Below are positions 1 to 64,000 of a stretch of 64,000 nucleotides of DNA, one piece after another (within the stretch, counting starts at the first letter, position 1; each line of letters begins with the position of its first letter). Made by a program: the position numbers and the translations under genes. Source of the DNA: Salinibacter sp. 10B (GTDB lineage: Bacteria > Bacteroidota > Rhodothermia > Rhodothermales > Salinibacteraceae); contig NZ_MQWC01000004.1 in NCBI RefSeq assembly GCF_002954405.1, positions 3,226,668-3,290,667 on the forward strand, written 5' to 3'. A model generated the notes under the pieces. It had not been told where the DNA came from, made no database searches, and saw nothing but the letters and a program-made list of their open reading frames with translations.

Positions 1-1588
1 CCTTTAGGTCTTCCGTAAAGGCCGCGTAGGCATTGTTGAGGGTGTACGACTTAAGGGCCTGTCGTCGAGAAAGGGTCTCTTCTTCGGTAAAGGAGGAGTC
101 GGTACCGGGCACCTGCCGCGTGATGGTGCAGTGGAGGCTGGCGAGGGGGTTGACCTTCTCAACGGGCACGTCGGTTCCGTTGCCGACCACGGCGCCGTCG
201 TCCCAAAGCGTCCGCCAGACGTACGCTCCCTCCTCTACGCGCTCGCTTCCAAGCCGCTGATAGTTGTAGGGGGCGTCGGAGCAGGCATGGATCGCCTGCA
301 TGGAGGCAATGACGCCGAGATCCGCAAATCGGGAAATATCGTCGGGGTGGAGGTGTTGGGCATGCTCGATGCGCCACCGAAGCGAATCGCCATCCACGCT
401 GTGTGAGGAGAACAGGTCGGAATACAGGTCCAGCGTTTCCTGGTTGGCCCGGTCGCCGATGGCGTGGACGGCGATCTGGTAGTCCTCCTCAAGCCCAATT
501 TCGGCGATTTCACGAATGCGCTCCATTGGAGTGACGTTTATGCCCGTGTTGTCGGGCGCGTCGTCGTAGGGACGCAGCATCCAGGCACTTCGGGAGCCGA
601 GGGCGCCGTCCGCCGTGATCTCCCCAATCGATCGCACCGTGAAGTGATGGTTCGCGTCCCCTACGGTGCGGAGGGCGGCGAGGGAGTCTTGCGTCTCCGG
701 GGTCACTTCATCCTGGGCGACCATAGCGTACATCCGGATGCCGAGGGTCCCGTTCTCTGCCATCTCGCGGTAAAGCTCAATGGTCTCGAACGAGGCGCCC
801 TGATCGTGGAAGCTTGTGACGCCGTGGGCGAGGGCCTCTTCGGAAGCCAGTCGAACCTGCTTCTTGCGACGCGCCCGTCGTTCGGCCGGCGTCATGTCGC
901 TGCGAGACTGCTCGATTGCGTCTTGCACCAGCCCGGCGGCCGTCTCCAGGAGGACGCCGGTGGCGCGGCCCTGGGCGTCCCGGACGATCGTGCCGCCGTC
1001 TGGATTGGGCGTGTTCGGGCCAATGCCCGCTGCGTCCAGTGCGGCATCGTTGGCGATTGCGGCGTGGCCGCTGGCGTGCGTCAAGAACACCGGCGTGTCC
1101 GGGGCCACGTCATTGAGGCGGGCGTTCGTCGGAAAGCCGCGCACCGTTCGGTCGGGCGTCGCGTCCCACTTCTCCTGGTGCCAGCCGCGGCCCTGAATCC
1201 ATGTGGCTGCGGAGGGGGCGGCGGCCGCCGAGTCGACCATCGATATGACGCGTGCCCAGGACGGTGTTCCTAGCAACCCGAGTTGCATCTGTGCCTGTCC
1301 CATGCCCATGAAGTGACCATGGCCCTCAATGAAGCCGGGCATTGCCGTGCGTCCGTCCAGGTCGATGACACGGGTCTCCGGGCCAACGTGGGCGGTGATC
1401 TCTGCCGTGGGGCCAACCGACAAAATGGTGTCGCCCGCCGCGGCCAGGGCCTCCGCCGTGCCGTATTGCTCGTCGAGCGTAACGACCGTTCCGTTCTTCA
1501 GCACAAGGTCGGCGGTGGGCCCCGACGAACAACTAATCCCGAACACACCGAGAGCGAGTAGAAGCACAGAGAGGCTGCGATGGGACAT
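1..1588 (-). CDS. Exported amidohydrolase, YtcJ-like (3' end outside window)
   Basis: Predicted metal-dependent amidohydrolase of the amidohydrolase-3/YtcJ type, which hydrolyses amide or related C-N bonds; the substrate is not predictable. The reading frame is open to the left edge, so the C-terminus is missing (about 529 codons visible). The ATG at 1588 is followed by a hydrophobic leader ending in GISCSSG (Cys about residue 20), so it is probably exported and possibly lipidated, although the lipobox is weak. Family signatures appear in order: LVLKNGTVVTLDE, the metal-binding GHGHFMGMG, DGALGSR, HAIGDRAN, EHAQHLHP and GTDVPVE. It is divergent from lipA, sharing about 260 bp of upstream DNA. 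Confidence 0.88.
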   Translation of the reverse strand, partial: MSHRSLSVLLLALGVFGISCSSGPTADLVLKNGTVVTLDEQYGTAEALAAAGDTILSVGPTAEITAHVGPETRVIDLDGRTAMPGFIEGHGHFMGMGQAQMQLGLLGTPSWARVISMVDSAAAAPSAATWIQGRGWHQEKWDATPDRTVRGFPTNARLNDVAPDTPVFLTHASGHAAIANDAALDAAGIGPNTPNPDGGTIVRDAQGRATGVLLETAAGLVQDAIEQSRSDMTPAERRARRKKQVRLASEEALAHGVTSFHDQGASFETIELYREMAENGTLGIRMYAMVAQDEVTPETQDSLAALRTVGDANHHFTVRSIGEITADGALGSRSAWMLRPYDDAPDNTGINVTPMERIREIAEIGLEEDYQIAVHAIGDRANQETLDLYSDLFSSHSVDGDSLRWRIEHAQHLHPDDISRFADLGVIASMQAIHACSDAPYNYQRLGSERVEEGAYVWRTLWDDGAVVGNGTDVPVEKVNPLASLHCTITRQVPGTDSSFTEEETLSRRQALKSYTLNNAYAAFTEDLK

Positions 1589-1849
1589 GAGCGTAAATCG
1601 AGTTGAGCAAAGAGACGTGTGGACTCTTCAGTGTCACGGACATGAGTCCGGTTGTCAAGGAGCGGACGATGGGTTTGCGGGACGGAGACGAAAGGACGCC
1701 GTTACGTCTACTGTTGCACGCCCTCGTTCGTCGGGGCGGAGGAACGGCGGTCCCGTCCCCCCGTACCCATTCCTCCACGCAACAGGTCGGGGTTCCCCGT
1801 CCGAACCTTGGGCCCCGCCCGGCCGCCTGAATGAACCGTTTGTTTCCGC

Positions 1850-2845
1850 ATGCCTACCCCTGCGACTGACGAGTCCACCGACACGAATGAGCCCGCCACG
1901 CCCGACGACGTGGAGCTGGGAAGCGTCCAGCCGGAACCCATTGCCCCCTCCGGCGACGGCGATCCCGGCTTCGTGGAACTGCCCGTCGTCGAGAACACGA
2001 ACAAAAACAAGCGCGGCCAGCGTCCCGACTGGCTCCGCGTCTCGCTGCCACAAGGCGAGGAGTACAAAGACGTGCGGGAGACCGTGGACGATCACGATCT
2101 GCACACGGTCTGCGAGAGCGCCAACTGTCCCAACATGGGCGAGTGCTGGAGCCGCGGCACCGCCACGTTCATGATCCTGGGCGATGTCTGTACGCGCTCC
2201 TGCGGCTTCTGCGCCGTGAAGACGGGCCGTCCGGACGATGGCCTCGACTGGGACGAGCCGCGCCGCGTGGCGGAGGCCGTGGACAAAATGGACCTCGACC
2301 ACGCCGTCATCACCAGCGTAAATCGCGACGAGCGTGAGGACGGCGGCGCACCCATTTTTGCGGAGGTCATCGAGCGCATTCACGACCTCGGCGCGACCTG
2401 CGAGGTGCTCACGCCCGACTTCCGCGGCATGCGCGAGCCCTGTGAAACCGTCTTTGAGGCGGAGCCCGACATCTTCAACCACAACGTGGAGACGGTGCCG
2501 AGCCTCTACCGCCGGGTGCGGCCCCAGGCCGACTACGAGCGCTCGCTCAAGGTGTTGAAGTGGGCGAAGGAGGAGGGCCTGCGCACCAAAAGTGGCATTA
2601 TGGTCGGCCTCGGTGAGACGAAGGAGGAAGTCCTGGAGATCATGGACGACTTCGTGGAGATTGGGCTCGACGTGATGACGATCGGACAGTACATGCAGCC
2701 CACCGAGCACCACCTGCCGGTCGAGGAGTGGATCGAGCCGGAGGTCTTCGACTGGTACAAGCAGGTCGGGGAAGAGAAGGGCATCGAGCACGTCGAGAGC
2801 AGCCCGCTCACCCGCTCCTCCTACCATGCCGAAGAGCACGTGTAA
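1850..2845 (+). CDS. lipA: Lipoyl synthase
   Basis: Radical-SAM enzyme that inserts two sulfurs into protein-bound octanoyl groups to make lipoyl cofactors in the cytoplasm. Both cluster motifs are visible: C88, C93 and C99 (CESANCPNMGEC), which bind the auxiliary sulfur-donor cluster, and C114, C118 and C121 (CTRSCGFC), which bind the radical-SAM cluster. The C-terminal RSSYHA supplies the conserved serine. At 331 aa it is slightly longer than usual because of an acidic, probably disordered N-terminal extension of about 50 residues, as often seen in halophiles. The start has no Shine-Dalgarno sequence (gtttccgc then ATG). The stop lies 17 bp before a disrupted exported-protein gene. Confidence 0.97.
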   Translation: MPTPATDESTDTNEPATPDDVELGSVQPEPIAPSGDGDPGFVELPVVENTNKNKRGQRPDWLRVSLPQGEEYKDVRETVDDHDLHTVCESANCPNMGECWSRGTATFMILGDVCTRSCGFCAVKTGRPDDGLDWDEPRRVAEAVDKMDLDHAVITSVNRDEREDGGAPIFAEVIERIHDLGATCEVLTPDFRGMREPCETVFEAEPDIFNHNVETVPSLYRRVRPQADYERSLKVLKWAKEEGLRTKSGIMVGLGETKEEVLEIMDDFVEIGLDVMTIGQYMQPTEHHLPVEEWIEPEVFDWYKQVGEEKGIEHVESSPLTRSSYHAEEHV

Positions 2846-2862
2846 TCGGGATTCGTCTCGTC

Positions 2863-3285
2863 ATGTTCTCGTCTCGTCGGTACGTCTCTGCTCTTGTGGG
2901 GCTTCTCGTGCTTCTGAGCAGTGGATCGGTTCAGGCCCAGTCCTCCCCTCACGTGAAGACGGTGAGCGACACCGTAGAGTTTGCGTCCACCGGCGTTCTT
3001 GAGGTCGAGAACCAAAAGGGACGCATTTCGGTGACGACGTGGGGACAGGACGCCGTCGGATACGAGGTCCGCATCGATGACTACACGTCAACGATCCGTA
3101 ATACCGAATCCTGCTGCAGACTTCAGGGAGGAGGTACGGCGACGCAAAAGCCTCTCGTATCGTCGGCACCGGCAAGGAGTGGCCCCAGAAGCGTCGTTGG
3201 ATTGTGGCGTTACGAGTTTAACCGCAGGGGCGACAACCGTGGCACTGGGTTTTCGTTTCCTGAAAGGTCAATGTCCTCTGTGTAG
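2863..3285 (+). pseudogene. Exported-protein gene truncated by a MITE-like insertion
   Basis: The ATG at 2863 opens a clear signal peptide (MFSSRRYVSALVGLL, then a cleavage site near VQAQ/SS), followed by a beta-rich stretch (VEFASTGVLEVENQKGRISVTTWG) like the start of the repetitive beta-fold of DUF4097-type secreted proteins; that family match is a guess. About 79 codons in, at 3099-3101, the frame enters the repeat element described below and runs to a TAG at 3285 inside it. Removing the element and one TAA duplicate would let the frame continue to a TGA near 3441, giving a protein of only about 108 aa, so the original gene was probably also shortened at its 3' end. Confidence 0.7.
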
Positions 3286-3355
3286 CGTCGTTGGACTCCA
3301 ACGACGCTACGGACGCCTGTTTCTTACCGGAATAGAGCTCCCGGAGTTGGTATAA
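3099..3355 (+). repeat. MITE-like element, copy A (251 bp plus TAA target duplication)
   Basis: Element 3102-3352 is flanked by TAA at 3099-3101 and 3353-3355. Its ends form imperfect terminal inverted repeats: the left end starts TACCGAATCCTG and the reverse complement of the right end starts TACCAACTCCGG. It encodes no transposase. A 29-bp near-perfect palindrome sits at 3282-3310 (arms GTAGCGTCGTTGGA and its complement). Copies B and C have the same ends and palindrome but different internal lengths. This copy interrupts the exported-protein gene starting at 2863. Confidence 0.88.
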
Positions 3356-3539
3356 TGGAGCGAAAGCACCGATCGGAAGCTGTTCGGTGGATGGATGTTC
3401 AGCCGAGACACAGTGGGCGACGGTCAAAATAGCGCTCAAATGAGGCTGGCCCCCCAGCGGGGTTGTCGGGCGAGTGCAGACGCCATTTTGAGTGAGATTT
3501 GCAAAATGCAGGCCACAGACCGTCTGCCAAAACAGCTTC

Positions 3540-3926
3540 TCAGAGCGCCATCTCCCGTTTGTCGACGTATTCCTCCCCGTCGTCCGAAACGCGAAGCATT
3601 TTCCACGGCTTCTCCGGATCGTTGAGAAAGCAAAGCACCTCTTTCTGCAGATCCGCATAGGCATCGCGGGCGCAGGCCGTCGCGCTGTCCCATGGTTTGT
3701 CGGCAGCGTTGAACCAGACGCTCGTGTACGGGCCGTTTTCGACGCCCTCCGCAATCTGGACGGGCACCCGCGCTCCCTCGTACGTCCCCTCGACGGTCGA
3801 GATGATCGCATCGTTCACCGGCGACAGGTCGTCGAGCACCGTGTGGAGCCAGTCGGTGGCCTCGTCCGTCGAGAGGTCGCGCACGTAGATTTCAATGGTG
3901 TCGTGGGCCATGAGGGAAGCGGTCAT
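3540..3926 (-). CDS. Hypothetical acidic cytoplasmic protein
   Basis: 128 aa, strongly acidic, with no signal peptide, membrane segment or recognised catalytic motif. Codon use resembles neighbouring true genes. The sequence has alternating beta and helix character (DTIEIYVRDLSTDEATDWLH, VSDDGEEYVDKREMAL), which could be a small alpha/beta fold. A second in-frame ATG at 3911 (MAHDTIEIY) may be the real start; neither has an obvious ribosome site. I do not recognise the family. It stands alone, convergent with the MITE-disrupted gene. Confidence 0.65.
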   Translation of the reverse strand: MTASLMAHDTIEIYVRDLSTDEATDWLHTVLDDLSPVNDAIISTVEGTYEGARVPVQIAEGVENGPYTSVWFNAADKPWDSATACARDAYADLQKEVLCFLNDPEKPWKMLRVSDDGEEYVDKREMAL

Positions 3927-4201
3927 TGGCGAAGAGAACGGATGATCTCAACGGGTGTGGGCGGTGGTCGTGCCGTGAAGAAGTGCGTAGATGAGGTCGG
4001 GTGTGGGCGAATGGGGCCATGGGCGGGGCGCCGCGAAGGAAAGAAAAACCGACGATATATCGTCTCCGATCAGTGTTCGATGTGGGAGGTCTGGAAGGTC
4101 TCCAGCATCGCGTAGCGGTGGCGGCGGTAGAGGACCGTGAGGCGATCGAGAGGAGAAGAGAGCCGGCGAAATGATCACCGAATCTGAAGAAACGTCGACT
4201 C

Positions 4202-5758
4202 GTGCCCCAAGTTATCCAGATGCATCCGAAAATTGAAACAGCGTCCCCGTCGTCCATGCCCGATGCTCTCGACGAACTTCGCGATCACCTCGCCCCCATC
4301 AACGACCTGGAGTCCGCCGCCGCGGTACTGGCCTGGGACCAGGAAACGTTCATGCCCGACGGAGGGGCCGAGGCGCGCGCCCATCAGCTTTCCACCCTTC
4401 AGTCGATGGCGCACGAGCGCTTCGTGGCAGACGAGACCGGCGAGCTGCTTGATCGGGCCGACGAGGCCACTGCGGACGACGATCCCCTCGACGACGGCGC
4501 GAGCCTAGTGCGCGTCACCCGTCGTGATTATGAGCGCGCCCGCCGCGTGCCGTCCGCGCTCGTGGCTGAGCTCTCGAAGGCCACCTCGCAGGCCAAGCAG
4601 GCCTGGAAAAAGGGGCGGGAGGAGGATGACTTCTCCACCTTCGCCCCGCACCTGGAGCGGCTGGTGGAGCTGTCGGTCGAGAAGGCTGAGGCCATCGGGT
4701 ACGACGACGAGCCGTACGACGCGCTGCTGGAGGAGTTTGAGCCGGGCCTGTCGACCGCTGAGGTGGCCGACACGTTCGAAACGCTGCGCGAAGACCTCGT
4801 CCCGCTCGTCGACGCCATCGCCGATAGCCCGCAGCTCGACAATGACGTGCTGCATCGCTCCTATCCGCAGCCCAAGCAGAAGGCGTTCGGGGAGCAGGTG
4901 CTCGACGACATCGGCTACGACTTCGATCGCGGGCGGCAGGACGTGTCGGCCCACCCGTTTACCACCTCGTTCTCGCCGGACGACGTGCGCATCACCACGC
5001 GCTACGACGAGGACTTTTTCCCGTCGGCCTTCTTCTCAATGATCCACGAGGGCGGCCATGCGCTCTACGAGCAGGGCATCGATCCGGCCCTCGCCCGCAC
5101 GCCCCTGGCCGACGGCGCCTCGCTCGGCGTGCACGAGTCGCAATCCCGTCTCTGGGAGAACCACGTGGGCCGCAGTCGCCCGTTCTGGCAGCACTACTTC
5201 CCGCAGTTGAAGGAGACGTTTCCGGAGGCGTTGGGCGACGCGGATCTCGACACGTTCTACCGCGCCATCAATCGCGTCGAGCCGTCCCTCATCCGGGTGG
5301 AGGCCGACGAGGTGACGTACAACCTGCACGTCATGCTCCGTTTCGAGCTGGAGCGCGGTCTCATCTCCGGCACGGTGGACGTGAACGATCTGCCCGACCG
5401 CTGGAATGCGGCGATGGACGACTATCTGGGCATCACGCCGGACACCGACGCCAACGGGGTGTTGCAGGACGTGCACTGGTCGATGGCGTCGTTCGGGTAC
5501 TTTCCCACCTACACGCTCGGGACCCTCATGGCGGCCCAGCTCATGGAGGCCGTCGAGCGCGACCTGACCCATCTGCAGCAGCGGCTGGCGGATGGGGAGA
5601 TGGGACCGCTGCTCGACTGGCTCCGCACCCACGTGCATCAGCACGGTCGAAAAGTGACGGCGCCCGAGTTGCTGGATCGCATGACCGGGGACGAACTCTC
5701 GGCCGAGGCGTGGCTCCGATACGCTCGCGAGAAGTTTGGGGCGCTGTACGATCTTTAG
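4202..5758 (+). CDS. M32 family metallocarboxypeptidase (carboxypeptidase Taq type)
   Basis: Cytoplasmic zinc carboxypeptidase that removes C-terminal residues from peptides. The M32 zinc motif HEGGH is at about residues 282-286, followed by the family signatures LGVHESQSRLWEN and NRVEPSLIRVEADEVTYNLH (the latter with the third zinc ligand region), and FGYFPTYTLGTLMAAQ near the C-terminus. About 500 aa is the normal family length. The frame opens with GTG at 4202, but ATG at 4220 or, more typical for the family, ATG at 4256 (MPDALDELRDHL) may be used. No partner gene lies beside it. Confidence 0.93.
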   Translation: MPQVIQMHPKIETASPSSMPDALDELRDHLAPINDLESAAAVLAWDQETFMPDGGAEARAHQLSTLQSMAHERFVADETGELLDRADEATADDDPLDDGASLVRVTRRDYERARRVPSALVAELSKATSQAKQAWKKGREEDDFSTFAPHLERLVELSVEKAEAIGYDDEPYDALLEEFEPGLSTAEVADTFETLREDLVPLVDAIADSPQLDNDVLHRSYPQPKQKAFGEQVLDDIGYDFDRGRQDVSAHPFTTSFSPDDVRITTRYDEDFFPSAFFSMIHEGGHALYEQGIDPALARTPLADGASLGVHESQSRLWENHVGRSRPFWQHYFPQLKETFPEALGDADLDTFYRAINRVEPSLIRVEADEVTYNLHVMLRFELERGLISGTVDVNDLPDRWNAAMDDYLGITPDTDANGVLQDVHWSMASFGYFPTYTLGTLMAAQLMEAVERDLTHLQQRLADGEMGPLLDWLRTHVHQHGRKVTAPELLDRMTGDELSAEAWLRYAREKFGALYDL

Positions 5759-5832
5759 CTGGCGGCTCCCCGGAAGGCCTCGCGACAGTCAAACTATTCG
5801 GTTCTCCTGCTTTCGCATAAGGCCTCTTCCCC

Positions 5833-6060
5833 ATGCCGGACACCGGTCTAGACGATCCAGCCCTTCTCTACGACCTCGCCCGCTCCATCGGGACCGCGCT
5901 GGACCCTGCTCTGAATGCAGCGACCCTCGGTGCATCCTCCGCGCCGTCCTCACCGGAGAAGACCCGATAGCAGTGGACAGCCTCGGGCGGGTTGTCTCGG
6001 TGGAGGAGGACCAGGGGCGCCGGCGACGGCTGACGAGTGCAGACGGTACGGCGCGCTTCG
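5833..6060 (+). pseudogene. Composite gene scrap (sensor N-terminus joined to a duplicated fragment)
   Basis: The ATG at 5833 starts DDPALLYDLARSIGTALDPA, which resembles the N-terminus of GAF-type sensor proteins, but after about 35 codons the sequence changes into a 120-bp block (5941-6060) nearly identical to 9564-9683 inside the outer-membrane/LysM pseudogene. The frame stops at once in this context. Two unrelated gene pieces have been joined, probably by deletion or illegitimate recombination. From 6061 to 6289 I see no gene. Confidence 0.6.
5941..6060 (+). repeat. Duplicated 120-bp block, copy 1
   Basis: Matches 9564-9683 at all but a few positions over about 120 bp, including gaagacccgatagcagtgg and ggcgccggcgacggctgacg. 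Both flanks differ. Copy 2 is in coding context (VDSLGRVVSVEDDQGRRRR) of the pseudogene at 9004-10259, so this copy is the displaced one. Confidence 0.85.
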
Positions 6061-6289
6061 CCTTCTCAATACCGAACCGTGAAGTACCACTCCAGGGGCG
6101 ACGTGATCTTCAGTTCCCGCAGCCGATAGTTAGGTCTTTGCGCCTTCGCATGCTCTAGCGCCAGACTTCGTAGTTGACATACGCAAGTCACTCTCCTCGC
6201 TGGGCCCGAACGTACTTCGCCTGAGCAAAGACAATAAAGACCAGCAAGCAAACGAACCTGGTTGGGCCTCTCCTAAACGGCCCCCTATT

Positions 6290-6931
6290 TCAAGGTGCAA
6301 TTCTATGAAAGCGAATTTCCTTTATTATACTTTTTTTTGCTTTTTTCTTTGTCCAAATCTGGATTTCAGTTTCACTATTCAGAATAGAGCGGGGGTCCTC
6401 ACTTTTGCCTGGCCGTGCTACTTTTACGCCAACGACACCATCGCCGTCATCTTCAATTGCTTTATGAATCACGGGGCTGAGGGAGTCGGTGCCCATTCCG
6501 GGTTGGAGCTTCACCCCGCCAGCCCTCAGAAACCGCTCTTCTGATGTAAGCGCCATCGTCTCAAGCTTTATTTCTCTTTCTCTTTTTCTATATTTTAGCT
6601 CAAGCCCATCATAGGTTAGATATACTGTGTAGTCTGTAGAGCTTCCTTCCGGAAATCTATTATATTCAGTCGACGTAGGTTCTCCGAAGCGACGAGTCAC
6701 TTCGTCAAGGGACGCTACGGTCAATATGTCCCTGAACGTTGTTCGAGAACTTGAGGACTTTCCAGAAACAGTTCCCCCTTCGACGGAGATGTCCCGGAAC
6801 TCGGCGTAGGTAATGTACGGCGTCGGGTGGTGTTGCCCCGGTACCGTCTTCTTAGTTTGAGCCTCGACTGCCTCCACACTAGTAAGGCTAGCCAATGTCA
6901 GTATGAAAGCGAACGCATTTAGTATTCTCAT
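6290..6931 (-). CDS. Secreted protein of unknown function
   Basis: I chose the ATG at 6931 because it begins a standard signal peptide (MRILNAFAFILTLASL, cleavage near VEAQ); a longer in-frame start at 7024 would place odd residues before it. The mature part is about 190 aa and soluble, with a Lys/Arg-rich C-terminal half and a stretch EVTRRFGEPTSTEYNRFPEG that recalls SmpA/OmlA-like modules measuring a signal against mutation, but I cannot name a family. The region is visibly more AT-rich than most of the window. It lies 65 bp downstream of the M23 lipoprotein gene and is probably cotranscribed with it. Confidence 0.7.
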   Translation of the reverse strand: MRILNAFAFILTLASLTSVEAVEAQTKKTVPGQHHPTPYITYAEFRDISVEGGTVSGKSSSSRTTFRDILTVASLDEVTRRFGEPTSTEYNRFPEGSSTDYTVYLTYDGLELKYRKREREIKLETMALTSEERFLRAGGVKLQPGMGTDSLSPVIHKAIEDDGDGVVGVKVARPGKSEDPRSILNSETEIQIWTKKKAKKSIIKEIRFHRIAP

Positions 6932-6996
6932 TTTTAGAGAAATTCTATTTGAAAAAATAACTATAATTATACCTTTGTGTAGGGTACTTCCTGTAC

Positions 6997-8391
6997 CTAT
7001 GCAATCTTGAAAACTGGAGAACAATTATCGGAGGTTGGTTTTCCCTCTTTATTGAACTGTGTACCTATGTATTTCTCTGGGTTTTTCTTGCTTTCATCGT
7101 CAGTAGGCCAACCTCCATCTCCCTTACGTACTTCGAGGTGGAGATGGACCGAGTTACACCTAGCGTCCTCTGCGTTTCCGCTTTTCCCCATCTCTCCTAT
7201 TTTATGACCTTCATTGATAGAGTTTCCCTCCCTAACGGTGACTTTGCTGAGGTGAGCGTATAGATACCACGTGTTATCATTACTAACTATCACGTAGTTT
7301 CCAAAATCATCACTATAAGCACCTGAGGAGACGACGGTCCCTCCTTCGAGCGCACTTATTTCGGTCCCGGTTTCTGCATCTCTCCCACCGAGGTCAAGTC
7401 CGCCATGGAATCTCTCATTCCCGTCTTCGGCTACTCGGGTGTTTCCGAAGCGTCCCCCTTCGATTCCAGCGCAGGTGGGTCGAATGTCCATGTCTTTGAG
7501 GGGATCCGACCGACAGAGTCTCGTCTCATTGACCTCAGGATTCGACTCCTCCGGCACGCAGTCCGACCCTGGCGCTGGGAGCTTCTCGGTACAATCCACA
7601 CCGCCACTTCCTCCCTCGTCTTCTCCTCCCCCACCTCCGTCATCTCCCGGATACGGCTCCGGTTCCCCATCAGGGGGATCCGAACCGATCGGTCCTCCCC
7701 CCGATCCGGTCGATCCACTACAGTCCCACCACCGATCTTTGACCTCGCAATCTCCGCGCACACAAACTATCGCTTCTCTCAGATGACACTCCTTGCTTTT
7801 CGTCTCCGCGCTTCTCTTTGCCTCTGCCTGTCTCCCATGAGCACTTCCCCCGTCGACTCGAAGGACCTGCTGTAGCGCAAGGCTGTAGGCCGCCTCTGTC
7901 TCTGGAATCGTGCAGTGCGCAAACCGGACGCCTTCCCCCTCGCGCGTCCTCCCCTCCGTCTGAAGGACCCGGTAGACGACCCGCTGGGTCGCTGTCTCCG
8001 CGCTTTTGACAATCGCCTTCGGAAACCGCAGGTAGATGCTCCGGAACCGAACAGTGTCCGTGTACGGACGAGATGCCAGGTAGCACCCGTACGGCGAGGG
8101 CTCGGACCGAGAAGATTTCTTCGGTCCGGGCGTCCGGTCTTCGCCCGGCCCTATGATTTTCTGCTCCAGGGGAATCTCACCAGGATCCGGCAGCGAGGTG
8201 CCAGTCGGCATGTGTGAGTAGGAGAGCGCCGCACTGTCTGGATCGACCACCGGCTCTTTGCTTTTGGTTGTCCGGTCGCTGCTGGTGAGATCGCAGGCCC
8301 CGAGGCTAAAGGCGAGGGCCACGGCCAGAAGCCAGGTCCAATCGTTCGAAGAGTAAAGGGCACGTTTGTTGACAGCACATTTGGATGACAT
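6997..8391 (-). CDS. M23 (LytM-type) peptidase-domain lipoprotein
   Basis: 464 aa. The N-terminal leader ends in SLGACD, a lipobox, so it is probably membrane-anchored in the envelope. The middle is a Ser/Gly/Pro-rich, probably disordered linker (SGSTGSGGG, DDGGGGGEDEGG). The C-terminal 160 residues form an M23 domain: HGGLDLGG supplies the first His and Asp of the zinc site and VHLHLEV the HxH pair, with the typical LEGGTVVSSG, NYVIV and YLYAHLS between. Known members cleave peptidoglycan cross-links or act as non-catalytic activators; here the zinc residues are present, so it may be active. Several Cys pairs suggest disulfides. Confidence 0.88.
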   Translation of the reverse strand: MSSKCAVNKRALYSSNDWTWLLAVALAFSLGACDLTSSDRTTKSKEPVVDPDSAALSYSHMPTGTSLPDPGEIPLEQKIIGPGEDRTPGPKKSSRSEPSPYGCYLASRPYTDTVRFRSIYLRFPKAIVKSAETATQRVVYRVLQTEGRTREGEGVRFAHCTIPETEAAYSLALQQVLRVDGGSAHGRQAEAKRSAETKSKECHLREAIVCVRGDCEVKDRWWDCSGSTGSGGGPIGSDPPDGEPEPYPGDDGGGGGEDEGGSGGVDCTEKLPAPGSDCVPEESNPEVNETRLCRSDPLKDMDIRPTCAGIEGGRFGNTRVAEDGNERFHGGLDLGGRDAETGTEISALEGGTVVSSGAYSDDFGNYVIVSNDNTWYLYAHLSKVTVREGNSINEGHKIGEMGKSGNAEDARCNSVHLHLEVRKGDGGWPTDDESKKNPEKYIGTQFNKEGKPTSDNCSPVFKIA

Positions 8392-8584
8392 TGGATAGAA
8401 GAGGGATCTTCAGCAACAGAAAGCCTCAGCGATAGAGATATGGTCGCAGGCACAATGCGTAAAAACGACTAAATTAATTTTTCTTAAATGTAAAGGTGGG
8501 TAGGTTAATTAATTATATCATAAACAAAAGAGTGGTTTGGGGCAGGATGATCCCGAATTACGACATAAGGCGATTCTGTCTTCG

Positions 8585-9000
8585 CCCGTCTAAGAGCCTG
8601 CATTCAAAGAGGGGGTGGATACAGTCTTTTAGCATCAGATGGACCATCGACCACAGAATCATAGCTCGACTTGAGTCCGGGGCTTCCTCATAATCCTTCT
8701 ACAGCTGTCGGCTTCGACCCAGCCAACCAAACGTACGCTCGATCACCCAGCACCTTTTCAAGACGACGAATCCTTTTGTCCCTTGGGGCGGTGGACGATT
8801 TCAACGAGGCAGCTCAGAATCCGCCATGCTCACGAGGCCAGTGTCTCGGGGTAGCCCGCATCGGTCCGCAGCAGACGCAGGCGAGAGCCTCGCCATTTTA
8901 ATGCGCCGAGAGCCCAGACCGCGCCCCATTCGTTCCGCATCGAGGCCGCGTCTATGTAGCAGGAAAGAATCAGACTCACCCGGCCCCACGCCTGTCGGTC
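8585..9000 (-). pseudogene. Dead IS5-family transposase, C-terminal half
   Basis: Read on the minus strand with two frameshifts and a stop, the conserved C-terminal half of an IS5-family DDE transposase is clear: RLLRTDAGYPETL, then [27 protein letters not shown], and KDYEEAPDSSRAMI. The stop follows PETLAS and frameshifts occur near 8765 and 8700. The N-terminal half and the element ends are missing, and the upstream side abuts the outer-membrane pseudogene at about 9000. It is a relic that probably mediated or marks the rearrangement here. The remaining sequence between 8392 and 8585 is AT-rich and shows no gene. Confidence 0.85.
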
Positions 9001-9003
9001 AAC

Positions 9004-10259
9004 ATGTCGGCCCAGGTGGAGCTCACCGACCGCACCGAGCTGTCGCTTCGGGCCCACTGGGGCGAATCCGGCACGCCGTCGTTCGGCGGGTACCGAACGG
9101 TGTCCATTCGCCTCGATCACCACTTTCGGTTCGGGCACCGGCTCTCCGTGGAGGCGCGGAGCAACCGATTTGCGGATACGCCGTTCTCAACCGCTCCCTG
9201 GACTGAGGTGCCGTCGTATCGCGTCTCGTACACGGTGCCGGTGGGGCTGCCGGTCGTCCAGGAACGCAGCACGGGCGCTGTCACCGGACGAGTCGTCGAT
9301 GCCGAAACGGGGCCGGCATTGCTGACGCACTGATTCGGCTCGGAGACACGGAGCAGTACACCGACGAGAACGGTCGCTTCACCCTTTCGCGCTCCGCGCA
9401 GTACCTCCGCCTCGACCGGGCCAGTATCGGCCTCGACCGGGTCCCGATGATGCCGATGCCATTGAAAATCGACCGGGACCAGACGTCGTCTCCCATCGTC
9501 GTGCCGGTAACAAATAGTGCCTCGCTGACGGCACGGATCGTGCTGTACGACCATTCTACTCTCCGTGCCGCCCTCACTGGAGAAGACCCGATAGCAGTGG
9601 ACAGCCTCGGGCGGGTTGTCTCGGTGGAGGATGACCAGGGGCGCCGGCGACGGCTGACGAGTGCAGACGGTACGGCGCGCTTCGACGATCTGCGTCCGGG
9701 CACCTGGACGCTTCGTCTCGTCGACCCCTCTTTGCCCGATGATCACGTGTTGACCCAAGAGACCCACACGATTAAGCTGACGCCGGGTGCGACCGATTCG
9801 GTTACGGTGAAGGTCGTGCCCCGTTCCCAGAACGACCCGACCGCGTCCCAATCGGGCAAGACGCTCGGTGGGGAGGCAATGCCGCAAGATCGAACGTCAG
9901 CTTCGTCGACTGATTCCGGACGGACACTCACCGCATCCTCCTCGACGTCCGATGCGTCCACGGACGAGTCGGCTACCGGCGAGAAGCACGAGGTGAAGCA
10001 CGTCGAATGGCTTGCTCAGCTCTCGCGCAACTACTACGACACGCTGTACTGCTGGACAGTGATTTGGGAGGCCAACCGAGACGAGCTAGCAGATCCCGAC
10101 GAGCTGCATCCGGGCATGGAGTTGACGATCCCACCCGCCGAAGCGTGTACCGTCGAGAAGCCGGGACCGCCCATCCCAGACTCGCTTCGGCCCTCCGTAC
10201 AGCGGCACTCGCTTCTGCCACCTACAGAAACAGTGGCACCTCCTACTGGTCATCATTGA
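9004..10259 (+). pseudogene. Truncated, frameshifted outer-membrane/regulatory-domain/LysM protein
   Basis: The first part (to about 9330) reads as beta-barrel strands (TELSLRAHWGESG, RTVSIRLDHHFRFGHRLSVE) and then a carboxypeptidase-regulatory-like module (GAVTGRVVDAETGPA). One base is missing near 9316-9320; shifting frame continues it as DALIRLGDTEQYTDENGRFTL and on through a second such module (DDLRPGTWTLRLVDPSL), a Ser/Thr linker, and a degenerate LysM domain (HVEWLAQLSRNYYDTLYCW to HPGMELTIPP). The 5' end is lost at the IS5 relic. The parent was probably a large surface protein. It converges on the RND gene, ending 20 bp before it. Confidence 0.75.
9564..9683 (+). repeat. Duplicated 120-bp block, copy 2 (coding context)
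   Basis: Counterpart of 5941-6060. Here it lies in frame inside the regulatory-like module of the surface-protein pseudogene, so this is the original location. Confidence 0.85.
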
Positions 10260-10278
10260 GGGGCTTCCGGCCACCCTT

Positions 10279-13200
10279 CTATCGATCGAGGAGGGGGACC
10301 AGCGCCACCGTCGCCAGCGGGGCAAGGAGGGTGGCGGTGAGGAGGCCGCCGGTGACGGTCACGGCCATGCCGGTCCAGAACTCGCCTTCCTGCGGAAAGA
10401 CCAAGAGCGGCAGCATGGCCACGCAGGTCGACAAGGTCGTCGTCCACATGGGGCGCAGGCGCTCGCGTAGGGCCAGTCGCACGAGCGCCCCAATCCGTTT
10501 GGGCACGGCGTGCGCGTAGGTCGAGCGGAGCGTCCGGTAGCGGTCCACCAGCAGGATGGAGTCGTTGGCCGCGATGCCCACCAGCAGCACCGCCCCGATG
10601 AACGCGCCCTCGGCAAAGGCCAGGTCGCCCGCCAGAAGAAAGGCCACGGCCACGCCCACCAGCGCCGTGGGCACGCTCAGGAGGACCACGCCCGGCAGGC
10701 GCCACGATTCGAACACCGCCGCGGTGGCCAGAAAGACGAGCACGATCGTCCCCAGGATCACCCATCCGAACGTGCGCTCGGTCTCCTCCGTGAAGAAGGA
10801 CGATTGATCGCGCTCCAGCCGGTAGCCGGGCGGCGTCGAAAAGCCCTTCAGCGCCTCGTCGAGGAATGCATCGCCCATGCGGTGCGGGCCGCGGTAGTCC
10901 ACCTCAATGTATCGCTTGTACTGCTGGTCCTCGCGCACGATGCGGCTGGGGACGGTCTCGACCTCGTACGACGCGGCGCTCTTGAGCTTCACCTGCGTGC
11001 TGCCGGCCAGGACGAGCGGCCGATCGGTGAACGTCTCCACGTCGAGCTGCGGCGCGCCGTCCACCACGATGCGGACGGGCAGTTGAGGCGCACCTTCGAG
11101 GTCGGCCCACAGCGACGGATGCCGGGTGGAGAGGACCGGTTGGAGCCGCCGGGCGATGCGCTGGGGCGTCACGCCGGTACGGGCCTGGGCGTCGGTCCCG
11201 AGCCGGAAGCGCAGCACCTCGCGCGGCTGCCGGTAGCCGTAGCGCCCCGCGTTGGTGTTGACCGCGGCCACGCGCCGGCTGGCCTGCTTCAACTCCCGCG
11301 CAAACCGCTCGCAGAGGGCCGAGAGGTCCTCGTAGTTTGGGCCGTAAGCCGTGACCGTGAAGCCGGAGATGTTGGTGCCGCTCCGGCTGTAGTAGCCTTG
11401 TGGCAGGAGGCCGCCCACGCTCACGTCGATCCCGGCCAGCAGCACCGCCTCCTGAATGAGCCGCTCCCGCAAAATATACGGCTCGGACGTCTCCAGCGCC
11501 GGTTTACGAAAGAGCACCCGGAGCCGCGCGCTCCGCTCGCTGATGCGGACCACTGTGCGACGGACGGACGACGAGGCCAGCGCCGTTTGCTCGAAGCGGC
11601 GGAGGAGGGAGTCGGCCCGCTGGATGGGGTTGCCGGGCGGAAAGCCGAGACGCACGTAGACCTCTGGGTCGGCCTGATAGTCCCACTGCTCGCCAAAATT
11701 GGTCTGCTGGATGAAGGGACGCACGACGCCGCCGAGCGCCGGGTCGATCCACTCCCGCGCCTCCTGCACGAGATCGCTGCCTACGGTCTGGTTGTAGAGA
11801 GGGGCCAGCCGCTGGACGGGCACGGACGCGTCGCCATTCGCAGACACGCCAATTGTGGCGGGCAGGAGCCAGGTCGGGACGCCGACGAGCAGCAGCACCG
11901 CGATCATCGTCGTCTTCGGGGCCCACGTGCCGAGGGCGTAAGGCCACTGTACGAGGCGCCGCATCCAGCGGGGCAGACGCACGCCGCGCACGGGGGGCGG
12001 CAGCCATCGGCCCAGCACGGGCACGAGGAGAGCCGCACTCACGAGCGACGCCGCCAGGGTGAGCGCCGTGAGGATGCCGAAGGGGAGGAAGAGGGTGCGC
12101 AGCTCCCCGCTCAGATAGACGAGCGGCAGCATCACCGCTATGGTCGTTATTGTCCCGCCCACGAGGGGCAGTGCCACCGCCCGGACGGCCGTGGCGGCGG
12201 TTGGCCCGAGGGGCACACCCGGCCTGCGCTCCCGCTCCAGGAGCAGCTGCTCGGTGACAATCACGCTGTTGTCCACCAGCAGACCAAAGACGAGTACCAG
12301 GCCCGCGAGCGTGATCAGGTTGAGCGTGAGGCCGAGTGGCTCCAGCAGAGCGAGGGCCACGGCCAGCGCCACGCTCACGGTGAAGAGCACGGCGCCGACG
12401 GCACGCACGCTCCGCAGCATGAGAAGGAGCACGAGCACGACGAGCAGCAGTCCGATCCCGCCCCGCCACCGCAGGTTGCGGAGCTGCCGGCGCACGTCCT
12501 CGCTCTTGTCGGTGGCGACCTCCAGCCGTGCGTCGGGGGGAAGCGTGTCTTCCATCCTGCCCATTCGGGCCCGGACCCGCTCGGCGACCTCCACCATGTG
12601 GCTGCCCGGCGCCCGGTCAAGCGTCAGGGTCACCACCGGATCGCCGTCGATGCGGGTGATGGAGCGTCGGGGGGCGGGCGTCCGCTCAATGGTGGCGACC
12701 TGGTGCAGCTCGACGGGCGGGCCGGTGCGTGTGGGACTGCTCACGACGAGAGTTCGCAGTTCTCCGACCTGATCGGTGGCGGGCGTGAGGAGCAGAGGCG
12801 CCCGGCCTTTTGCGCGCAGTCGGCCGTAGACGGCGTTCGTGGTGGCGTCGCGAAGCGCCCGCTGGGCGGCGGCCGCCTCGATGCCCTGGGCGGCCAGGCG
12901 GTCGGGGTCAAGCGTGACGAGCAATTCGCGCGTGGTGCCGCCCCGGACGCGGAGGTCCGAGACGCCCGGAAGGCTGCTCAGTCGGGGCGAAATGCGGTCG
13001 TCGGCCCACCGGCGGAGCGCAGACGGGGCCTGCGGGCCCACCAGCTGCAGCGTCATGAAGCCCTGCTCGTCGCGCAGCGCCTCGGGCACGCGCTTGGTGA
13101 GGCGCGGCGACACGCGGTCCGGCAGCGTCTCCTCCACGAGCCGCAGCCGCTCGCTGATGCGGGTCGTGTAGAGGCTCAGGTCCGTCCCCTCCGCCACCTG

Positions 13201-13485
13201 CGCAGTGACGGTGGTCTGCCCCTCCTGCGAGACACTCTCGACGCCCGCCGTGCCCTCCACGTTCTGCACCGCCCGTTCGAGGGGGGCGGTCACGTAGCGT
13301 TCGACGGCGCGGGGCGAGCTGCCGGGCCAGGAGGCCGAAACGCGCACCTCGGGCAGCTCTACCGTCGGCGCCCATTCGAGGGGCACTTGCGTGGCCATCC
13401 ACCCCCCGCCCAAAAGCAGGGCGATGGCCCACGCCAGGACGGGCACGGGTCGCTCGATCCAGCGCTGGAGCCAGTTCATTCGCAT
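10279..13485 (-). CDS. RND-superfamily efflux transporter (HAE1/AcrB-like)
   Basis: 1068 aa inner-membrane proton-driven exporter subunit. The N-terminus (WLQRWIERPVPVLAWAIAL) is the first membrane helix; a periplasmic porter domain follows (VSASWPGSSPRAVERYVTAPLE), then helices 2-6 with GLLVDNSVIVTEQLL, which carries the conserved helix-4 Asp, a second periplasmic domain from about residue 530, and C-terminal helices containing VGIAANDSILLVDRYR and LRPMWTTTLSTCVAMLPLL. Length and layout are normal. No membrane fusion protein or TolC lies beside it; the only one in the window is at 31675. It is the last gene of a long minus-strand series, 73 bp after a beta-propeller lipoprotein. Confidence 0.93.
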   Translation of the reverse strand: MRMNWLQRWIERPVPVLAWAIALLLGGGWMATQVPLEWAPTVELPEVRVSASWPGSSPRAVERYVTAPLERAVQNVEGTAGVESVSQEGQTTVTAQVAEGTDLSLYTTRISERLRLVEETLPDRVSPRLTKRVPEALRDEQGFMTLQLVGPQAPSALRRWADDRISPRLSSLPGVSDLRVRGGTTRELLVTLDPDRLAAQGIEAAAAQRALRDATTNAVYGRLRAKGRAPLLLTPATDQVGELRTLVVSSPTRTGPPVELHQVATIERTPAPRRSITRIDGDPVVTLTLDRAPGSHMVEVAERVRARMGRMEDTLPPDARLEVATDKSEDVRRQLRNLRWRGGIGLLLVVLVLLLMLRSVRAVGAVLFTVSVALAVALALLEPLGLTLNLITLAGLVLVFGLLVDNSVIVTEQLLLERERRPGVPLGPTAATAVRAVALPLVGGTITTIAVMLPLVYLSGELRTLFLPFGILTALTLAASLVSAALLVPVLGRWLPPPVRGVRLPRWMRRLVQWPYALGTWAPKTTMIAVLLLVGVPTWLLPATIGVSANGDASVPVQRLAPLYNQTVGSDLVQEAREWIDPALGGVVRPFIQQTNFGEQWDYQADPEVYVRLGFPPGNPIQRADSLLRRFEQTALASSSVRRTVVRISERSARLRVLFRKPALETSEPYILRERLIQEAVLLAGIDVSVGGLLPQGYYSRSGTNISGFTVTAYGPNYEDLSALCERFARELKQASRRVAAVNTNAGRYGYRQPREVLRFRLGTDAQARTGVTPQRIARRLQPVLSTRHPSLWADLEGAPQLPVRIVVDGAPQLDVETFTDRPLVLAGSTQVKLKSAASYEVETVPSRIVREDQQYKRYIEVDYRGPHRMGDAFLDEALKGFSTPPGYRLERDQSSFFTEETERTFGWVILGTIVLVFLATAAVFESWRLPGVVLLSVPTALVGVAVAFLLAGDLAFAEGAFIGAVLLVGIAANDSILLVDRYRTLRSTYAHAVPKRIGALVRLALRERLRPMWTTTLSTCVAMLPLLVFPQEGEFWTGMAVTVTGGLLTATLLAPLATVALVPLLDR

Positions 13486-13558
13486 GGGAGGAGTCGCGTG
13501 GTTGCTCTACGTGCATGCGGGGCCTTTGCTTTCCGAATCACGCATCACGTCTCGCGCT

Positions 13559-14680
13559 TCACGATTCAATCCGATATCGCACCACCGCCGGGGCCCCGAG
13601 GTTCGTTTGGGTCGTACCGTAGGCGTAATCGTCGGTCACGACCGTCAGGGTCACCGTCGACGGAAGCTGGGTTTTGTGGATCGTCTGTGTCTCCGGATTC
13701 AGCACCCACCACGGAACGGTTTCAGGGTCGGGGGCCTTTGTCGGACGTTTGATCCAGAGCCGCCCGTTCTCGGCCACGAGCAGTTGGGTGAAGGCCGGTT
13801 TGGTGTCCGGCAGGGCCGACGCGGCCATCGACCGCACCTTCTCGTCGAGGTCGCTCAGGGCCGAGTCGCGGGCGGCCTCCGTGACCGGCACCGGCTCGGT
13901 TGGGATGGAGGCGACCACTTCTGATTCCCCGTCGAGCGTATGGGTCTGAATGTGAAGGCTATCCGTCCAACCGGAATACAGGCGGCCGTTCGGGCCGGGC
14001 GCTACGATCGTTTCGCGGCTAAAGGGAACGACGTCCGTGGTGAACCCGCCGTTCTCCCCGAAGACGAACGCCATTCGTCTCGACCGGTCAAGGAAGAGAG
14101 TGTCGCCGGGCGTGCCGCTCGTATCGAGGGGACGGACGGCACTTGGCGCCGGTCGCGTTACGCCGTCTTCCGGAGACATGCTCGACCCGAAGGAGCCGGC
14201 AAGGCCGTTGGGCAACACGTACAGAAGGGCCATGAAGCCCTGACCAGGAGGAACCGTGAAGGTGCGGCTCCGCTCATAGGGCGCTTCCGGTGCATAGACG
14301 GTGATCCGGCGCCGTCGGAGGTCGAGCGCGTACAGCGAATCGCGAGCATCCACCCCGATGCGCGTGAGCATCTGAAACTCGCCGGGGCCTTCCCCCGGGC
14401 CGCCGAGCGTATCGAGCAGAGTGCCGTCCGGGCGGAGGACTTTGATGTTGCTGGCCGCCCGGTCGGCCACGACCATGCGGCCCTCGCTCGTCACGTCGAG
14501 GGTGGTAATGCTGCCGAAGTAAAAGTCCTCGGTCTCGCTCAGGCGCAGGTCTTCGGTGAGGCGAAGGGAGTCCTCCGCTACGGTCCACTCGCCGTAGCTC
14601 GACTCGTCAGAATCGCCGCAGCCACCGAGCAGGAGGCCAAGCATGCACAGGAACGAAAGAGCGAAGCGGTTGACGCTCAT
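13559..14680 (-). CDS. 6-bladed beta-propeller lipoprotein (paralogue 1)
   Basis: 373 aa. The leader ends in LLLGGCGDSD, a good lipobox. The mature protein has the propeller pattern: LDVTSEGRMVVADRAASNIKVLRPDG, GGPGEGPGEFQ at the end of blade 1, DSLYALDLRRRRITVY in blade 2, and the family-typical last blade LLVAENGRLWIKRP, VPWWVLNPET and GAPAVVRYRIES. The substrate or ligand is unknown; related Bacteroidota proteins are annotated only by fold. It is closely related to the genes at 14715, 16455 and 17656, which are in the same direction and form a tandem array. Confidence 0.85.
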   Translation of the reverse strand: MSVNRFALSFLCMLGLLLGGCGDSDESSYGEWTVAEDSLRLTEDLRLSETEDFYFGSITTLDVTSEGRMVVADRAASNIKVLRPDGTLLDTLGGPGEGPGEFQMLTRIGVDARDSLYALDLRRRRITVYAPEAPYERSRTFTVPPGQGFMALLYVLPNGLAGSFGSSMSPEDGVTRPAPSAVRPLDTSGTPGDTLFLDRSRRMAFVFGENGGFTTDVVPFSRETIVAPGPNGRLYSGWTDSLHIQTHTLDGESEVVASIPTEPVPVTEAARDSALSDLDEKVRSMAASALPDTKPAFTQLLVAENGRLWIKRPTKAPDPETVPWWVLNPETQTIHKTQLPSTVTLTVVTDDYAYGTTQTNLGAPAVVRYRIES

Positions 14681-14714
14681 GGAGTTGAGACAAGCGGTTG
14701 CTCTTGAGGAGAAG

Positions 14715-15137
14715 TTATGCGTTCGTGTCGATGTGATACCGCACGAGGATCGGTGTGCCTCTCTCGGTCGTGGTCGTGCCGTAGACGTTTCCGTTCCGCA
14801 CGACCTCCAGATTCACGTCCGCGGGCACCGTGATCTCGTGAATCGTTTTCGTGTCCGGGTCGAGGATCCACCACGGGAGGGTGTCCGGATTTGCCCCTTC
14901 GGCGGGGCGCTGGACCCACAGCCGCCCGTCGTCGGCGTAGATCGAATCGCCGCCGCTGATCTGAAGGCTTGATAGGCGTTGGAATTCCCCGGGTCCCTGT
15001 CCTTTCTGGCCCAGGGTTTCGATGAGTGACCCGTTAGGCGTCAGGACTTTCAGATGCTGGGCGTCGTTCGAGCCGCAGCCGACGAGAACGAGGCAAAGAG
15101 CGGCGACAATGCAGAAACGGGAGGCGGAGCGGAGCAT
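14715..15137 (-). CDS. Miniature beta-propeller lipoprotein with internal deletions
   Basis: 140 aa. The leader with lipobox (LCLVLVGCGSND) is intact. Compared with the neighbouring paralogues, about 45 residues are missing right after the lipobox, the end of blade 1 is kept (HLKVLTPNGSLIETLG, GQGPGEFQ), some 200 residues are missing after GDSIYA, and the last blade is kept (DDGRLWVQRPAEG, LPWWILDPDT, GTPILVRYHIDTN). Both junctions stay in frame, so a short lipoprotein could still be made, but it cannot form a full propeller alone. It may be a decaying copy or a selected mini-version. Confidence 0.75.
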   Translation of the reverse strand: MLRSASRFCIVAALCLVLVGCGSNDAQHLKVLTPNGSLIETLGQKGQGPGEFQRLSSLQISGGDSIYADDGRLWVQRPAEGANPDTLPWWILDPDTKTIHEITVPADVNLEVVRNGNVYGTTTTERGTPILVRYHIDTNA

Positions 15138-15243
15138 AGCCCGGATGGGCGTTTTGAGTGAACCGATTCAAGAAAGAAGCGATTGGGGGGGTTGGGGCAG
15201 GATGCGTTACAGGCGTTGAGCAGGGGGCTCGGATCTGTTGAAG

Positions 15244-16386
15244 CTACTGCTTCCGGATGGTGACCTCGTACGTGCGAACCTGCGGAAACGGCTCGTCGGT
15301 CGTGGTGTAGAGCCGACCCTGCGGTCCAACCATCTGCGGCTCTCCGATCGGAGACGTTCGCCGGCCGTTCCACCGCAAAGATCCGAGGTACCGACCGTCC
15401 TTTTCGAACACGTCGAGAACGGTCGCCAGCGCGGGGTCCTCGGCGTTATCGTTGAGGGAGCGGCGGAGGTACGCGTCCGGGTCGTCCACGTTGGTCGCCC
15501 ACGAGGCCGTCACCAGCAAATGGCCACTTGGCAGTTGGACCGGCGCGTGAAGCTGGCTATAGTTGTTCCTCATGGTCCGTCCGTTGTCCGTCTTGGCCTC
15601 GGCCGGTTCCATGGGAAACGGCGTGTCGCGCGTGATGCGACGGGTCAGCGTGTCCTCGGGCGAGTACCAGCTGAGCGTGTACTCGGCCACCCCGCTCGCA
15701 ACGACGCGGTCGCCGATCGTCGTGACGGCGGACTTGGTTCCCACCGGAAGGTCCAGGCTCAGCTCCAGCGGAAAGCTGTGAGCGAGGCGGCCAGTCGTCG
15801 GGTCGATCACCCGGGTGAGCTGCGCCTTTTTGGGTGGGAAGGGCTCGGCGCCCACCAGGCGATCCCCGACACGTCCGGCGAGCTGGAAGAACCGGACCTC
15901 CGAGTCGTCGAAGGTATGCCTCTTTACGAATGTCCCGCCCGTCGTCCACACGTCGAGGATTCGCCCGCTTTTGTTTGCGATGTACAGGCGGGGGCCGGAG
16001 CCCTTCACCAGGGCCGTCGGCCGCTTGAACTCGCCCGGTCCCTCCCCCGACTGGGCGACCGACCACAGCACGCTCCCGTCCGGTTTGAAGGCGACGAGGC
16101 GCGGGGCGTCCGCGTCCAGTACGTACACCGTGCCGTCGGGGCCGACGGCCACGTCCGCAATGCGCCCGAACAGGGTCTCTTCGGGGCCATTTTTCGTGCC
16201 GTACGTTTGCATGTGCGTGAACTGAATCGGGGACGAAGCGGTGTCGGGCCACACGTTCGTGCCTTTGTTGATGGCGTAGGTCACGCCGTCTCGTTCCTCG
16301 ACGGTAAACGACGGGCTGTCCGTGTCTCCGCATCCGACGAGGAGGAGCAAGCCCCCGAGAAAAGACCAGAACCAGTGATTGGTCAT
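15244..16386 (-). CDS. 6-bladed beta-propeller lipoprotein (paralogue 2, divergent)
   Basis: I start it at the ATG at 16386 (MTNHWFWSFLGGLLLLVGCG), which gives a clean lipobox; the longer open frame upstream overlaps nothing useful. About 380 aa. Propeller features: FGRIADVAVGPDGTVYVLDADAPRLVAFKPDG, AQSGEGPGEFK, LYIANKSGRILDVWTTGG and a last blade EPQMVGPQGRLYTTTDEPFP. It lacks the PWWVLNPET and VVRYRIE endings of the other array members, so it is a more distant relative. It is in the same direction as its neighbours. Confidence 0.83.
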   Translation of the reverse strand: MTNHWFWSFLGGLLLLVGCGDTDSPSFTVEERDGVTYAINKGTNVWPDTASSPIQFTHMQTYGTKNGPEETLFGRIADVAVGPDGTVYVLDADAPRLVAFKPDGSVLWSVAQSGEGPGEFKRPTALVKGSGPRLYIANKSGRILDVWTTGGTFVKRHTFDDSEVRFFQLAGRVGDRLVGAEPFPPKKAQLTRVIDPTTGRLAHSFPLELSLDLPVGTKSAVTTIGDRVVASGVAEYTLSWYSPEDTLTRRITRDTPFPMEPAEAKTDNGRTMRNNYSQLHAPVQLPSGHLLVTASWATNVDDPDAYLRRSLNDNAEDPALATVLDVFEKDGRYLGSLRWNGRRTSPIGEPQMVGPQGRLYTTTDEPFPQVRTYEVTIRKQ

Positions 16387-16454
16387 GACTGCTATGTTCT
16401 GATGAGAAGGAGATTGCTGAAATCGAGAATCAATGAGAAGCACGGTAGAAACGC

Positions 16455-17618
16455 TCAGTCCTTCGCTTCCATTCGGTATCGAACCACTGCCGGGGCGCCC
16501 ATCTCCGTCGTGGTTTTTCCATAGGCCTTCCCGTCCTGCACCACCGCAAGCGCCACGTCGCGCGGGAGCCGCACCTGATGGATCGTTTGCGTCTCGGGAT
16601 CCAGGATCCACCACGGAACGGTGTCGGAGGTCGCGTCCTCCGCTGGGCGCCGGACCCAGAGCCGCCCGTCATTCGCAACGACCAGATCGGTAAAGGCGGG
16701 CTTCGTCTGGGGGAAGGCGTCCGTAAACTGCTGCCGGATGTCGGTCCGCTCGATGGGGGACAAGGCGGAGTCCCGGTCGGCATCCGTAACGGGCACCGGG
16801 GCTGTCGGAACGTGTGCGATGACCTCCGTGGTGCCATCGAGCGCCGTGGCCTGGATCTGGAGGCTGTCGGTCCAGCCGTGGTAGAAGCGGTCATCGGGTC
16901 CGACTGCAACCTGCGTCGATCGGTCAAATGGAAGGGATTCAATCCCCACGCCCTGTCCTTCAAACGAGATGGAGATGTGCTTTCGTCGCTCCTGCAGAAG
17001 CGTGTCGCCCAGGACGCCCGTCTCGCTCAGGAGGCGCCACGTGGCGGGCGCGGGCTGCCGGTAGCCCTCCTCCCGGGCGTAGTACGGCCGAAATTGAGTC
17101 GCGAGCGTGTCGCCCAGCACCCGGACCGTCTGGAGAGAGCCCCAGGCGTCGGTGCCCCTCGGGCCTTGTTCTCTGGTGATTGTCATCGAGCGGGCCAACG
17201 CGGGCGCCGGGGGCGGGGTGAACACGGTGAGTCGATCCGGTTCGGCATCGAACACGTATACCGAGTCGCCCCGAGCAACCTCGACTGTCGCGGGAAACTG
17301 GAACTCGCCCGGTGCCTGGCCTTCACGGCCGAGCGTGTCGAGCAGGGTGCCGTCGGGGCGGAGCACCTTGAGGTGGGTGGCCTCTCCGTCGAGAACGACC
17401 ATGCGACCCGCGCTCGTCACGTCCAGGTCTCGGATGGAGCCGAAGAAGTAGTTTTCCGTCTCGCTCACCTGGAGGGTCTTGCGGAGGGGGAGAGGATCGG
17501 TGCGCAGAGTCCAGTCCCCCAGTCTTGGTGCCTCCCTGGCGTCTTCGCATCCAACCAGGAGAAGTCCAAAGAGAAGAAGATACAGTCTGAAACCGCTCGT
17601 CGCTTCGAACGCGGGCAT
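16455..17618 (-). CDS. 6-bladed beta-propeller lipoprotein (paralogue 3)
   Basis: Start taken at 17618 (MPAFEATSGFRLYLLLFGLLLVGC), giving a lipobox and about 387 aa. Strong match to paralogues 1 and 4: ETENYFFGSIRDLDVTSAG, GREGQAPGEFQ, GDSVYVFDAEPDRLTVFTPP, a mid-region FYHGWTDSLQIQ, then ANDGRLWVRRPAED, VPWWILDPET and GAPAVVRYRMEA. It is surface or periplasm located by lipidation. The gene is one of four full-length tandem copies here. Confidence 0.85.
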   Translation of the reverse strand: MPAFEATSGFRLYLLLFGLLLVGCEDAREAPRLGDWTLRTDPLPLRKTLQVSETENYFFGSIRDLDVTSAGRMVVLDGEATHLKVLRPDGTLLDTLGREGQAPGEFQFPATVEVARGDSVYVFDAEPDRLTVFTPPPAPALARSMTITREQGPRGTDAWGSLQTVRVLGDTLATQFRPYYAREEGYRQPAPATWRLLSETGVLGDTLLQERRKHISISFEGQGVGIESLPFDRSTQVAVGPDDRFYHGWTDSLQIQATALDGTTEVIAHVPTAPVPVTDADRDSALSPIERTDIRQQFTDAFPQTKPAFTDLVVANDGRLWVRRPAEDATSDTVPWWILDPETQTIHQVRLPRDVALAVVQDGKAYGKTTTEMGAPAVVRYRMEAKD

Positions 17619-17655
17619 ACGGAAAGACAGTGGTTTGTAGTTGGGGAGAAATGAT

Positions 17656-18804
17656 TTATGTGTCTGTGTCAATCGTGTACCGGACGAGTACCGGTGCCCC
17701 CGCCTCCGTCGTGCCACGGCCGTAGGCATGCCCGTCTCGGACGGTCAGGATCCGCACGCTCGAGGGCAGCGTGTCGGTCACCACTCGCTTCTCGTCGGGT
17801 GCGGCCACCCACCACGCCGTGCTGTCAGGAGTCGCCGTGGGGCGTCCGAACCAGTAGCGGCCCTCGTCGTCCACGAGGAACTGATTGAAGGCCGGTTTCG
17901 AGGCGGGGATCGCGTTTTGGATCTCTTCTCGGCCGCGGGTACGGTCGCTGAGCGCAGCGGCAATCTCGCCGTCGGTGACGGGGGGCACCGACGCGAAGGG
18001 CACGCGGATCGTCCGTTCGGGGCGACCGGTCGGGCCGTAGGCGGTGACCATTAGGCTGTCTCCATAGGCATAATGCAGCCGTCCCTTTGGGCCGAGGGCA
18101 AAGTGGGGAGTTGGTGTGAACGGGACGTAGAGGAACAACTTTCTGCCGTCCCCGAGGTCCTTCGAGGTCATGCGATAGGGCGGCGTGGTGATGTGCGTGG
18201 GTCCGATCGTTCCGCCCAAACTGACGGGCCGCACGGCCATCTGGGCATCCTCCTGAACCACGGCCCGAGCCCCCGGCGAATACACGAAGAGAAACGCGCG
18301 GTCGGGGCTCGATCCTGTCCCGTCCGGAATCATCATCTTGATCGGTCTGCCCCGGTCGGTTCGGGCCAGAAACGTCCGCTCGAACGTGAGTTCAGGTGTG
18401 AAGACGTGCACGCGGCCGTCGGCACCGTCCAGCACGTAGAGCGAGTCGCCCCGAGCCAGTCCGAGTTTCAGCGGGTGCCGAAACTCACCGGGGCCCTCCC
18501 CTTGCGTGCCCACAGTGTCCTGTAGCACACCGTTGGGCGAAAGCACCTTGACGTGGCGGGCTTCAACGTCGGCAACGTAGATCCGCCCGTCATCTGCGAC
18601 GGCCACGTCGGCCATGCGGCCGAAATAGAAGTCCTCCCCCTCGCTGACGTGCAGGTTCTCCTGAAGCTGAAGGGCGCCCTCTTGAGTTGTCCACTCATCC
18701 GTTTCAGTTTCTGAATCATCGGAGCCGCACCCGAGCAGACCGAGGATTGCCAGTACGGCCAAGCACGAACGAAAACGCGAGCGGACGTAAGGGGAGAAGG
18801 ACAT
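17656..18804 (-). CDS. 6-bladed beta-propeller lipoprotein (paralogue 4)
   Basis: Start at 18804 (MSFSPYVRSRFRSCLAVLAILGLLGCG) gives a lipobox; a GTG two codons upstream is less likely. About 382 aa. Motifs: EDFYFGRMADVAVADDGRIYVADVEARHVKVLSPNG, GTQGEGPGEFR, LVDDEGRYWFGRPTATP, TAWWVAAPDEKR and GAPVLVRYTIDTDT. It is first in the array of five related genes, so it may carry their promoter, but I could not point to one. Confidence 0.85.
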   Translation of the reverse strand: MSFSPYVRSRFRSCLAVLAILGLLGCGSDDSETETDEWTTQEGALQLQENLHVSEGEDFYFGRMADVAVADDGRIYVADVEARHVKVLSPNGVLQDTVGTQGEGPGEFRHPLKLGLARGDSLYVLDGADGRVHVFTPELTFERTFLARTDRGRPIKMMIPDGTGSSPDRAFLFVYSPGARAVVQEDAQMAVRPVSLGGTIGPTHITTPPYRMTSKDLGDGRKLFLYVPFTPTPHFALGPKGRLHYAYGDSLMVTAYGPTGRPERTIRVPFASVPPVTDGEIAAALSDRTRGREEIQNAIPASKPAFNQFLVDDEGRYWFGRPTATPDSTAWWVAAPDEKRVVTDTLPSSVRILTVRDGHAYGRGTTEAGAPVLVRYTIDTDT

Positions 18805-19109
18805 GAACACTGAGCGAGAGGAAGGGGCAGAGGGGCAAGACGGGTCCGGGGTTCCTAAACCTATTCATTCTGTATTGTTCATTGCAAGTTAAGGGAGGGG
18901 GCCGATAGTCTGGTCACCGCGCATCCCCGGGAGGATGATAGGTGTGAACGGATGTGTCGCGGACAGCCACAACGTTGCCTGTCTCGTTCCCCGTTGGATT
19001 CCTCTGAGTTGGAGTCCGGACGTGTGGCGGTAGACGATCGCCTTCCCGCGTAGCAGGCCGTGAGCGTGACGAAAAGAGGGGAGACCGTATTCCGCTTCCT
19101 CTCACTCGG
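18805..19109. other. Intergenic stretch, no gene seen
   Basis: About 300 bp between the propeller array and the RND remnant. I see no credible reading frame, strong terminator or repeat family member. It probably holds the array promoter and deletion debris. Confidence 0.4.
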
Positions 19110-19310
19110 TTAAAGAGTAGACTTGTGTTCGAGCATTTGATACAGCACCGGCACCACGAGAAGCGTGAGTACCGTCGCGCTGAGGAGGCCGCCCACGATG
19201 GTGAGAGGTGCACGAATTTCGGCGCTGGCCCCTATCCACAGGGGCCCAGGACGGTTTTGATCGTCGTTATAAGGATGGGACAGCGGGCCGGTCTCGCGAC
19301 ACACTTGATC
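19110..19310 (-). pseudogene. RND transporter C-terminal remnant
   Basis: On the minus strand CPILITTIKTVLG matches the PILMTTITTVLG segment of the intact RND gene at 22040-25114, and after a short deletion with a frameshift GASAEIRAPL, IVGGLLSATVLTLLVVPVLYQ matches its last helix, ending at a stop at 19110. Everything upstream of this is missing. It shows that a third RND gene once stood between the propeller at 19414 and the array at 17656. Confidence 0.85.
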
Positions 19311-19413
19311 CTGGGGAAGAGTATGTCCTACTCACGGTTTTGGATGACGGGACGTTTTTTACATCGATGCCGACTTTCAGCAAGCAACTGCTTGAAACGG
19401 GCGGTACTGGCTA

Positions 19414-20532
19414 CTACTCTGCCCGCTTGAGGACCTGATTACGATTGTAGAGTTTAACGAGTTCAATCCCATTTTTACCTCGATCTCTCACGGCAATGTA
19501 TTTTGCACCGAAGGCCGAAATACGGAGTCCAGGGGGAAATGAGACTGTGCGAGGGGGATGCTTACTACAGAGATGCGTCCAGATTTGGCCTTTCTTTCTG
19601 TCAGCTCGGAGTACCCAGATTCCTTGCTTAGCATCGGACAAGATTTCAAGCGCTGGTGGATATCTATCCGGAAAGTCTACAGTTTCCAGAGCTTCTTTCC
19701 GGGTTTTTTGAAATGGGTCCTCTTGACCGAAAGCCACAGTGTGGGGATCCAATTGTCGGTAAATCCAGGCTCGGCCGTCTTCTTCTCTTACCCTATAAGT
19801 GCGTTTTGGAATCTTCCATGTTTGAAGGAGGTTCCCATGGAGGTCAATGATGCTTATCTCTCTACTTCCTTCTTCCACTCGTGCAATTCGTCGATTTTCG
19901 AGAAGTGTCCACACAGTTCTTGATTGGAACGGAGCAGGGAGAGTGAGATTCGGTCCTGCCGGTGGTTCTATCCTTACTGAAGGACCCGACTGAAAAGAAA
20001 ATAGTCTTTCTGTCGATTCTGATGACGAGACCATCGTAAGAGTCACCCTTGATCCACGAAACTGTTCGGTCTGCGCAATAACTACCTCTGAGTTCACCTC
20101 GATACCTGTAAGAAGACCGGTTCGGAGAGTTGCTTCTGCCTTGAGAGTGCCAGATGGAGAAAACCAAAGAATTCGATTGGGGTGCATGTTGGCGACAACT
20201 ATTCTATTTTGACTCGCTCCCAAACTCCGTGGATTCGTTAGTTCACTCGGGCCTCGTCCCTTTTTGCCCCATGATTTAGAGAAATCACCATCCTCGAAGA
20301 TATGAACTACAGGTTCTGGTTGTGTGAGGATATAGACAGTAGATGAATCAATATCTACATCTTCTATTCTGTATAGAATATGGTCATTCCCATACGTGTA
20401 TGCAGGTTCGGGAAAGTTTTCAGTATTATAAGGGTTGCTTCCATTAACATAATAAGCTCCACCTATAAATAAGTTAAAAATAATATAAATAAAAATTAAG
20501 TAAAATATATATATGAATAATCTCTTACACAT
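19414..20532 (-). CDS. 6-bladed beta-propeller-like protein, membrane-anchored, AT-rich
   Basis: 372 aa. The N-terminus is a strongly hydrophobic anchor (IYIFYLIFIYIIFNLFIGGAYY) without a lipobox. Propeller features: YRIEDVDIDSSTVYILTQPEPVVHIFEDGD, then GKKGRGPSELT in the place of the GPGEF motif, RIVVANMHPNRILWFSPSG and later WTLLENRRIARVEEGSREISIIDLHG. Base composition is much more AT-rich at its 5' end than in the neighbouring array, suggesting a separate origin. It follows the thioredoxin-fold gene by 12 bp and is surely cotranscribed with it. Confidence 0.78.
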   Translation of the reverse strand: MCKRLFIYIFYLIFIYIIFNLFIGGAYYVNGSNPYNTENFPEPAYTYGNDHILYRIEDVDIDSSTVYILTQPEPVVHIFEDGDFSKSWGKKGRGPSELTNPRSLGASQNRIVVANMHPNRILWFSPSGTLKAEATLRTGLLTGIEVNSEVVIAQTEQFRGSRVTLTMVSSSESTERLFSFQSGPSVRIEPPAGPNLTLPAPFQSRTVWTLLENRRIARVEEGSREISIIDLHGNLLQTWKIPKRTYRVREEDGRAWIYRQLDPHTVAFGQEDPFQKTRKEALETVDFPDRYPPALEILSDAKQGIWVLRADRKKGQIWTHLCSKHPPRTVSFPPGLRISAFGAKYIAVRDRGKNGIELVKLYNRNQVLKRAE

Positions 20533-20544
20533 AAATATTTAAAA

Positions 20545-21213
20545 TTATTTGTTAATTTTGTTGTTTATTATCTCCAGCATTTCCTCTTTAGATGTCTTGA
20601 CTTTAACTTTTTGTCTATTTATTAAAATAGCTGGGATAGACTTTATTCCTAAACTACTAATTAATTTAAGTGTATTCTGGTTAATTTGTTCTACTTTGCC
20701 ATTATTATTTTGTACACAAGATTGAAGAGATCCACGTCCATTTCGAAATTTTTGTTGTAGGTCGTTAAGTTCATTGTATAGTAAATCATTTCTTTTTAAG
20801 GGTAATTTGTTTTTAAAAACTGAGACACGAAAATATTTAGCTTGATGAAAGCTGCTCCTTTTGAGGCAATAGCTAAATGTAGCTGCTAATAAACCACCCT
20901 CATGACCAGGAAGAATTGCATCTAAACTATAGTAATCTATTTTATCATTTTTTATTTTTTTGTTTATGGTAGGCCATATCCATCTATGAATAGTCCTACA
21001 ACCGTCGCATTCGTAATCTGTTAATAAAAGTATTTCATCCTTTGATCTAGTATCACCATATTTGTATGCTAGAGGGTTATTTTTAAGTCTATTATACAGT
21101 CCTATATTTAACTTGTCAATATTTTCGTTACTAAAACTATAACTGTATATTGCAAAAATAAGTATGGGTAGTATTAATCCAAAAATAAAATATTTATTTA
21201 GAATATATTTCAT
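20545..21213 (-). CDS. DsbA/DsbG-like thioredoxin-fold protein, membrane-anchored
   Basis: 222 aa, extremely AT-rich and lysine/asparagine-rich, unlike the rest of the window. An N-terminal anchor (YFIFGLILPILIFAIYSYSF) places it on the periplasmic side. The active-site motif CDGC lies in LLLTDYECDGCRTIHRW; ISSLGIKSIPAILIN near the C-terminus carries the cis-Pro typical of the fold, and an extra Cys pair (FSYCLKRS, LQSCVQNN) sits in the helical insert, as in DsbA relatives that accept or donate disulfides. It lies between the small peptide gene at 21297 and a propeller gene, so a natural guess is disulfide formation in the peptide. The composition indicates recent transfer. Confidence 0.85.
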   Translation of the reverse strand: MKYILNKYFIFGLILPILIFAIYSYSFSNENIDKLNIGLYNRLKNNPLAYKYGDTRSKDEILLLTDYECDGCRTIHRWIWPTINKKIKNDKIDYYSLDAILPGHEGGLLAATFSYCLKRSSFHQAKYFRVSVFKNKLPLKRNDLLYNELNDLQQKFRNGRGSLQSCVQNNNGKVEQINQNTLKLISSLGIKSIPAILINRQKVKVKTSKEEMLEIINNKINK

Positions 21214-21238
21214 AAACTTATGATGTAGTGTGTATTAC

Positions 21239-21270
21239 AAAAACCACCCCCGATTCAATGTCGGGGGTGG
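21239..21270 (-). terminator. Intrinsic terminator after the small peptide gene
   Basis: A perfect 10-bp stem (CCACCCCCGA / TCGGGGGTGG) with a 7-nt loop, followed on the minus strand by TTTTT. It lies 27 bp after the stop of the peptide gene at 21297 and before the DsbA-like gene, so most transcripts should stop here, leaving a short peptide mRNA and reduced read-through. Confidence 0.85.
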
Positions 21271-21296
21271 TGTATGTGGTCGGTATAAAGTTACGT

Positions 21297-21479
21297 CTAT
21301 ACTTTCTCGCAGTCGACTATCGTGCCATCATCTTCAACGGTGCAACAGATATTGCCGTCACACTGCAATTCGGGATTGGCCTGAACGTCGTCCGGGAAGA
21401 TTGCTGCCCCTGAAAGCATAGCGACACTCAATAGAGCTCCGAGGGTAAACCGTTTTGCCTTAGAGGTTAAGGTTTTCAT
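21297..21479 (-). CDS. Small secreted Cys-containing peptide precursor
   Basis: 60 aa. A signal peptide (MKTLTSKAKRFTLGALL, then VAMLSGAAIF) is followed by a short mature part, QANPELQCDGNICCTVEDDG then TIVDCEKV, with four Cys in about 25 residues. The layout (leader, AN-x-P-x-L, then a Cys cluster) recalls the peptide at 27893 and, loosely, the NVEALA-type peptides of Bacteroidota; that family name is inference. It is followed by a terminator and a CDGC thioredoxin-fold gene, and preceded by an AraC-type regulator. Function is unknown; signalling peptide, bacteriocin-like toxin or structural peptide are all possible. Confidence 0.75.
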   Translation of the reverse strand: MKTLTSKAKRFTLGALLSVAMLSGAAIFPDDVQANPELQCDGNICCTVEDDGTIVDCEKV

Positions 21480-21574
21480 CTTACTGATGGTTTGATTTGG
21501 CTTCTAGCGAGTGGAGTGCTTAATATTGAGGTGAGTTTCATGATATTCATCTCATACAGGTTCTCATTTATAAT

Positions 21575-21997
21575 TTAATTTGTCTTCTCGCGCACGGTTG
21601 AAGGGGCAGTACCTACGCGCCGTTTAAATGTAGTGCTAAACCCGCTCGGTGTATTATAGCCTATCGAGAGAGCGATTTTGGTGATGGATAGGTCTTCGTT
21701 GTGAAGAAGCCGCTTGGCGATCGCGAGCCGGTGGTTAATTATGAACTCTTTAATCCCATAACCAACAAAATGTCTAAAGCGACTTTGAGTACCTGAGCCA
21801 CTACAGGTTTTACACTGCTCAATCACTGTTTTAACATCAAGATTCATATCGAAGAGCTGATTACGGACAATGATGTATGCTTCCTGTACATCTGGGGGCC
21901 AGTCCGGACTGGGTTCATTAACCTCCTCCTTTAGGTAGTCCTCTTTTTGTTGCTCGATAATCTCATAGGGTGTTTTGGATGATTGAGGGCTCGACAT
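21575..21997 (-). CDS. Short AraC-family transcriptional regulator
   Basis: 140 aa. The C-terminal 85 residues are an AraC-type double helix-turn-helix: GIKEFIINHRLAIAKRLLHNEDLSITKIALSIGYNTPSGFSTTFKRRVGT matches the family in the second recognition region. The N-terminal 55 residues are polar and too short for a ligand-binding domain, so it is nearly a stand-alone DNA-binding domain. It lies between an RND gene (42 bp upstream) and the peptide gene (95 bp downstream). A plausible role is control of the peptide module. Confidence 0.85.
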   Translation of the reverse strand: MSSPQSSKTPYEIIEQQKEDYLKEEVNEPSPDWPPDVQEAYIIVRNQLFDMNLDVKTVIEQCKTCSGSGTQSRFRHFVGYGIKEFIINHRLAIAKRLLHNEDLSITKIALSIGYNTPSGFSTTFKRRVGTAPSTVREKTN

Positions 21998-22039
21998 GGC
22001 GTTAGTAATCGGTCTAATGAGATGAGTTTGTAGTGGGCA

Positions 22040-25000
22040 CTACCCCACCTGTGCCACCAACTGATACAGCACCGGCACCACGAGCAGCGTGAGTACCGTC
22101 GCGCTGAGGAGCCCGCCCACGACCGCAATCGCAAGGGGCGCCCGGATCTCGGCTCCGGCTCCCAGCCCCAGCGCGAGGGGCAGGAGGCCCAGGACCGTCG
22201 TTATCGTCGTCATGAGGATGGGGCGAAAGCGGGCCCGGCCCGCCGCCTCGACCGCCTCACGGAAGGGCATGCCGCGCTCGCGTCGTTGATTGATGAAGTC
22301 GACCTTGATGATGGCGTCGTTGACGACAATCCCGACCAGCACCACGCAGCCGGTGAGGCTCATCAGGTTGATCGTCTGCCCCGTCAGCCAGAGTACCAGC
22401 GCCACGCCCGCGGCGGCAAGGGGCACCGCCGCCAAGATCACGAACGGCTGCCGTAGGCGCTCAAATTGGGCGGTAAGGATGAGGTAGACCAGGAGCAGGC
22501 TCAGGAGCAGGCTCCAGCCCACCGCCCGGAGGCTTTCGCGAAAGGCCCGGTTCGCGCCGCCCACCGATCCCCGCACGCCGGTCGGCAGTGCCGCGTCCAG
22601 TTCCGATTGCACGGCAGTCACAGCCTCAGAGAGTCCTTCTCCCTCCGACACGTCGGCCACGAGGCGGACGACCGGCGCCTGTTCCGCCCGCAGGAGCGCC
22701 GCGGGGAGGTCGGTCCGCTCGGCAATAGCGAAGCGGCGGAGGGGAAGGCGGCCGTTCGGCGTCGCGATGGTGCGCTCCAGGAGGGCCTCGATCGAGCCGA
22801 CCGCATGGCCCCGCACGACAATCGGCACTTCCTTGCTCACCTGCCGCAGCGAAGTGGCTCGCCGTCCCCGTGCCGCCGACTCCAGCGCCCGGCCCACGTC
22901 CTCGGGCGTCACGCCGTAGCGGGCCATCACCTGCCGCCGCAGCCGGAGCTGATAGGCCGGCACCTCAGCCGCCTCGGCCCGCCGAACGCCCGCCAGCTCG
23001 GGCCGGGTCTGCAGGCGCCGGAGCAGCGAGTCGACGATCCCCTCGGTGCGTCGTCGCTCCTCGGCCACAAGGTCAATCAAGAGGTCGTTTTCGCCAGGGG
23101 AGAGGAGCTCGCCGAGCTGCGTTTTTGAGGGCTGCACCTCGACGGTCACGTCGGGCGGAAAGGAATGATCTTGCAGGCGACGGGCGGCCGTCTGGGCCCG
23201 CACGCTGTCGGGCAAGAGCACCGTGAGGTCCGCCTCGTAGGGCGGGCGCGGGTCCAGCTCCAGGCGGGCCGTGCTCCGCTCGCCCAGGTCACCCAAGACG
23301 TGTGTCGCCCCCACAGTGCGCCGGGCCGTGCGCTCCACCGTGGCGGCCCGCTCCTCGACAACTGGCAAATCTGTGCCCGGAGCGAGGGTCAGGTGCGCCT
23401 CGACGCGGCCCTGGTTGGAGGCGGGCACCACCTCGCGCGGCAATTGCCAGCCCACCGCGCCGGCCAGTCCGAGCACGACGAGAGCCCCTGTGAGGACCCA
23501 GCCCGGATGATCGAGGCTCCACCGCAGCGCGCGCTCGTACGTTGCCAGCAGGCGATTCATCCACGCGCCCGTTTCCCCAATGGCTCCCTGGTCCTTGCGC
23601 AGTAGCAGGGGCACGACGGTAATCGCCACCAGGAGGGACGCCAGAAGCGAGGCCACCACCGCCAGGGACTGGTCCTGGAAGAGACGCCCGGCCAGTCCTT
23701 CGACGAACGTAATCGGCAGGAAGACGGAGATCGTAGTGAGTGTACTCGCAGCGATGGCTCCGGCCACCTCCTCCGCGCCTTCCCGCGCTGCTTCGACCGG
23801 CCCGAGTCCCTCCTCCCGCAGCCGCGCCACGTTTTCGGTCACGACAATAGCGTTGTCCACCAGCAGCCCCACGCCGAGCGCGAGGCCGCTGAGGGCGATC
23901 ATGTTGAAGGTGACGCCGAGCATCTCAAAGCCCACCAGGGCGAGGGCGAGGGAGAGCGGCACCGCCACCGCCACGGCCAGGAGGGGCCGCAGGCGTCGCA
24001 GGAAGGCAAACAGCACGACAACAGCGAGAATTCCGCCCAGCAGCACCGCCTGCACCACGCCGCCGATGGCCTGCTCGATAAAGACGCTCTGGTCGACGAC
24101 CACGTCCAGCCGCACGCCGGTTAACTCCTCTTCCAGCGGGCCGAGAGCCTCGCGCACCTCGGCGGCGGCCTGTACCGTGTTGGCGTCCGGGCGGCGCTCG
24201 ACCAAGAGGAGCAGGGCCTCCTGCCCGTCGTAGCGGACGAGCCCGCGCCGCTCTTGCACGCCGCTCTTGACGCGGGCCACGTCGCGGAGCCGCACGGGGC
24301 GCCCCTCCCGGCGAGAGAGCACCGTCCGGGCTACGTCCTCCGCGCTCCGAAATTCCCCGCTCACCTCCACCGCGTAGCGGAACGGGCCGCGGCGGATCGT
24401 GCCGCCCTGGAGTGACTGATTGGCCTGCCGCAGCGCCCGCTCCACGTTGCCGAGGCCGAGCCCGAGGGCCGCCAGGCGGTCCTCGTCGACGCGAACGGTG
24501 ACCTCCCGCTGGTAGCCGCCGGTCACCCGGACGCGAGCCACGTCGGACAGCTGTTCGAGGCGGCGGGCAATGACCTCGCGCCCCACTTCGCGGAGGCGGA
24601 CGAGGTCCTGGGGCCGATCAGAGGGGGGGGCACGTGCCGTCGCAGTGCGTTGGACCGCACTCGTATCTGGTTGCGACCCGCGCAGGGCGAGCATCAGGAT
24701 GGGCCGGTCGCTGGGGTCGACGCGCAGGACGACCGGCGTGTCCGCGGCCTCCGGCAGGCGGTCGCCCAGTCGGTTGATCTGCTCGCGGACGTTCAAAAGC
24801 GCGCGGTCGAGGTCCGTATTCCACCCGAAGCGCAGTTCCACGAGGCTCCCGCCCAGCTGGCTCCGGGCGGTGACGCGCTCCAAGCCTTCGGTCCCGGCCA
24901 CTGCTTCTTCCACCGGCTCGGTGACGGTTTTTTCCACCCGCTCGGGGGGCACGTCGGGGTAGGCCGTCCACACTGTGAGGGCGGGGTAGCCGAGGTCCGG

Positions 25001-25114
25001 CAAGAGCGCCACCGGCAATCGCACGTACGCCACCGCGGCGATAGCGAGGAGCAGGGCCGTCACCGAGCCGACGGCCACCGGGCGGCGAAAGCAGAGGCGG
25101 ATGAGGGCGCGCAT
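22040..25114 (-). CDS. RND-superfamily efflux transporter (HAE1-like)
   Basis: Start chosen at 25114 (MRALIRLCFRRPVAVGSV), giving about 1024 aa; an upstream in-frame start adds 15 residues. Inner-membrane proton-driven export. Features: first helix then PALTVWTAYPDVPPERVEKTVTEPVEEAV in the porter domain, LGVGLLVDNAIVVTENVARL with the helix-4 Asp, TLTTISVFLPITFV, and near the C-terminus VGIVVNDAIIKVDFINQRR and ILMTTITTVLGLLPLALGLG. It differs clearly from the other RND gene at 10279, so the two could be partners of a heteromeric pump or have separate cargo. It lies after two propeller genes. Confidence 0.93.
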   Translation of the reverse strand: MRALIRLCFRRPVAVGSVTALLLAIAAVAYVRLPVALLPDLGYPALTVWTAYPDVPPERVEKTVTEPVEEAVAGTEGLERVTARSQLGGSLVELRFGWNTDLDRALLNVREQINRLGDRLPEAADTPVVLRVDPSDRPILMLALRGSQPDTSAVQRTATARAPPSDRPQDLVRLREVGREVIARRLEQLSDVARVRVTGGYQREVTVRVDEDRLAALGLGLGNVERALRQANQSLQGGTIRRGPFRYAVEVSGEFRSAEDVARTVLSRREGRPVRLRDVARVKSGVQERRGLVRYDGQEALLLLVERRPDANTVQAAAEVREALGPLEEELTGVRLDVVVDQSVFIEQAIGGVVQAVLLGGILAVVVLFAFLRRLRPLLAVAVAVPLSLALALVGFEMLGVTFNMIALSGLALGVGLLVDNAIVVTENVARLREEGLGPVEAAREGAEEVAGAIAASTLTTISVFLPITFVEGLAGRLFQDQSLAVVASLLASLLVAITVVPLLLRKDQGAIGETGAWMNRLLATYERALRWSLDHPGWVLTGALVVLGLAGAVGWQLPREVVPASNQGRVEAHLTLAPGTDLPVVEERAATVERTARRTVGATHVLGDLGERSTARLELDPRPPYEADLTVLLPDSVRAQTAARRLQDHSFPPDVTVEVQPSKTQLGELLSPGENDLLIDLVAEERRRTEGIVDSLLRRLQTRPELAGVRRAEAAEVPAYQLRLRRQVMARYGVTPEDVGRALESAARGRRATSLRQVSKEVPIVVRGHAVGSIEALLERTIATPNGRLPLRRFAIAERTDLPAALLRAEQAPVVRLVADVSEGEGLSEAVTAVQSELDAALPTGVRGSVGGANRAFRESLRAVGWSLLLSLLLVYLILTAQFERLRQPFVILAAVPLAAAGVALVLWLTGQTINLMSLTGCVVLVGIVVNDAIIKVDFINQRRERGMPFREAVEAAGRARFRPILMTTITTVLGLLPLALGLGAGAEIRAPLAIAVVGGLLSATVLTLLVVPVLYQLVAQVG

Positions 25115-25260
25115 CGGAAGGGAAGATGCCAAGGGCCTTTGAATGGAGCGCCTCAGCAACGTATCCCGCTTTCTTTACTTTTACAAACTGATTACTTCCG
25201 AGATAAGGGGAGTCGGAAGATTGGGGGGGGGCTGAACCGACGGCAAAAGAACAGATGACC

Positions 25261-26370
25261 TCACTGCTCTCGGACAATTCTATATGCCCAGAGCTCCGTC
25301 CCCCCGAGCACGAGAAGGCGCCCGTCGTGCACATCGATCTGGTAGCCCCGACGGCTGGGAACGGGAGGGAGTTTGTCCTCCAGTAGACGAGCGAGATGGG
25401 TGCCGTCCGCATCGAACACGTCAATCCAGTGGTTCAGATTACTTCGGCGGTTCTCGTCCAAACTTCCATCGAAGGTACCGACACTGACAAAAATCTCATT
25501 GTCCGCGTTGGTCTCGATGTCGGCAACCGCCCCTTCACCCATGAATGCGCTGTATCCCGTGCTTCCCATATGAGCGATCTCAGCGGCGTAGGACTGTTTC
25601 ACTGGATCGAACGCCAACTCGCGACGCCACACCCGCTCGAAGTCCGGCGAATACTTCTCAAGCACGTAGTCGCCTCGGTGTCCCACGATTACGTTGCCCG
25701 ATTGGTCGATGTCAAGTCGGATCTGATAGTCGTTCATCAGCGTCGCCACACGCTCTTGTCTCCTCTTCGGCGTCGAGTGCGCGTCCTGTACCTGCTCATA
25801 GGTACGGAAGCGGTCCTGCGGCAGGAAGCTCTCGACGAACTCCCCCTCTCGATTGAAGACCTGCACCTTGTCTCGATTGTAGTACCAGACCCGGTCCGTC
25901 AGGTAGATGCGATTCTTGTCATCTAATGCTACGTCTAGAGGAATACCGAATCCCTGACTCTGCGGCGTCCCCGACACTTCCAGGTCTTTCTGGATGAAGA
26001 ACGAGTCTCGGTAGACCCCGTCTAGCGAAAAGAAGTGGACGGTGCGGTCCCACTTTTCCAGCGCGACAAGTTCGCCCGCGGATGAAACGAGCAAGCGCAT
26101 CACCGTCCGCTCAAACTCGCCCGGCCCAGGTCCTTCTCGGCCAAAGGCGAATTGGTGATTGAAGTCGCTGTCGAAGACGTGGATGCGTTTGGCCCCATCG
26201 TCAAACAGATATACAGTGCCGTCGTCGGCGAAGGTAAGGGCACGGGGCTCGAAGATCTCATGTTTGGCCAACGTATCTGATAGGGTGAGCACCTTCTCGG
26301 CCCGAATGGAGTCGTCCGCCACGAGGGGATTCATGAACGTAGCGAATACGAGAAGTATCGATAATTGCAT
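25261..26370 (-). CDS. Secreted 6-bladed beta-propeller protein (signal peptide, no lipobox)
   Basis: 369 aa. Signal peptide MQLSILLVFATFMNPLVAD, no lipobox Cys, so probably soluble in the periplasm or released. Blades are easy to see: ALTFADDGTVYLFDDGAKRIHVFDSD, GREGPGPGEFE, LVALEKWDRTVHFFSLDG, VALDDKNRIYLTDRVWYYNRDKVQVFNREG, LDIDQSGNVIVGHRGDYVLEKYSPD and NHWIDVFDADG. More regular than the array members. It lies between another propeller gene and the RND gene in the same direction. Confidence 0.82.
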   Translation of the reverse strand: MQLSILLVFATFMNPLVADDSIRAEKVLTLSDTLAKHEIFEPRALTFADDGTVYLFDDGAKRIHVFDSDFNHQFAFGREGPGPGEFERTVMRLLVSSAGELVALEKWDRTVHFFSLDGVYRDSFFIQKDLEVSGTPQSQGFGIPLDVALDDKNRIYLTDRVWYYNRDKVQVFNREGEFVESFLPQDRFRTYEQVQDAHSTPKRRQERVATLMNDYQIRLDIDQSGNVIVGHRGDYVLEKYSPDFERVWRRELAFDPVKQSYAAEIAHMGSTGYSAFMGEGAVADIETNADNEIFVSVGTFDGSLDENRRSNLNHWIDVFDADGTHLARLLEDKLPPVPSRRGYQIDVHDGRLLVLGGTELWAYRIVREQ

Positions 26371-26672
26371 TGGGAGGGAAAGCGAACTTTATATTAGGGA
26401 TCGATGAGATTGGGGTATGCTACAGCGAATTAAGACGTGCACACATTTATATAACATTTTATAAAAAACTCTTGCCTTTTATTTTGGCAATCACGGTTTC
26501 GTTATTCAGGCTTACTATCGTCGGTGCAGGTCGAGGTCGAGACGTACGTTTGAACGTCGGGTTCAAGGCAATACAGCCTGCGCCATCTTGGGGCAAAAAC
26601 GTCGAGAGCGATTTCTTTACGAAAGGGCCCTTGGGAATGGGCACTCCTCTTCGGTAGACAGGAGTATATTAT
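26371..26672. other. Intergenic stretch between two propeller genes
   Basis: About 300 bp, AT-rich next to 26400-26470. A 61-codon minus-strand frame (26459-26644) lacks a signal peptide or recognisable motif and I do not support it as a gene. It probably contains the promoter of the 25261 gene. Confidence 0.4.
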
Positions 26673-27785
26673 TCAGGGCCAGGTGACTTTATAGATACCA
26701 ATTGTGCGCTCGTCGGGGGTTGGATTGCGTTCAATGTAGATCCGATCGTTTGCGTCGCGAGCAAGGACGCGACCGGGGAGGGAAAGGTGAAGCCGCTCGT
26801 TGGAATTGATCGCTCCGAGGGTCGCATAGTATTTCTGCTCAGACGGTTCAAACTCGGTTTGCTCATAATATCCTTCGCTGTGGTCGGCAAAGACCTGCAT
26901 CACGACCCCGTCCTGTAGCAAAAATGTCCCCTCGACGATCACATAGCTCGCCATCCGATCGTATAGCGCCGACTGATTCTCTGTCGTAATCTGTAGTGGC
27001 GTTTCTTCTTCAGGGGGGCGAAATTTGGGATGGCCAACCGACAGCTTTTTTGTGAGCGGATTATCCGATTTGCCGAGGTCGTATAGGCGTACGTTCGGCA
27101 CGAGCTGATGCCCCACCGCTGCAAAGGAGTCGGCTCGCACGTCCATCGTCCTTCTCTGCAGGATGTACTCGCCGTCTTGATACAACGAGGGAAACGTGCC
27201 GAATTGCTTCTCGACGGTGAACGTATCGGTCAGCATTGCGATCGTGTGTGCCGCAGGCGGAACCTCCAGCGTTCCCTGTATTCGAGGGTTGAAGCTGGTG
27301 GTCGGCAACACGTATCCGTCTGCAGTCTGGAAAAGATCGTACCCTCCCACCCAGTGGCCATCCGGCAGGCGAAAATTGTCGATGTACGTCCCCGAGGTAT
27401 CGAAAACCGAGAATCCACGCCAGCGCTGTTGAGCGACGACAATTCTTGCTCCGTCGACCGACAGGAAGACGGGTCGCCCGAGCTCTCCGGGGCCTCTCCC
27501 TGCTTCTCCGATAAACTGCCTGATGGACCCGTCGTCTCCGACGACCGCGACGCGCCGCATCTTTCGGTCGGCCACATAGATTCGAAGCGGGTCAAGCTCG
27601 ACGTCCGCGTCGACGAGCTCCCCGATGAAGCGATCGTCGGTTTCGTGAATCGCCAACGAGTCGATCAATTGGATCGCCGTCGTTTTGTCGTGGGACACGA
27701 CCTCGGCGTCGCCGCTTCCACATGCCGATAGAAGAAGAGAAAGAAGAAGTGTGAGGAGGGGGATATTGAAGGAGGTGAATCTCAT
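26673..27785 (-). CDS. 6-bladed beta-propeller lipoprotein (peptide-module member)
   Basis: 370 aa. The leader ends in LLSACGSGD, a lipobox. Motifs: DADVELDPLRIYVADRKMRRVAVVGDDG, GEAGRGPGELG, RIVVAQQRWRGFSVFDTSG and a last blade GRVLARDANDRIYIERNP. The middle part (TMDVRADSFAAVGHQLVPNVRLYDLG) is less regular. It follows the peptide gene at 27893 by 107 bp with a terminator in between, mirroring the peptide-DsbA-propeller order at 19414-21479. Confidence 0.82.
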   Translation of the reverse strand: MRFTSFNIPLLTLLLSLLLSACGSGDAEVVSHDKTTAIQLIDSLAIHETDDRFIGELVDADVELDPLRIYVADRKMRRVAVVGDDGSIRQFIGEAGRGPGELGRPVFLSVDGARIVVAQQRWRGFSVFDTSGTYIDNFRLPDGHWVGGYDLFQTADGYVLPTTSFNPRIQGTLEVPPAAHTIAMLTDTFTVEKQFGTFPSLYQDGEYILQRRTMDVRADSFAAVGHQLVPNVRLYDLGKSDNPLTKKLSVGHPKFRPPEEETPLQITTENQSALYDRMASYVIVEGTFLLQDGVVMQVFADHSEGYYEQTEFEPSEQKYYATLGAINSNERLHLSLPGRVLARDANDRIYIERNPTPDERTIGIYKVTWP

Positions 27786-27818
27786 AACGAATTGTGTTCA
27801 CAAAGAGACCGCAAAGAG

Positions 27819-27855
27819 AAAACCACGAGGCCCGCATTAGAGGAGCCCCGTGGTT
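27819..27855 (-). terminator. Intrinsic terminator after the second small peptide gene
   Basis: Stem AACCACGAGGC / GCCCCGTGGTT, 10 of 11 pairs, loop of 13 nt, followed on the minus strand by TTTT. It lies about 40 bp after the stop of the peptide gene at 27893, before the propeller gene, just like the terminator at 21239. Confidence 0.72.
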
Positions 27856-27892
27856 TGTACGTCATCAACGACCGATACCCCCTGTAGAAATG

Positions 27893-28102
27893 TTACTCCT
27901 GCTCGGGGGTGATAACGACTTCGCAGTAACAGTTAACCGGAGGGCCTACGCAGGCTGGGCCCGTAGAACAAATCTCCAGGTCCGGGTTTACGTTTGCCTT
28001 GGCCTGCTGTGGGCTGAACGTATCGACTGCGAATCCTCCTGCGACGATAAGGCTGAGAACAAGAAACGCAGTACTAAGGATATTTTTCTTTTTCATGTTC
28101 AT
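27893..28102 (-). CDS. Small secreted Cys-containing peptide precursor (second)
   Basis: 69 aa from the ATG at 28102 (a second ATG is two codons in). Signal peptide MKKKNILSTAFLVLSLIVAG then mature QQAKANVNPDLEICSTGPA, then CVGPPVNCYCEVVITPEQE, with four Cys. The ANVNPDLEIC segment resembles ANPELQC of the peptide at 21297, so the two are probably paralogous precursors. NVEALA-like family membership is inferred only from the AN-V-x-x-L pattern. It lies between a thioredoxin-fold gene and a terminator. Confidence 0.75.
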   Translation of the reverse strand: MNMKKKNILSTAFLVLSLIVAGGFAVDTFSPQQAKANVNPDLEICSTGPACVGPPVNCYCEVVITPEQE

Positions 28103-28183
28103 GGTCGAAGTTAAGAAATTTAGGTTCTACGTGTAGCGAAACCGGGCGTTTTCAGCAGTCCTCGGAAGGAGCCCTGTACTGCA

Positions 28184-28723
28184 TTATGAATCCGTTGGGC
28201 GCACAATCTGCTGCACGTGACGCCGTCGCTGCTCGTTAGAAAGAGAAGTCGCAGTCGGGTATATGACCTCTTTTTTCTCATCCTCCGACATGAGTATGAC
28301 GGCCGGGGTGGTACTCAAGTCGAACGTAGTTTGAAACCAGCCGATTGTATCGAGGCGTGTTCGGTACGGAGTCGTGAACGTGTTCAGGTACCGTCGGGCG
28401 GACAGGCGACTTCGCTCCTGCAACACGTTTACGGCGTGCACCTCCTCCACCTGACTTGCTGCGCGGTGCCAGCCGTGCATGGCGTCCCGGCTAGAATAGC
28501 ACTGGTACGGGCTGTAGAAAAAGACCACTGTTGCCTCTTCAGCGGGGGGAAGAGGGGCGTCCGCTGCCTTGTTGTTTAGCACAACGGGAAATGCATCCCA
28601 ATTCACTTCTGAGACCGGAGAATCAGATGGGCTGGCTGATTCGGGTTCGGCGCTCCACCATAGACCGACACTGGTCAGCAACACGACGGTCCCGATTGCG
28701 AGTTTGAGGACTACACGTACCAT
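28184..28723 (-). CDS. Periplasmic thioredoxin-fold protein with a single active-site Cys
   Basis: Start at 28723 (MVRVVLKLAIGTVVLLTSVGLWWSA), a membrane anchor or signal peptide; about 179 aa. The fold is suggested by VVFFYSPYQCYSSRDAM (strand then active-site loop) and FDLSTTPAVILMS, with the Thr-cis-Pro. The active site has one Cys: the partner position is Ser (C-Y-S-S), so it cannot form the usual intramolecular disulfide and would act as a monothiol, isomerase or chaperone. It lies 81 bp before the peptide gene. It looks only distantly related to the CDGC protein at 20545. Confidence 0.72.
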   Translation of the reverse strand: MVRVVLKLAIGTVVLLTSVGLWWSAEPESASPSDSPVSEVNWDAFPVVLNNKAADAPLPPAEEATVVFFYSPYQCYSSRDAMHGWHRAASQVEEVHAVNVLQERSRLSARRYLNTFTTPYRTRLDTIGWFQTTFDLSTTPAVILMSEDEKKEVIYPTATSLSNEQRRRHVQQIVRPTDS

Positions 28724-28832
28724 TTTTATTCGGAGCGCATTTCGCGACGGCAATCCATCATTTTGTACTCTGTAAAATGGACTGCTGACGATCAATAAAA
28801 AAATAAATTCTGTTTACCTAAATAATTTACGT

Positions 28833-29075
28833 TTATGGTTTGTAGGCATAGTGTTCAATTTTGGTACCCCACGACTCTTTGCATTGCTTTGTCCGATACT
28901 GCCGTCGGTACTCTTCCATTGTAGTCTCCGTCTCGCGTCTAAGCGTCCGGATGCCGCTTCAACTGCTCGAAAAGCCAGCCGCCCAGAGTTCTTTGTAAAC
29001 GGGTCTGTCTCGACGAGAAGCCGGTCTCACTTCACAGTCACGTGCGAACGCCCCTTTTCCAGGGGCGGGATGTGT
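28833..29075 (-). pseudogene. Dead AraC-family regulator remnant
   Basis: In one minus-strand frame GKGAFARDCEVRPASRRDRP, VYKELWAAGFSSS, an in-frame TGA, then SGIRTLRRETETTMEEYRRQYRTKQ align with the 31277 regulator (IPLGKFIRQVRIDEARW to GEYRRQYKKED). The 5' part is missing. It sits directly upstream of the thioredoxin-fold gene, the position an AraC gene holds at the other peptide module. Confidence 0.8.
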
Positions 29076-29325
29076 TTCAGCGAACCGACTACGAGTACCG
29101 GCGGATCGAGAGTCTAGCGCGCTTGGCTCAAGAGGCAAAAGCCGGCAACCCCCATGTAATCGGGCTGGAAAGCCGGGCAACTGGCGGTTCAGAACCGAGG
29201 ATGCTTGAATCAAACTCCGACGGCTCTATCCCTCCTTTGGTGATGGATTGACCACTAGGCACTGTTTGATAAGAAGGCTGCATGAACGGCGTGCACAGTC
29301 TACCGGACTGTTCAGCCGTTCTGCT

Positions 29326-29476
29326 ATGCCTCGACGCCGCTATGAGCTCACTGACGAGCAATTCGAACGCATCGAGCCCCTCCTGCCGGAGGTGGAAGGT
29401 CGTGGGTGTCCGTACAACGATTACCGGAAGGTCATCAACGGCATCTTCTGGATTTTGCGGTCCGGAGCTCCTGACG
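29326..29476 (+). pseudogene. IS5-family transposase N-terminal fragment
   Basis: MPRRRYELTDEQFERIEPLL, then GRGCPYNDYRKVINGIFWILRSGAP is the standard N-terminal domain of IS5-family transposases. It breaks off just after RSGAP, where the IS256 element begins. The catalytic part does not resume on the other side of that element. The element's outer end probably lies near 29250 (ggcactgtttgataag). Confidence 0.85.
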
Positions 29477-29555
29477 GGATGCGTCAATAGTTTTGTGTAA
29501 CGCCGATGATGGTCTTCCCGGAATCGAGGTCGGATAGAAAAGGGCCACCGCCGCC

Positions 29556-29597
29556 GGTTAGGTTGATTGGACTCACCACAAGTCGAATCAACCTACC
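29556..29597 (+). repeat. Hairpin covering the transposase leader
   Basis: Arms GGTTAGGTTGATTGGACT and AGTCGAATCAACCTACC pair almost fully around a 7-nt loop. The 3' arm ends one base before the transposase ATG at 29599. In several insertion sequences such a leader hairpin hides the start when transcription enters from outside; here that role is inference. Confidence 0.75.
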
Positions 29598-29795
29598 GAT
29601 GACGATGACCCAAATTGAGGTGTCTTTGGACGAGAAAACCATTCGCGAAGTTCGGCTCGGTGATCGGGGAGCCGAAGTGCTTTTGGAGAAAGTGATGAAC
29701 CAGGTTCTACAGGCCGAGATGACTGAGCACCTTGGAGCCGAGCCTGGCGAGCGAACCGATGAGCGTAGCGGCTATCGAAACGGAAGCTACGAGCG

Positions 29796-29814
29796 TGGCG
29801 GACGAGTCCGCCTG
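29796..29814 (+). repeat. Palindromic insertion 1 in the IS256 transposase
   Basis: TGGCGGACGAGTCCGCCTG, a 7-bp stem with a 2-nt loop (GGCGGAC-GA-GTCCGCC). Deleting these 19 bases restores the continuous family sequence SYERLTTRIGQLKLEV, so this is an insertion that caused the frameshift. Confidence 0.85.
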
Positions 29815-30302
29815 GCTGACTACCAGAATCGGACAGTTGAAGTTGGAGGTGCCACGCGACCGAGACGGGACCTTCCGCACCGAACTGTTCGAACGCTACC
29901 AGAGGTCGGAGAAGGCGCTGGTGACGGCTCTGATGCAAATGGTGATTCAGGGCGTTAGTACTCGCAGAGTCAAGAAAATCATCACCGAGCTTTGCGGTCG
30001 AGAGTTCAGCCGGCAGACGGTGAGCAACCTGACCGAAAAGCTCGACGAGCAGGTCCAGGCCTGGGCAGAGCGCCCTCTCGGGAAATACCCGTTTCTCCTG
30101 GTCGATGCGATGCAGTTGAAAGTGCGACGTCAGGGAGCTGTCCGCTCGACGACAGCGATGATCGTAGTTGGGATCAGCGAAGAGGGCTACCGGGAGATTC
30201 TCGGCTTCAAGATCGCCTTGAGTGAAACTGGAGAGAGTTGGAAAGAGCTGTTCGAGGACCTGAAAAAGCGAGGACTCCGAGGCGTTGAGTTCGCCGTAAG
30301 CG

Positions 30303-30321
30303 TGGCGGACGAGTCCGCCTG
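30303..30321 (+). repeat. Palindromic insertion 2 in the IS256 transposase
   Basis: The same 19 bases as insertion 1, 507 bp downstream, between GVEFAVS and the family motif HEGLEKALRACFPG, which is out of frame after it. The expected residues at the junction are SDxHEGL. Confidence 0.82.
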
Positions 30322-30384
30322 TCACATGAGGGCTTGGAGAAGGCTTTGCGAGCTTGCTTCCCAGGCTGCATCTGGAATCGGTGC

Positions 30385-30405
30385 TGGGAATCTCAGATTC
30401 CTGGG
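30385..30405 (+). repeat. Palindromic insertion 3 in the IS256 transposase
   Basis: GGAATCT-C-AGATTCC, a perfect 7-bp stem with a 1-nt loop and the same TGG...CCTG edges. It separates WNRC from HFQRNVLD, which are nearly adjacent in the family, and moves the reading frame back. Confidence 0.75.
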
Positions 30406-30765
30406 CCACTTCCAGCGCAACGTACTCGATAAGACGCCTGCCGATTGCCACGACCAGATGAAAGATCTCCTTGACCGGGTTCTCGAAGCCAGTTCCCAGC
30501 AGGAGGCCTTGGAGCGCTTCGAAGAAGGGGCCGACGAGCTGCGAGAGGAGGCTCCTGATGCCGTGGAAACCTTCCAGGACGGTCTCTTTGACGTGACTGC
30601 CGTACTGGCCTTACCGGAGAAGTACCACCGCTGGCTTCGAACGACCAACATGCTAGAACGGCTCATCCAGGAGATCCGGCGGCGGGAAAAGGTGATTCGA
30701 ATCCTCCCCAGAAAGGACTCGGCATGGCGTCTCGTCGGCGCCTTACTGGCGGAAAAGCACGAGGA

Positions 30766-30785
30766 TGGCAATCTGGGATTGCCCA
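30766..30785 (+). repeat. Palindromic insertion 4 in the IS256 transposase
   Basis: GGCAATC-TGG-GATTGCC with edges T and CA. It falls inside the motif that reads HEDWSTSRRYL in relatives (here HEDGNLGLPRSTSRRYL), adding six codons in frame. Confidence 0.8.
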
Positions 30786-30954
30786 GGTCAACCAGCCGAC
30801 GCTACTTGAAGACCGACGAGTTCTACGACTGGCTCGATGAGCAGGCCGATACAGAGGCCACAGACTTCCAATCTGAACCAACAAATCGCTCTCTTCAACC
30901 TGCCTAATCGGCGGCGTGCTTTACACAAGAAATCTGACTTGATCCAGAGAAGAC

Positions 30955-31104
30955 CGTTGACATCATCTCGTAGTTTATCGTTTCGGCCCTACTTCCAACC
31001 TCAAATGTGGGGGGCTCTACCGCAATATTCAGCGGAGTTGTAGCGATGAAGAACATAACTAGGAACGGGGCGAACGAAAAGAGAAGACCTTTCTTCTTGA
31101 GCAT
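30955..31104 (-). pseudogene. Small exported peptide or protein cut by the IS256 element
   Basis: From the ATG at 31104: MLKKKGLLFSFAPFLVMFFI, a signal-type leader, then a short polar part (VEPPTFEVGSRAETINYEMM) up to the IS256 end at about 30954. No Cys is seen before the break. Its position after an AraC-type gene is the one held by the Cys peptide at the 21297 module, so it may be a third, truncated precursor, but the sequence alone does not prove it. Confidence 0.45.
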
Positions 31105-31276
31105 GACAACCGTTATGGTGTTAGTTTATAGTACTCGATCGATGGGGCGAGCATCCAGTCACCAGTTGAATGGTTACAAACGAAATAACACTCATCAACA
31201 AAATGCTTATCTCATTATAGGTTATTATATATGGTGTGTATTGTTAATTTTTACAAGTGGTGGAACCATGAAAAAT

Positions 31277-31633
31277 CTAGTCCTCTTTTTTGTATTGTCG
31301 CCGGTATTCCCCCATCGTCATCCCCGTGTGTCGCTTGAAGGCTCGGATGCCGTTGCTATCGCTTGAGAATCCAACCTTCCAACAGATGACGTAGACCGGC
31401 TCGTCGGTTTCGAGGAGGAGCCACCGGGCTTCGTCGATGCGGACCTGCCGAATGAATTTCCCTAGCGGTATCTTCTTCTGCCGTCGAAATTGCTTCCGAA
31501 GGGTCTCATAGGAGACATCGACGACAGTCGCGACCTCCCGCGCCGTTTCGATTTCGCCGATGTTCTTCTCGATGTAGGAGGTCACTCGCTCGACCCGTTC
31601 GTTCCGGACGGTCTGAGAGGAGGAGCTAGACAT
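31277..31633 (-). CDS. Short AraC-family transcriptional regulator
   Basis: Start at 31633 (MSSSSSQTVRNERVERVTSY) gives 118 aa. Nearly the whole protein is the AraC DNA-binding domain: EVATVVDVSYETLRKQFRRQKKIPLGKFIRQVRIDEARWLL (first HTH), then VICWKVGFSSDSNGIRAFKRHTGMTMGEYRRQY (second HTH). No sensor domain. Related to the dead copy at 28833. It lies 41 bp after the membrane fusion protein gene, same direction. Confidence 0.88.
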   Translation of the reverse strand: MSSSSSQTVRNERVERVTSYIEKNIGEIETAREVATVVDVSYETLRKQFRRQKKIPLGKFIRQVRIDEARWLLLETDEPVYVICWKVGFSSDSNGIRAFKRHTGMTMGEYRRQYKKED

Positions 31634-31674
31634 ATCAGGAATTACCGTCAATGTGAAAAGAAGGGGGGGAAGGG

Positions 31675-32904
31675 CTATTCCAGCCCGACCTCGCGTACGT
31701 CTGAAACTGTCACCGGCGCGTCGTGCGCGAGGGCAAAGTGTCCATCTACGGCAATTGAGTCGCCCGGCGCCACGCCCTTCGTGATCTCGACGTAGTCGCC
31801 CGAGCGGGCACCGAGCTCGACGTAGCTCCACTGCGCACGCCCTCCCTTGATGACGAACACGAGGTCGCGCCCCTGCCGCACGAGCACCGCCTCGTCCGGC
31901 ACCACGAGTCGATCCTGCAGCCGCTCGGTCTCCAGCCGCACCTTTGTGTAGAGGCCCGACACGAGGCGGCCCTCCGGATTCGGAATGGAGACGGTGACCC
32001 GTCCGGTGCCCGACTGGCGCTCGACCTGCGGATTGACGGCCCAGACCTGCCCTACAAACTGGGCAGTTGAATCGTCCGCTGGGCCGAGGGCGGGAACGTG
32101 TACCTGAGCGGTGGCGCCTTCTCGAACGTGCACGAGGTCACTTTCCAGCACGTCCACCTCTACCTTCATCCGGTCGTCCCGCAGCAGGGTGCAGACTTCA
32201 GTTCCTGGGCTTACGTACTGCCCCTCCTCTACCTTGAGATTGGCGATGCGTCCGGAAAACGGGGCGGTAACCCGCGTTTGCCGCAGGTTGAGCCGGGCCC
32301 GCTCGACGGCCTGTCGGGCAGCGGTGAGGCCGCTCACGGCCGCCTGCGTGGCCCGACGCTCGTCGAGGGACGTGACGGAGGAGGTATCCGCCGACGCGAG
32401 GGGAACGGCAGAATCGCTGGCGTACTTCGCTTGGTATTCAGCGCGAGCTTTGAGCAATTTGGCCCGGGCTTCCTTGAGGGCAATGCGCTCCTCCTCGTGT
32501 TCGAGGCGGGCGAGAAGGGCTTCCCGAGACACGCGATCGCCTTCCTGTACCGCACGCTCGGTGACGTACCCCTCGGCTTCGGCGCGGAGCGTGGCTGTTT
32601 TCCACGGCGTGAGATGTCCGTTGGCCTGTGTTCGGAGCGGAAAGTCGACCCGTTTGGCCACCACGACGTCAATCACCGCTTCCGACGACGGAGCGTCCGC
32701 CTTTTCCTGGGCGGCGTCCTCGGCGGCCTGTCCGGTGATCATGGGCCAAAGTCCGTACAGACCCAGGCCCGCAATGGCCACAACGAGTAGAAGACCGGCG
32801 ATGTGCCAGATTTGGAGGCCAGAAGGAGGAGACGTGTTGTCCTCCTGCGACGAAGTGGACGGTTCGGGATCGGACGAAACGGGATCCAGGTCGGTCGAAG
32901 ACAT
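31675..32904 (-). CDS. RND-type membrane fusion protein (periplasmic adaptor)
   Basis: Start at 32904 (MSSTDLDPV), about 409 aa. A cytoplasmic acidic tail is followed by one anchor helix (IWHIAGLLLVVAIAGLGLYGLW), the biotinyl-lipoyl half motif GHLTPWKTATLRAEAEGYVTER, a coiled-coil hairpin (ERIALKEARAKLLKARAEYQ), the second half RVTAPFSGRIANLKVEEGQYV and the beta-barrel part (LVSGLYTKVRLE). This is the adaptor that links an RND pump to an outer-membrane channel. The only adaptor gene in the island; the RND genes lie 6.6 and 18 kb downstream. Confidence 0.92.
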   Translation of the reverse strand: MSSTDLDPVSSDPEPSTSSQEDNTSPPSGLQIWHIAGLLLVVAIAGLGLYGLWPMITGQAAEDAAQEKADAPSSEAVIDVVVAKRVDFPLRTQANGHLTPWKTATLRAEAEGYVTERAVQEGDRVSREALLARLEHEEERIALKEARAKLLKARAEYQAKYASDSAVPLASADTSSVTSLDERRATQAAVSGLTAARQAVERARLNLRQTRVTAPFSGRIANLKVEEGQYVSPGTEVCTLLRDDRMKVEVDVLESDLVHVREGATAQVHVPALGPADDSTAQFVGQVWAVNPQVERQSGTGRVTVSIPNPEGRLVSGLYTKVRLETERLQDRLVVPDEAVLVRQGRDLVFVIKGGRAQWSYVELGARSGDYVEITKGVAPGDSIAVDGHFALAHDAPVTVSDVREVGLE

Positions 32905-33241
32905 ACACACAATCGGCCGGAACAGGATGGTGCTGGGTGTCCCCCAGAGAAGATGAACATGAGGAGACTAAAGATAAGGTTACATTTAAGAGTAGTTACC
33001 CAAAGGAGATAATGTCAAAAAACGTACGTGTATGTGCGTATCCTATTAGATGAGGATATTGACGCGCTGGAGGGGGGACGGGGGAGCGTTTCGAAGAAGA
33101 GCGGATGCCTGCCCACCCCTTCCGAGACGGTGGAGGCGGTGGACGGCATCAAGGAAATGAGAACAGACGCAGCGACAGTGACGTCCCCGAGATAAATTGA
33201 TCTATGAAAGATATGCAGTGCGGGGGAGGTCAGGCACGACA
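32905..33241. other. Intergenic stretch, probable promoter region
   Basis: About 340 bp upstream of the membrane fusion protein gene. AT-rich at 32955-33060, including cgtacgtgtatgtgcgtat, which resembles one arm of the palindrome at 40530. No credible gene. Confidence 0.4.
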
Positions 33242-33718
33242 TCACGAAGATAGCTGGACGGACCGGCCGTCCCGGCCCCGCATTCGTTCGTGCGGCGGGG
33301 GATCTTTCTTCTGCAGTCGCGAGCCGGCTCGTGCGACATACCCCTTCGCCAGAAAGTGGCGGAGGCAGCGTCGGGCCGTGTCCATCTCCATCCCCTCGCT
33401 CTCCGCAACCTGAAAGTAGGCGGGGAATGAGAAGGAGGGGGGCAGCGCCTGGTACAGCCGGTCGGCGATCGGGGGGACGGGCCGCGAGGATTGCTCCTGA
33501 TCGTCCGCATCGGCAATCGACTGTTCAATCTCGTTGATTAGCCGGGAGTGCGTGAGGTCGCGTCGAAGTGTGCGATTTTCTTCCTGGAGTTGGTCGCGCT
33601 CGGCCTCTAGGCGTTCCTTTTGGGCGCGGAGTCGTTGTACGGCATCGGTAAGCGACTCAATTCGCTCCAGTAGCTGAGCGCGGGTCTTTTGAGGAGCAGA
33701 CTGTGGTTTGTTGGTCAT
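33242..33718 (-). CDS. Coiled-coil protein with a possible winged-helix C-terminus
   Basis: 158 aa. Residues 15-60 form a coiled coil (LLERIESLTDAVQRLRAQKE, LEAERDQLQEENRTLRRDL). The C-terminal half (RLYQALPPSFSFPAYFQVAE, DTARRCLRHFLAKGYVARAG) has the helix-turn-helix-wing pattern of a small DNA-binding domain. No signal or membrane segment. I do not recognise a named family; a regulatory or replication-accessory role is only a guess. It stands alone between the fusion-protein promoter and the spondin-domain gene terminator. Confidence 0.7.
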   Translation of the reverse strand: MTNKPQSAPQKTRAQLLERIESLTDAVQRLRAQKERLEAERDQLQEENRTLRRDLTHSRLINEIEQSIADADDQEQSSRPVPPIADRLYQALPPSFSFPAYFQVAESEGMEMDTARRCLRHFLAKGYVARAGSRLQKKDPPPHERMRGRDGRSVQLSS

Positions 33719-34012
33719 CGGTCCAGGGGACGGTTATGAATGATACCGGGCGAATGCCGGCGGTCCCCGTACATATCCGCGTCGCGTTCGCTGCAAGGAG
33801 GTAACAATTCCAGTCGGATTCTCCGCACGGGTCTTTTTCACTACGACAATTCCGCAAGCTGTGTTACGGGCGCAGAGGCTCCCTACAAGAAATCGGAAGC
33901 TTTGGATAAGGGGCTCTGAGGCAGAGGGGACGGGTTGAGCACGTCTGATCCGGAAACCAGCGGACGGTTTTTCGAACAGGCCGTTGTTTGTGGCAACACG
34001 GTCGCCCGCAAG
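33719..34012. other. Intergenic stretch, no gene seen
   Basis: About 290 bp with no credible reading frame; it lies between the coiled-coil gene and the terminator of the spondin-domain gene and probably holds the coiled-coil gene's promoter. Confidence 0.4.
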
Positions 34013-34049
34013 AAAAAAGCCGCCCGGCGGTACGAAACCGCCGAGCGGC
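34013..34049 (-). terminator. Intrinsic terminator of the spondin-domain lipoprotein gene
   Basis: 13-bp stem GCCGCTCGGCGGT / ACCGCCGGGCGGC (one mismatch) with a 5-nt loop, followed on the minus strand by TTTTTT. It lies about 34 bp after the stop at 34083. Confidence 0.9.
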
Positions 34050-34082
34050 ATTTGATTCGTTGAAGGAGGCGGCGGTCTGTGA

Positions 34083-35783
34083 TCAATTTTGCGGGGTAAT
34101 CGTCACTCGAAGGATGTTGGCCGTCTCCTCGTATTCGAAGCCATCGTCGTCCAGAAATCGATCCTCGTCCGCATTACGAACCGCGGCGATCTGGCCTTCG
34201 CCGTCGGGGCCAGTGTCGGGGCCGGATTGGCGCGGGGCCTGGTTGAGGCCCGTCCCCGGTTCCTCGTCGCCCTCGGTGCCGGCATCGTAGAGGATGACCG
34301 ATTCGGTCATTGTCCCGTTAATCGGCGCATCATTTTCGAAGAGGGGCAGCCCCTCTGCCGGGAAGCTGTAGAAGAGGTCGTTGGACTGGATGTACATGGT
34401 CGCAAACGAGAGCCGATCGCCCGGCTGTCCCTCCACCGTGAAGGAGTAGGTGTTGCCCGGGGCAAGCGGGCCCGCCTCGTCCGCGCCGTTCGGCGTGTTG
34501 AAGATGCCCGCGTCTCGAATATCATCGGTTGAGGCGTCCAATTCCCCGGCCAAGGTCTCGGGCAGGCCGTCCTCTGCCACGCCCTCGATGCCGGCAGACG
34601 CACGTTCGCCGACCGTAAATGCCTGCACGGCGTCTGCGTGGGAGGCGTAGGCGCCCGGGGAGAGCGGCACCGTGGGGCCCGTAAGCGGCGCGGCGGCTTC
34701 GGCCCGCACGCTCGGGTCGCCGTCCTCGGCAATTTCCTCGATGCCGTCGATGCTTTCGGACTCCGCGGCATCCGGCACAAAGAAGGCGACCTCGTTCCCG
34801 TTGGGAGGAGCCTGGTCGAAGTGGGCCGCAAACGCACCCGGGGAGATTACGAGCGGGGCGCCGTTCACCTGACGTCCCCCACCCACGTTCTCAATTGTCA
34901 CGGTAAACTGGATTGATCCGGTGGCGTCGTCCATCGTACTGGAGATGGTCATGTTGAGGCCGTCGGCCACGGCCGGGTATTCGAATCCATCATCGTTGGG
35001 CGTGCCGTCCCCGTCGGTGTCCGTGACCTTCACCAGGGAGCCGTCCTCGTCGGGACCCGTATCCGCTTCGCTCTGGCGCGGCGCCTGGTTGCTGCCCGTG
35101 CCGGGCTCCTGGTCGACCTCCGTCCCGGCATCCCAGTACGAGATGTGCTTCGTCACATCCGCAGGAGTGTCCATCCCGATGGGGGTGCCGTCGCTTTTGA
35201 AGAGGGAGAGGCCACCGGGGTCAAAGCCGTAAAAGATGTCATTCGACTGTACGAACATTGTGGCGAACGAGAGCTTCATGCCCGATCCTGGGATCTCGTT
35301 CGGGCCGGCGGTAAACGAGAACTGGTAGGAATTGCCCGGTGTGAGCGGGCCTGGGCTGCTAGCCCCCTGCGGGGTGTTGAACACTCCGGCCTTCGTGAGC
35401 GGTTGGGCGGTGCCAACGTTCTCGATGGTGACGTCGAACGTGGTCGGGGTTCGGCTCACCATCACGTCCATCGCGGTCGAGGCCGTCGTTCCCGAATCGT
35501 CCTCGACCGTAAGCTCGATGGTGTACGTGCCGCCACTGTCGAAGTCGTGCACCACGGTCTCGCCGGTGTCGGTGCTTCCGTCGCCAAAGTTCCATGCGTA
35601 GGAGGCAATGCTGCCGTCCGGGTCCATGCTGCCGGCGGCGCTGAAGGCGGCACTGAGGCCGCTGCGCGAGTCGAGGGAGATGGAAGCCGTCGGCGCTTGA
35701 TTGGGCGGCGGCTCATCTCCGGTCATCCCGGAGCTGTCGCATCCGATCAGGCCGACGCTGAGGCCTCCGGTGCGGCCGGCCAT
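34083..35783 (-). CDS. PKD and double spondin-domain lipoprotein
   Basis: 566 aa. The leader is short (MAGRTGGLSVGLIGCDSSG) with lipobox LIGC. Residues 28-110 are a PKD domain (WNFGDGSTDTGETVVHDFDS, YTIELTVEDDSG). Then come two spondin-type domains, each with SPGPLTPGNSYQF- or AGPLAPGNTYSF-like cores, LSFATMFVQSNDIFYGF and LSFATMYIQSNDLFYSF, and the tail DAGTEVDQEPGTG/DAGTEGDEEPGTG, so the unit is an internal duplication. Between them another partial unit (VTIENVGGGRQVNGAPLVISP) is present. Probably a surface protein. Very acidic, calcium binding is possible. A strong terminator follows. Confidence 0.85.
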   Translation of the reverse strand: MAGRTGGLSVGLIGCDSSGMTGDEPPPNQAPTASISLDSRSGLSAAFSAAGSMDPDGSIASYAWNFGDGSTDTGETVVHDFDSGGTYTIELTVEDDSGTTASTAMDVMVSRTPTTFDVTIENVGTAQPLTKAGVFNTPQGASSPGPLTPGNSYQFSFTAGPNEIPGSGMKLSFATMFVQSNDIFYGFDPGGLSLFKSDGTPIGMDTPADVTKHISYWDAGTEVDQEPGTGSNQAPRQSEADTGPDEDGSLVKVTDTDGDGTPNDDGFEYPAVADGLNMTISSTMDDATGSIQFTVTIENVGGGRQVNGAPLVISPGAFAAHFDQAPPNGNEVAFFVPDAAESESIDGIEEIAEDGDPSVRAEAAAPLTGPTVPLSPGAYASHADAVQAFTVGERASAGIEGVAEDGLPETLAGELDASTDDIRDAGIFNTPNGADEAGPLAPGNTYSFTVEGQPGDRLSFATMYIQSNDLFYSFPAEGLPLFENDAPINGTMTESVILYDAGTEGDEEPGTGLNQAPRQSGPDTGPDGEGQIAAVRNADEDRFLDDDGFEYEETANILRVTITPQN

Positions 35784-36198
35784 CGCAGTTCCTGAATGTC
35801 TTCCCGAGGGCCTGGAACATCCTCACAGAAGAGTCAGCCCTTCTAACCGTTGTATGACAAGGTCTAACAGATCTATAACGCGCCCAGTGCAGTTGTGAAT
35901 TGCTACTTGCTTCGACGGCGGTGAGGCTCGTGTGCCTCCGATCAATGAGGGGGACGAGAACGAATGGGGGACGAATCCCCTCCGATTTTGCCCTCGTGCC
36001 CAGGACAAATCAGACAACCGTGAGGGGGCGCGACGTGGCATTAGAAGCGTCGTTGGACGCCAACGGCGCTACGAAGGTTGTCTTCATGCTGGAATAGGGG
36101 GGCGGGGGGCTGACAGAATCGGGACCGTCCTTCTATCCGGGTTGGGGGAGCCGGTCGGAGAGTGAGGAGACTCCGCCGGTTGGTTTTCCGCCCTCATG
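35784..36198. other. Intergenic stretch with a solo copy of the MITE hairpin
   Basis: About 415 bp between the divergently placed lipoprotein gene and the histidine kinase stop. Apart from the hairpin at 36042-36073 I see no gene or terminator. Confidence 0.5.
36042..36073 (+). repeat. Solo, degenerate copy of the MITE core hairpin
   Basis: GAAGCGTCGTTGGACGCC then AACGGCGCTACG matches the palindrome of the MITE copies A-C, including one G-T pair. The element ends are not recognisable around it, although ctggaatagggg just downstream recalls ccggaatagagc near the MITE right end. Confidence 0.6.
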
Positions 36199-37674
36199 TT
36201 AGGAGGAACGCGTGGGGGAAGCGACGAGGGGCAGAGAAAACCGGAAGGTAGTGCCCTCGCCGACGGTGCTCTCCACTTCCAGCGTGCGGTCGTGGAGTTC
36301 CAGAATCGTTTTTGCAATGGCGAGGCCAAGTCCCGCGCCGCCTTTCTCGCGGTCGCGGCTCTTGTCGACCCGGTAGAAGCGCTCAAAGATGTGCGGAAGG
36401 TCGTCTTCGGGGATGCCGGGGCCGGTGTCTTCCACCTCTACCCGTACCGCGCGCTCCCGATTGGTCAGCAGTACGCGCACGTGTCCGCCCTCCGGCGTGT
36501 AGTGAATGGCGTTGTCGATGAGGTTGGAGAGCGCCCGTTCCACAAGCCCGATGTCGGCCTCTACGCGGGCGTGATGTTCCGGCAACTCCGCCCGCAGCTC
36601 GACCGCCTGCGCCTCTGCCTGGGGCTCGTACTGCATCACGATGTCCTGCACGAGCTCGGCGATGGGAAAGGATTCGATCGTCGGTTCGACCTGCTCGGTT
36701 TCCAGCTTGGAAAGCTCAAAGAGTTCGCCTACGAGATCATTCAGCCGCTGGGCGTTGCGAAGGGCCGTTTTGACGTAGCGCTGACGCTCGTCCGAATCGA
36801 GGTCCCCGTCCTTCATATGAACCGTTTCGAGGTAGCCCTGGATCGAGGCGAGGGGACTGCGCAGGTCGTGGGACACGTTGGCGACCAGCTCGCGCCGCAT
36901 GCGGTCGGCCTGGCGGAGTTCTTCCATCGTCTCGACGAGCGTGTCGGCCATACGGTTAAAGCAGGCGGCGAGTTGACCGATCTCGTCGTTGGCGCCCTCG
37001 TCGATGCGCTGGTCGAAGTGTCCCTGTTCGAAGTTGGCCACCACGTGCTGCATGTGCCGAAGGCGCTGCGTGAGCCGACGAAAGAGCAGGAGGCCCAGTC
37101 CCGCTACGACGAGCAGAATGAGCCCGAAGCCGATGAGCGCGCCCTGGATGATGTAGCTGTCCTCGATCATGCCCGCGACGGAGGCATACTGTTCACTGCC
37201 GAGAATGACATAAAGGTAGCACTGCTTGCGACCCATAATTTCGATGTGGGCTACCGAGAAGGGCTTGTGCTCGCCCTGATCTCGTGGGTCGTCACCGAGG
37301 ATGGGCAGATCATCGCCCGACATGAACCGCCGGATCGGGGCCATGTCGATTCGTTGCTGGTCGATGGCAGTGGCGGAGGAAGCAAACGAGGCTTTGAGCT
37401 CTCCTTGCCGATCGAGGAGGTAGATCTCAATCCGCCGGTTGATGCCGGTCATGTCCGTAATTTTCTCGCGGATGCCCGCCCGGTCGATGCTGTCTTTGAG
37501 CAGGGGCTCGAATCGGGGCACCATTTCTTGTGCGAGCGTTCGATTGAGCTTTTGCTCCACCTCGTCCGCGTAGCGTTGTGCCGTCCGTCCGCCCAGCACG
37601 GCCAGCACGATCCCCAGGCCCACAATCATAACGAGGAAGAGCCCGGAAAGCTTGGCGTAGAAGCTGTTGAGCAT
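36199..37674 (-). CDS. Sensor histidine kinase
   Basis: Start at 37674 (MLNSFYAKLSGLFLVMIVG), giving about 491 aa. Two membrane helices (residues about 8-30 and 165-185) enclose a periplasmic sensor of about 135 residues; then a HAMP domain (RRLTQRLRHMQHVVANFEQG), the dimerisation box NVSHDLRSPLASIQGYLE with the phospho-His, and the ATPase boxes LSNLIDNAIHYTPEGG (N), VEDTGPGIPEDDLPHIFERFY (G1/F) and GGAGLGLAIAKTILE (G2). All catalytic residues are present. It follows its likely response regulator by 125 bp on the same strand. The signal is unknown. Confidence 0.95.
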   Translation of the reverse strand: MLNSFYAKLSGLFLVMIVGLGIVLAVLGGRTAQRYADEVEQKLNRTLAQEMVPRFEPLLKDSIDRAGIREKITDMTGINRRIEIYLLDRQGELKASFASSATAIDQQRIDMAPIRRFMSGDDLPILGDDPRDQGEHKPFSVAHIEIMGRKQCYLYVILGSEQYASVAGMIEDSYIIQGALIGFGLILLVVAGLGLLLFRRLTQRLRHMQHVVANFEQGHFDQRIDEGANDEIGQLAACFNRMADTLVETMEELRQADRMRRELVANVSHDLRSPLASIQGYLETVHMKDGDLDSDERQRYVKTALRNAQRLNDLVGELFELSKLETEQVEPTIESFPIAELVQDIVMQYEPQAEAQAVELRAELPEHHARVEADIGLVERALSNLIDNAIHYTPEGGHVRVLLTNRERAVRVEVEDTGPGIPEDDLPHIFERFYRVDKSRDREKGGAGLGLAIAKTILELHDRTLEVESTVGEGTTFRFSLPLVASPTRSS

Positions 37675-37799
37675 GGTGAAAGCCTGAACGGTCGGGAGAA
37701 ATAGGTCCAGCGGAGCGCCCAATTCGGGGCAGAATGGATTTCATGTTGCATATTTCGTATCGCGTGGCTGCCCTCGTACGACGCAATACGAAATACGGT

Positions 37800-38540
37800 C
37801 TACGAATCCTGTTCTGCCAGCTCCTCCCGTTCGGCGAAGCGGTAACCCACGCCCCAGACCGTCTTTACGTAGCGGGGGGAGGACGGGTCGGGCTCAATCT
37901 TGTTGCGGAGGCGGTTGATGTGCGTGTTGACGGTGTGGCTGTAGCCGCTATACTGGTATCCCCACACCTCGTCGAGCAGTTCTTGTCGGCTGTAGGCGCG
38001 CCCTGGATTTTGGGCAAACAGAAGCAGCAACTCGTATTCCTTACTGGTGAGGTCGACTGTATCTCCCTCGGCCGTCACTTTTCGCTTCGTCGGCTCGACG
38101 ACGAGACGGCCAAACTCGATTGGGGACTCGTCGTCGGAGGGGGAAGGGCCCTCCTGGTCCACCTCCACACGTCGAAAAATGGCCTTCACGCGCGCCAATA
38201 CCTCCCGAATGCTAAACGGCTTCGTGATGTAGTCGTCCGCGCCCAGCTCGAGTCCCAGAACCTTATCCACCTCTTCGGTTTTGGCTGTCACCATCAGGAT
38301 GGGGGTATGGCACTTCTCCTGCCGCAGGCGCCGACAGATGTCGAAGCCATCCGTGCCGGGGAGCATAATGTCGAGGACGATGAGATCATAGCTGCACGCC
38401 AGCGCTCGTTTGAGGCCTTCGTCGCCATCGTCGACCGCATCCACTTCATGTCCCTCGTCGGTCAGATGCAGCTCTAGCAGGTCGGCGATGTCGGGATCGT
38501 CTTCGACGAGGAGAATGTGTTTGGGGGCAGGAGGCGTCAC
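37800..38540 (-). CDS. OmpR-family response regulator
   Basis: 246 aa. Receiver domain HILLVEDDPDIADLLELHL with phospho-acceptor Asp in LIVLDIMLPGTDGF, conserved Thr (MVTA) and Lys (DDYITKPFS). The C-terminal winged helix (LVVEPTKRKVTAEGDTVDLT, LLLLFAQNPGRAYSRQELLDEV, TVNTHINRLRNKIEPDPSS) binds DNA. Paired with the kinase gene just downstream. Confidence 0.95.
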   Translation of the reverse strand: MTPPAPKHILLVEDDPDIADLLELHLTDEGHEVDAVDDGDEGLKRALACSYDLIVLDIMLPGTDGFDICRRLRQEKCHTPILMVTAKTEEVDKVLGLELGADDYITKPFSIREVLARVKAIFRRVEVDQEGPSPSDDESPIEFGRLVVEPTKRKVTAEGDTVDLTSKEYELLLLFAQNPGRAYSRQELLDEVWGYQYSGYSHTVNTHINRLRNKIEPDPSSPRYVKTVWGVGYRFAEREELAEQDS

Positions 38541-39000
38541 GGGGAGAGCAACGGTTGGGGGACAAGCAGCAGGGACGTTAAGGGCGGCAAGGAGAAAGGG
38601 AATTGCCCGTCATGAGTGGGACGAATGGTTCGGAGGCCGTGAGGGGGAGACTATACTGTCGGGATCGAGGGCATTGGCGTTACGGTTCGTCCTGGTAGGG
38701 CGTCGAGGGAAGGCCTGCAGCTTATACCAATGGCCGTGGATTACTTTACACATCGCCGGAGGCTCCGAATCGATTTCGGGTGCCTACTTCATCCGGATAA
38801 GATCCCGAATTGGGGGGAGGCCTCCGCTCTCAAAGAAAGCATGGGCGTTGCGTGAGGGGCTCGGAAATGTGCAATCATCGTCGGTAGGCGGTATGATTTT
38901 GTACGGAGGCATCCGGCGGGGAGATTCGCCTCCCGAAACGTGTGCGGTCCCCGCTCGTAGATCGGACAGTTCCGTAATTCCCCCAACACCTTGATGCACC
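38541..39000. other. Intergenic stretch upstream of DAHP synthase
   Basis: About 460 bp. No credible gene or riboswitch seen. An isolated ttataccaa at about 38727 recalls a MITE end but has no partner. It probably contains the divergent promoters for the regulator and DAHP synthase genes. Confidence 0.4.
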
Positions 39001-40359
39001 ATGGCGCACGATGTAGCGACGGATTGGACGCTGAGTTCGTGGCGGGCGAAGGAGGCCCTACAACAGCCCACCTACTCGGACGAAGCGGCATTGGACGAGG
39101 CTCTTGATCACGTGTCTAGTCTCCCGCCCCTCGTCACCTCCTGGGAGGTGGAGAATTTGAAAGAGGAGTTGGCGCGCGCCGCTCACGGGGAGCGCTTTCT
39201 GTTACAGGGAGGAGAATGTGCGGAGTCCTTTCAGGGGTGCACGGCCGACGTCATTACGAGCCGGCTCAAGATCCTGATGCAGATGAGTCTCGTGCTCACC
39301 TACGGGCTCAATACCCGCATCGTCCGTGTGGGCCGCTTTGCCGGGCAGTACGCCAAGCCCCGCTCGTCGGATACCGAAACGCGCAACGGCACGACACTGC
39401 CGAGCTACCGGGGCGATATCGTCAACAGCGTCGAGTTTACGGCGGAGGCCCGGGAGCCCGATCCCCAGCGCATGGTGGAGGCCTACGCGAGTTCGTCCCT
39501 TACGCTCAACCTCGTCCGGGCGCTCGTTAAAGGCGGCTTTGCCGACCTCCGGCATCCGGAGTACTGGGACCTCGACTTCATGCAGCACTCGCCCCTGGCG
39601 GAGGAGTACCACGCCATGGTGGATGCGATTGAGGATACGCTCGATTTCGTGGAGGCGGTGACAAACGAGAAACTCGACACCGTGGAGAGCGTGACCTTCT
39701 ACACGAGTCACGAGGCCTTGCTGTTGCCCTACGAGGAAGCACTCTCCCGCACCGTGCCCCACAAGGAGGGAGTGTACAACCTTGGGACTCATTTGCCCTG
39801 GGTTGGCAAGCGGACCAACCAACCCGAGAACGCACACGTCGAGTACGCTCGTGGCATCGAAAACCCGATTGGGTTAAAAGTGGGACCGGACATGACTCCG
39901 TCCACGCTCAAGCGACTCGTGCGTACCCTTGACCCGGAAGACGAACCCGGCAAGCTTACGCTCATCACCCGTTTTGGGAACGACAAAATCGCCGATCGGC
40001 TCCCCGGCCTCATCAACGCGGTCCGCGATACGGGGCAGACGGTCCTCTGGATCTGCGACCCGATGCACGGCAACACCGAGAAGACCGACGATGGTACGAA
40101 AACGCGCCGGTTCGACAATATTCTCGGCGAGCTGGAGCAGGCCCTCGACATCCACGCGGCCGAAGACTCATACCTGGGCGGCGTGCACTTCGAGCTTACC
40201 GGTGAGAATGTGACCGAATGCATCGGGGGGGCCCGCGGGCTCAGCGAAGCCGACCTCGGGCAGGCCTATGAATCCCCGGTCGATCCGCGGCTCAACTACG
40301 AGCAGTCCTTGGAGATGGCATTCAGCATCGTACGCAAGTATCGCGAACTCCATCGGTAA
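39001..40359 (+). CDS. aroG: 3-deoxy-7-phosphoheptulonate (DAHP) synthase, class II
   Basis: 452 aa. Condenses phosphoenolpyruvate and erythrose-4-phosphate, the first step of the shikimate pathway, in the cytoplasm. Class II signatures: LLQGGECAESF near residue 75, RVGRFAGQYAKPRS near 105 (phosphoenolpyruvate-binding Arg-Lys), NLGTHLPWVGKRT, NPIGLKVGPDMTP, ITRFGNDKIADRLPGLI, WICDPMHGNTE and GGVHFELTGENVTECIGG. Plant-type length, no fused domain. Its TAA stop codon at 40357-40359 is also the left target duplication of MITE copy B, so the protein is untouched. Downstream it converges on the M42 gene. Confidence 0.96.
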   Translation: MAHDVATDWTLSSWRAKEALQQPTYSDEAALDEALDHVSSLPPLVTSWEVENLKEELARAAHGERFLLQGGECAESFQGCTADVITSRLKILMQMSLVLTYGLNTRIVRVGRFAGQYAKPRSSDTETRNGTTLPSYRGDIVNSVEFTAEAREPDPQRMVEAYASSSLTLNLVRALVKGGFADLRHPEYWDLDFMQHSPLAEEYHAMVDAIEDTLDFVEAVTNEKLDTVESVTFYTSHEALLLPYEEALSRTVPHKEGVYNLGTHLPWVGKRTNQPENAHVEYARGIENPIGLKVGPDMTPSTLKRLVRTLDPEDEPGKLTLITRFGNDKIADRLPGLINAVRDTGQTVLWICDPMHGNTEKTDDGTKTRRFDNILGELEQALDIHAAEDSYLGGVHFELTGENVTECIGGARGLSEADLGQAYESPVDPRLNYEQSLEMAFSIVRKYRELHR

Positions 40360-40525
40360 TACCGAATTCTGTTGCAGACTTCAGGTAGGAGGTACGGCGG
40401 TGCAATACGCAAAAGCTTCTCGGATCGTCGGCACCGTCAAGGAGGACACTAGTAGCGCCGCTGGACTCCAACGGCGCTACGGACGCCTGCGTCCTACCGG
40501 AATAGAGCTCCCGGAGTTGGTATAA
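40357..40525 (+). repeat. MITE-like element, copy B (163 bp plus TAA target duplication)
   Basis: Element 40360-40522 with TAA at 40357-40359 (the stop of the DAHP synthase gene) and 40523-40525. Same ends as copy A (TACCGAATTCTG, GGAGTTGGTA) but an internal segment of about 90 bp is missing. The core palindrome is at 40452-40480; relative to copy A, T-A has changed to C-G, keeping the pair. Confidence 0.9.
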
Positions 40526-40529
40526 GGTT

Positions 40530-40586
40530 GTACGTGTGTATGTATGGAGGGAGGTACGTCCATTGCCTTCATACGTACACACGTAC
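40530..40586. repeat. Long inverted repeat between convergent genes
   Basis: Arms GTACGTGTGTATGTATG (40530-40546) and CATACGTACACACGTAC (40570-40586) pair at 16 of 17 positions around a 23-nt loop, just after MITE copy B. No T-run, so a factor-dependent or bidirectional terminator, or a regulatory hairpin, is possible. Confidence 0.75.
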
Positions 40587-40605
40587 GCCCCTGCACACTT
40601 CAGTC

Positions 40606-41676
40606 CTATAGGGATACGCCAAACTCGTCGTTCGGGGCGAGAGAGCGGGCAAACGCGGTGAGGAGCTGCACGCACTGCTCGATGTCCTCCGTATCGACGA
40701 CCTCCACGGTAGAGTGCATATAGCGGAGCGGGACGGAGACAAGGCCGCTCGGCACCCCGCTTCGGCTTTTGAAGATGGAATCGGTGTCGGTGCCGGTGCG
40801 ACGGTCACTGGGCTCGTGTTGAAGTGGAATGTCCTCCTGCTCGGCCACCTGCATGAGCCGCTGCACCACCTGTGGATGCGTGGAGGTGCCGTGTGTGATG
40901 GCTGGGCCCTCGCCCATCTTCACCTGCCCATGCTTCGTGCTGTCGATGCCGGGGGAGTCGGTGGCGTGCGTTACGTCGAAGGCCACCGCGGCGTCGGGCT
41001 GGAGGCGGTGGGTGATCATCGAGGCGCCGTGGCCGCCAATTTCCTCCTGCACCGAGTTGGCACCCTGTACGGTCCACGCGGGGGGATCGTCGGAGAGACG
41101 CTTCAGCACCTGCGCGATGATGAAGCCGCCCAGCCGGTTGTCGATGGCACGGGCGGTGATGCGCGTGTCGGAGAGCTCCGTGGGCGCCACGTCGAACACC
41201 ATCGGGTGCCCCACGCGAATGCCGTTTTCGTGCACGCCGTCCTTGTTCTCAGCGCCCACGTCCACGAACAGTTCGTGCACCTCGGGCACCTTTTCGTTTT
41301 TCGTGTCGCGGATGTGGATGGCCGTGTTGCCCACCACGCCGGTCACGGGACCGTCGTCGCCCAGCACGCGCACCCGAAGGCCGCGGGCAATGGCGCGGTC
41401 GGAGCCCCCGATCCGGGTGACGTAGATGAATCCCTCGTCGGTAATGTGGCGCACCATGAAGCCGATCTCGTCGACATGGGCGTCGAGCATCAGCGTCGGG
41501 CCGTCGTCGTCCGCTCCGTGTAATGTGGCCCAGGCCGTGCCGTACTCGTCGGCATCCACGGCATCCGCGTGGTCGCGCACATAGTCGGCCCAAACGCGTT
41601 GCCCGGGGGCTTCGAAGCCCGTTGGACTTGGGGTATCCAGGAGGTTGAAGAAGAAAGACTTCGTCTCGTCGGTCAT
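40606..41676 (-). CDS. M42-family metalloaminopeptidase
   Basis: 356 aa. Cytoplasmic, probably tetrahedral aminopeptidase with two zinc ions. The metal and catalytic residues are visible: LMLDAHVDEIGFMV (first His and catalytic Asp), RAIDNRLGGFIIA (bridging Asp), VQEEIGGHGA (Glu-Glu pair) and AFDVTHATD (Asp), with a final His in RYMHSTVEVVD. IGGSDRAIARGLRV fits the family. Normal length. It lies in convergent orientation to the DAHP synthase gene. Confidence 0.94.
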   Translation of the reverse strand: MTDETKSFFFNLLDTPSPTGFEAPGQRVWADYVRDHADAVDADEYGTAWATLHGADDDGPTLMLDAHVDEIGFMVRHITDEGFIYVTRIGGSDRAIARGLRVRVLGDDGPVTGVVGNTAIHIRDTKNEKVPEVHELFVDVGAENKDGVHENGIRVGHPMVFDVAPTELSDTRITARAIDNRLGGFIIAQVLKRLSDDPPAWTVQGANSVQEEIGGHGASMITHRLQPDAAVAFDVTHATDSPGIDSTKHGQVKMGEGPAITHGTSTHPQVVQRLMQVAEQEDIPLQHEPSDRRTGTDTDSIFKSRSGVPSGLVSVPLRYMHSTVEVVDTEDIEQCVQLLTAFARSLAPNDEFGVSL

Positions 41677-41917
41677 GCGATCATCGGGTACGGTCGGTGA
41701 ACAAATCGTGCCAGTCCCATGATACGAAGGGCACCGGGGTGGTGTCCAATCGGGACCGGAATCGGTGGGAACGGCGGACGCCGATCTTCTAACCTGCCTG
41801 TTACGGACGGATCTTTGGGAACAGACCGTCGCTTCCGTATATTGCAGCCGATCCAGCAGACAGCTCCCGGCGGACCTCTCTGCTCGCCACTCTCACTCAC
41901 GCAGTGCCTCTTCCATT

Positions 41918-42628
41918 ATGTCGAAGACGACGGACCAAACCTATCATATGCTCATCGTGGAGGATGACCCCGACATCCTCATGGGGCTCAAGGAATATTT
42001 CGAGCTCGAAGAATACGAGGTGGAGACGGCAGAGGATGGGGAGGAGGCCCTCCAGAAGATGCAAGACATGGACAAATGTGATGTCGTTCTTCTCGACGTA
42101 ATGCTGCCGAAGAAGGACGGCTTTGAGGTGCTCCGCGAGTCGCAGGAAATGGGCTTCAGTGCGCCGATTCTGATGATTACGGCCCGGGGAGAGCAGGAGT
42201 CGAAGCTCAAAGGATTTGGGTTGGGGGCGGACGACTACATCACGAAGCCGTTCAACGTGGAGGAACTGGCTGCGCGGGTCAAGGCGATTCTGCAGCGTAC
42301 CATGCCGCCGTCCGAGGCGCCGATGGATGTGTACGAGATCGGGGACGTGGAGATCAACTTTACGACCCACGAGGCCTACCGGGATGAGGAGGAAGTGGAG
42401 TTCACTGCCCTGGAGTTTGACATTCTCCGCTATCTCATCCAGCACAAGGGACGCACCGTGACGCGGAAGCAGCTGCTACGAGACGTGTGGGGCATCGATG
42501 AGAATATCGTCACCCGCACCATCGATCGTCACATGGCCTCTGTGCGAAAGAAGATTGAGCCGGACCCGTCGGCGCCCACCTACATCGAAACCGTCTACGG
42601 CATCGGATATCGGTTTGACGACGAGTAG
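41918..42628 (+). CDS. OmpR-family response regulator (orphan)
   Basis: Start at 41918 (MSKTTDQTYHMLIVEDDPD) gives 236 aa. Receiver domain with Asp in VVLLDVMLPKKDGF, Thr (MITA) and Lys (DDYITKPFN). Winged-helix domain: VEINFTTHEAYRDEEEVEFT, LRYLIQHKGRTVTRKQLLRDV and DRHMASVRKKIEPDPSA. No kinase gene lies next to it. It is divergent from the M42 gene. Confidence 0.95.
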   Translation: MSKTTDQTYHMLIVEDDPDILMGLKEYFELEEYEVETAEDGEEALQKMQDMDKCDVVLLDVMLPKKDGFEVLRESQEMGFSAPILMITARGEQESKLKGFGLGADDYITKPFNVEELAARVKAILQRTMPPSEAPMDVYEIGDVEINFTTHEAYRDEEEVEFTALEFDILRYLIQHKGRTVTRKQLLRDVWGIDENIVTRTIDRHMASVRKKIEPDPSAPTYIETVYGIGYRFDDE

Positions 42629-42738
42629 GACGTGAAGCGTGATCCGGGAGGCGTGACGGCTGTGCAGCACTCCTGCAATCACTCGTGTTCACGATATACG
42701 GAACGACACCTTCGTTCCCGGCGGGCAGGTAGCACCGA

Positions 42739-43401
42739 TCACTGCTCCTCAATTTCGGACGCGAGCTGATCGAGGTACGACTGCATGAATTGCACACGGC
42801 GCTCGGCTTCCTCGCGTCCCGCGGTCGTTTGCATCGTGTCCGGGAGGCGAAGGAGCTTAGCGTAGAAGTGATCCAGCGAGTACGTAGCGTCGTCCGGAGC
42901 TCGAGACTCGCAGAAGGGGTCCTCCGGGTCATAGAAGGCCGTGCCAAGGTCGCCCCCGACCATGAAACATCGCGCAATGCCGACGGCGCCGAGCGCATCC
43001 AGCCGGTCGGCGTCCTGCACGACCTCCGCTTCGATGGTGTCCGGTTGCACGGTGCCCGAGTAGCTATGCGCCTCGATGGCGTGGCCGATTGCATCGATCC
43101 AGTGGTCAGGATACCCAGCGCCCCGAAGAAAGTCGGTAGCGGCCTCCGCGGCACGTTGTGCGGCCTGTGCCCGCCGAGGATCATCTTTTGGAACGACGAC
43201 ACAATCGTGCAGCCATGCCGCGGGGACGACCACCTCCAGGTGCGCGTCCTCGATCCGGGCCAATCGGCGAGCGGTGGTCACCACTCGTTCGATGTGGGCA
43301 CGATCGTGTGCGGCGTCGGCGTCGCTCGTTTGTTCGTGCAGGAAAGCAGAAAACCGATCTTCCCAGGCGGACCATTCGTTGCTGGAAAGAAATTCAGGCA
43401 T
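42739..43401 (-). CDS. HD-domain phosphohydrolase (YedJ-like)
   Basis: 220 aa, cytoplasmic. HD-superfamily residues: AAHDRAHIERVV (first His), PAAWLHDCV (His-Asp pair) and QDADRLDALGAVG (final Asp), with AHSYSG between. Such proteins usually remove phosphates from nucleotides or related molecules; the substrate is unknown. It stands alone and diverges from the GNAT gene. Confidence 0.88.
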   Translation of the reverse strand: MPEFLSSNEWSAWEDRFSAFLHEQTSDADAAHDRAHIERVVTTARRLARIEDAHLEVVVPAAWLHDCVVVPKDDPRRAQAAQRAAEAATDFLRGAGYPDHWIDAIGHAIEAHSYSGTVQPDTIEAEVVQDADRLDALGAVGIARCFMVGGDLGTAFYDPEDPFCESRAPDDATYSLDHFYAKLLRLPDTMQTTAGREEAERRVQFMQSYLDQLASEIEEQ

Positions 43402-43592
43402 GAGGGGCTCTAGTTGATTTCAGAAGGGCAACGGCCCGAAGGCACGGACAGGGCGGGAAAAGCAGAAAGGCATTTCCTTTTGGGTCTGGGGTTGTGCACG
43501 CCTTCCGCCTTCCGTCTGTATCCGACAGAGGGAGCTTTCATCCTGCTTCGACCGAACCCGCTCGACAGCATACCATCTCCAGCCGCATCATC

Positions 43593-44054
43593 ATGGCCTC
43601 CCTCGACATCATTCCGGTACAGAGCAACGAAGACTGGCAGGCCGTCCGGGCCATCCGGCGGCAGGTGTTCATTGACGAGCAAGACTGTCCCCCCGAGGAG
43701 GAGTGGGACGGCCACGACGAGACGAGCCGTCATGTGGTCGGGCGCGTCGACGGGCAGCCGGTGGCGACGGCTCGCTGGCGCAGCGTAGCTCACAACAAAC
43801 AGATTGTGGCCAAGCTCGAACGCTTCGCAGTGTTGGCCGAGCACCGAGGGCAGGGATACGGCACCCAACTCGTAAAGGCCGTTCTTGCGGACGCCCGGCG
43901 GGCTGGGTTCGAGACCTTCCTTCTCCATGCCCAGGCCCACCTGGAAGAATGGTACGCCAGTCTCGGCTTCACGTCCACGGGGCACCGGTTCGAAGAGGTC
44001 GGCATTCCGCACGTCGAGATGATGCGGCACGAAGGAGACACGAACAATCAATAG
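43593..44054 (+). CDS. GNAT-family N-acetyltransferase
   Basis: Start at 43593 (MASLDIIPVQSNEDWQAVRAI), giving 153 aa. ElaA/YjdJ-like layout: RRQVFIDEQDCPPEEEWDGHD at the N-terminus, RFAVLAEHRGQGYGTQLV with the acetyl-CoA-binding loop (about residues 85-100), and LLHAQAHLEEWYASLGFTSTG near the end. The acceptor is unknown. Confidence 0.9.
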   Translation: MASLDIIPVQSNEDWQAVRAIRRQVFIDEQDCPPEEEWDGHDETSRHVVGRVDGQPVATARWRSVAHNKQIVAKLERFAVLAEHRGQGYGTQLVKAVLADARRAGFETFLLHAQAHLEEWYASLGFTSTGHRFEEVGIPHVEMMRHEGDTNNQ

Positions 44055-44058
44055 CAAA

Positions 44059-44088
44059 CGCCGCCCCTTCCGATGGGAGGGGGCGGCG
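44059..44088. terminator. Hairpin between convergent genes (probable bidirectional terminator)
   Basis: Stem CGCCGCCCC / GGGGCGGCG with a 12-nt loop, 4 bp after the GNAT gene stop and about 32 bp after the stop of the foldase on the other strand. T-runs are poor, so termination strength is unsure. Confidence 0.6.
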
Positions 44089-44119
44089 CCTGAGCTTGCA
44101 ATACGTGCCGGATGAGGAG

Positions 44120-45154
44120 TTACTCCTCATAAAGGCCGGCTTGCACGACGTCGGGGTGGACCCGCACGGTCGCGTCCTGCATGAGCTTCTCGACCTCCGT
44201 GTCCACGGCCTGTTTGCGCCGCTCCTGCATCATTTGCTGACGCGCCTTGCTCGTGTCCATCGGTTCGCCGGCGTTGGTGAGCCGGATGACGTGAAAGCCG
44301 TATCGGGTGCGGACCGGCTCCGATGCGATGTCGCCGGAATCGGCGAGGGCAAAGGCCGCCTTCGAGAACGAGTCCACCATCTGGTCTTTCGTGAAGAAGC
44401 CGAGATCGCCGCCCTCGCTGGCCGACGGGCCTTCGCTGTGCCGCCGCGCAAGGGCCCCAAAGTCGGCTCCGGCCTGTGCGCTGTCGATGAGAGCGGTGGC
44501 GGCCTGACGGGCCGAGTCGACCTTCGACTGCGGCGCGTTCTGCCCCGCCCGAAGCAGAATGTGTTGGGCGCGGATGCGGCGGTTCTCCTGGCTATACGAC
44601 TCGACCTCGGAGGAGGTGGGCTCCTCAGCGTTGTCCGCCATTTGCTGCTGGAGGGCCTGCGTCTGCAACTGCTCAGCAATGTAGCTGCGCAGGGAGTCCA
44701 TCGTCATGTTGTTCTGCGCAAGCTGCTTCTTGAGCTGGGCCTGGTTCTGGTAGCGCTGCTTGATTTGCTGGAGGCGCCGGTTGACCTGGGCACTGTCCAC
44801 CGCTACGTCCTCTGCCTGGGCCTTGCCGCGAAGCATGTGTCCACCAGCGAAGCGGCGGACGAGGTCGCGGTGGATGGACTGGAGCGTGTCCGAATTGCGC
44901 TGATTGGGCGAGAGGCGCTGCATCTGCATCTTCGACCGGCGCTGGTACTGGCGGGCCGTCAGCGTATCGGAACCGTACTGGGACGAGACGACCACAGCGA
45001 GCGTGCTGTCAGAGAGGGGGTCGCCTACCTGGTAGGGTACGCCGTTGCTGGAGCTCGACCCTCCTGAGCCGCAACCGGTCAGGACAAGGGCGAGGGCCGC
45101 GACCGATAGGCCGAGGCAGTGAACAAGTCGATTGAACAAAGGAGATATACGCAT
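44120..45154 (-). CDS. SurA-like peptidyl-prolyl isomerase lipoprotein
   Basis: Start at 45154 (MRISPLFNRLVHCLGLSVAAL), lipobox LVLTGCG; about 344 aa. The N-terminal half is a helical SurA/PrsA-type chaperone domain (QQIKQRYQNQAQLKKQLAQ, NMTMDSLRSYIAEQLQTQAL). The C-terminal part is a parvulin (PpiC) domain: RRIRAQHILLRAG, RRHSEGPSASEGGDLGFFTKDQMVDSFS, and VRTRYGFHVIRLT. Periplasmic, helps fold outer-membrane proteins. Confidence 0.9.
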   Translation of the reverse strand: MRISPLFNRLVHCLGLSVAALALVLTGCGSGGSSSSNGVPYQVGDPLSDSTLAVVVSSQYGSDTLTARQYQRRSKMQMQRLSPNQRNSDTLQSIHRDLVRRFAGGHMLRGKAQAEDVAVDSAQVNRRLQQIKQRYQNQAQLKKQLAQNNMTMDSLRSYIAEQLQTQALQQQMADNAEEPTSSEVESYSQENRRIRAQHILLRAGQNAPQSKVDSARQAATALIDSAQAGADFGALARRHSEGPSASEGGDLGFFTKDQMVDSFSKAAFALADSGDIASEPVRTRYGFHVIRLTNAGEPMDTSKARQQMMQERRKQAVDTEVEKLMQDATVRVHPDVVQAGLYEE

Positions 45155-45459
45155 CTGGTGGTTGGGTGCAGGGGTTGGTCGGAAGGACGCGGGACGAACG
45201 CTGAAGACGAACCGGGGGCCTGACGCCCCCAGGGAGAGGATGGATCGTTCGAAATTATCCGGTAGATGCACGCCCCCCCAGCGGACGTGTTTCTACAACT
45301 GAACGAAATCCCGATTTACACCCGGGTTTTTCTCTGGAGGCAAGGGGCAACTCGACGTTCGAAATTTTTCTCACGTTGCTTCTGGATGGCCTGGGGCGAC
45401 GAGGGAGCGTTTTTCTGGGGGGAGAAAGCTCTTTCGAGTGGGGGCAATGGTACTCATCG
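45155..45459. other. Intergenic stretch with a small hairpin
   Basis: About 305 bp between the foldase start and the stop of the 45460 gene. A GGGGGC-ctgac-GCCCCC hairpin at 45214-45230 could end the upstream transcript or lie in the leader of the foldase mRNA. No gene seen. Confidence 0.45.
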
Positions 45460-48400
45460 TTAGAAGCCGGGAGAGATGCGAAAGCCCCACGTCCAGGTGG
45501 TGTCGCCGCGCTGGAACGGCCGGGCGTAATAGGCCTCCAGCAACAGGCTCCCCAGGATGTTGAAGCGGGCTGTGAGGCCGGTACTCACCACGGGAATGTT
45601 CGTTTTGGGGCTGTCGGTTGTAAACTGGAAGTCCGGGGCCTGGTCTTCGGTCCAGGCGACTCCGGCATCGGTAAAGGCTGCGAGTGTGGTTGGCACGTAC
45701 CGAAAAGGGATGAGACTAACCGATTCCGGGCCGAGAAGGGGCACCCGGGCTTCGGCCCGAGCGGTGAGGGAGCGCGTCCCGAAGAGACGGTCGATTTCGG
45801 CACACTGCGAGCGGGTTGGATCATTCTGGACCGGCGTACACCCCTTCTCCGCCTCCCGGATGCCGTTGGAGATGGACTGCACGCCATAGCCCCGCACGAA
45901 GCCCTGACCGTACGGATACCCGATGTACTCGTTGCCAATCCCGAGCCCGTCCCCAAACTCGGCCCCATAGTTGCCCACGTGGAGGCCCTGAAATGCAAAG
46001 GTGACTGGGTTGGCGTAGAGGTAGCGCCGGAGGTCCGCCCGGGCAGTCACGAAACTTTGCTCTCCAACAGCCGGGGCCACCTCCAGACGCCAGCGTCCGC
46101 CTTGGATGGGCCCGGTCAGGCCATTTACCGAAAAGTCGCGCACGTACGCTACACTCGCGTTAGCGAGATAGGCGGGGGCCCGCTCCTGAAAGACCTGTTC
46201 TCCTAGGAGTTGGTTTACGTCGTCGACGGTGAGGTCCTGCCGGATGCCGATTTCACGCACGTTGAGGCCAAACCCGTAACGGGTGGCGCCCAATCCGAAT
46301 TCAAACCGACGGGTTGGATCCAAAGGATAAGAGGTAAAGGCGCCGCTGGACGTGAGGTAGGCCCGGCGCACCACGCTTGCATACCCGGCAACGAGGCCGG
46401 ACTCGTTTGAGATGGGGATGTTGTTTGATCCATACACAATGGGACGGTGCCGCAGCGATCCTCCCCAGTTCCGCTGGCCGCGTCGATTGATGTATGATAC
46501 CCCTCCCCCAATGTCTCGAAGTGTGCCGCGGGCCAGCACCGAAACCGTGAGCGTCTGGTGTCCCAGCATGTCACCGAATCGGAAGCCGATCCCTCCCCCC
46601 ACCTGGCTTCCGTATCGCCCCCCGATCGATACGCCAGCCTGCGGAGGGGAGATCGCTTCCAGGGAGAGCGACGGATCGTAGTCGTGGACATTGTAATCGG
46701 GCGAGGCAGGAGGGAGGCCCGTTCGTGCATCCGCCAGATTCTGCGCCACGAGGCCGGTGCCGAGGGCCGAAATGGGCGGCAATACGCCGGCGGTTGTCGT
46801 ATCGGCGTCCCCTGCATCGGATGGGGCCCGCAGTGGCCCCTCCGCCGTCGTTTGTGGCAGCGGCGTTCCCTGAAGAGCGTCGGTCCCGAGCCGCACGCCG
46901 GTATAGCCGCCTCCGCCGTAGACCGACAACATCATCTCGCCGTTTTGCGCGGCGACCGACATGGCGGGCGACAGGGCCGAGATGCCGCTGACTCCCGTTT
47001 TGAGGTGCGTGACACGATGCAGGTCGCCACGGGCCCGGTTCAGTCGGTACACGTCCTTGAACCCGTCCTGATCGCTGATAAAGTACAGGCTTTCCCCATC
47101 TGGGGAAAACTGCGGATTGTGATGGAGGGCATCCCCGAACGGCTCGCGCACGGTGACCTCGGTGCTTTCGACGTCGATGAAGCCGAGATCCATGTTTGAG
47201 GAGGGGGCCAGCAGGTCGAGGTCGGTCTCCGCGCGGTCGGTCGTGACGGCAATGGTCTCGCCGCTGGGGGCCCAGGTTGGCTGAAGGTAGGCGTAGCGGT
47301 CGTTCGTAAGCTGACGGACCGCATCGGTCTTCAGGTTCAGCACGTAGAGGTCGCTGATTCCCCCCTCGGTGCCCGAGAATGCAATTCGGGATCCATCGGG
47401 GGACCACGCGGGATTCTTAAGGGCCGTTACGTTCTTTATCTGGATGCTGCGTTCAATTTCCTCCGTCTGCACGTTCCAGATTGTAAGCTGGTTGTCGCCC
47501 TGGGCAGAGCTGACAAACGCGAGGCGACGCCCATCGGGCGACCACGTTCCCGCCGAGCTGATGAAGCGCAGTGCGTTGAAGTGCTGCGTCGTCCCGGCGC
47601 GGTCCAGTTTCGCGATCACCTCGCCGGTCTGGGCGTCGGCCACGTACAGGTTGAAGCCGAAGAGCTGTTCGGCGGAGATGTAGGCCACGTAGCGCCCGTC
47701 CGGGCTCAGAACCGGGCCCACATTCGTCTTCGCTCCGGTCGTCTTGGGGCCGAGAACGGTCGTTCCGAGCGAGTCTGGGGAGGTTCGGCCCTTCATGAGC
47801 GGACGATAGGTGTCGCGTGTGGCCTGGGCCCACTCCTTCGTCAGCGAATCCGGCTTCATTCCAAAAAGCTCTGTGTAGGCCGAATCCAGGCCGACCTGCC
47901 CGCCCCGCTTGAAGAGATCCGTCACGGCCTGGTCGCCGTACTTTCCGGCGATATAGGCAAGATACGCCTGCCCGTAGCGGTACGGGAAGTAGGCGCGCGG
48001 ATTGTTGAGCTGCTCGAAGGTGGGCATCGTGTCGCGGCGCACGGCATCGCGCATCCACATGGCCGTGTGACTGCTGCGGCGGCCTACCGACAGGTATTCG
48101 GCCATGCCCTCGACCAGCCACGTCGGCAGATTCTGGAGGCGAATGTTGAGGCTATCCGCATTGAGGGCGAGATCATACTGGAAGGAGTGGATCAGCTCGT
48201 GGCCCAGGACATGGTTCGTCTCGCCGTACGAGGCTGAGAAGGGCATCACCACCCGCTCCCGGATGGATTCCGTAAAGCCCCCCGTGCCCGGCCCAATGGC
48301 TTGCTGGGCCACGTTCGTTTGCTGAAAATCGGCGTCGTTGGCGTAGAAAATGATTGGCTTCTTCTCGTCGAAGCGGTGCAGAAAGACCTGTGAGTGGCGA

Positions 48401-48618
48401 TCGTACCACCGCTCGGCCATGCGGGCAGCGTCGCGCACCGCTGCTTCTTCGGCCGGGTAAAAGTGGAAAATAAAATGATCCGTCTCCAGGGTTTTAAAAT
48501 CGAATTCCTCGTACTGGACGCGGTTGCGTCCGAAGTACTGTGCGTCGACTGTCGGGGCAAGCACGAGGCCCGCGACAAGGGCGATCAGCAGGGCGGCAGC
48601 TGAGAGCCGGTATCGCAT
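45460..48618 (-). CDS. Metalloprotease / TolB-type propeller / outer-membrane beta-barrel protein
   Basis: 1052 aa in three parts after a signal peptide (cleaved near VDAQ/YF). Residues 40-270 are a peptidase-MA-like domain: HELIH at 140-144 is a zinc motif, with the third ligand Glu in WLVEGMAEYLS. Residues 290-600 contain WD40-like beta-propeller repeats (GPVLSPDGRYVAYIS, GTWSPDGRRLAFVS, PAWSPDGSRIAFSG, PTWAPSGETIAVTT, PQFSPDGESLYFIS). From 640 on, the sequence is a BamA-like barrel ending in RISPGF, with a terminal Phe. Such fusions are seen in Bacteroidota and are presumed surface proteases; substrate unknown. Confidence 0.9.
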   Translation of the reverse strand: MRYRLSAAALLIALVAGLVLAPTVDAQYFGRNRVQYEEFDFKTLETDHFIFHFYPAEEAAVRDAARMAERWYDRHSQVFLHRFDEKKPIIFYANDADFQQTNVAQQAIGPGTGGFTESIRERVVMPFSASYGETNHVLGHELIHSFQYDLALNADSLNIRLQNLPTWLVEGMAEYLSVGRRSSHTAMWMRDAVRRDTMPTFEQLNNPRAYFPYRYGQAYLAYIAGKYGDQAVTDLFKRGGQVGLDSAYTELFGMKPDSLTKEWAQATRDTYRPLMKGRTSPDSLGTTVLGPKTTGAKTNVGPVLSPDGRYVAYISAEQLFGFNLYVADAQTGEVIAKLDRAGTTQHFNALRFISSAGTWSPDGRRLAFVSSAQGDNQLTIWNVQTEEIERSIQIKNVTALKNPAWSPDGSRIAFSGTEGGISDLYVLNLKTDAVRQLTNDRYAYLQPTWAPSGETIAVTTDRAETDLDLLAPSSNMDLGFIDVESTEVTVREPFGDALHHNPQFSPDGESLYFISDQDGFKDVYRLNRARGDLHRVTHLKTGVSGISALSPAMSVAAQNGEMMLSVYGGGGYTGVRLGTDALQGTPLPQTTAEGPLRAPSDAGDADTTTAGVLPPISALGTGLVAQNLADARTGLPPASPDYNVHDYDPSLSLEAISPPQAGVSIGGRYGSQVGGGIGFRFGDMLGHQTLTVSVLARGTLRDIGGGVSYINRRGQRNWGGSLRHRPIVYGSNNIPISNESGLVAGYASVVRRAYLTSSGAFTSYPLDPTRRFEFGLGATRYGFGLNVREIGIRQDLTVDDVNQLLGEQVFQERAPAYLANASVAYVRDFSVNGLTGPIQGGRWRLEVAPAVGEQSFVTARADLRRYLYANPVTFAFQGLHVGNYGAEFGDGLGIGNEYIGYPYGQGFVRGYGVQSISNGIREAEKGCTPVQNDPTRSQCAEIDRLFGTRSLTARAEARVPLLGPESVSLIPFRYVPTTLAAFTDAGVAWTEDQAPDFQFTTDSPKTNIPVVSTGLTARFNILGSLLLEAYYARPFQRGDTTWTWGFRISPGF

Positions 48619-48855
48619 GAAGAGGGGGGAACTGTTCAGGAAAACAATGAACAGGGGGGCATCCCCATGACGATAAACCCAACGGGCCGCGCGGCAGGAA
48701 TATTGTGGAAACGAAGGAGTGGGCGTTACGGATATGTGAGTTGTAGGGCCCGTTTCTTACGAGGTGGACAACAGGAGGAGATGTTGCGTCGTCAGGCCTT
48801 ACGCTTCCTATCGTACTGTCGTCCGTCGCGGTTCTCAAGGACATTTCGTGTCCCT

Positions 48856-49203
48856 ATGTCTTCCACGTTGCCCGCAGAGTATACGCCCATAGAAGAGTAT
48901 GCCATCATTGGCGACTGTGCCAGCGCCGCCCTTGTGGAAATGAACGGTTCGATTGACTGGCAGTGGGCCACGTGGTGGCTGGGCGCTCTTCTCGGGACGT
49001 TCCACGGGCTGTTCATCCTAATCGTCATCATGCCAGCCCTGCCCGATGTTCATCCCCGCATGGCCGGAAAGCACCACGGACCCACGCCCACCCGGCAATT
49101 GGAACCGCCTGGATTTATGGCGCTCAACTACGGGCGCAACACCCCTGCGATTACGCTTATCGCACACGCCGTCTATGGCATTCTACTCGGGGCGTTTTAC
49201 TGA
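48856..49203 (+). CDS. Chimeric gene: GH15 N-terminus joined to a membrane-protein C-terminus
   Basis: From the ATG at 48856 the first 35 residues (EEYAIIGDCASAALVEMNGS, then IDW) are the standard start of glycoside hydrolase family 15 proteins, and WLCFP would be expected next. Instead the sequence changes to WATWWLGALLGTFHGLFILI, a membrane helix, followed by PHGPTPTRQLEP-like linker residues (KHHGPTPTRQLEPPGFMAL) and a second helix ending ILLGAFY. So about 35 residues of one gene are fused in frame to the end of another by a deletion. The product, 115 aa, may be a small two-helix membrane protein or not made. Confidence 0.7.
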   Translation: MSSTLPAEYTPIEEYAIIGDCASAALVEMNGSIDWQWATWWLGALLGTFHGLFILIVIMPALPDVHPRMAGKHHGPTPTRQLEPPGFMALNYGRNTPAITLIAHAVYGILLGAFY

Positions 49204-49418
49204 GGGTCGGCAGGGGGAAATGGGAGGGCAGGTGGGCGGGCGAGTCCAACGCGCCGTCCGTGGATTTTGGGAAAGAATTCCGGTGGGGGACGAGTGCTGT
49301 GAATCCCGCCCGGGGGGCACGCATTTGATAGAGCCACTGTTGATGTTCATACTGAGGCGTTCGGACATTCTCTCTGCCTCCGTTGGACGCTCTGTCACCT
49401 ATATCCCGCGCGCGGATC

Positions 49419-52265
49419 ATGTCTCTTTTGCGATCAAGTCGCACCTTCCAGATCCTTCTGGGAATTCTCGGGGTCATTCTGACCACTCTACTGGTGGCGC
49501 CGGAGCTACTCGTGGAATATCTTTGGCTGGGGGAACTGGGCTACGAAGGGGTGTTTTGGACCATCCGGTCCACTCAGGTGCTGCTGTTCCTGCTCGTGTT
49601 CGTCATCGCTGGCCTCTACTTCGGGGGAAACTTCAACGTCCTCCTCCGCCGCATTCCGCCGTTGTGGGCTTCCCGCTGGGCGCAGGGCGGAGAGGCGCCC
49701 GATCTTGGAGGGGAGCCCCTTACCCGCGCTCGCCTCAAGCGCTTTGCGTACGTCGTTGCTGGGGTGCTGAGCCTCCTCTTTGCGACTGGCTTTTCGGGGC
49801 GTTGGGACGACCTTCTGCGGTTCTGGTATGCCGGCTCTTACGGCACGTCCGATCCCGTCTTCGGCCACGATCTGGCGTTCCACATGCTAGAGCTGCCCTT
49901 CATTCAGGCAATGCAAAGCGCCCTTGTCGGGCTGGTTTTTCTGGGCCTTCTGGCACTGGGCACCGGCTACGTGATGGCGGGCGAGATCGGCGTGCAGAAC
50001 GGTCAGTTTAAGGTCAAGTCCGGGCCGCTGCGCCACCTGGGCGCCAACCTCATTGTGCTGTTGCTGGGATGGGCCTGGGGCTTTTATCTTGATCGATACG
50101 AGATGCTTCAGGAAGGGGGCAGTGGGGCCGTCTATGGCGCTGGGTATACCGACGTGAATGTGATGATTCCGGCGCTGTGGCTCATGATTGTGGCGACACT
50201 CGCACTGGTCGCCATCGTGGCGTACAATCTGTACCGCGAAAACCTGCGCCTTCTGGGCATCGGCGTGCTCGGATACGTGGTGCTGTTGGTGGGCGGGCTT
50301 GTCGTGGCCCCAACCCTCGTGACCCAGCTCACGGTGCTGCCGAACGAGCTGGAGGTGGAGCGCCCCTATCTGGAACACAACATCGAGCTCACGCGCGAGG
50401 CGTTCGATCTCAATAAGGTGCAGGAAACCTCCTATCCGGCCCGGCCCAACCTCACGACCCAGGACATTGAGAACAATGAGGAGACGATCGAAAACGTGCG
50501 GCTGTGGGACCCGCGTCTGCTGATTGACACCTACAAGCAACTCCAACAGATCCGGACCTACTACGAGTTTTACGATGTGGATGTCGACCGGTACGACATC
50601 AACGGGGAGTACCGGCAGGTCATGCTCTCGGCCCGTGAGTTGACCCAGCAGTTGCCGCAGGGCTCCAACAACTGGGTGAACCGTCATCTGCAGTACACGC
50701 ACGGCTACGGCTCCGTGGCAAACCTCGTGGCACGACAGGGCACCGAGGGGTCGCCTGAGTTTCTGGTGAAGGACCTGCCGCCTGTGGCCAGCGACTCGAA
50801 CCTCGCGGTGGACAACCCGGCCATCTACTACGGCGAGCGGGTGCCGACCTATCGGCTCGTGACTACCACTGCGCAGGAGCTGGACTATCCAAAGGGCGAC
50901 GAAAACGTCTACACCACCTACGACGGGACGGGGGGCGTGAACATCGGCAGCTTCTGGCGGCAGCTCCTCTTTTCCTACTACACGGGGGATTTCAACATCC
51001 TGCTCACCGATTATCTCACCGACGACAGCCAGATCCAGTTCTGGAACAGCCTCAGTGAGCGGGTGCGCCGCGTAGCGCCGTTCCTCCAGTTTGACGGCGA
51101 TCCGTACTTTGTGCTCAGCGACAAGCGGCAGTACTGGATTCAGGACGCTTATACCACGTCTCGCTCGTTCCCTTATGCGGAACCGATCCGCGATCAGCGC
51201 GGCTATGAGGGGACCCAGTACATTCGCAACTCGGTGAAGATCGTGGTGGATGCGTACAACGGCGACGTGTCTCTGTACGTTACCGATCCGGACGATCCCA
51301 TCATCCAGACCTATCAGGACATTTTTCCGGATCTCTTCCAGCCGCTGAGTGCGATGCCGGAAGACCTGCGCAGCCACATTCGCTATCCGCAGGACCTCTT
51401 TGAGATGCAGATTGAGCGGTACAAGCGATACCACATGACGCAGCCGCAGATCTTTTACAACAACGAGGACCTGTGGACACGTCCCAACGAGCAGTACGCG
51501 GGACGGCAGCGCAAGATGGAGCCCTACTACATCATGACGAAGCTGCCCGGGAGCGATCGTCAGCAGTTTATGCTGATGACGCCGATGACGCCCGAAAACC
51601 GGGACAACATGATTGGCTGGATCGCCGCAAAATCCGACGCGCCCAACTATGGCGAGTTGGTGGTCTACAATCTACCGAAGGAGCGACTCATCTTTGGGCC
51701 GAACCAGATCGAGTCGCGGATCGACCAGGACACGGAAATCTCGCAGCAGCTCTCCCTGTGGGATCAGCGTGGATCGAACGTGGTGCGGGGGAACCTCATC
51801 GTGGTGCCCATTGAGGAATCCTTCCTCTACGTGGAGCCCATCTTCCTCATTGCCGAAAACATTCAGATCCCGCAGATGCAGCGGGTGATCGTGGCGTACG
51901 GCGATCGAGTGGCCATGGAGCCGACCCTGCGACAGTCGCTCAATACAGTGATGGGCGAACAGGTGGTGGAGCCGCGTCGGCAGCGGGCGCTCGCGAGTAT
52001 GCAGCGAGCGGCGACTGCTGCTCAAGCCGCAGCCCCGCAACGCATTGAGGAGCTGGAGCGAGCGAAGGAGCTCATCCAGGAGGCCCGTGATGCACTCCAG
52101 AGTGGGGACTTCGCGCAGTTTGGCAACCGGTTCAACGAGCTCGAAGAGGTGCTGAGCAACGTGCCGGTGGCGGATACGACTACCGCGCCGGCGCCTGCGA
52201 CTCCGGCACCAACGACGCCGGCACCGGCAGACACGGTGGCGGCGACGGAGGCCGGGACGCCCTAG
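49419..52265 (+). CDS. UPF0182-family large membrane protein
   Basis: Start at 49419 (MSLLRSSRTFQILLGILGV), giving 948 aa. Seven predicted membrane helices lie in the first 300 residues (for example TLLVAPELLVEYLWLGELGYEGVFWT, VLLFLLVFVIAGLYF, VLLVGGLVVAPTLVTQL), followed by a large extracytoplasmic part with family motifs NIELTREAFDLNKVQE, VRLWDPRLLIDTYKQLQQIR, GYGSVANLV, INYG-like IYYGERVPTYRLV and NVYTTYDGTGGVNIGSFWRQL. The C-terminus is an Ala/Thr/Pro-rich tail. Function of the family is not known. Confidence 0.92.
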   Translation: MSLLRSSRTFQILLGILGVILTTLLVAPELLVEYLWLGELGYEGVFWTIRSTQVLLFLLVFVIAGLYFGGNFNVLLRRIPPLWASRWAQGGEAPDLGGEPLTRARLKRFAYVVAGVLSLLFATGFSGRWDDLLRFWYAGSYGTSDPVFGHDLAFHMLELPFIQAMQSALVGLVFLGLLALGTGYVMAGEIGVQNGQFKVKSGPLRHLGANLIVLLLGWAWGFYLDRYEMLQEGGSGAVYGAGYTDVNVMIPALWLMIVATLALVAIVAYNLYRENLRLLGIGVLGYVVLLVGGLVVAPTLVTQLTVLPNELEVERPYLEHNIELTREAFDLNKVQETSYPARPNLTTQDIENNEETIENVRLWDPRLLIDTYKQLQQIRTYYEFYDVDVDRYDINGEYRQVMLSARELTQQLPQGSNNWVNRHLQYTHGYGSVANLVARQGTEGSPEFLVKDLPPVASDSNLAVDNPAIYYGERVPTYRLVTTTAQELDYPKGDENVYTTYDGTGGVNIGSFWRQLLFSYYTGDFNILLTDYLTDDSQIQFWNSLSERVRRVAPFLQFDGDPYFVLSDKRQYWIQDAYTTSRSFPYAEPIRDQRGYEGTQYIRNSVKIVVDAYNGDVSLYVTDPDDPIIQTYQDIFPDLFQPLSAMPEDLRSHIRYPQDLFEMQIERYKRYHMTQPQIFYNNEDLWTRPNEQYAGRQRKMEPYYIMTKLPGSDRQQFMLMTPMTPENRDNMIGWIAAKSDAPNYGELVVYNLPKERLIFGPNQIESRIDQDTEISQQLSLWDQRGSNVVRGNLIVVPIEESFLYVEPIFLIAENIQIPQMQRVIVAYGDRVAMEPTLRQSLNTVMGEQVVEPRRQRALASMQRAATAAQAAAPQRIEELERAKELIQEARDALQSGDFAQFGNRFNELEEVLSNVPVADTTTAPAPATPAPTTPAPADTVAATEAGTP

Positions 52266-52315
52266 TGGGGCATCAGGGGCTCCAGATCGGGTAGAACGCT
52301 ACTTGTGGACTGAAT

Positions 52316-52544
52316 TCATACCAACTCCGGGTGCTCTCTATTCCGGTAGGAAGCAGGCGTCCGTAGCGCCGTTGGACTCCAACGACGCTACACAGGTGGC
52401 CTTTCCCTCGTCTGACGGAGACTCCCCAATCCTACAGTCCAACGCTGTTTCTGGTGCCCTCCTTGACGGCGCCGACGACACGAGAGGGGGGCGTATTGTA
52501 CCGCCGGACCTCCTGTCTGAAGTCTGCAGCAGGATTCGGTATCA
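52316..52544 (-). repeat. MITE-like element, copy C (223 bp plus TNA target duplication)
   Basis: Element 52319-52541, opposite orientation to A and B, flanked by TCA at 52316-52318 and 52542-52544 (TGA in the element's own direction). Same ends (GATTCGGTA, TACCAACTCCGG). The core palindrome lies at 52363-52391 with one G-T pair where A has T-A and B has C-G. Confidence 0.9.
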
Positions 52545-52585
52545 GGCTGCTGAATGCCGTATTCAATACGGCTGCCCCTCCAATC

Positions 52586-53010
52586 TCAGTTTGACTGACC
52601 ACTCGCCCGGTCTACGAGTGGGACGGGCCAAATATCGACTCCCAGGGCCATTTCTTGAAGTGTGGTCATTGTGGTCCGGTAGAAGGTGGCGACCGACATC
52701 GGTTCGAGGGGAAACGACCGTTTCGCCCCCTGATCATCGCCGATGTGGAGCTTGTGGTCGATGAAATCGAAGTCGATATGGAAACGTCGGTTGCCGTGCG
52801 GCATGGGAGAGGTGGTGAGTCCTCGGCAGGTGACGTATAGCGTCACGTTCTACCAGTGGTTGAGGAGGGACGTTTGCTCCAGACGAATCTTCCCGACGAT
52901 TTGCGTCCACATGTGGGGGAAAGGGTCGGGTGCCATGCCTCGGGGGAAGGAAGTGTGGTCAGCCGGAAGACGAGGAAGTGGACATGGGAGATCGCGGGTC
53001 GGGAGGGGGG
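52586..53010 (-). pseudogene. DUF5996 family protein gene, broken by a frameshift and a stop
   Basis: Read on the minus strand, HMWTQIVGKIRLEQTSLLNHW then TAG then NVTLYVTCRGLTTSPMPHGN, RRFHIDFDFIDHKLHIGDDQ and EPMSVATFYRTTMTTLQEMA match DUF5996 proteins, where NHWWNV is conserved; the second Trp codon TGG has become TAG. The N-terminal start PEAWHPTL appears one frame away because of an extra C in a run of five (near 52925). Function of the family is unknown. Two lesions indicate decay. Confidence 0.82.
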
Positions 53011-53141
53011 CACATGACGCGGCCGGTCCCTGCCTTTGCAACGCCATTCTACTCCGTTTCAGCACCATTGCTCCTCGTGCGTGTCCCAGTTCTGCCGGAG
53101 CTGTCGAGGGAGTAGGAAGTGGATCTAGGCCCAAACCGAAC

Positions 53142-54380
53142 TCACGATCCCGAGTGTACGGCCGAGATTGGCGTGCGCACCACGCGCACGGTAGAGGCAT
53201 CGGCGCTATCCGGCCCCACCCAGGCCCCGTAGAGCTGTTCCTTTCGCCGTACGAGTTGAGGAAACCCGACGCTTCGCGAGGCGGACGGCACGGTGCCGAT
53301 GGTTTTGGGGGGAGATGTTGGGCCGTCAGGGCTCACAGCCCTCACCTGAATGACTCCTCGGTCCTCTTGCTCCCCCAGCCAACTCACAATGGCAGTGCCG
53401 TCGTCGAGCAGAACGGCATCAACCCGGCCCTTTGTTTGTCCGTCCGCTACGATCACGGGCTCGGTGAACTGGTGCCCCCCGTTGTCCGAGAATGCTGTCT
53501 TGACACGTGGCTTTCCGTTCGCTGCCGTAAACCAGGCGGCCACGACCCGACCATCCTGTGCTGCAAGGACCGGTCCATTGACGGGACAGCCCTCGATCTT
53601 CCATCCGTCGTCGTGCAGGGGCATCGGATCCGACCACTGTTCACCGTCGAACCGTACAAGATGGATGTCGCGGATTTCCTCGGTCGAACGGTCGCGATAG
53701 GCCACCAGGGCTTCCGCTCCGATCCGTACGGCACTCGTCGCACAGCACTCGCAGGTGCGAGAGTCCAGCACGGCCCGATGGGTGACAGTTCCCGTTGAGT
53801 CGAGAACGGCCCCACGGAGCGTCATCTCCCCCTGTCCGTGCCCGTCGTCGGACATCTTGCGTCCATCGAGCCACACGGTCAGCAATTGGTGATTCTCCCA
53901 CGGGAGGAGCGAGACGAATCCATGCTCCGTCGGAGTGGCGTCTCGATGAGGCGTAACGGGCGGATGCCACGTCCCGTCTCCCGTCGTTTGGGTGATGCGC
54001 ACGGCATACGCAAGAGCGCGTTCTCCGTTGCTTTCCAGGTAGTGGGCAGCGATGCGTCCGTCTGGCAGGGGGTGTACCGAGGGAAGATCGGCCCAGTTGA
54101 CGAACCAGTCGGTCCCCGTCGCCACCGTCGCTGGGTCGGTCCAGCGTGTATCCGTTCGGCGTGTGTACCGGAGGGCGTACTGGTCCTCCCCTCCAAGGGG
54201 CGCCAGCCAACTCAGCCACATCGTCCCTTCAGAATCCACTTGTAGGCGCGGTTGCCCACTTCCCGGCGTCACAGGGGGCGTCAGCATCTCGGGAGAAAAA
54301 GACGGAGAAGACTTCGATCCGCACCCCGATCCTACACAGAGCAGGACAGTGACGAGAACAGCAAGAACAGAGAGGCGCAT
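53142..54380 (-). CDS. BNR/sialidase-like repeat lipoprotein
   Basis: Start at 54380 (MRLSVLAVLVTVLLCVGSGCG), with lipobox GSGCG, giving about 412 aa. The mature part has repeated Asp-box-like blades: QVDSEGTMWLSWLAP, LPDGRIAAHYLESNGERAL, WENHQLLTVWLDGRKMSDDG, AQDGRVVAAWFTAANGKPR, LLDDGTAIVSWLGE and a final VRRKEQLYGAWVGP. This is a six-bladed exo-sialidase-type fold, but catalytic residues of true sialidases are not evident, so a binding or unknown enzyme role is more likely. CECCATSAVRIG supplies clustered Cys. Confidence 0.78.
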   Translation of the reverse strand: MRLSVLAVLVTVLLCVGSGCGSKSSPSFSPEMLTPPVTPGSGQPRLQVDSEGTMWLSWLAPLGGEDQYALRYTRRTDTRWTDPATVATGTDWFVNWADLPSVHPLPDGRIAAHYLESNGERALAYAVRITQTTGDGTWHPPVTPHRDATPTEHGFVSLLPWENHQLLTVWLDGRKMSDDGHGQGEMTLRGAVLDSTGTVTHRAVLDSRTCECCATSAVRIGAEALVAYRDRSTEEIRDIHLVRFDGEQWSDPMPLHDDGWKIEGCPVNGPVLAAQDGRVVAAWFTAANGKPRVKTAFSDNGGHQFTEPVIVADGQTKGRVDAVLLDDGTAIVSWLGEQEDRGVIQVRAVSPDGPTSPPKTIGTVPSASRSVGFPQLVRRKEQLYGAWVGPDSADASTVRVVRTPISAVHSGS

Positions 54381-54744
54381 GAGAAGAGGGAAGGGAAAAG
54401 AGCGCTCGGGCCAACGAGGGGGGAGTTTAGTACCACATGAGGAACGCGCGTCGACGCCTCGGTCTGCCCATCGCCAGGTGGGGAGAGATCTCCGCGGGAA
54501 AGCGCCTGAAGGGGAAGGACGATTGGGAGCGGTCGCCGAGAGCGTCCGAGACGACAATAGAGACAAAAAAAGAACGCCGTCTCGAACCCCGAGCGGCGTT
54601 TTTTACATCCTCATCTACTACCAGTATAACAAAACCGACCCCCAGGTACGAGTAAACTAAGAGCAACGTTCTTGTAACGTGGTGGTAGAGCCGGTCGGGC
54701 TGTGGAAGTAAAGAGGAAAGGGACGAAATACGGCGGTCTTACGG
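54381..54744. other. Intergenic stretch with the ABC exporter terminator
   Basis: About 360 bp. Apart from the terminator at 54565-54604 no gene or repeat seen. Confidence 0.5.
54565..54604 (-). terminator. Intrinsic terminator downstream of the ABC exporter gene
   Basis: Stem AACGCCG ... CGGCGTT, with inner CTCG/CGAG pairing, and a run of seven T on the minus strand (and six T on the plus strand). It lies about 140 bp after the ABC exporter stop. Confidence 0.85.
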
Positions 54745-56541
54745 CTATGCGATGCTCTCACTCGATCCGAGGGGGACGGAGTCTGCGTCGCGGCGTTGCA
54801 ACGCCCGGAGTTCTGCGTAGCGACCATCTAGGGTCAATAATTCATCGTGGGATCCGGCCTCGACCAGTCGGCCCTCTTCCAGAACAAAGATCGTATCAGC
54901 GTCCTCAATGGTACTGAGCCGATGAGCAATCACAATCGACGTGAGTCGCTGACCGCGAGCAAAGAGACCGTCGAGGGCGTCCTGGATTACGGCTTCCGAT
55001 TCGCTGTCGAGGTCGGACGTAGCTTCATCCAACAGAAGAATCTGCGCATCCTTGAGGATGGCACGGGCGATGGCTACCCGTTGCTTCTGTCCCCCAGACA
55101 GACGCACGCCGCGCTCGCCGATTTGGGTCTCATAGCCTTTCGGGAGGCGCTGGATGAAGTCGTGGGCGTTGGCCATCTTGCCGGCCCGTCGCACGGCCTC
55201 TGCGGATGCGGTGGGATCGGCGTAGCGGACGTTCTCGGCCACTGTGCCAGAGAAGAGCGTGGGGGCCTGCGGGACGAGAGCAATGCGTTGCCGGAGGGCG
55301 TTCAGGTCGAACGATCTCAGATCCTGTCCGTCGATCGTGACGCGGCCTTCTTGGGGATCCCAAAAGCGTCCAATGAGGCTGGCGGCTGTACTCTTTCCGG
55401 CGCCGGACGAGCCGACGAGGGCGGCCGTATCTCCCGGCTCGATCTGAAGGGATAGCCCTTTCAAGGCCGGCTCGTCGGCCTCCGGATACGTAAATCGGAC
55501 CTGTTCCAGGGCCACTGTTCCAACGGGGACGTCCGTTTTGTCTCCGCCGTCTTCCGGGGCCGTACTTGTGAGGTCCGACAGTCGCTCCAGGGCCGCCATC
55601 CCAGCCTGCAGCTTATCGTTGAAGAACATAACCGACTTGATTGGGCCCTGTAGCTGTCGCTGGTACATGATGAAGGCCGTGAGCTCTCCAATCGTGAGAC
55701 TGCCGTTGGCCGTCATCCAGCCCCCTACGAGCAGTAGGGCTCCGATGCCGTAGTTGGCAGTGATGTTGATGAGGCCCTCCATCGCCCCCACGTCCTTCCG
55801 TCGGTCCAGGTTGAGGTCAACGTACGTCTGGTTCTGTTCGCCGAAGCGCTCGCGCTCCTGGTCTTCGCTTACAAAGGCCTTCACCACGCGGATGTTAGAG
55901 ATCGCTTCCGTGGAGGCGGCCGTCATGCGGGCCACCGTCTCTCGAATATCGCGGGAGGCCTGGCGGAGCGGGTCCTGGTAGTAGTACGTGATAGCGGCCA
56001 GGAGGGGGAGCACGACCAGGTTCACGAGGGCGAGGGTCCAGCTCATCGAGACCAAAATGACGGCCACGACCAGGATGGCGACGAGCTGGCCCGACAGGCG
56101 GGAGGCCGCGGCCTGAATCATGCCTTCCAGGGCATTGGGATCGTTTACCACCCGTGAGCTCAGAGAGCCCGACTGTTCATCGGCAAAGCGGGAGACGGGG
56201 AGCTTGAGGAGATGCTCGTAGGCCTGCATGCGCACGTCACTCACCACCTGCTGGGTGAGGGCGAAGCTCCAGAACATTCCCCCGTACTCCACCACCGCTC
56301 GAAACAGATAGAAGCCCGCAAACGCGAGGCCGAACCAGAGAAAGAGTTGCATTTCTCCCTGTGGGATGACCGTGTCGAAGGCATACCGCACAAACTGCGG
56401 CCCCACTGCCTCCAGTGCCGCCGAGAAGCTAATGAGGAGGGCTAAGGCTACGACGCGGGTCTTGTACGGCGCCAGCACACGCCCGAGCTTTTTCAGAATG
56501 GTGAGGGTCGATTCCCTGGACTCGTTGTCAATGTCGGACAT
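54745..56541 (-). CDS. ABC exporter, half-transporter (MsbA/lipid-A-exporter type)
   Basis: Start at 56541 (MSDIDNESRESTLTILKKLG), giving about 598 aa. Six-helix membrane domain (VVALALLISFSAALEAVGPQ to AFIMYQRQLQGPIKSVMFF) with the coupling-helix region ISNIRVVKAFVSEDQE. The ATPase domain has Walker A GSSGAGKST (about residue 380), Q-loop VPQAPTLFSG, signature LSGGQKQRVAIARA, Walker B ILLLDEATSDLD and switch His IAHRLST. All catalytic residues are present. It forms homodimers or heterodimers; cargo unknown. It lies 144 bp after a sugar isomerase gene. Confidence 0.95.
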   Translation of the reverse strand: MSDIDNESRESTLTILKKLGRVLAPYKTRVVALALLISFSAALEAVGPQFVRYAFDTVIPQGEMQLFLWFGLAFAGFYLFRAVVEYGGMFWSFALTQQVVSDVRMQAYEHLLKLPVSRFADEQSGSLSSRVVNDPNALEGMIQAAASRLSGQLVAILVVAVILVSMSWTLALVNLVVLPLLAAITYYYQDPLRQASRDIRETVARMTAASTEAISNIRVVKAFVSEDQERERFGEQNQTYVDLNLDRRKDVGAMEGLINITANYGIGALLLVGGWMTANGSLTIGELTAFIMYQRQLQGPIKSVMFFNDKLQAGMAALERLSDLTSTAPEDGGDKTDVPVGTVALEQVRFTYPEADEPALKGLSLQIEPGDTAALVGSSGAGKSTAASLIGRFWDPQEGRVTIDGQDLRSFDLNALRQRIALVPQAPTLFSGTVAENVRYADPTASAEAVRRAGKMANAHDFIQRLPKGYETQIGERGVRLSGGQKQRVAIARAILKDAQILLLDEATSDLDSESEAVIQDALDGLFARGQRLTSIVIAHRLSTIEDADTIFVLEEGRLVEAGSHDELLTLDGRYAELRALQRRDADSVPLGSSESIA

Positions 56542-56685
56542 GGCAGATCGGGGACAGGAGCGAAACGTCGGCGGCACGGAGCGGGACGAACCCACAATCG
56601 TCGATCAATGCACGACGGCATGCGCCCGACTGTTTAGGAAAATTCCGTTCCGATCTGAGAGGACGCTTGACGGCGAGAAGAGTGG

Positions 56686-57513
56686 TTAGCTCGTCTCCAG
56701 GTGCTGCCGTAGAAAGGAAAGACAGTCTGGCACGTCTGCTTCGTCGAGTCCATGCAAGACGAGCGGCACGTCGACACCCGTAGCACGGAGCTCTCGAAGG
56801 TAGTGCTCGTAATCCAGAACGCCGAGTCCGGCCGGGCAAAATGATCCATCGGGCCGTCGGTCTTTGGCGTGAGCCATGACCACATGCTCACCCAAGAGGG
56901 ATAGGCCCTCTTTGACGAGGCGCCGTCGTTCGTCAGGAGCGGCCGTTTTGAAGAGATTGGCTGGGTCGAAGACGACCTTGAGGTGCGCACTGCGCATGGT
57001 CTTAAGGAGTCGCAGGCCCTTTTGGGCAGTATTCACCACGTTCGCATGTTCGGGCTCAAAGGCAAGCGTAACGTCGTACGTCTCCGCGATTGCAAGGGCT
57101 CGCTCCATGCTTTCACAGAGGTCGTGCCAGGCGGCGGAGGTGTCATTGTCTGGATGACGACGCCACTTGTCGTTTGGGTCGCGGGTGCCGGTGCAGAGCG
57201 TAATGACGTCCGTCCCCATCGCGTCACAAGCAGCTGCTAGAACCTCCAAGCGCCGGAGGCCTCGTGTGCGGACCGATACATCCGGATGAATCATGTTAAA
57301 CGTGCCGGAAACAGCCACAAGGTCAAGAGAGCGGGCGGCCGCAGTGGTTCCGATGTGTTCGGCAACCGAGTCGGGAATGGTTTCCGGCATAGAGGGCCGG
57401 CCGGCACAAGACATATTGAAGTGGGTGAGGCGTAGCCCCTGTGCCCGAACAGCGTCAAAGGTCGCTTCGACTGTCTCCCGGTCAAACGTTTTGGCAAAGA
57501 TGCCGACAGTCAT
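56686..57513 (-). CDS. Sugar phosphate isomerase/epimerase-type TIM-barrel protein
   Basis: Start at 57513 (MTVGIFAKTFDRETVEATFD), giving 275 aa. Xylose-isomerase-like TIM barrel: THFNMSCAG, VSGTFNMIHPDVSVRTRGL, LCTGTRDPNDKW, LAFEPEHANVVNTAQKGLRL (metal-ligand Glu), LKVVFDPANLF and VVMAHAKDRRPDG (Asp/His region). The ATG overlaps the stop of the Gfo/Idh gene (TAATG), so the two are translationally coupled and probably act on the same sugar or cyclitol. Confidence 0.9.
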   Translation of the reverse strand: MTVGIFAKTFDRETVEATFDAVRAQGLRLTHFNMSCAGRPSMPETIPDSVAEHIGTTAAARSLDLVAVSGTFNMIHPDVSVRTRGLRRLEVLAAACDAMGTDVITLCTGTRDPNDKWRRHPDNDTSAAWHDLCESMERALAIAETYDVTLAFEPEHANVVNTAQKGLRLLKTMRSAHLKVVFDPANLFKTAAPDERRRLVKEGLSLLGEHVVMAHAKDRRPDGSFCPAGLGVLDYEHYLRELRATGVDVPLVLHGLDEADVPDCLSFLRQHLETS

Positions 57514-58601
57514 TACAACGATCCCTGTACCTGGTTGAGATCCACCCATTGTTCGGAGTCTACGGACCGAGCGGTGGCGATCATGGCCCGCACAACGGCA
57601 ATTCCGTCGTCAATGCCAGTCCCCTGTTGGGGCGTTCCGTTCAGAATCGTATTTGCAAAGCCCTCCACCTGACGGCGGTAGAAGTGGGCATCCGATCCTA
57701 ACGGACGATGATATTGTTCATCTGACTCGGAGAAACAGTCGACTTCGCTTGCTTTGAAGTACCAGGGGTTGAAGGTTTTCCCCTGTACGCTTCCCTGCTC
57801 GCCGTAGATCTCAAAGCCCTCGTGCCAGTCCATGCGGACAGCAACCGTGAGGTCAAGGTGGCCCAGGGTGCCGTCCGTAAATGCGACGTCGATGAACCAG
57901 CAGTGCGGGCCGGCCTCGTTCGTATGACGAGCCCGCACGGCCTCGATCGACCCTCCCAGAAACTGGGTTGTATCGAAGAGGTGGCTCCCGTGGGCCCGCA
58001 TGTAGTAGTGCGCGAGATCGGCCTTCGGGTCGTCCTCCGGCGTCCGGGCCTGATCGCTCTGCACAATGACCGGCTGTGTGGCGTCGGTCATGTCGTAGCG
58101 GTGGGAGCTATCTGCATACCACGCCTTGAAGGCGAACATCTCTCCCAACTGTTCTCCGATGAAGTCGCGGGCGTACTCTAGACCGGGGTCAAACCGTTTC
58201 ATGTGGCCCACCTGCAGGACCACGTCGTTCATCTGAACGCGTTCGCGGAGATCGAGGCAGGCATCGAGGTCAGTGCCCAACGGCTTTTCAACGAGCACAT
58301 GCTTCCCGGCCTCGACGGCCTGTCGGGCGGCGGGGACGTGGAAGGCATCTGCCGTAGCGACGATCACAGCATCCACCGATGGGTCCGACAGCATGTCCTC
58401 GTAGGAGCCATACTGGACCTGCGGCTGGTGTACGGCAGCCATGCGCTCCCGGAGGTCGTTGGCTACGTCGCACAGGGCGTAGAGCTCGGCATTGTCGGCC
58501 TTGCGACACGCTTCGAAGTGGGCGGCCTGAGCAACCGGCCCGCAGCCAAGGACGCCAATTCGGAGCGAGGAGTCCAGGCTGGACGAGACAGAGTCGGGCA
58601 T
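57513..58601 (-). CDS. Gfo/Idh/MocA-family oxidoreductase
   Basis: 362 aa. N-terminal Rossmann fold: IGVLGCGPVAQAAHFEACRK, then DAVIVATADAFHVPAARQAVEAGKHVLVEKPLG (conserved Lys-Pro in the EKP motif). C-terminal substrate-binding domain (GHMKRFDPGLEYARDFIGEQ, YYMRAHGSHLFDTTQFLGGS). NAD(P)-dependent oxidation or reduction of a sugar or cyclitol; the exact substrate is unknown. It overlaps the isomerase gene by one base. Confidence 0.92.
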   Translation of the reverse strand: MPDSVSSSLDSSLRIGVLGCGPVAQAAHFEACRKADNAELYALCDVANDLRERMAAVHQPQVQYGSYEDMLSDPSVDAVIVATADAFHVPAARQAVEAGKHVLVEKPLGTDLDACLDLRERVQMNDVVLQVGHMKRFDPGLEYARDFIGEQLGEMFAFKAWYADSSHRYDMTDATQPVIVQSDQARTPEDDPKADLAHYYMRAHGSHLFDTTQFLGGSIEAVRARHTNEAGPHCWFIDVAFTDGTLGHLDLTVAVRMDWHEGFEIYGEQGSVQGKTFNPWYFKASEVDCFSESDEQYHRPLGSDAHFYRRQVEGFANTILNGTPQQGTGIDDGIAVVRAMIATARSVDSEQWVDLNQVQGSL

Positions 58602-58650
58602 GGCACGGGAAGGAAAGTCCGAGGACGGAGGAGAGTCCGTCTGGGAATGG

Positions 58651-58920
58651 TTAGGTCTGGTTCCGTGCCAGCAGTTTGACCGATCGCAGCTCCGTGAGGG
58701 CCGCCACCATCAGACAGTGCTCCCACGACACGTCGGCCGTAGTGCCGGCGTCCCCGTGGGTGGCCGCATCGAGTGCCGCCCGTTGCACAGTCTGGTCTAC
58801 AAGGTAGGAAATGAGGTGCTGTGTCGACACAGTCGTGGTTGGGGAGAGCGACAGACTGTCGGCGTCTACATCGGCCAACTGTTCCTCGAAAAACTGGCGG
58901 ACCCAACGAATCGCATCCAT
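58651..58920 (-). CDS. Hypothetical small helical protein
   Basis: 89 aa. Acidic N-terminal half (VRQFFEEQLADVDADSLSLS) and two helices (QHLISYLVDQTVQRAALDAA and CLMVAALTELRSVKLLA). No signal peptide or membrane segment; family not recognised. It precedes the oxidoreductase gene by 49 bp on the same strand, so it is probably in the same transcript. Confidence 0.6.
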   Translation of the reverse strand: MDAIRWVRQFFEEQLADVDADSLSLSPTTTVSTQHLISYLVDQTVQRAALDAATHGDAGTTADVSWEHCLMVAALTELRSVKLLARNQT

Positions 58921-59313
58921 GAAAATAAGGGGCTAACTGGAAGTTGTGTCGAATGGTCGGACGGTATGCAGATCCGACGCACAGTGATCGCGACAGGAGA
59001 CTTCTGTCGTAAGGTACAGTACACCTGGGAGAATCATAAACCGGGCAGGCTCACCCTGCCGCCGGTACAGCCGGAAGGTCGGCGTTTGCCCACGTCCGAC
59101 GGGGGAGGACACCTCCCTGTAGTGCCCATCAGCTCTTGACGGGACTCTAATCTTAACCAAAAATCGATCCAGTTTCGTACTCCGGTTTGTGAAGTCCCGT
59201 GCGGGGGCACTCTCGTTACAGAAACGAGTCCTCTTTTCCTTTCAGCTCTGTTTGGGCCTGTTCGGGTGAATCTCATTCGCGGCGCCCGAGAATACACGTG
59301 AATAAAATTGTGT
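58921..59313. other. Intergenic stretch with a GC-rich hairpin
   Basis: About 390 bp. At 59041-59060 a stem GGCAGG / CCTGCC is present, too weak and distant to assign. No gene supported. Confidence 0.4.
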
Positions 59314-59949
59314 TCACTCGTCGACCACAATACTGGTGGGCGAGTCCCAGGTCGAACCGAATGCAAAGTCGCGGAGGGACTTACGCGATCGCTGCGACTG
59401 TTCGGACGCTTGCATCTTCTCGCTGAGCTGTTCAGGGGCGCCCAGATATCCCACCGCAAGACCCGTCATCGGTTCAAAGTCGGAAGGAACGTCGAAGGCC
59501 TCGCGGATGACCTCCTGTTTGATTCCAGCCATCTGGTGAACGTACAGGTCCATTGCCGTGGCCTGGAAGGTAAGGGCGGCGGAGGCGGCCCCCAGATCAT
59601 GCGGGGCTGCTCGGTTCGACGTGTCGTTTCGGGAGAAGGCCTTTTTGTAGAGGCCCAGCATCAGGACCGGGGCGTTTTCAGCCCACGCTTGGTTGCCCTC
59701 CGCGAGACACGTCAGCACCGTCTCGTAGGTCTCCGGATCGTCGTGTCGAGAGGCGACGATGTACCGCCAGGGCTGTTCGTTGTACGACGACATGGTCCAC
59801 CGCGCTGCTTCCAGCATCCGGCGAATCTTCTCGGGCTCTACGCGCTGGTCCGAGAAGGCACGCGGGCTCCACCGCTCGGCAAATATATCAAGGATGTCGT
59901 GATCGGGAGCAGCAGTCTTTCGATCGTCGGTAGCGGAGAGGGACTCCAT
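59314..59949 (-). CDS. Nitroreductase-family flavoprotein
   Basis: 211 aa, cytoplasmic, FMN-dependent. Family motifs: ERWSPRAFSDQRVEPEKIRRMLEAARW at the N-terminus (RWSPR binds FMN phosphate), SSYNEQPWRYIVASR, HDLGAASAALTFQATAMDLY, GIKQEVIREAFDVPSDFEPMTGLAVGYLG. It may reduce nitro groups, quinones or other substrates. It stands alone. Confidence 0.92.
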   Translation of the reverse strand: MESLSATDDRKTAAPDHDILDIFAERWSPRAFSDQRVEPEKIRRMLEAARWTMSSYNEQPWRYIVASRHDDPETYETVLTCLAEGNQAWAENAPVLMLGLYKKAFSRNDTSNRAAPHDLGAASAALTFQATAMDLYVHQMAGIKQEVIREAFDVPSDFEPMTGLAVGYLGAPEQLSEKMQASEQSQRSRKSLRDFAFGSTWDSPTSIVVDE

Positions 59950-60086
59950 GAGCGAGATGCAGAAAATCCGTGAGTGGGGCCATGAGAAGGTATTTGTACG
60001 TTCTATCCCGTGGTAGTCTTTTCTGGAACGTTTGTTTCAAATCCGGCATCCACAGATTTATAAGGGGGCAGCGTCCCGAGTGCGGA

Positions 60087-60371
60087 TTACTCTCGTCCAA
60101 GCAGGAAGTACAGAATGATGCCGCCTATGGGGAAGAAGACGATGAGGAGGGCCCAGATCACCTTGTTCATTGTACTTCGACCCTCATCCCCCAAGAGATC
60201 AATGAGGGCCACGATGTCGAGGACGATGATCGCTGTGCCACAGAAGCCCCATCGTGGGCGCGTCATGCGGTCGATGAGGTCCGGGCCGCCGCAGCCGGTG
60301 AGCAGGACCGTGAGGGGAGCAAGGAGAAGCAGGAGGCGAGACGAGAGGGAGGACCGACGTTCGGTTGACAT
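60087..60371 (-). CDS. Small lipoprotein with a PLDc_N domain
   Basis: 94 aa. Leader with lipobox (LTVLLTGCGG), then FCGTAIIVLDIVALIDLLGD, MNKVIWALLIVFFPIGGIILYFLLGRE, which is the two-helix PLD-nuclease N-terminal domain, found on many small membrane proteins of unknown role. Confidence 0.82.
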   Translation of the reverse strand: MSTERRSSLSSRLLLLLAPLTVLLTGCGGPDLIDRMTRPRWGFCGTAIIVLDIVALIDLLGDEGRSTMNKVIWALLIVFFPIGGIILYFLLGRE

Positions 60372-60600
60372 AGAGGTATGGGAATCCGTGGAAGAGGACT
60401 CGGCAGTCAAAGATACGTTTTGGGATTGGGAATTGGTACAGCACTCAGAGTTGAGTGTAGGGATAGAGGGATGGGCGTGGTGTTTTGCACGGAAGCAACC
60501 GCTGAACGTCCAACCCGACACGAAAATTCGGAACCACTGCCCGCGGCTGCTTCGTTTCTAGGACGTTCGTATTGCCAAGCCACCACTCCCTGTACCGACG

Positions 60601-61743
60601 ATGCGCATCGGCCACCTCGACTTTGACGATCGGCCGCTTTTCCTCGCGCCGATGGAGGACGTGAGCGACCCTCCGTTTCGCATCCTCTGCAAGCGGTACG
60701 GCGCCGACATGATGTACACCGAGTTCGTCTCCTCGGCCGGCCTGTTGCGCGAGCAGGAGCACGAGCAGCAGAAGCTGGAGATTTTCGACGAGGAGCGGCC
60801 CATCGGCATTCAGGTGTGGGGGGGCGAGATCGAAGAGGTGAAGAACGCCACGCCGATGGTGGACGCCGCAGGGCCGGACGTGATCGACATCAATTTTGGC
60901 TGTCCGGTACGCAAGATTGTACAGAAGGACGGCGGGGCGGGGGTGCTGCGCAACATCGACAAAATGAAGCGCATCACGGCGGCGGTGATGGAAGAAGCCA
61001 GTCGGCCCGTTACCGTCAAGACGCGCCTGGGGTGGGACGACGACTCGATCCACATTGTGGACGTGGCGCGGATGTTGGAAGAGATGGGTGTGGCGGCGCT
61101 CACGGTGCACGCCCGCACCCGCGAGCAGAAGTACAAAGGCGACGCGCGCTGGGAGTGGCTCCGCAAGATCAAGGAGGAGGGCGTGCAGGACATGCCCTTT
61201 ATCGGCAACGGCGATGCGCTGGACCCCGAAGCCATCGAGGCGATGTTTGAAGAGACCGGCGTGGATGGCGTGATGATGGGCCGTGGCGCGCTGGGCAACC
61301 CCTGGATTTTTGACCGGGCCAAGAAATACATGGAGACCGGCGAGCTGCCCCCACCGCCCTCGTGGGAGGAGCGCGTGCAGGTCGTGGCCGAGCACCTGTC
61401 GCTCAAGTGCGAGTGGCTGGGCGAGCGCACCGGCGTGATGGAGATGCGCAAAAACTACAGCAGCTACTTCAAGGGCTTCCGCAACGCCTCCACGCTGCGA
61501 CACAAGCTGATGCAGCCGGAGACGAAGGAGGGCGTGCTGGAGGTCATGCTCAACTTCAAGCCCGACGCGCCGGACATCCAGATTCCCTCTGCCTCCCTTC
61601 CCGAGCAGACCGCCGATCCGGACGCCGTGGAGACTAAAAAGCCCGACGTGCCGGACGACCTCCCGTCGCCGGGGGGGGATGGCGCCAAGTCGGACGAAGA
61701 GGTCGGCACGAAAAAAGCCGAACTGCCGCCGTCGATGGCTTAA
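60601..61743 (+). CDS. dusB: tRNA-dihydrouridine synthase
   Basis: 380 aa. FMN enzyme that reduces uridines in tRNA. Motifs in order: LFLAPMEDVSDPPFR, YTEFVSSAGL, VIDINFGCPVRKIV with the catalytic Cys, GGAGVLRN, VKTRLGWDDDS, LTVHARTREQKYKGDARW, FIGNGDALDPE, MMGRGALGNPWIF. The domain ends near residue 330; the last 45 residues are an acidic, proline-rich tail that is not normal for the family. Confidence 0.94.
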   Translation: MRIGHLDFDDRPLFLAPMEDVSDPPFRILCKRYGADMMYTEFVSSAGLLREQEHEQQKLEIFDEERPIGIQVWGGEIEEVKNATPMVDAAGPDVIDINFGCPVRKIVQKDGGAGVLRNIDKMKRITAAVMEEASRPVTVKTRLGWDDDSIHIVDVARMLEEMGVAALTVHARTREQKYKGDARWEWLRKIKEEGVQDMPFIGNGDALDPEAIEAMFEETGVDGVMMGRGALGNPWIFDRAKKYMETGELPPPPSWEERVQVVAEHLSLKCEWLGERTGVMEMRKNYSSYFKGFRNASTLRHKLMQPETKEGVLEVMLNFKPDAPDIQIPSASLPEQTADPDAVETKKPDVPDDLPSPGGDGAKSDEEVGTKKAELPPSMA

Positions 61744-61888
61744 ACGCCTGGATGCATGGAGGCGAGAACGGTTTGGCCTCCAGATTCCCCCTCGTCCCTC
61801 TCCGACGCTCAGTATCCGATTACAATCACCCCATCTGTCAAAAGTCGACTGAGCATCGGCTTCACTACTCTTCCGCTTCCCACCGCCT

Positions 61889-62785
61889 GTGTTCCGTTTC
61901 TCCCCCGCCGATCTCCTGCTCCTCCTCGTCGTGCTAGTATGGGGGACCGACTTTTCGGTGTTGAAGTGGGCCCTGGCGGCAATGCACCCACACGTGGCCA
62001 ACGCGCTGCGTTTCGTTGTGTCGGCCGGCGTGCTGGGAACGGTGTACGGCCTCCGGTGCTGGTGGACTGGTACGTCGGTGTTCGATCCGATTCGGGCCAA
62101 CTGGCAGGCCGTGATTCCGCTGGGATTTCTGGGCTTTGGGGCACACCAGGCCGCCTTCGTCGTCGGGCTCAACCACACGACTGCGGGCAACGCGGCGCTC
62201 ATCATGGCGACCAATCCCCTCTGGACGGCCGTGTTGGGCTGGGCTCTCGGGACTGAGCGACTGGGGCGCGGCGGGTGGGGCGGCTTGCTGGTGGCGCTCA
62301 CCGGGGCGGGTCTGGTCATTGCGGCTGGGGGAACCGACGGGGCCGTGGGCGGCGGCACGCTCTTCGGCAACGGCATGATGCTCGTCGCCGCCATCTTATG
62401 GGGCAGCTACACGGCGCTTGCAAAACGGCTCGTGGACCGGGCGTCGATCCTTGCCATGACCTTCTTCGGGGTGCTGGGAGCCCTGCCGGTCCTCCTGGCC
62501 GTAGGGGCGGTGTACGAGCCGACCGTGACGTGGGGGGCGGTGGATGGATGGGCCGTGGGGGCGCTCCTGTTCTCGGGCGGGCTGGCCGTCGGGCTCATGT
62601 TCGTTCTCTGGAATCAGGGCGTTCGTCGCGTTGGCTCCTCGAATACCGCCGTCTACTATTATCTCGTACCGGTGGTCGCGCTTGTAGCAGGGATCGTGAT
62701 CCTCGGTGAGCCCATTACCGGCTTCCAGGTCGTTGGGGGTGGGCTCATTATCGGTGGTCTGGTGCTGGTACGACGGACGGGGTAG
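61889..62785 (+). CDS. EamA-type drug/metabolite transporter
   Basis: 298 aa with ten predicted helices in two EamA repeats (LLLLLVVLVWGTDFSVLKWALAA, ALRFVVSAGVLGTVYGLR, VGLNHTTAGNAALIMATNPLW, LVAAILWGSYTALAKRLVDR, VGSSNTAVYYYLVPVVALVAGIVI). The GTG start at 61889 fits the first helix. Exporter for unknown metabolites or amino acids. Confidence 0.9.
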   Translation: MFRFSPADLLLLLVVLVWGTDFSVLKWALAAMHPHVANALRFVVSAGVLGTVYGLRCWWTGTSVFDPIRANWQAVIPLGFLGFGAHQAAFVVGLNHTTAGNAALIMATNPLWTAVLGWALGTERLGRGGWGGLLVALTGAGLVIAAGGTDGAVGGGTLFGNGMMLVAAILWGSYTALAKRLVDRASILAMTFFGVLGALPVLLAVGAVYEPTVTWGAVDGWAVGALLFSGGLAVGLMFVLWNQGVRRVGSSNTAVYYYLVPVVALVAGIVILGEPITGFQVVGGGLIIGGLVLVRRTG

Positions 62786-63004
62786 ATAGGCGGGGGCAAA
62801 CGAACGCGTTGGGCCAGAAAATGCCTGTGTTCTCCATGGAACCCCAGGGACGATGGCGACTTCGGAGGCATGAGGACGACGGCGATTGTGCGTTCCCGCG
62901 ATCAGGACGTGCCTATCGCCTCGTCCCAACGGCCGCTTGCCACTCTCCCCGCCGCTCGGCTACACTACAAACACATCCTTTCATAGAACTATTCGTTTCC
63001 GCAC

Positions 63005-63448
63005 ATGAGTGACGACACACCCCGCTACTGGACACCCGAATTCGTCGAACGCTTCGTCGAGGCCATCAATAACGACGAGGAATTTCAAGACAAGGCGGGC
63101 TCCTTTTCCGAAACCGTCGAGCTGCGGTGTTTCGATACGCCCGATGGGGACGACGTTTCTGCGACGTACACGTTTGAGGATGGGCAGATCGTCGACGTGG
63201 ATCTCTGGATTGACGAAGCGCCCTCGGAGCAGATGCGCGAAGAAGAGGTGGACAAGAGTGAGGTGATGGTCCGGGCCACAGCCCCGTACGACGTGTGGGT
63301 GAAGATGGACAAGGGCGAGATGGGATCGACCGAGGCTCTCGCGTCGCCGGATTATCAGATCGAAGGCGCCATGATGCGGATTATGTCCAACATGGGCGTC
63401 TTTCGTGGCATGAACAAGGTGTCCGCAAACGTTGAGAAGTCGTACTGA
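63005..63448 (+). CDS. SCP2-like sterol-transfer domain protein
   Basis: 147 aa, very acidic. Motifs: YWTPEFVERFVEAINNDEEF, LRCFDTPDGDDVSATYTFEDG, VMVRATAPYDVWVKMDKGEMGSTEALASPDYQIEG. This is the small, single-domain SCP2-type fold that binds lipids. It is near the phasin gene, so a link to lipid or polymer storage is possible but only inferred. Confidence 0.8.
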   Translation: MSDDTPRYWTPEFVERFVEAINNDEEFQDKAGSFSETVELRCFDTPDGDDVSATYTFEDGQIVDVDLWIDEAPSEQMREEEVDKSEVMVRATAPYDVWVKMDKGEMGSTEALASPDYQIEGAMMRIMSNMGVFRGMNKVSANVEKSY

Positions 63449-63700
63449 ATCGTGAGGTGTGAGGTCGGAGCGTAACTTCCGTATTGGGCATGTCGTATTG
63501 TATGTGGAGGTGTTGAAGCGGAAGGCCTCCCGGCAATACCATCAGCGAGATCTCTCTGGGAGTGTTCGCAGAGAGCGAAATCCAGTGCCCATATCCACAT
63601 ACGTTCGGCAGGCTCGGTTGGGGAGTAGGCAGAAGAGCCTTCCTCCACCGATCATCTTTCGAAGAACCGGTTGCCCCTTCATTCGCAACACGATCCGATC

Positions 63701-64000
63701 ATGAGTGACAACGGTTCCCCTAGCATCAACGTCACCCGCGGAAAGCGAACCCGACGGACATCTTCGTCGAGCAAACAATCGTCCGGGTCGTCCCTGCTTC
63801 CCGATCCGCTGTCGCTCGTATCGGGCGTGATGCAGCGGGCCCAGGAGTTGTGGTGGGCCGGCCTTGGGGTGGTCTCCGTAGCCGAGGATGCGGGCTCGAA
63901 GGTGTTCGACGCGTTGGTTGAAGAGGGAAAGTCCTGGGAGCAGGCCCAGCGCAAGCGCCGGGAGCAGACGGCCAAGCGCGTCGAGGAGTTGACGGACGAG
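63701..64000 (+). CDS. Phasin-like PHA granule-associated protein (3' end outside window)
   Basis: ATG at 63701; exactly 100 codons are visible up to the edge. The N-terminal 40 residues are Ser/Lys-rich and unstructured; then PDPLSLVSGVMQRAQELWWA, GLGVVSVAEDAGSKVFDAL and VEEGKSWEQAQRKRREQTAKR are typical of PhaF/PhaI-type phasins that coat poly(hydroxyalkanoate) granules. The C-terminal part is not visible. Confidence 0.8.
   Translation, partial: MSDNGSPSINVTRGKRTRRTSSSSKQSSGSSLLPDPLSLVSGVMQRAQELWWAGLGVVSVAEDAGSKVFDALVEEGKSWEQAQRKRREQTAKRVEELTDE

Follow-up and report, generated by a model that had tools for sequence, protein, structure and literature searches.

Mobile DNA is known to follow a few strategies for reaching safe sites (attTn7, terminators and palindromes), and in the IS1031 group of the IS5 family insertion generates a 3-bp TNA duplication, which is also the duplication of F1, the family of elements described here. 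Among prokaryotic MITEs, MITEAba12, with its IS-derived ends, resembles F1 in being short and non-coding, in having inverted ends and a target duplication, and in occurring in many copies; in the available part of its description the duplication is 9 bp (PMC6382973), whereas the elements studied here show a 3-bp TNA duplication and an excess at stop codons. In Coxiella burnetii, most QMITE2 elements, of 150-190 bp, are located between genes or in 3' untranslated regions, and they differ from the present ones in that their duplications are 7-11 nt long and variable in sequence, as opposed to TNA. Copies of QMITE1 overlap the ends of several genes, one of them by 3 bp only, with the difference that the overlaps are mostly of 26-50 bp and that stop-codon enrichment is not described in the accessible portions of those reports (PMC5896051; PMC10969869). 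No report of MITEs or IS concentrated on stop codons was found among titles and abstract beginnings in the open-licence literature. As far as these partial texts go, single overlaps of MITEs with gene ends are already published (QMITE1), whereas for a concentration on stop codons no published report was found. A TNA target that is a stop codon on one strand, and whose duplication regenerates the stop, would be a very simple rule for harmless landing, and such a rule would predict where other TNA-target elements accumulate. Moreover, the 44 insertion sites collected below are a ready data set for telling target choice from survival.

In the window, i.e., the whole stretch of 64,000 nucleotides that was analyzed, positions 40357-40525 consist of a TAA, a 163-bp MITE-like element (copy B) and a second TAA. 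The genome used for comparison, G008, is the closest of 12 same-genus genomes by its DAHP synthase protein (94% identical). The features of the locus are the following:

39001..40359, + strand: gene for class-II DAHP synthase, with the target site at its stop codon (ORF of 452 aa, with orthologues)
40357..40359, + strand: left target duplicate TAA, the in-frame stop codon (from the ORF and the empty site in G008)
40360..40522, + strand: copy B, 163-bp MITE-like element with ends TACCGAATTC / TACCAACTCC, the inverted repeats being short and imperfect
40523..40525, + strand: right target duplicate TAA (from the sequence and the comparison with G008)
40530..40586, + strand: hairpin 3' of the DAHP synthase gene, older than the insertion (from folding and the G008 sequence)

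The product of the ORF is a class-II DAHP synthase (PF01474, E 3.9e-195). The left junction of copy B reads ..CGCGAACTCCATCGG TAA TACCGAATTC.. and the right one ..GGAGTTGGTA TAA GGTTGTACG.., while the empty site in G008 reads ..CGCGAACTCCATCGG TAA GGTTGTACGTGTGTACGTATGGAGG.., with GGTTGTACGTGTGTACGTATGGAGG as the counterpart of the right flank of copy B; the two genomes differ at this site by 166 bp (163 bp plus one TAA). At the level of sequence, this comparison demonstrates that copy B inserted, with duplication of the TAA, into a stop codon that was already present. The original prediction that the left TAA duplicate is the stop codon of the DAHP synthase gene, that the element duplicates a TNA target and that the insertion left the protein unchanged is borne out by the ORF, which ends on the TAA at 40357-40359, by the TAA on both sides of copy B against a single one in G008, and by the identical C-terminus and TAA at the empty site. 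The C-terminus of the enzyme lies at the same place, or at most 2 residues later, in all 12 other genus members. Among named organisms, relatives by this enzyme are 'Bacteroidetes bacterium SW_9_63_38' (87%), Salinivenus iranica (83%) and Salinibacter altiplanensis (83%), and the sequence following the stop in these is that found in the same-genus genomes G009, G012 and G007; the genome is therefore assigned to the Salinibacter group.

Copy B gave 74 matches across the genome, often partial ones, and sorting them by hand yielded 23 copies of F1. The family has the features of a MITE: many dispersed copies devoid of a coding gene, a size of 159-320 bp where both ends are seen, and terminal inverted repeats, though short and imperfect. 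The ends read TACCRAMTYC and adjoin TNA; TNA followed by this motif has 22 exact matches in the genome (5 outside F1) versus none for the reversed control. Target duplication is also observed, together with the empty site described for copy B: the two ends carry the same TNA (TAA, TTA, TCA or TGA) in 11 of the 23 copies, while TNA is seen at one end only in 8 and at neither in 4. The exact right-end pattern of copy B was found in no stretch of a collection of genome contigs, in which its own genome is possibly absent. Two further copies lie in the window, and copy B itself holds a palindrome:

3099..3355, + strand: copy A, same family as copy B, longer form, TAA/TAA duplication, not at an in-frame stop
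52316..52544, - strand: copy C, same family as copy B, flanked by TCA/TCA (+ strand), no stop codon at the site
40452..40480, + strand: 29-bp near-perfect palindrome GTAGCG..CGCTAC inside copy B, the site of extra modules in longer copies

A first assignment by eye of the TAA of copy A as a stop codon was rejected, as the frame check gave a 6-codon open stretch only. To the right of copy A (window ~3375-3450) lies another repeat (GCCGAGACACAGTGGGCGACGGTCAAAATAGCGCTCAAATGAG..), which matches many places in G008 and G009. In longer F1 copies, modules sit in the centre of the 29-bp palindrome, and by eye the inner module of L008 is inverted. The palindrome GTAGCGYCGTTGGASTCCAACGRCGCTAC occurs alone (L032-L045) as well as being the inner-module site of longer copies (L008, L010, L014), and among the relatives searched it has copies in G008, G009, G011 and G012. 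This placement may resemble the stem-loop replacement of the IS1272 / IS1182 type, as far as the available text describes it, whereas the mobilisation of copy B is unlike that process, with its plain TNA duplication (PMC5678879). In addition, the inner module of copy 22 (L030, C4:1908211-1908661) harbours another element, whose ends are of the GAGACTGTTTTGA type, and L010, L012 and L030 have in common an outer extension, CGTATCTAGCAGATGAGGGTA, beside one end, possibly an alternative, longer end.

Four other groups have TACC..GGTA-type ends; in this genome (G000) F3 counts 11 copies, F5 7, F4 6 and F2 2, the latter assembled from end motifs. Searching for the end motif with 1 mismatch gave 118 matches, and 40 stretches were fetched around new places among the matches listed. 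One F5 copy, L328 (C4:811440), abuts the TAG stop of an ABC transporter gene (GGTA followed by CTA), a triplet outside the TNA rule. A transposase remnant near a partial F3 element (L277, C4:2200161-2200448) was judged to be a different insertion.

Stop codons were located with our own codon-usage gene finder, which called ~78-80% as coding and is distinct from a curated annotation; its training sample of 364 kb was made up of the window and 20 random stretches. This sample holds 2935 non-coding TNA sites and 163 in-frame TAA or TGA stops. The share of stops is 8.4% among TAA/TTA sites and 3.8% among TGA/TCA sites. In F1, 19 of the 23 copies have a TNA junction, and 7 of these lie exactly at a gene stop, although 8 of the 19 junctions rest on a TNA at one end only, with an unlike far triplet in 5 of these, including two counted stops (#10, #12). 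The seven genes encode the DAHP synthase, GcvP, an FtsX-like permease, a DUF4296 protein, a PDZ protein (DegP-like by eye), a LuxR-type regulator and a protein lacking a Pfam match in the piece searched (an oxidoreductase by eye). Outside F1, stops are the site of 3 of 11 F3 copies (LptF/LptG, the PTE family and one protein without a Pfam match), 2 of 6 F4 copies (TM2, PNP_UDP_1), 2 of the 6 F5 copies with TNA (Smr, a glycosyltransferase) and one of the two F2 copies (a cold-shock protein), or 8/25 when pooled. Over all five groups, 15 of 44 TNA junctions are at gene stops, 12/27 in the TAA class and 3/17 in the TGA class, and a Pfam domain was identified in 13 of these 15 genes. The 44 leave out four F1 copies with no TNA at the visible junction (#5, #16, #19, #22), the F5 copy at the TAG stop, the copies of G008, two single end motifs inside called genes (1509440, 3799086) and two end-motif matches that, judged from their positions and the called genes, do not coincide with a stop (3054633, C5:255131); the end-motif match 3810715, outside F1, was counted in F2.

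Against 2.9 stops expected from non-coding TNA sites, the 15 observed give P 6e-8, and stops are about 5 times as frequent among insertion sites as among non-coding TNA sites; all P values treat copies as independent, and two of the loci (L262 and L337) form one nested complex. For F1 alone, 7/19 compares with 1.1 expected (P 6e-5), and the remaining groups pooled give P 2e-4, even though each is weak by itself (F3 P 0.04, F4 0.06, F5 0.06, F2 0.16). If half the sites taken as non-coding in fact belonged to genes that were missed, the expectation would rise to 5.4 (P 1.4e-4), or to 6.5 when motif weights are added (P 1e-3). The stop-codon excess in this genome is not chance. The comparison of genomic copies with chance that the original prediction called for hence turned out in its favour, both in F1 and over all groups.

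We consider it likely that copy B is a MITE moved in trans, that insertions at stops survive with the protein unchanged, and that the five groups display the same pattern. Copy B would be a non-autonomous DNA transposon mobilised by a transposase acting in trans, which would make a 3-bp staggered cut at TNA and thereby flank the element with two TNA triplets. Since each TNA triplet reads as a stop, TAA or TGA, on one of its strands, every stop of these two kinds is an admissible target; where the target is the gene's own stop, the near duplicate would stay as the stop codon, the protein would be the same and the insertion would survive. Roughly one third of the judged junctions in the five MITE-like groups would have arisen in this manner. 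We infer a DDE-type transposase working in trans, and one enzyme for all five groups. Searches of PF01609 (G000, G008) and PF13586 (four genomes), with 1.5-kb flanks, found no partner transposase with these ends, and hence no IS5-type transposase with F1 ends; single end-like motifs near some transposase matches formed no pair.

Survival alone could also produce such a pattern, if elements inserted at random TNA, copies in genes or promoters were lost, and the stop were the first harmless TNA after a gene. This explanation is a plausible one that we hold somewhat less probable than not. It agrees with the finding that all 23 F1 copies lie outside called genes. Moreover, a null that admits only sites bordered on a side by a gene 3' end gives P 4e-6, and when the gap must also be at most 400 bp the expected share of stops rises to 0.20 for the TAA class and 0.08 for the TGA class, with 6.8/44 stops expected. 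Nevertheless, the 15 stops are still in excess under this restricted null (P 1.5e-3). Within 100 bp of a gene 3' end, moreover, stops account for 15 of 26 copies versus 6.5 expected (P 3e-4; 5.6e-4 motif-weighted), these copies being sorted by hand by distance, which outside F1 was taken from match ends and not from element ends. In addition, 4 of the 23 F1 copies are flanked on both sides by the starts of divergent genes, and promoter regions are therefore not simply emptied. We think that the excess is the joint product of the loss of in-gene insertions and a local target preference.

If the transposition machinery favoured the surroundings of stops over and above the TNA triplet, whether by a more extended rule of sequence or shape or by some property of the termination of translation or transcription, the stop preference within 3' regions and the pooled excess in groups other than F1 would both be accounted for. 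Insertion sites do have an extended core, S-TNA-G, with G/C at -1 in 26/29 and at +1 in 26/33 (background 0.49 and 0.51), and G occupies -1 in 12 of the 15 stop copies compared with 0.33 in stop TNA sites generally. This core explains little of the excess, because motif weights, taken from non-stop copies, lift the expected stops only from 2.9 to 3.5 (P 7e-7). Folding points the same way, F1 targets having an energy of -22.0 over an 83-nt span versus -22.6 at stop sites in general; the 60 nt downstream of the F1 targets are more stable than non-coding sites, folding at -18.4 versus -13.4 for these and -15.4 for stop sites, which is not decisive. Moreover, none of the six places with F3-type copies in G008 is at a stop, which speaks against the main reading as well. 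In view of these results, a preference of this kind is doubtful, and it seems unlikely that the transposase actively selects stop codons, via context wider than TNA or via translation or transcription termination, as a built-in rule for safe landing. As a loose control, given that its insertion rule is not established and that some copies lie inside such elements, the 29-bp palindrome repeat abuts a stop in 0/15 cases.

The element might instead have been kept for giving the gene a useful transcript end, a reading that touches on the original prediction of a new 3' end with a hairpin supplied by copy B. Copy B does fold moderately, and better than shuffles (z -2.7). The only terminator-like match is, in contrast, a weak one of 5 pairs across its left junction, and a stronger hairpin (40530-40586, z -5.2) was already present 3' of the gene. 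This hairpin, long and with ~22 pairs, lies between converging genes, and a counterpart with changed sequence is found at the same place in G008, right after the stop (read there by eye, not folded). Therefore, it was not created by copy B, which shifted it 166 bp away from the stop, and the predicted new hairpin end is mostly wrong, as a like hairpin follows the stop in the element-less G008. An Rfam search returned miRNA-precursor matches only, far under their cut-offs. Furthermore, 4 F1 copies at stops have their left end towards the gene and 3 have their right end there, and retention for a transcript end is thus very unlikely.

Lastly, 12 of the 15 stop genes (11 plus the DAHP synthase; L326, L335 and L339 were left out) were compared with relatives. 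The C-terminus aligns to the last residue with G008 in the DAHP synthase and in five of the eleven (GcvP, the FtsX-like permease, the PDZ protease, the LuxR-type regulator and LptF/LptG), whereas the other six have some tail residues unaligned. For the nine TAA-insertion genes with a match, three of which are only 58-73% identical, the G008 stop is TAA in 3, TGA in 5 and TAG in 1; in 6/9 it is thus TGA or TAG, and therefore stops switched in one lineage. Both TGA-insertion genes compared have TGA in G008. That the element made the stop, by inserting in or near a gene so that its flanking TAA became a new protein end, could draw on these switched triplets and unaligned tails, but is hardly credible, given that it is contradicted for copy B by the same TAA at the empty site, that the final residue is shared with G008 in six genes, and that an in-frame TAA or TGA target is already a stop if TNA is the duplicated target. 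When conserved flanks of 16 copies were searched for in G008 and G009, leaving aside matches of the copy A flank with its other repeat, the gcvP copy alone had a match across the junction. There, the element is absent from both genomes, and the stop is TAG in G008, where the alignment extends no more than 16 bases beyond the junction, and TAA in G009.
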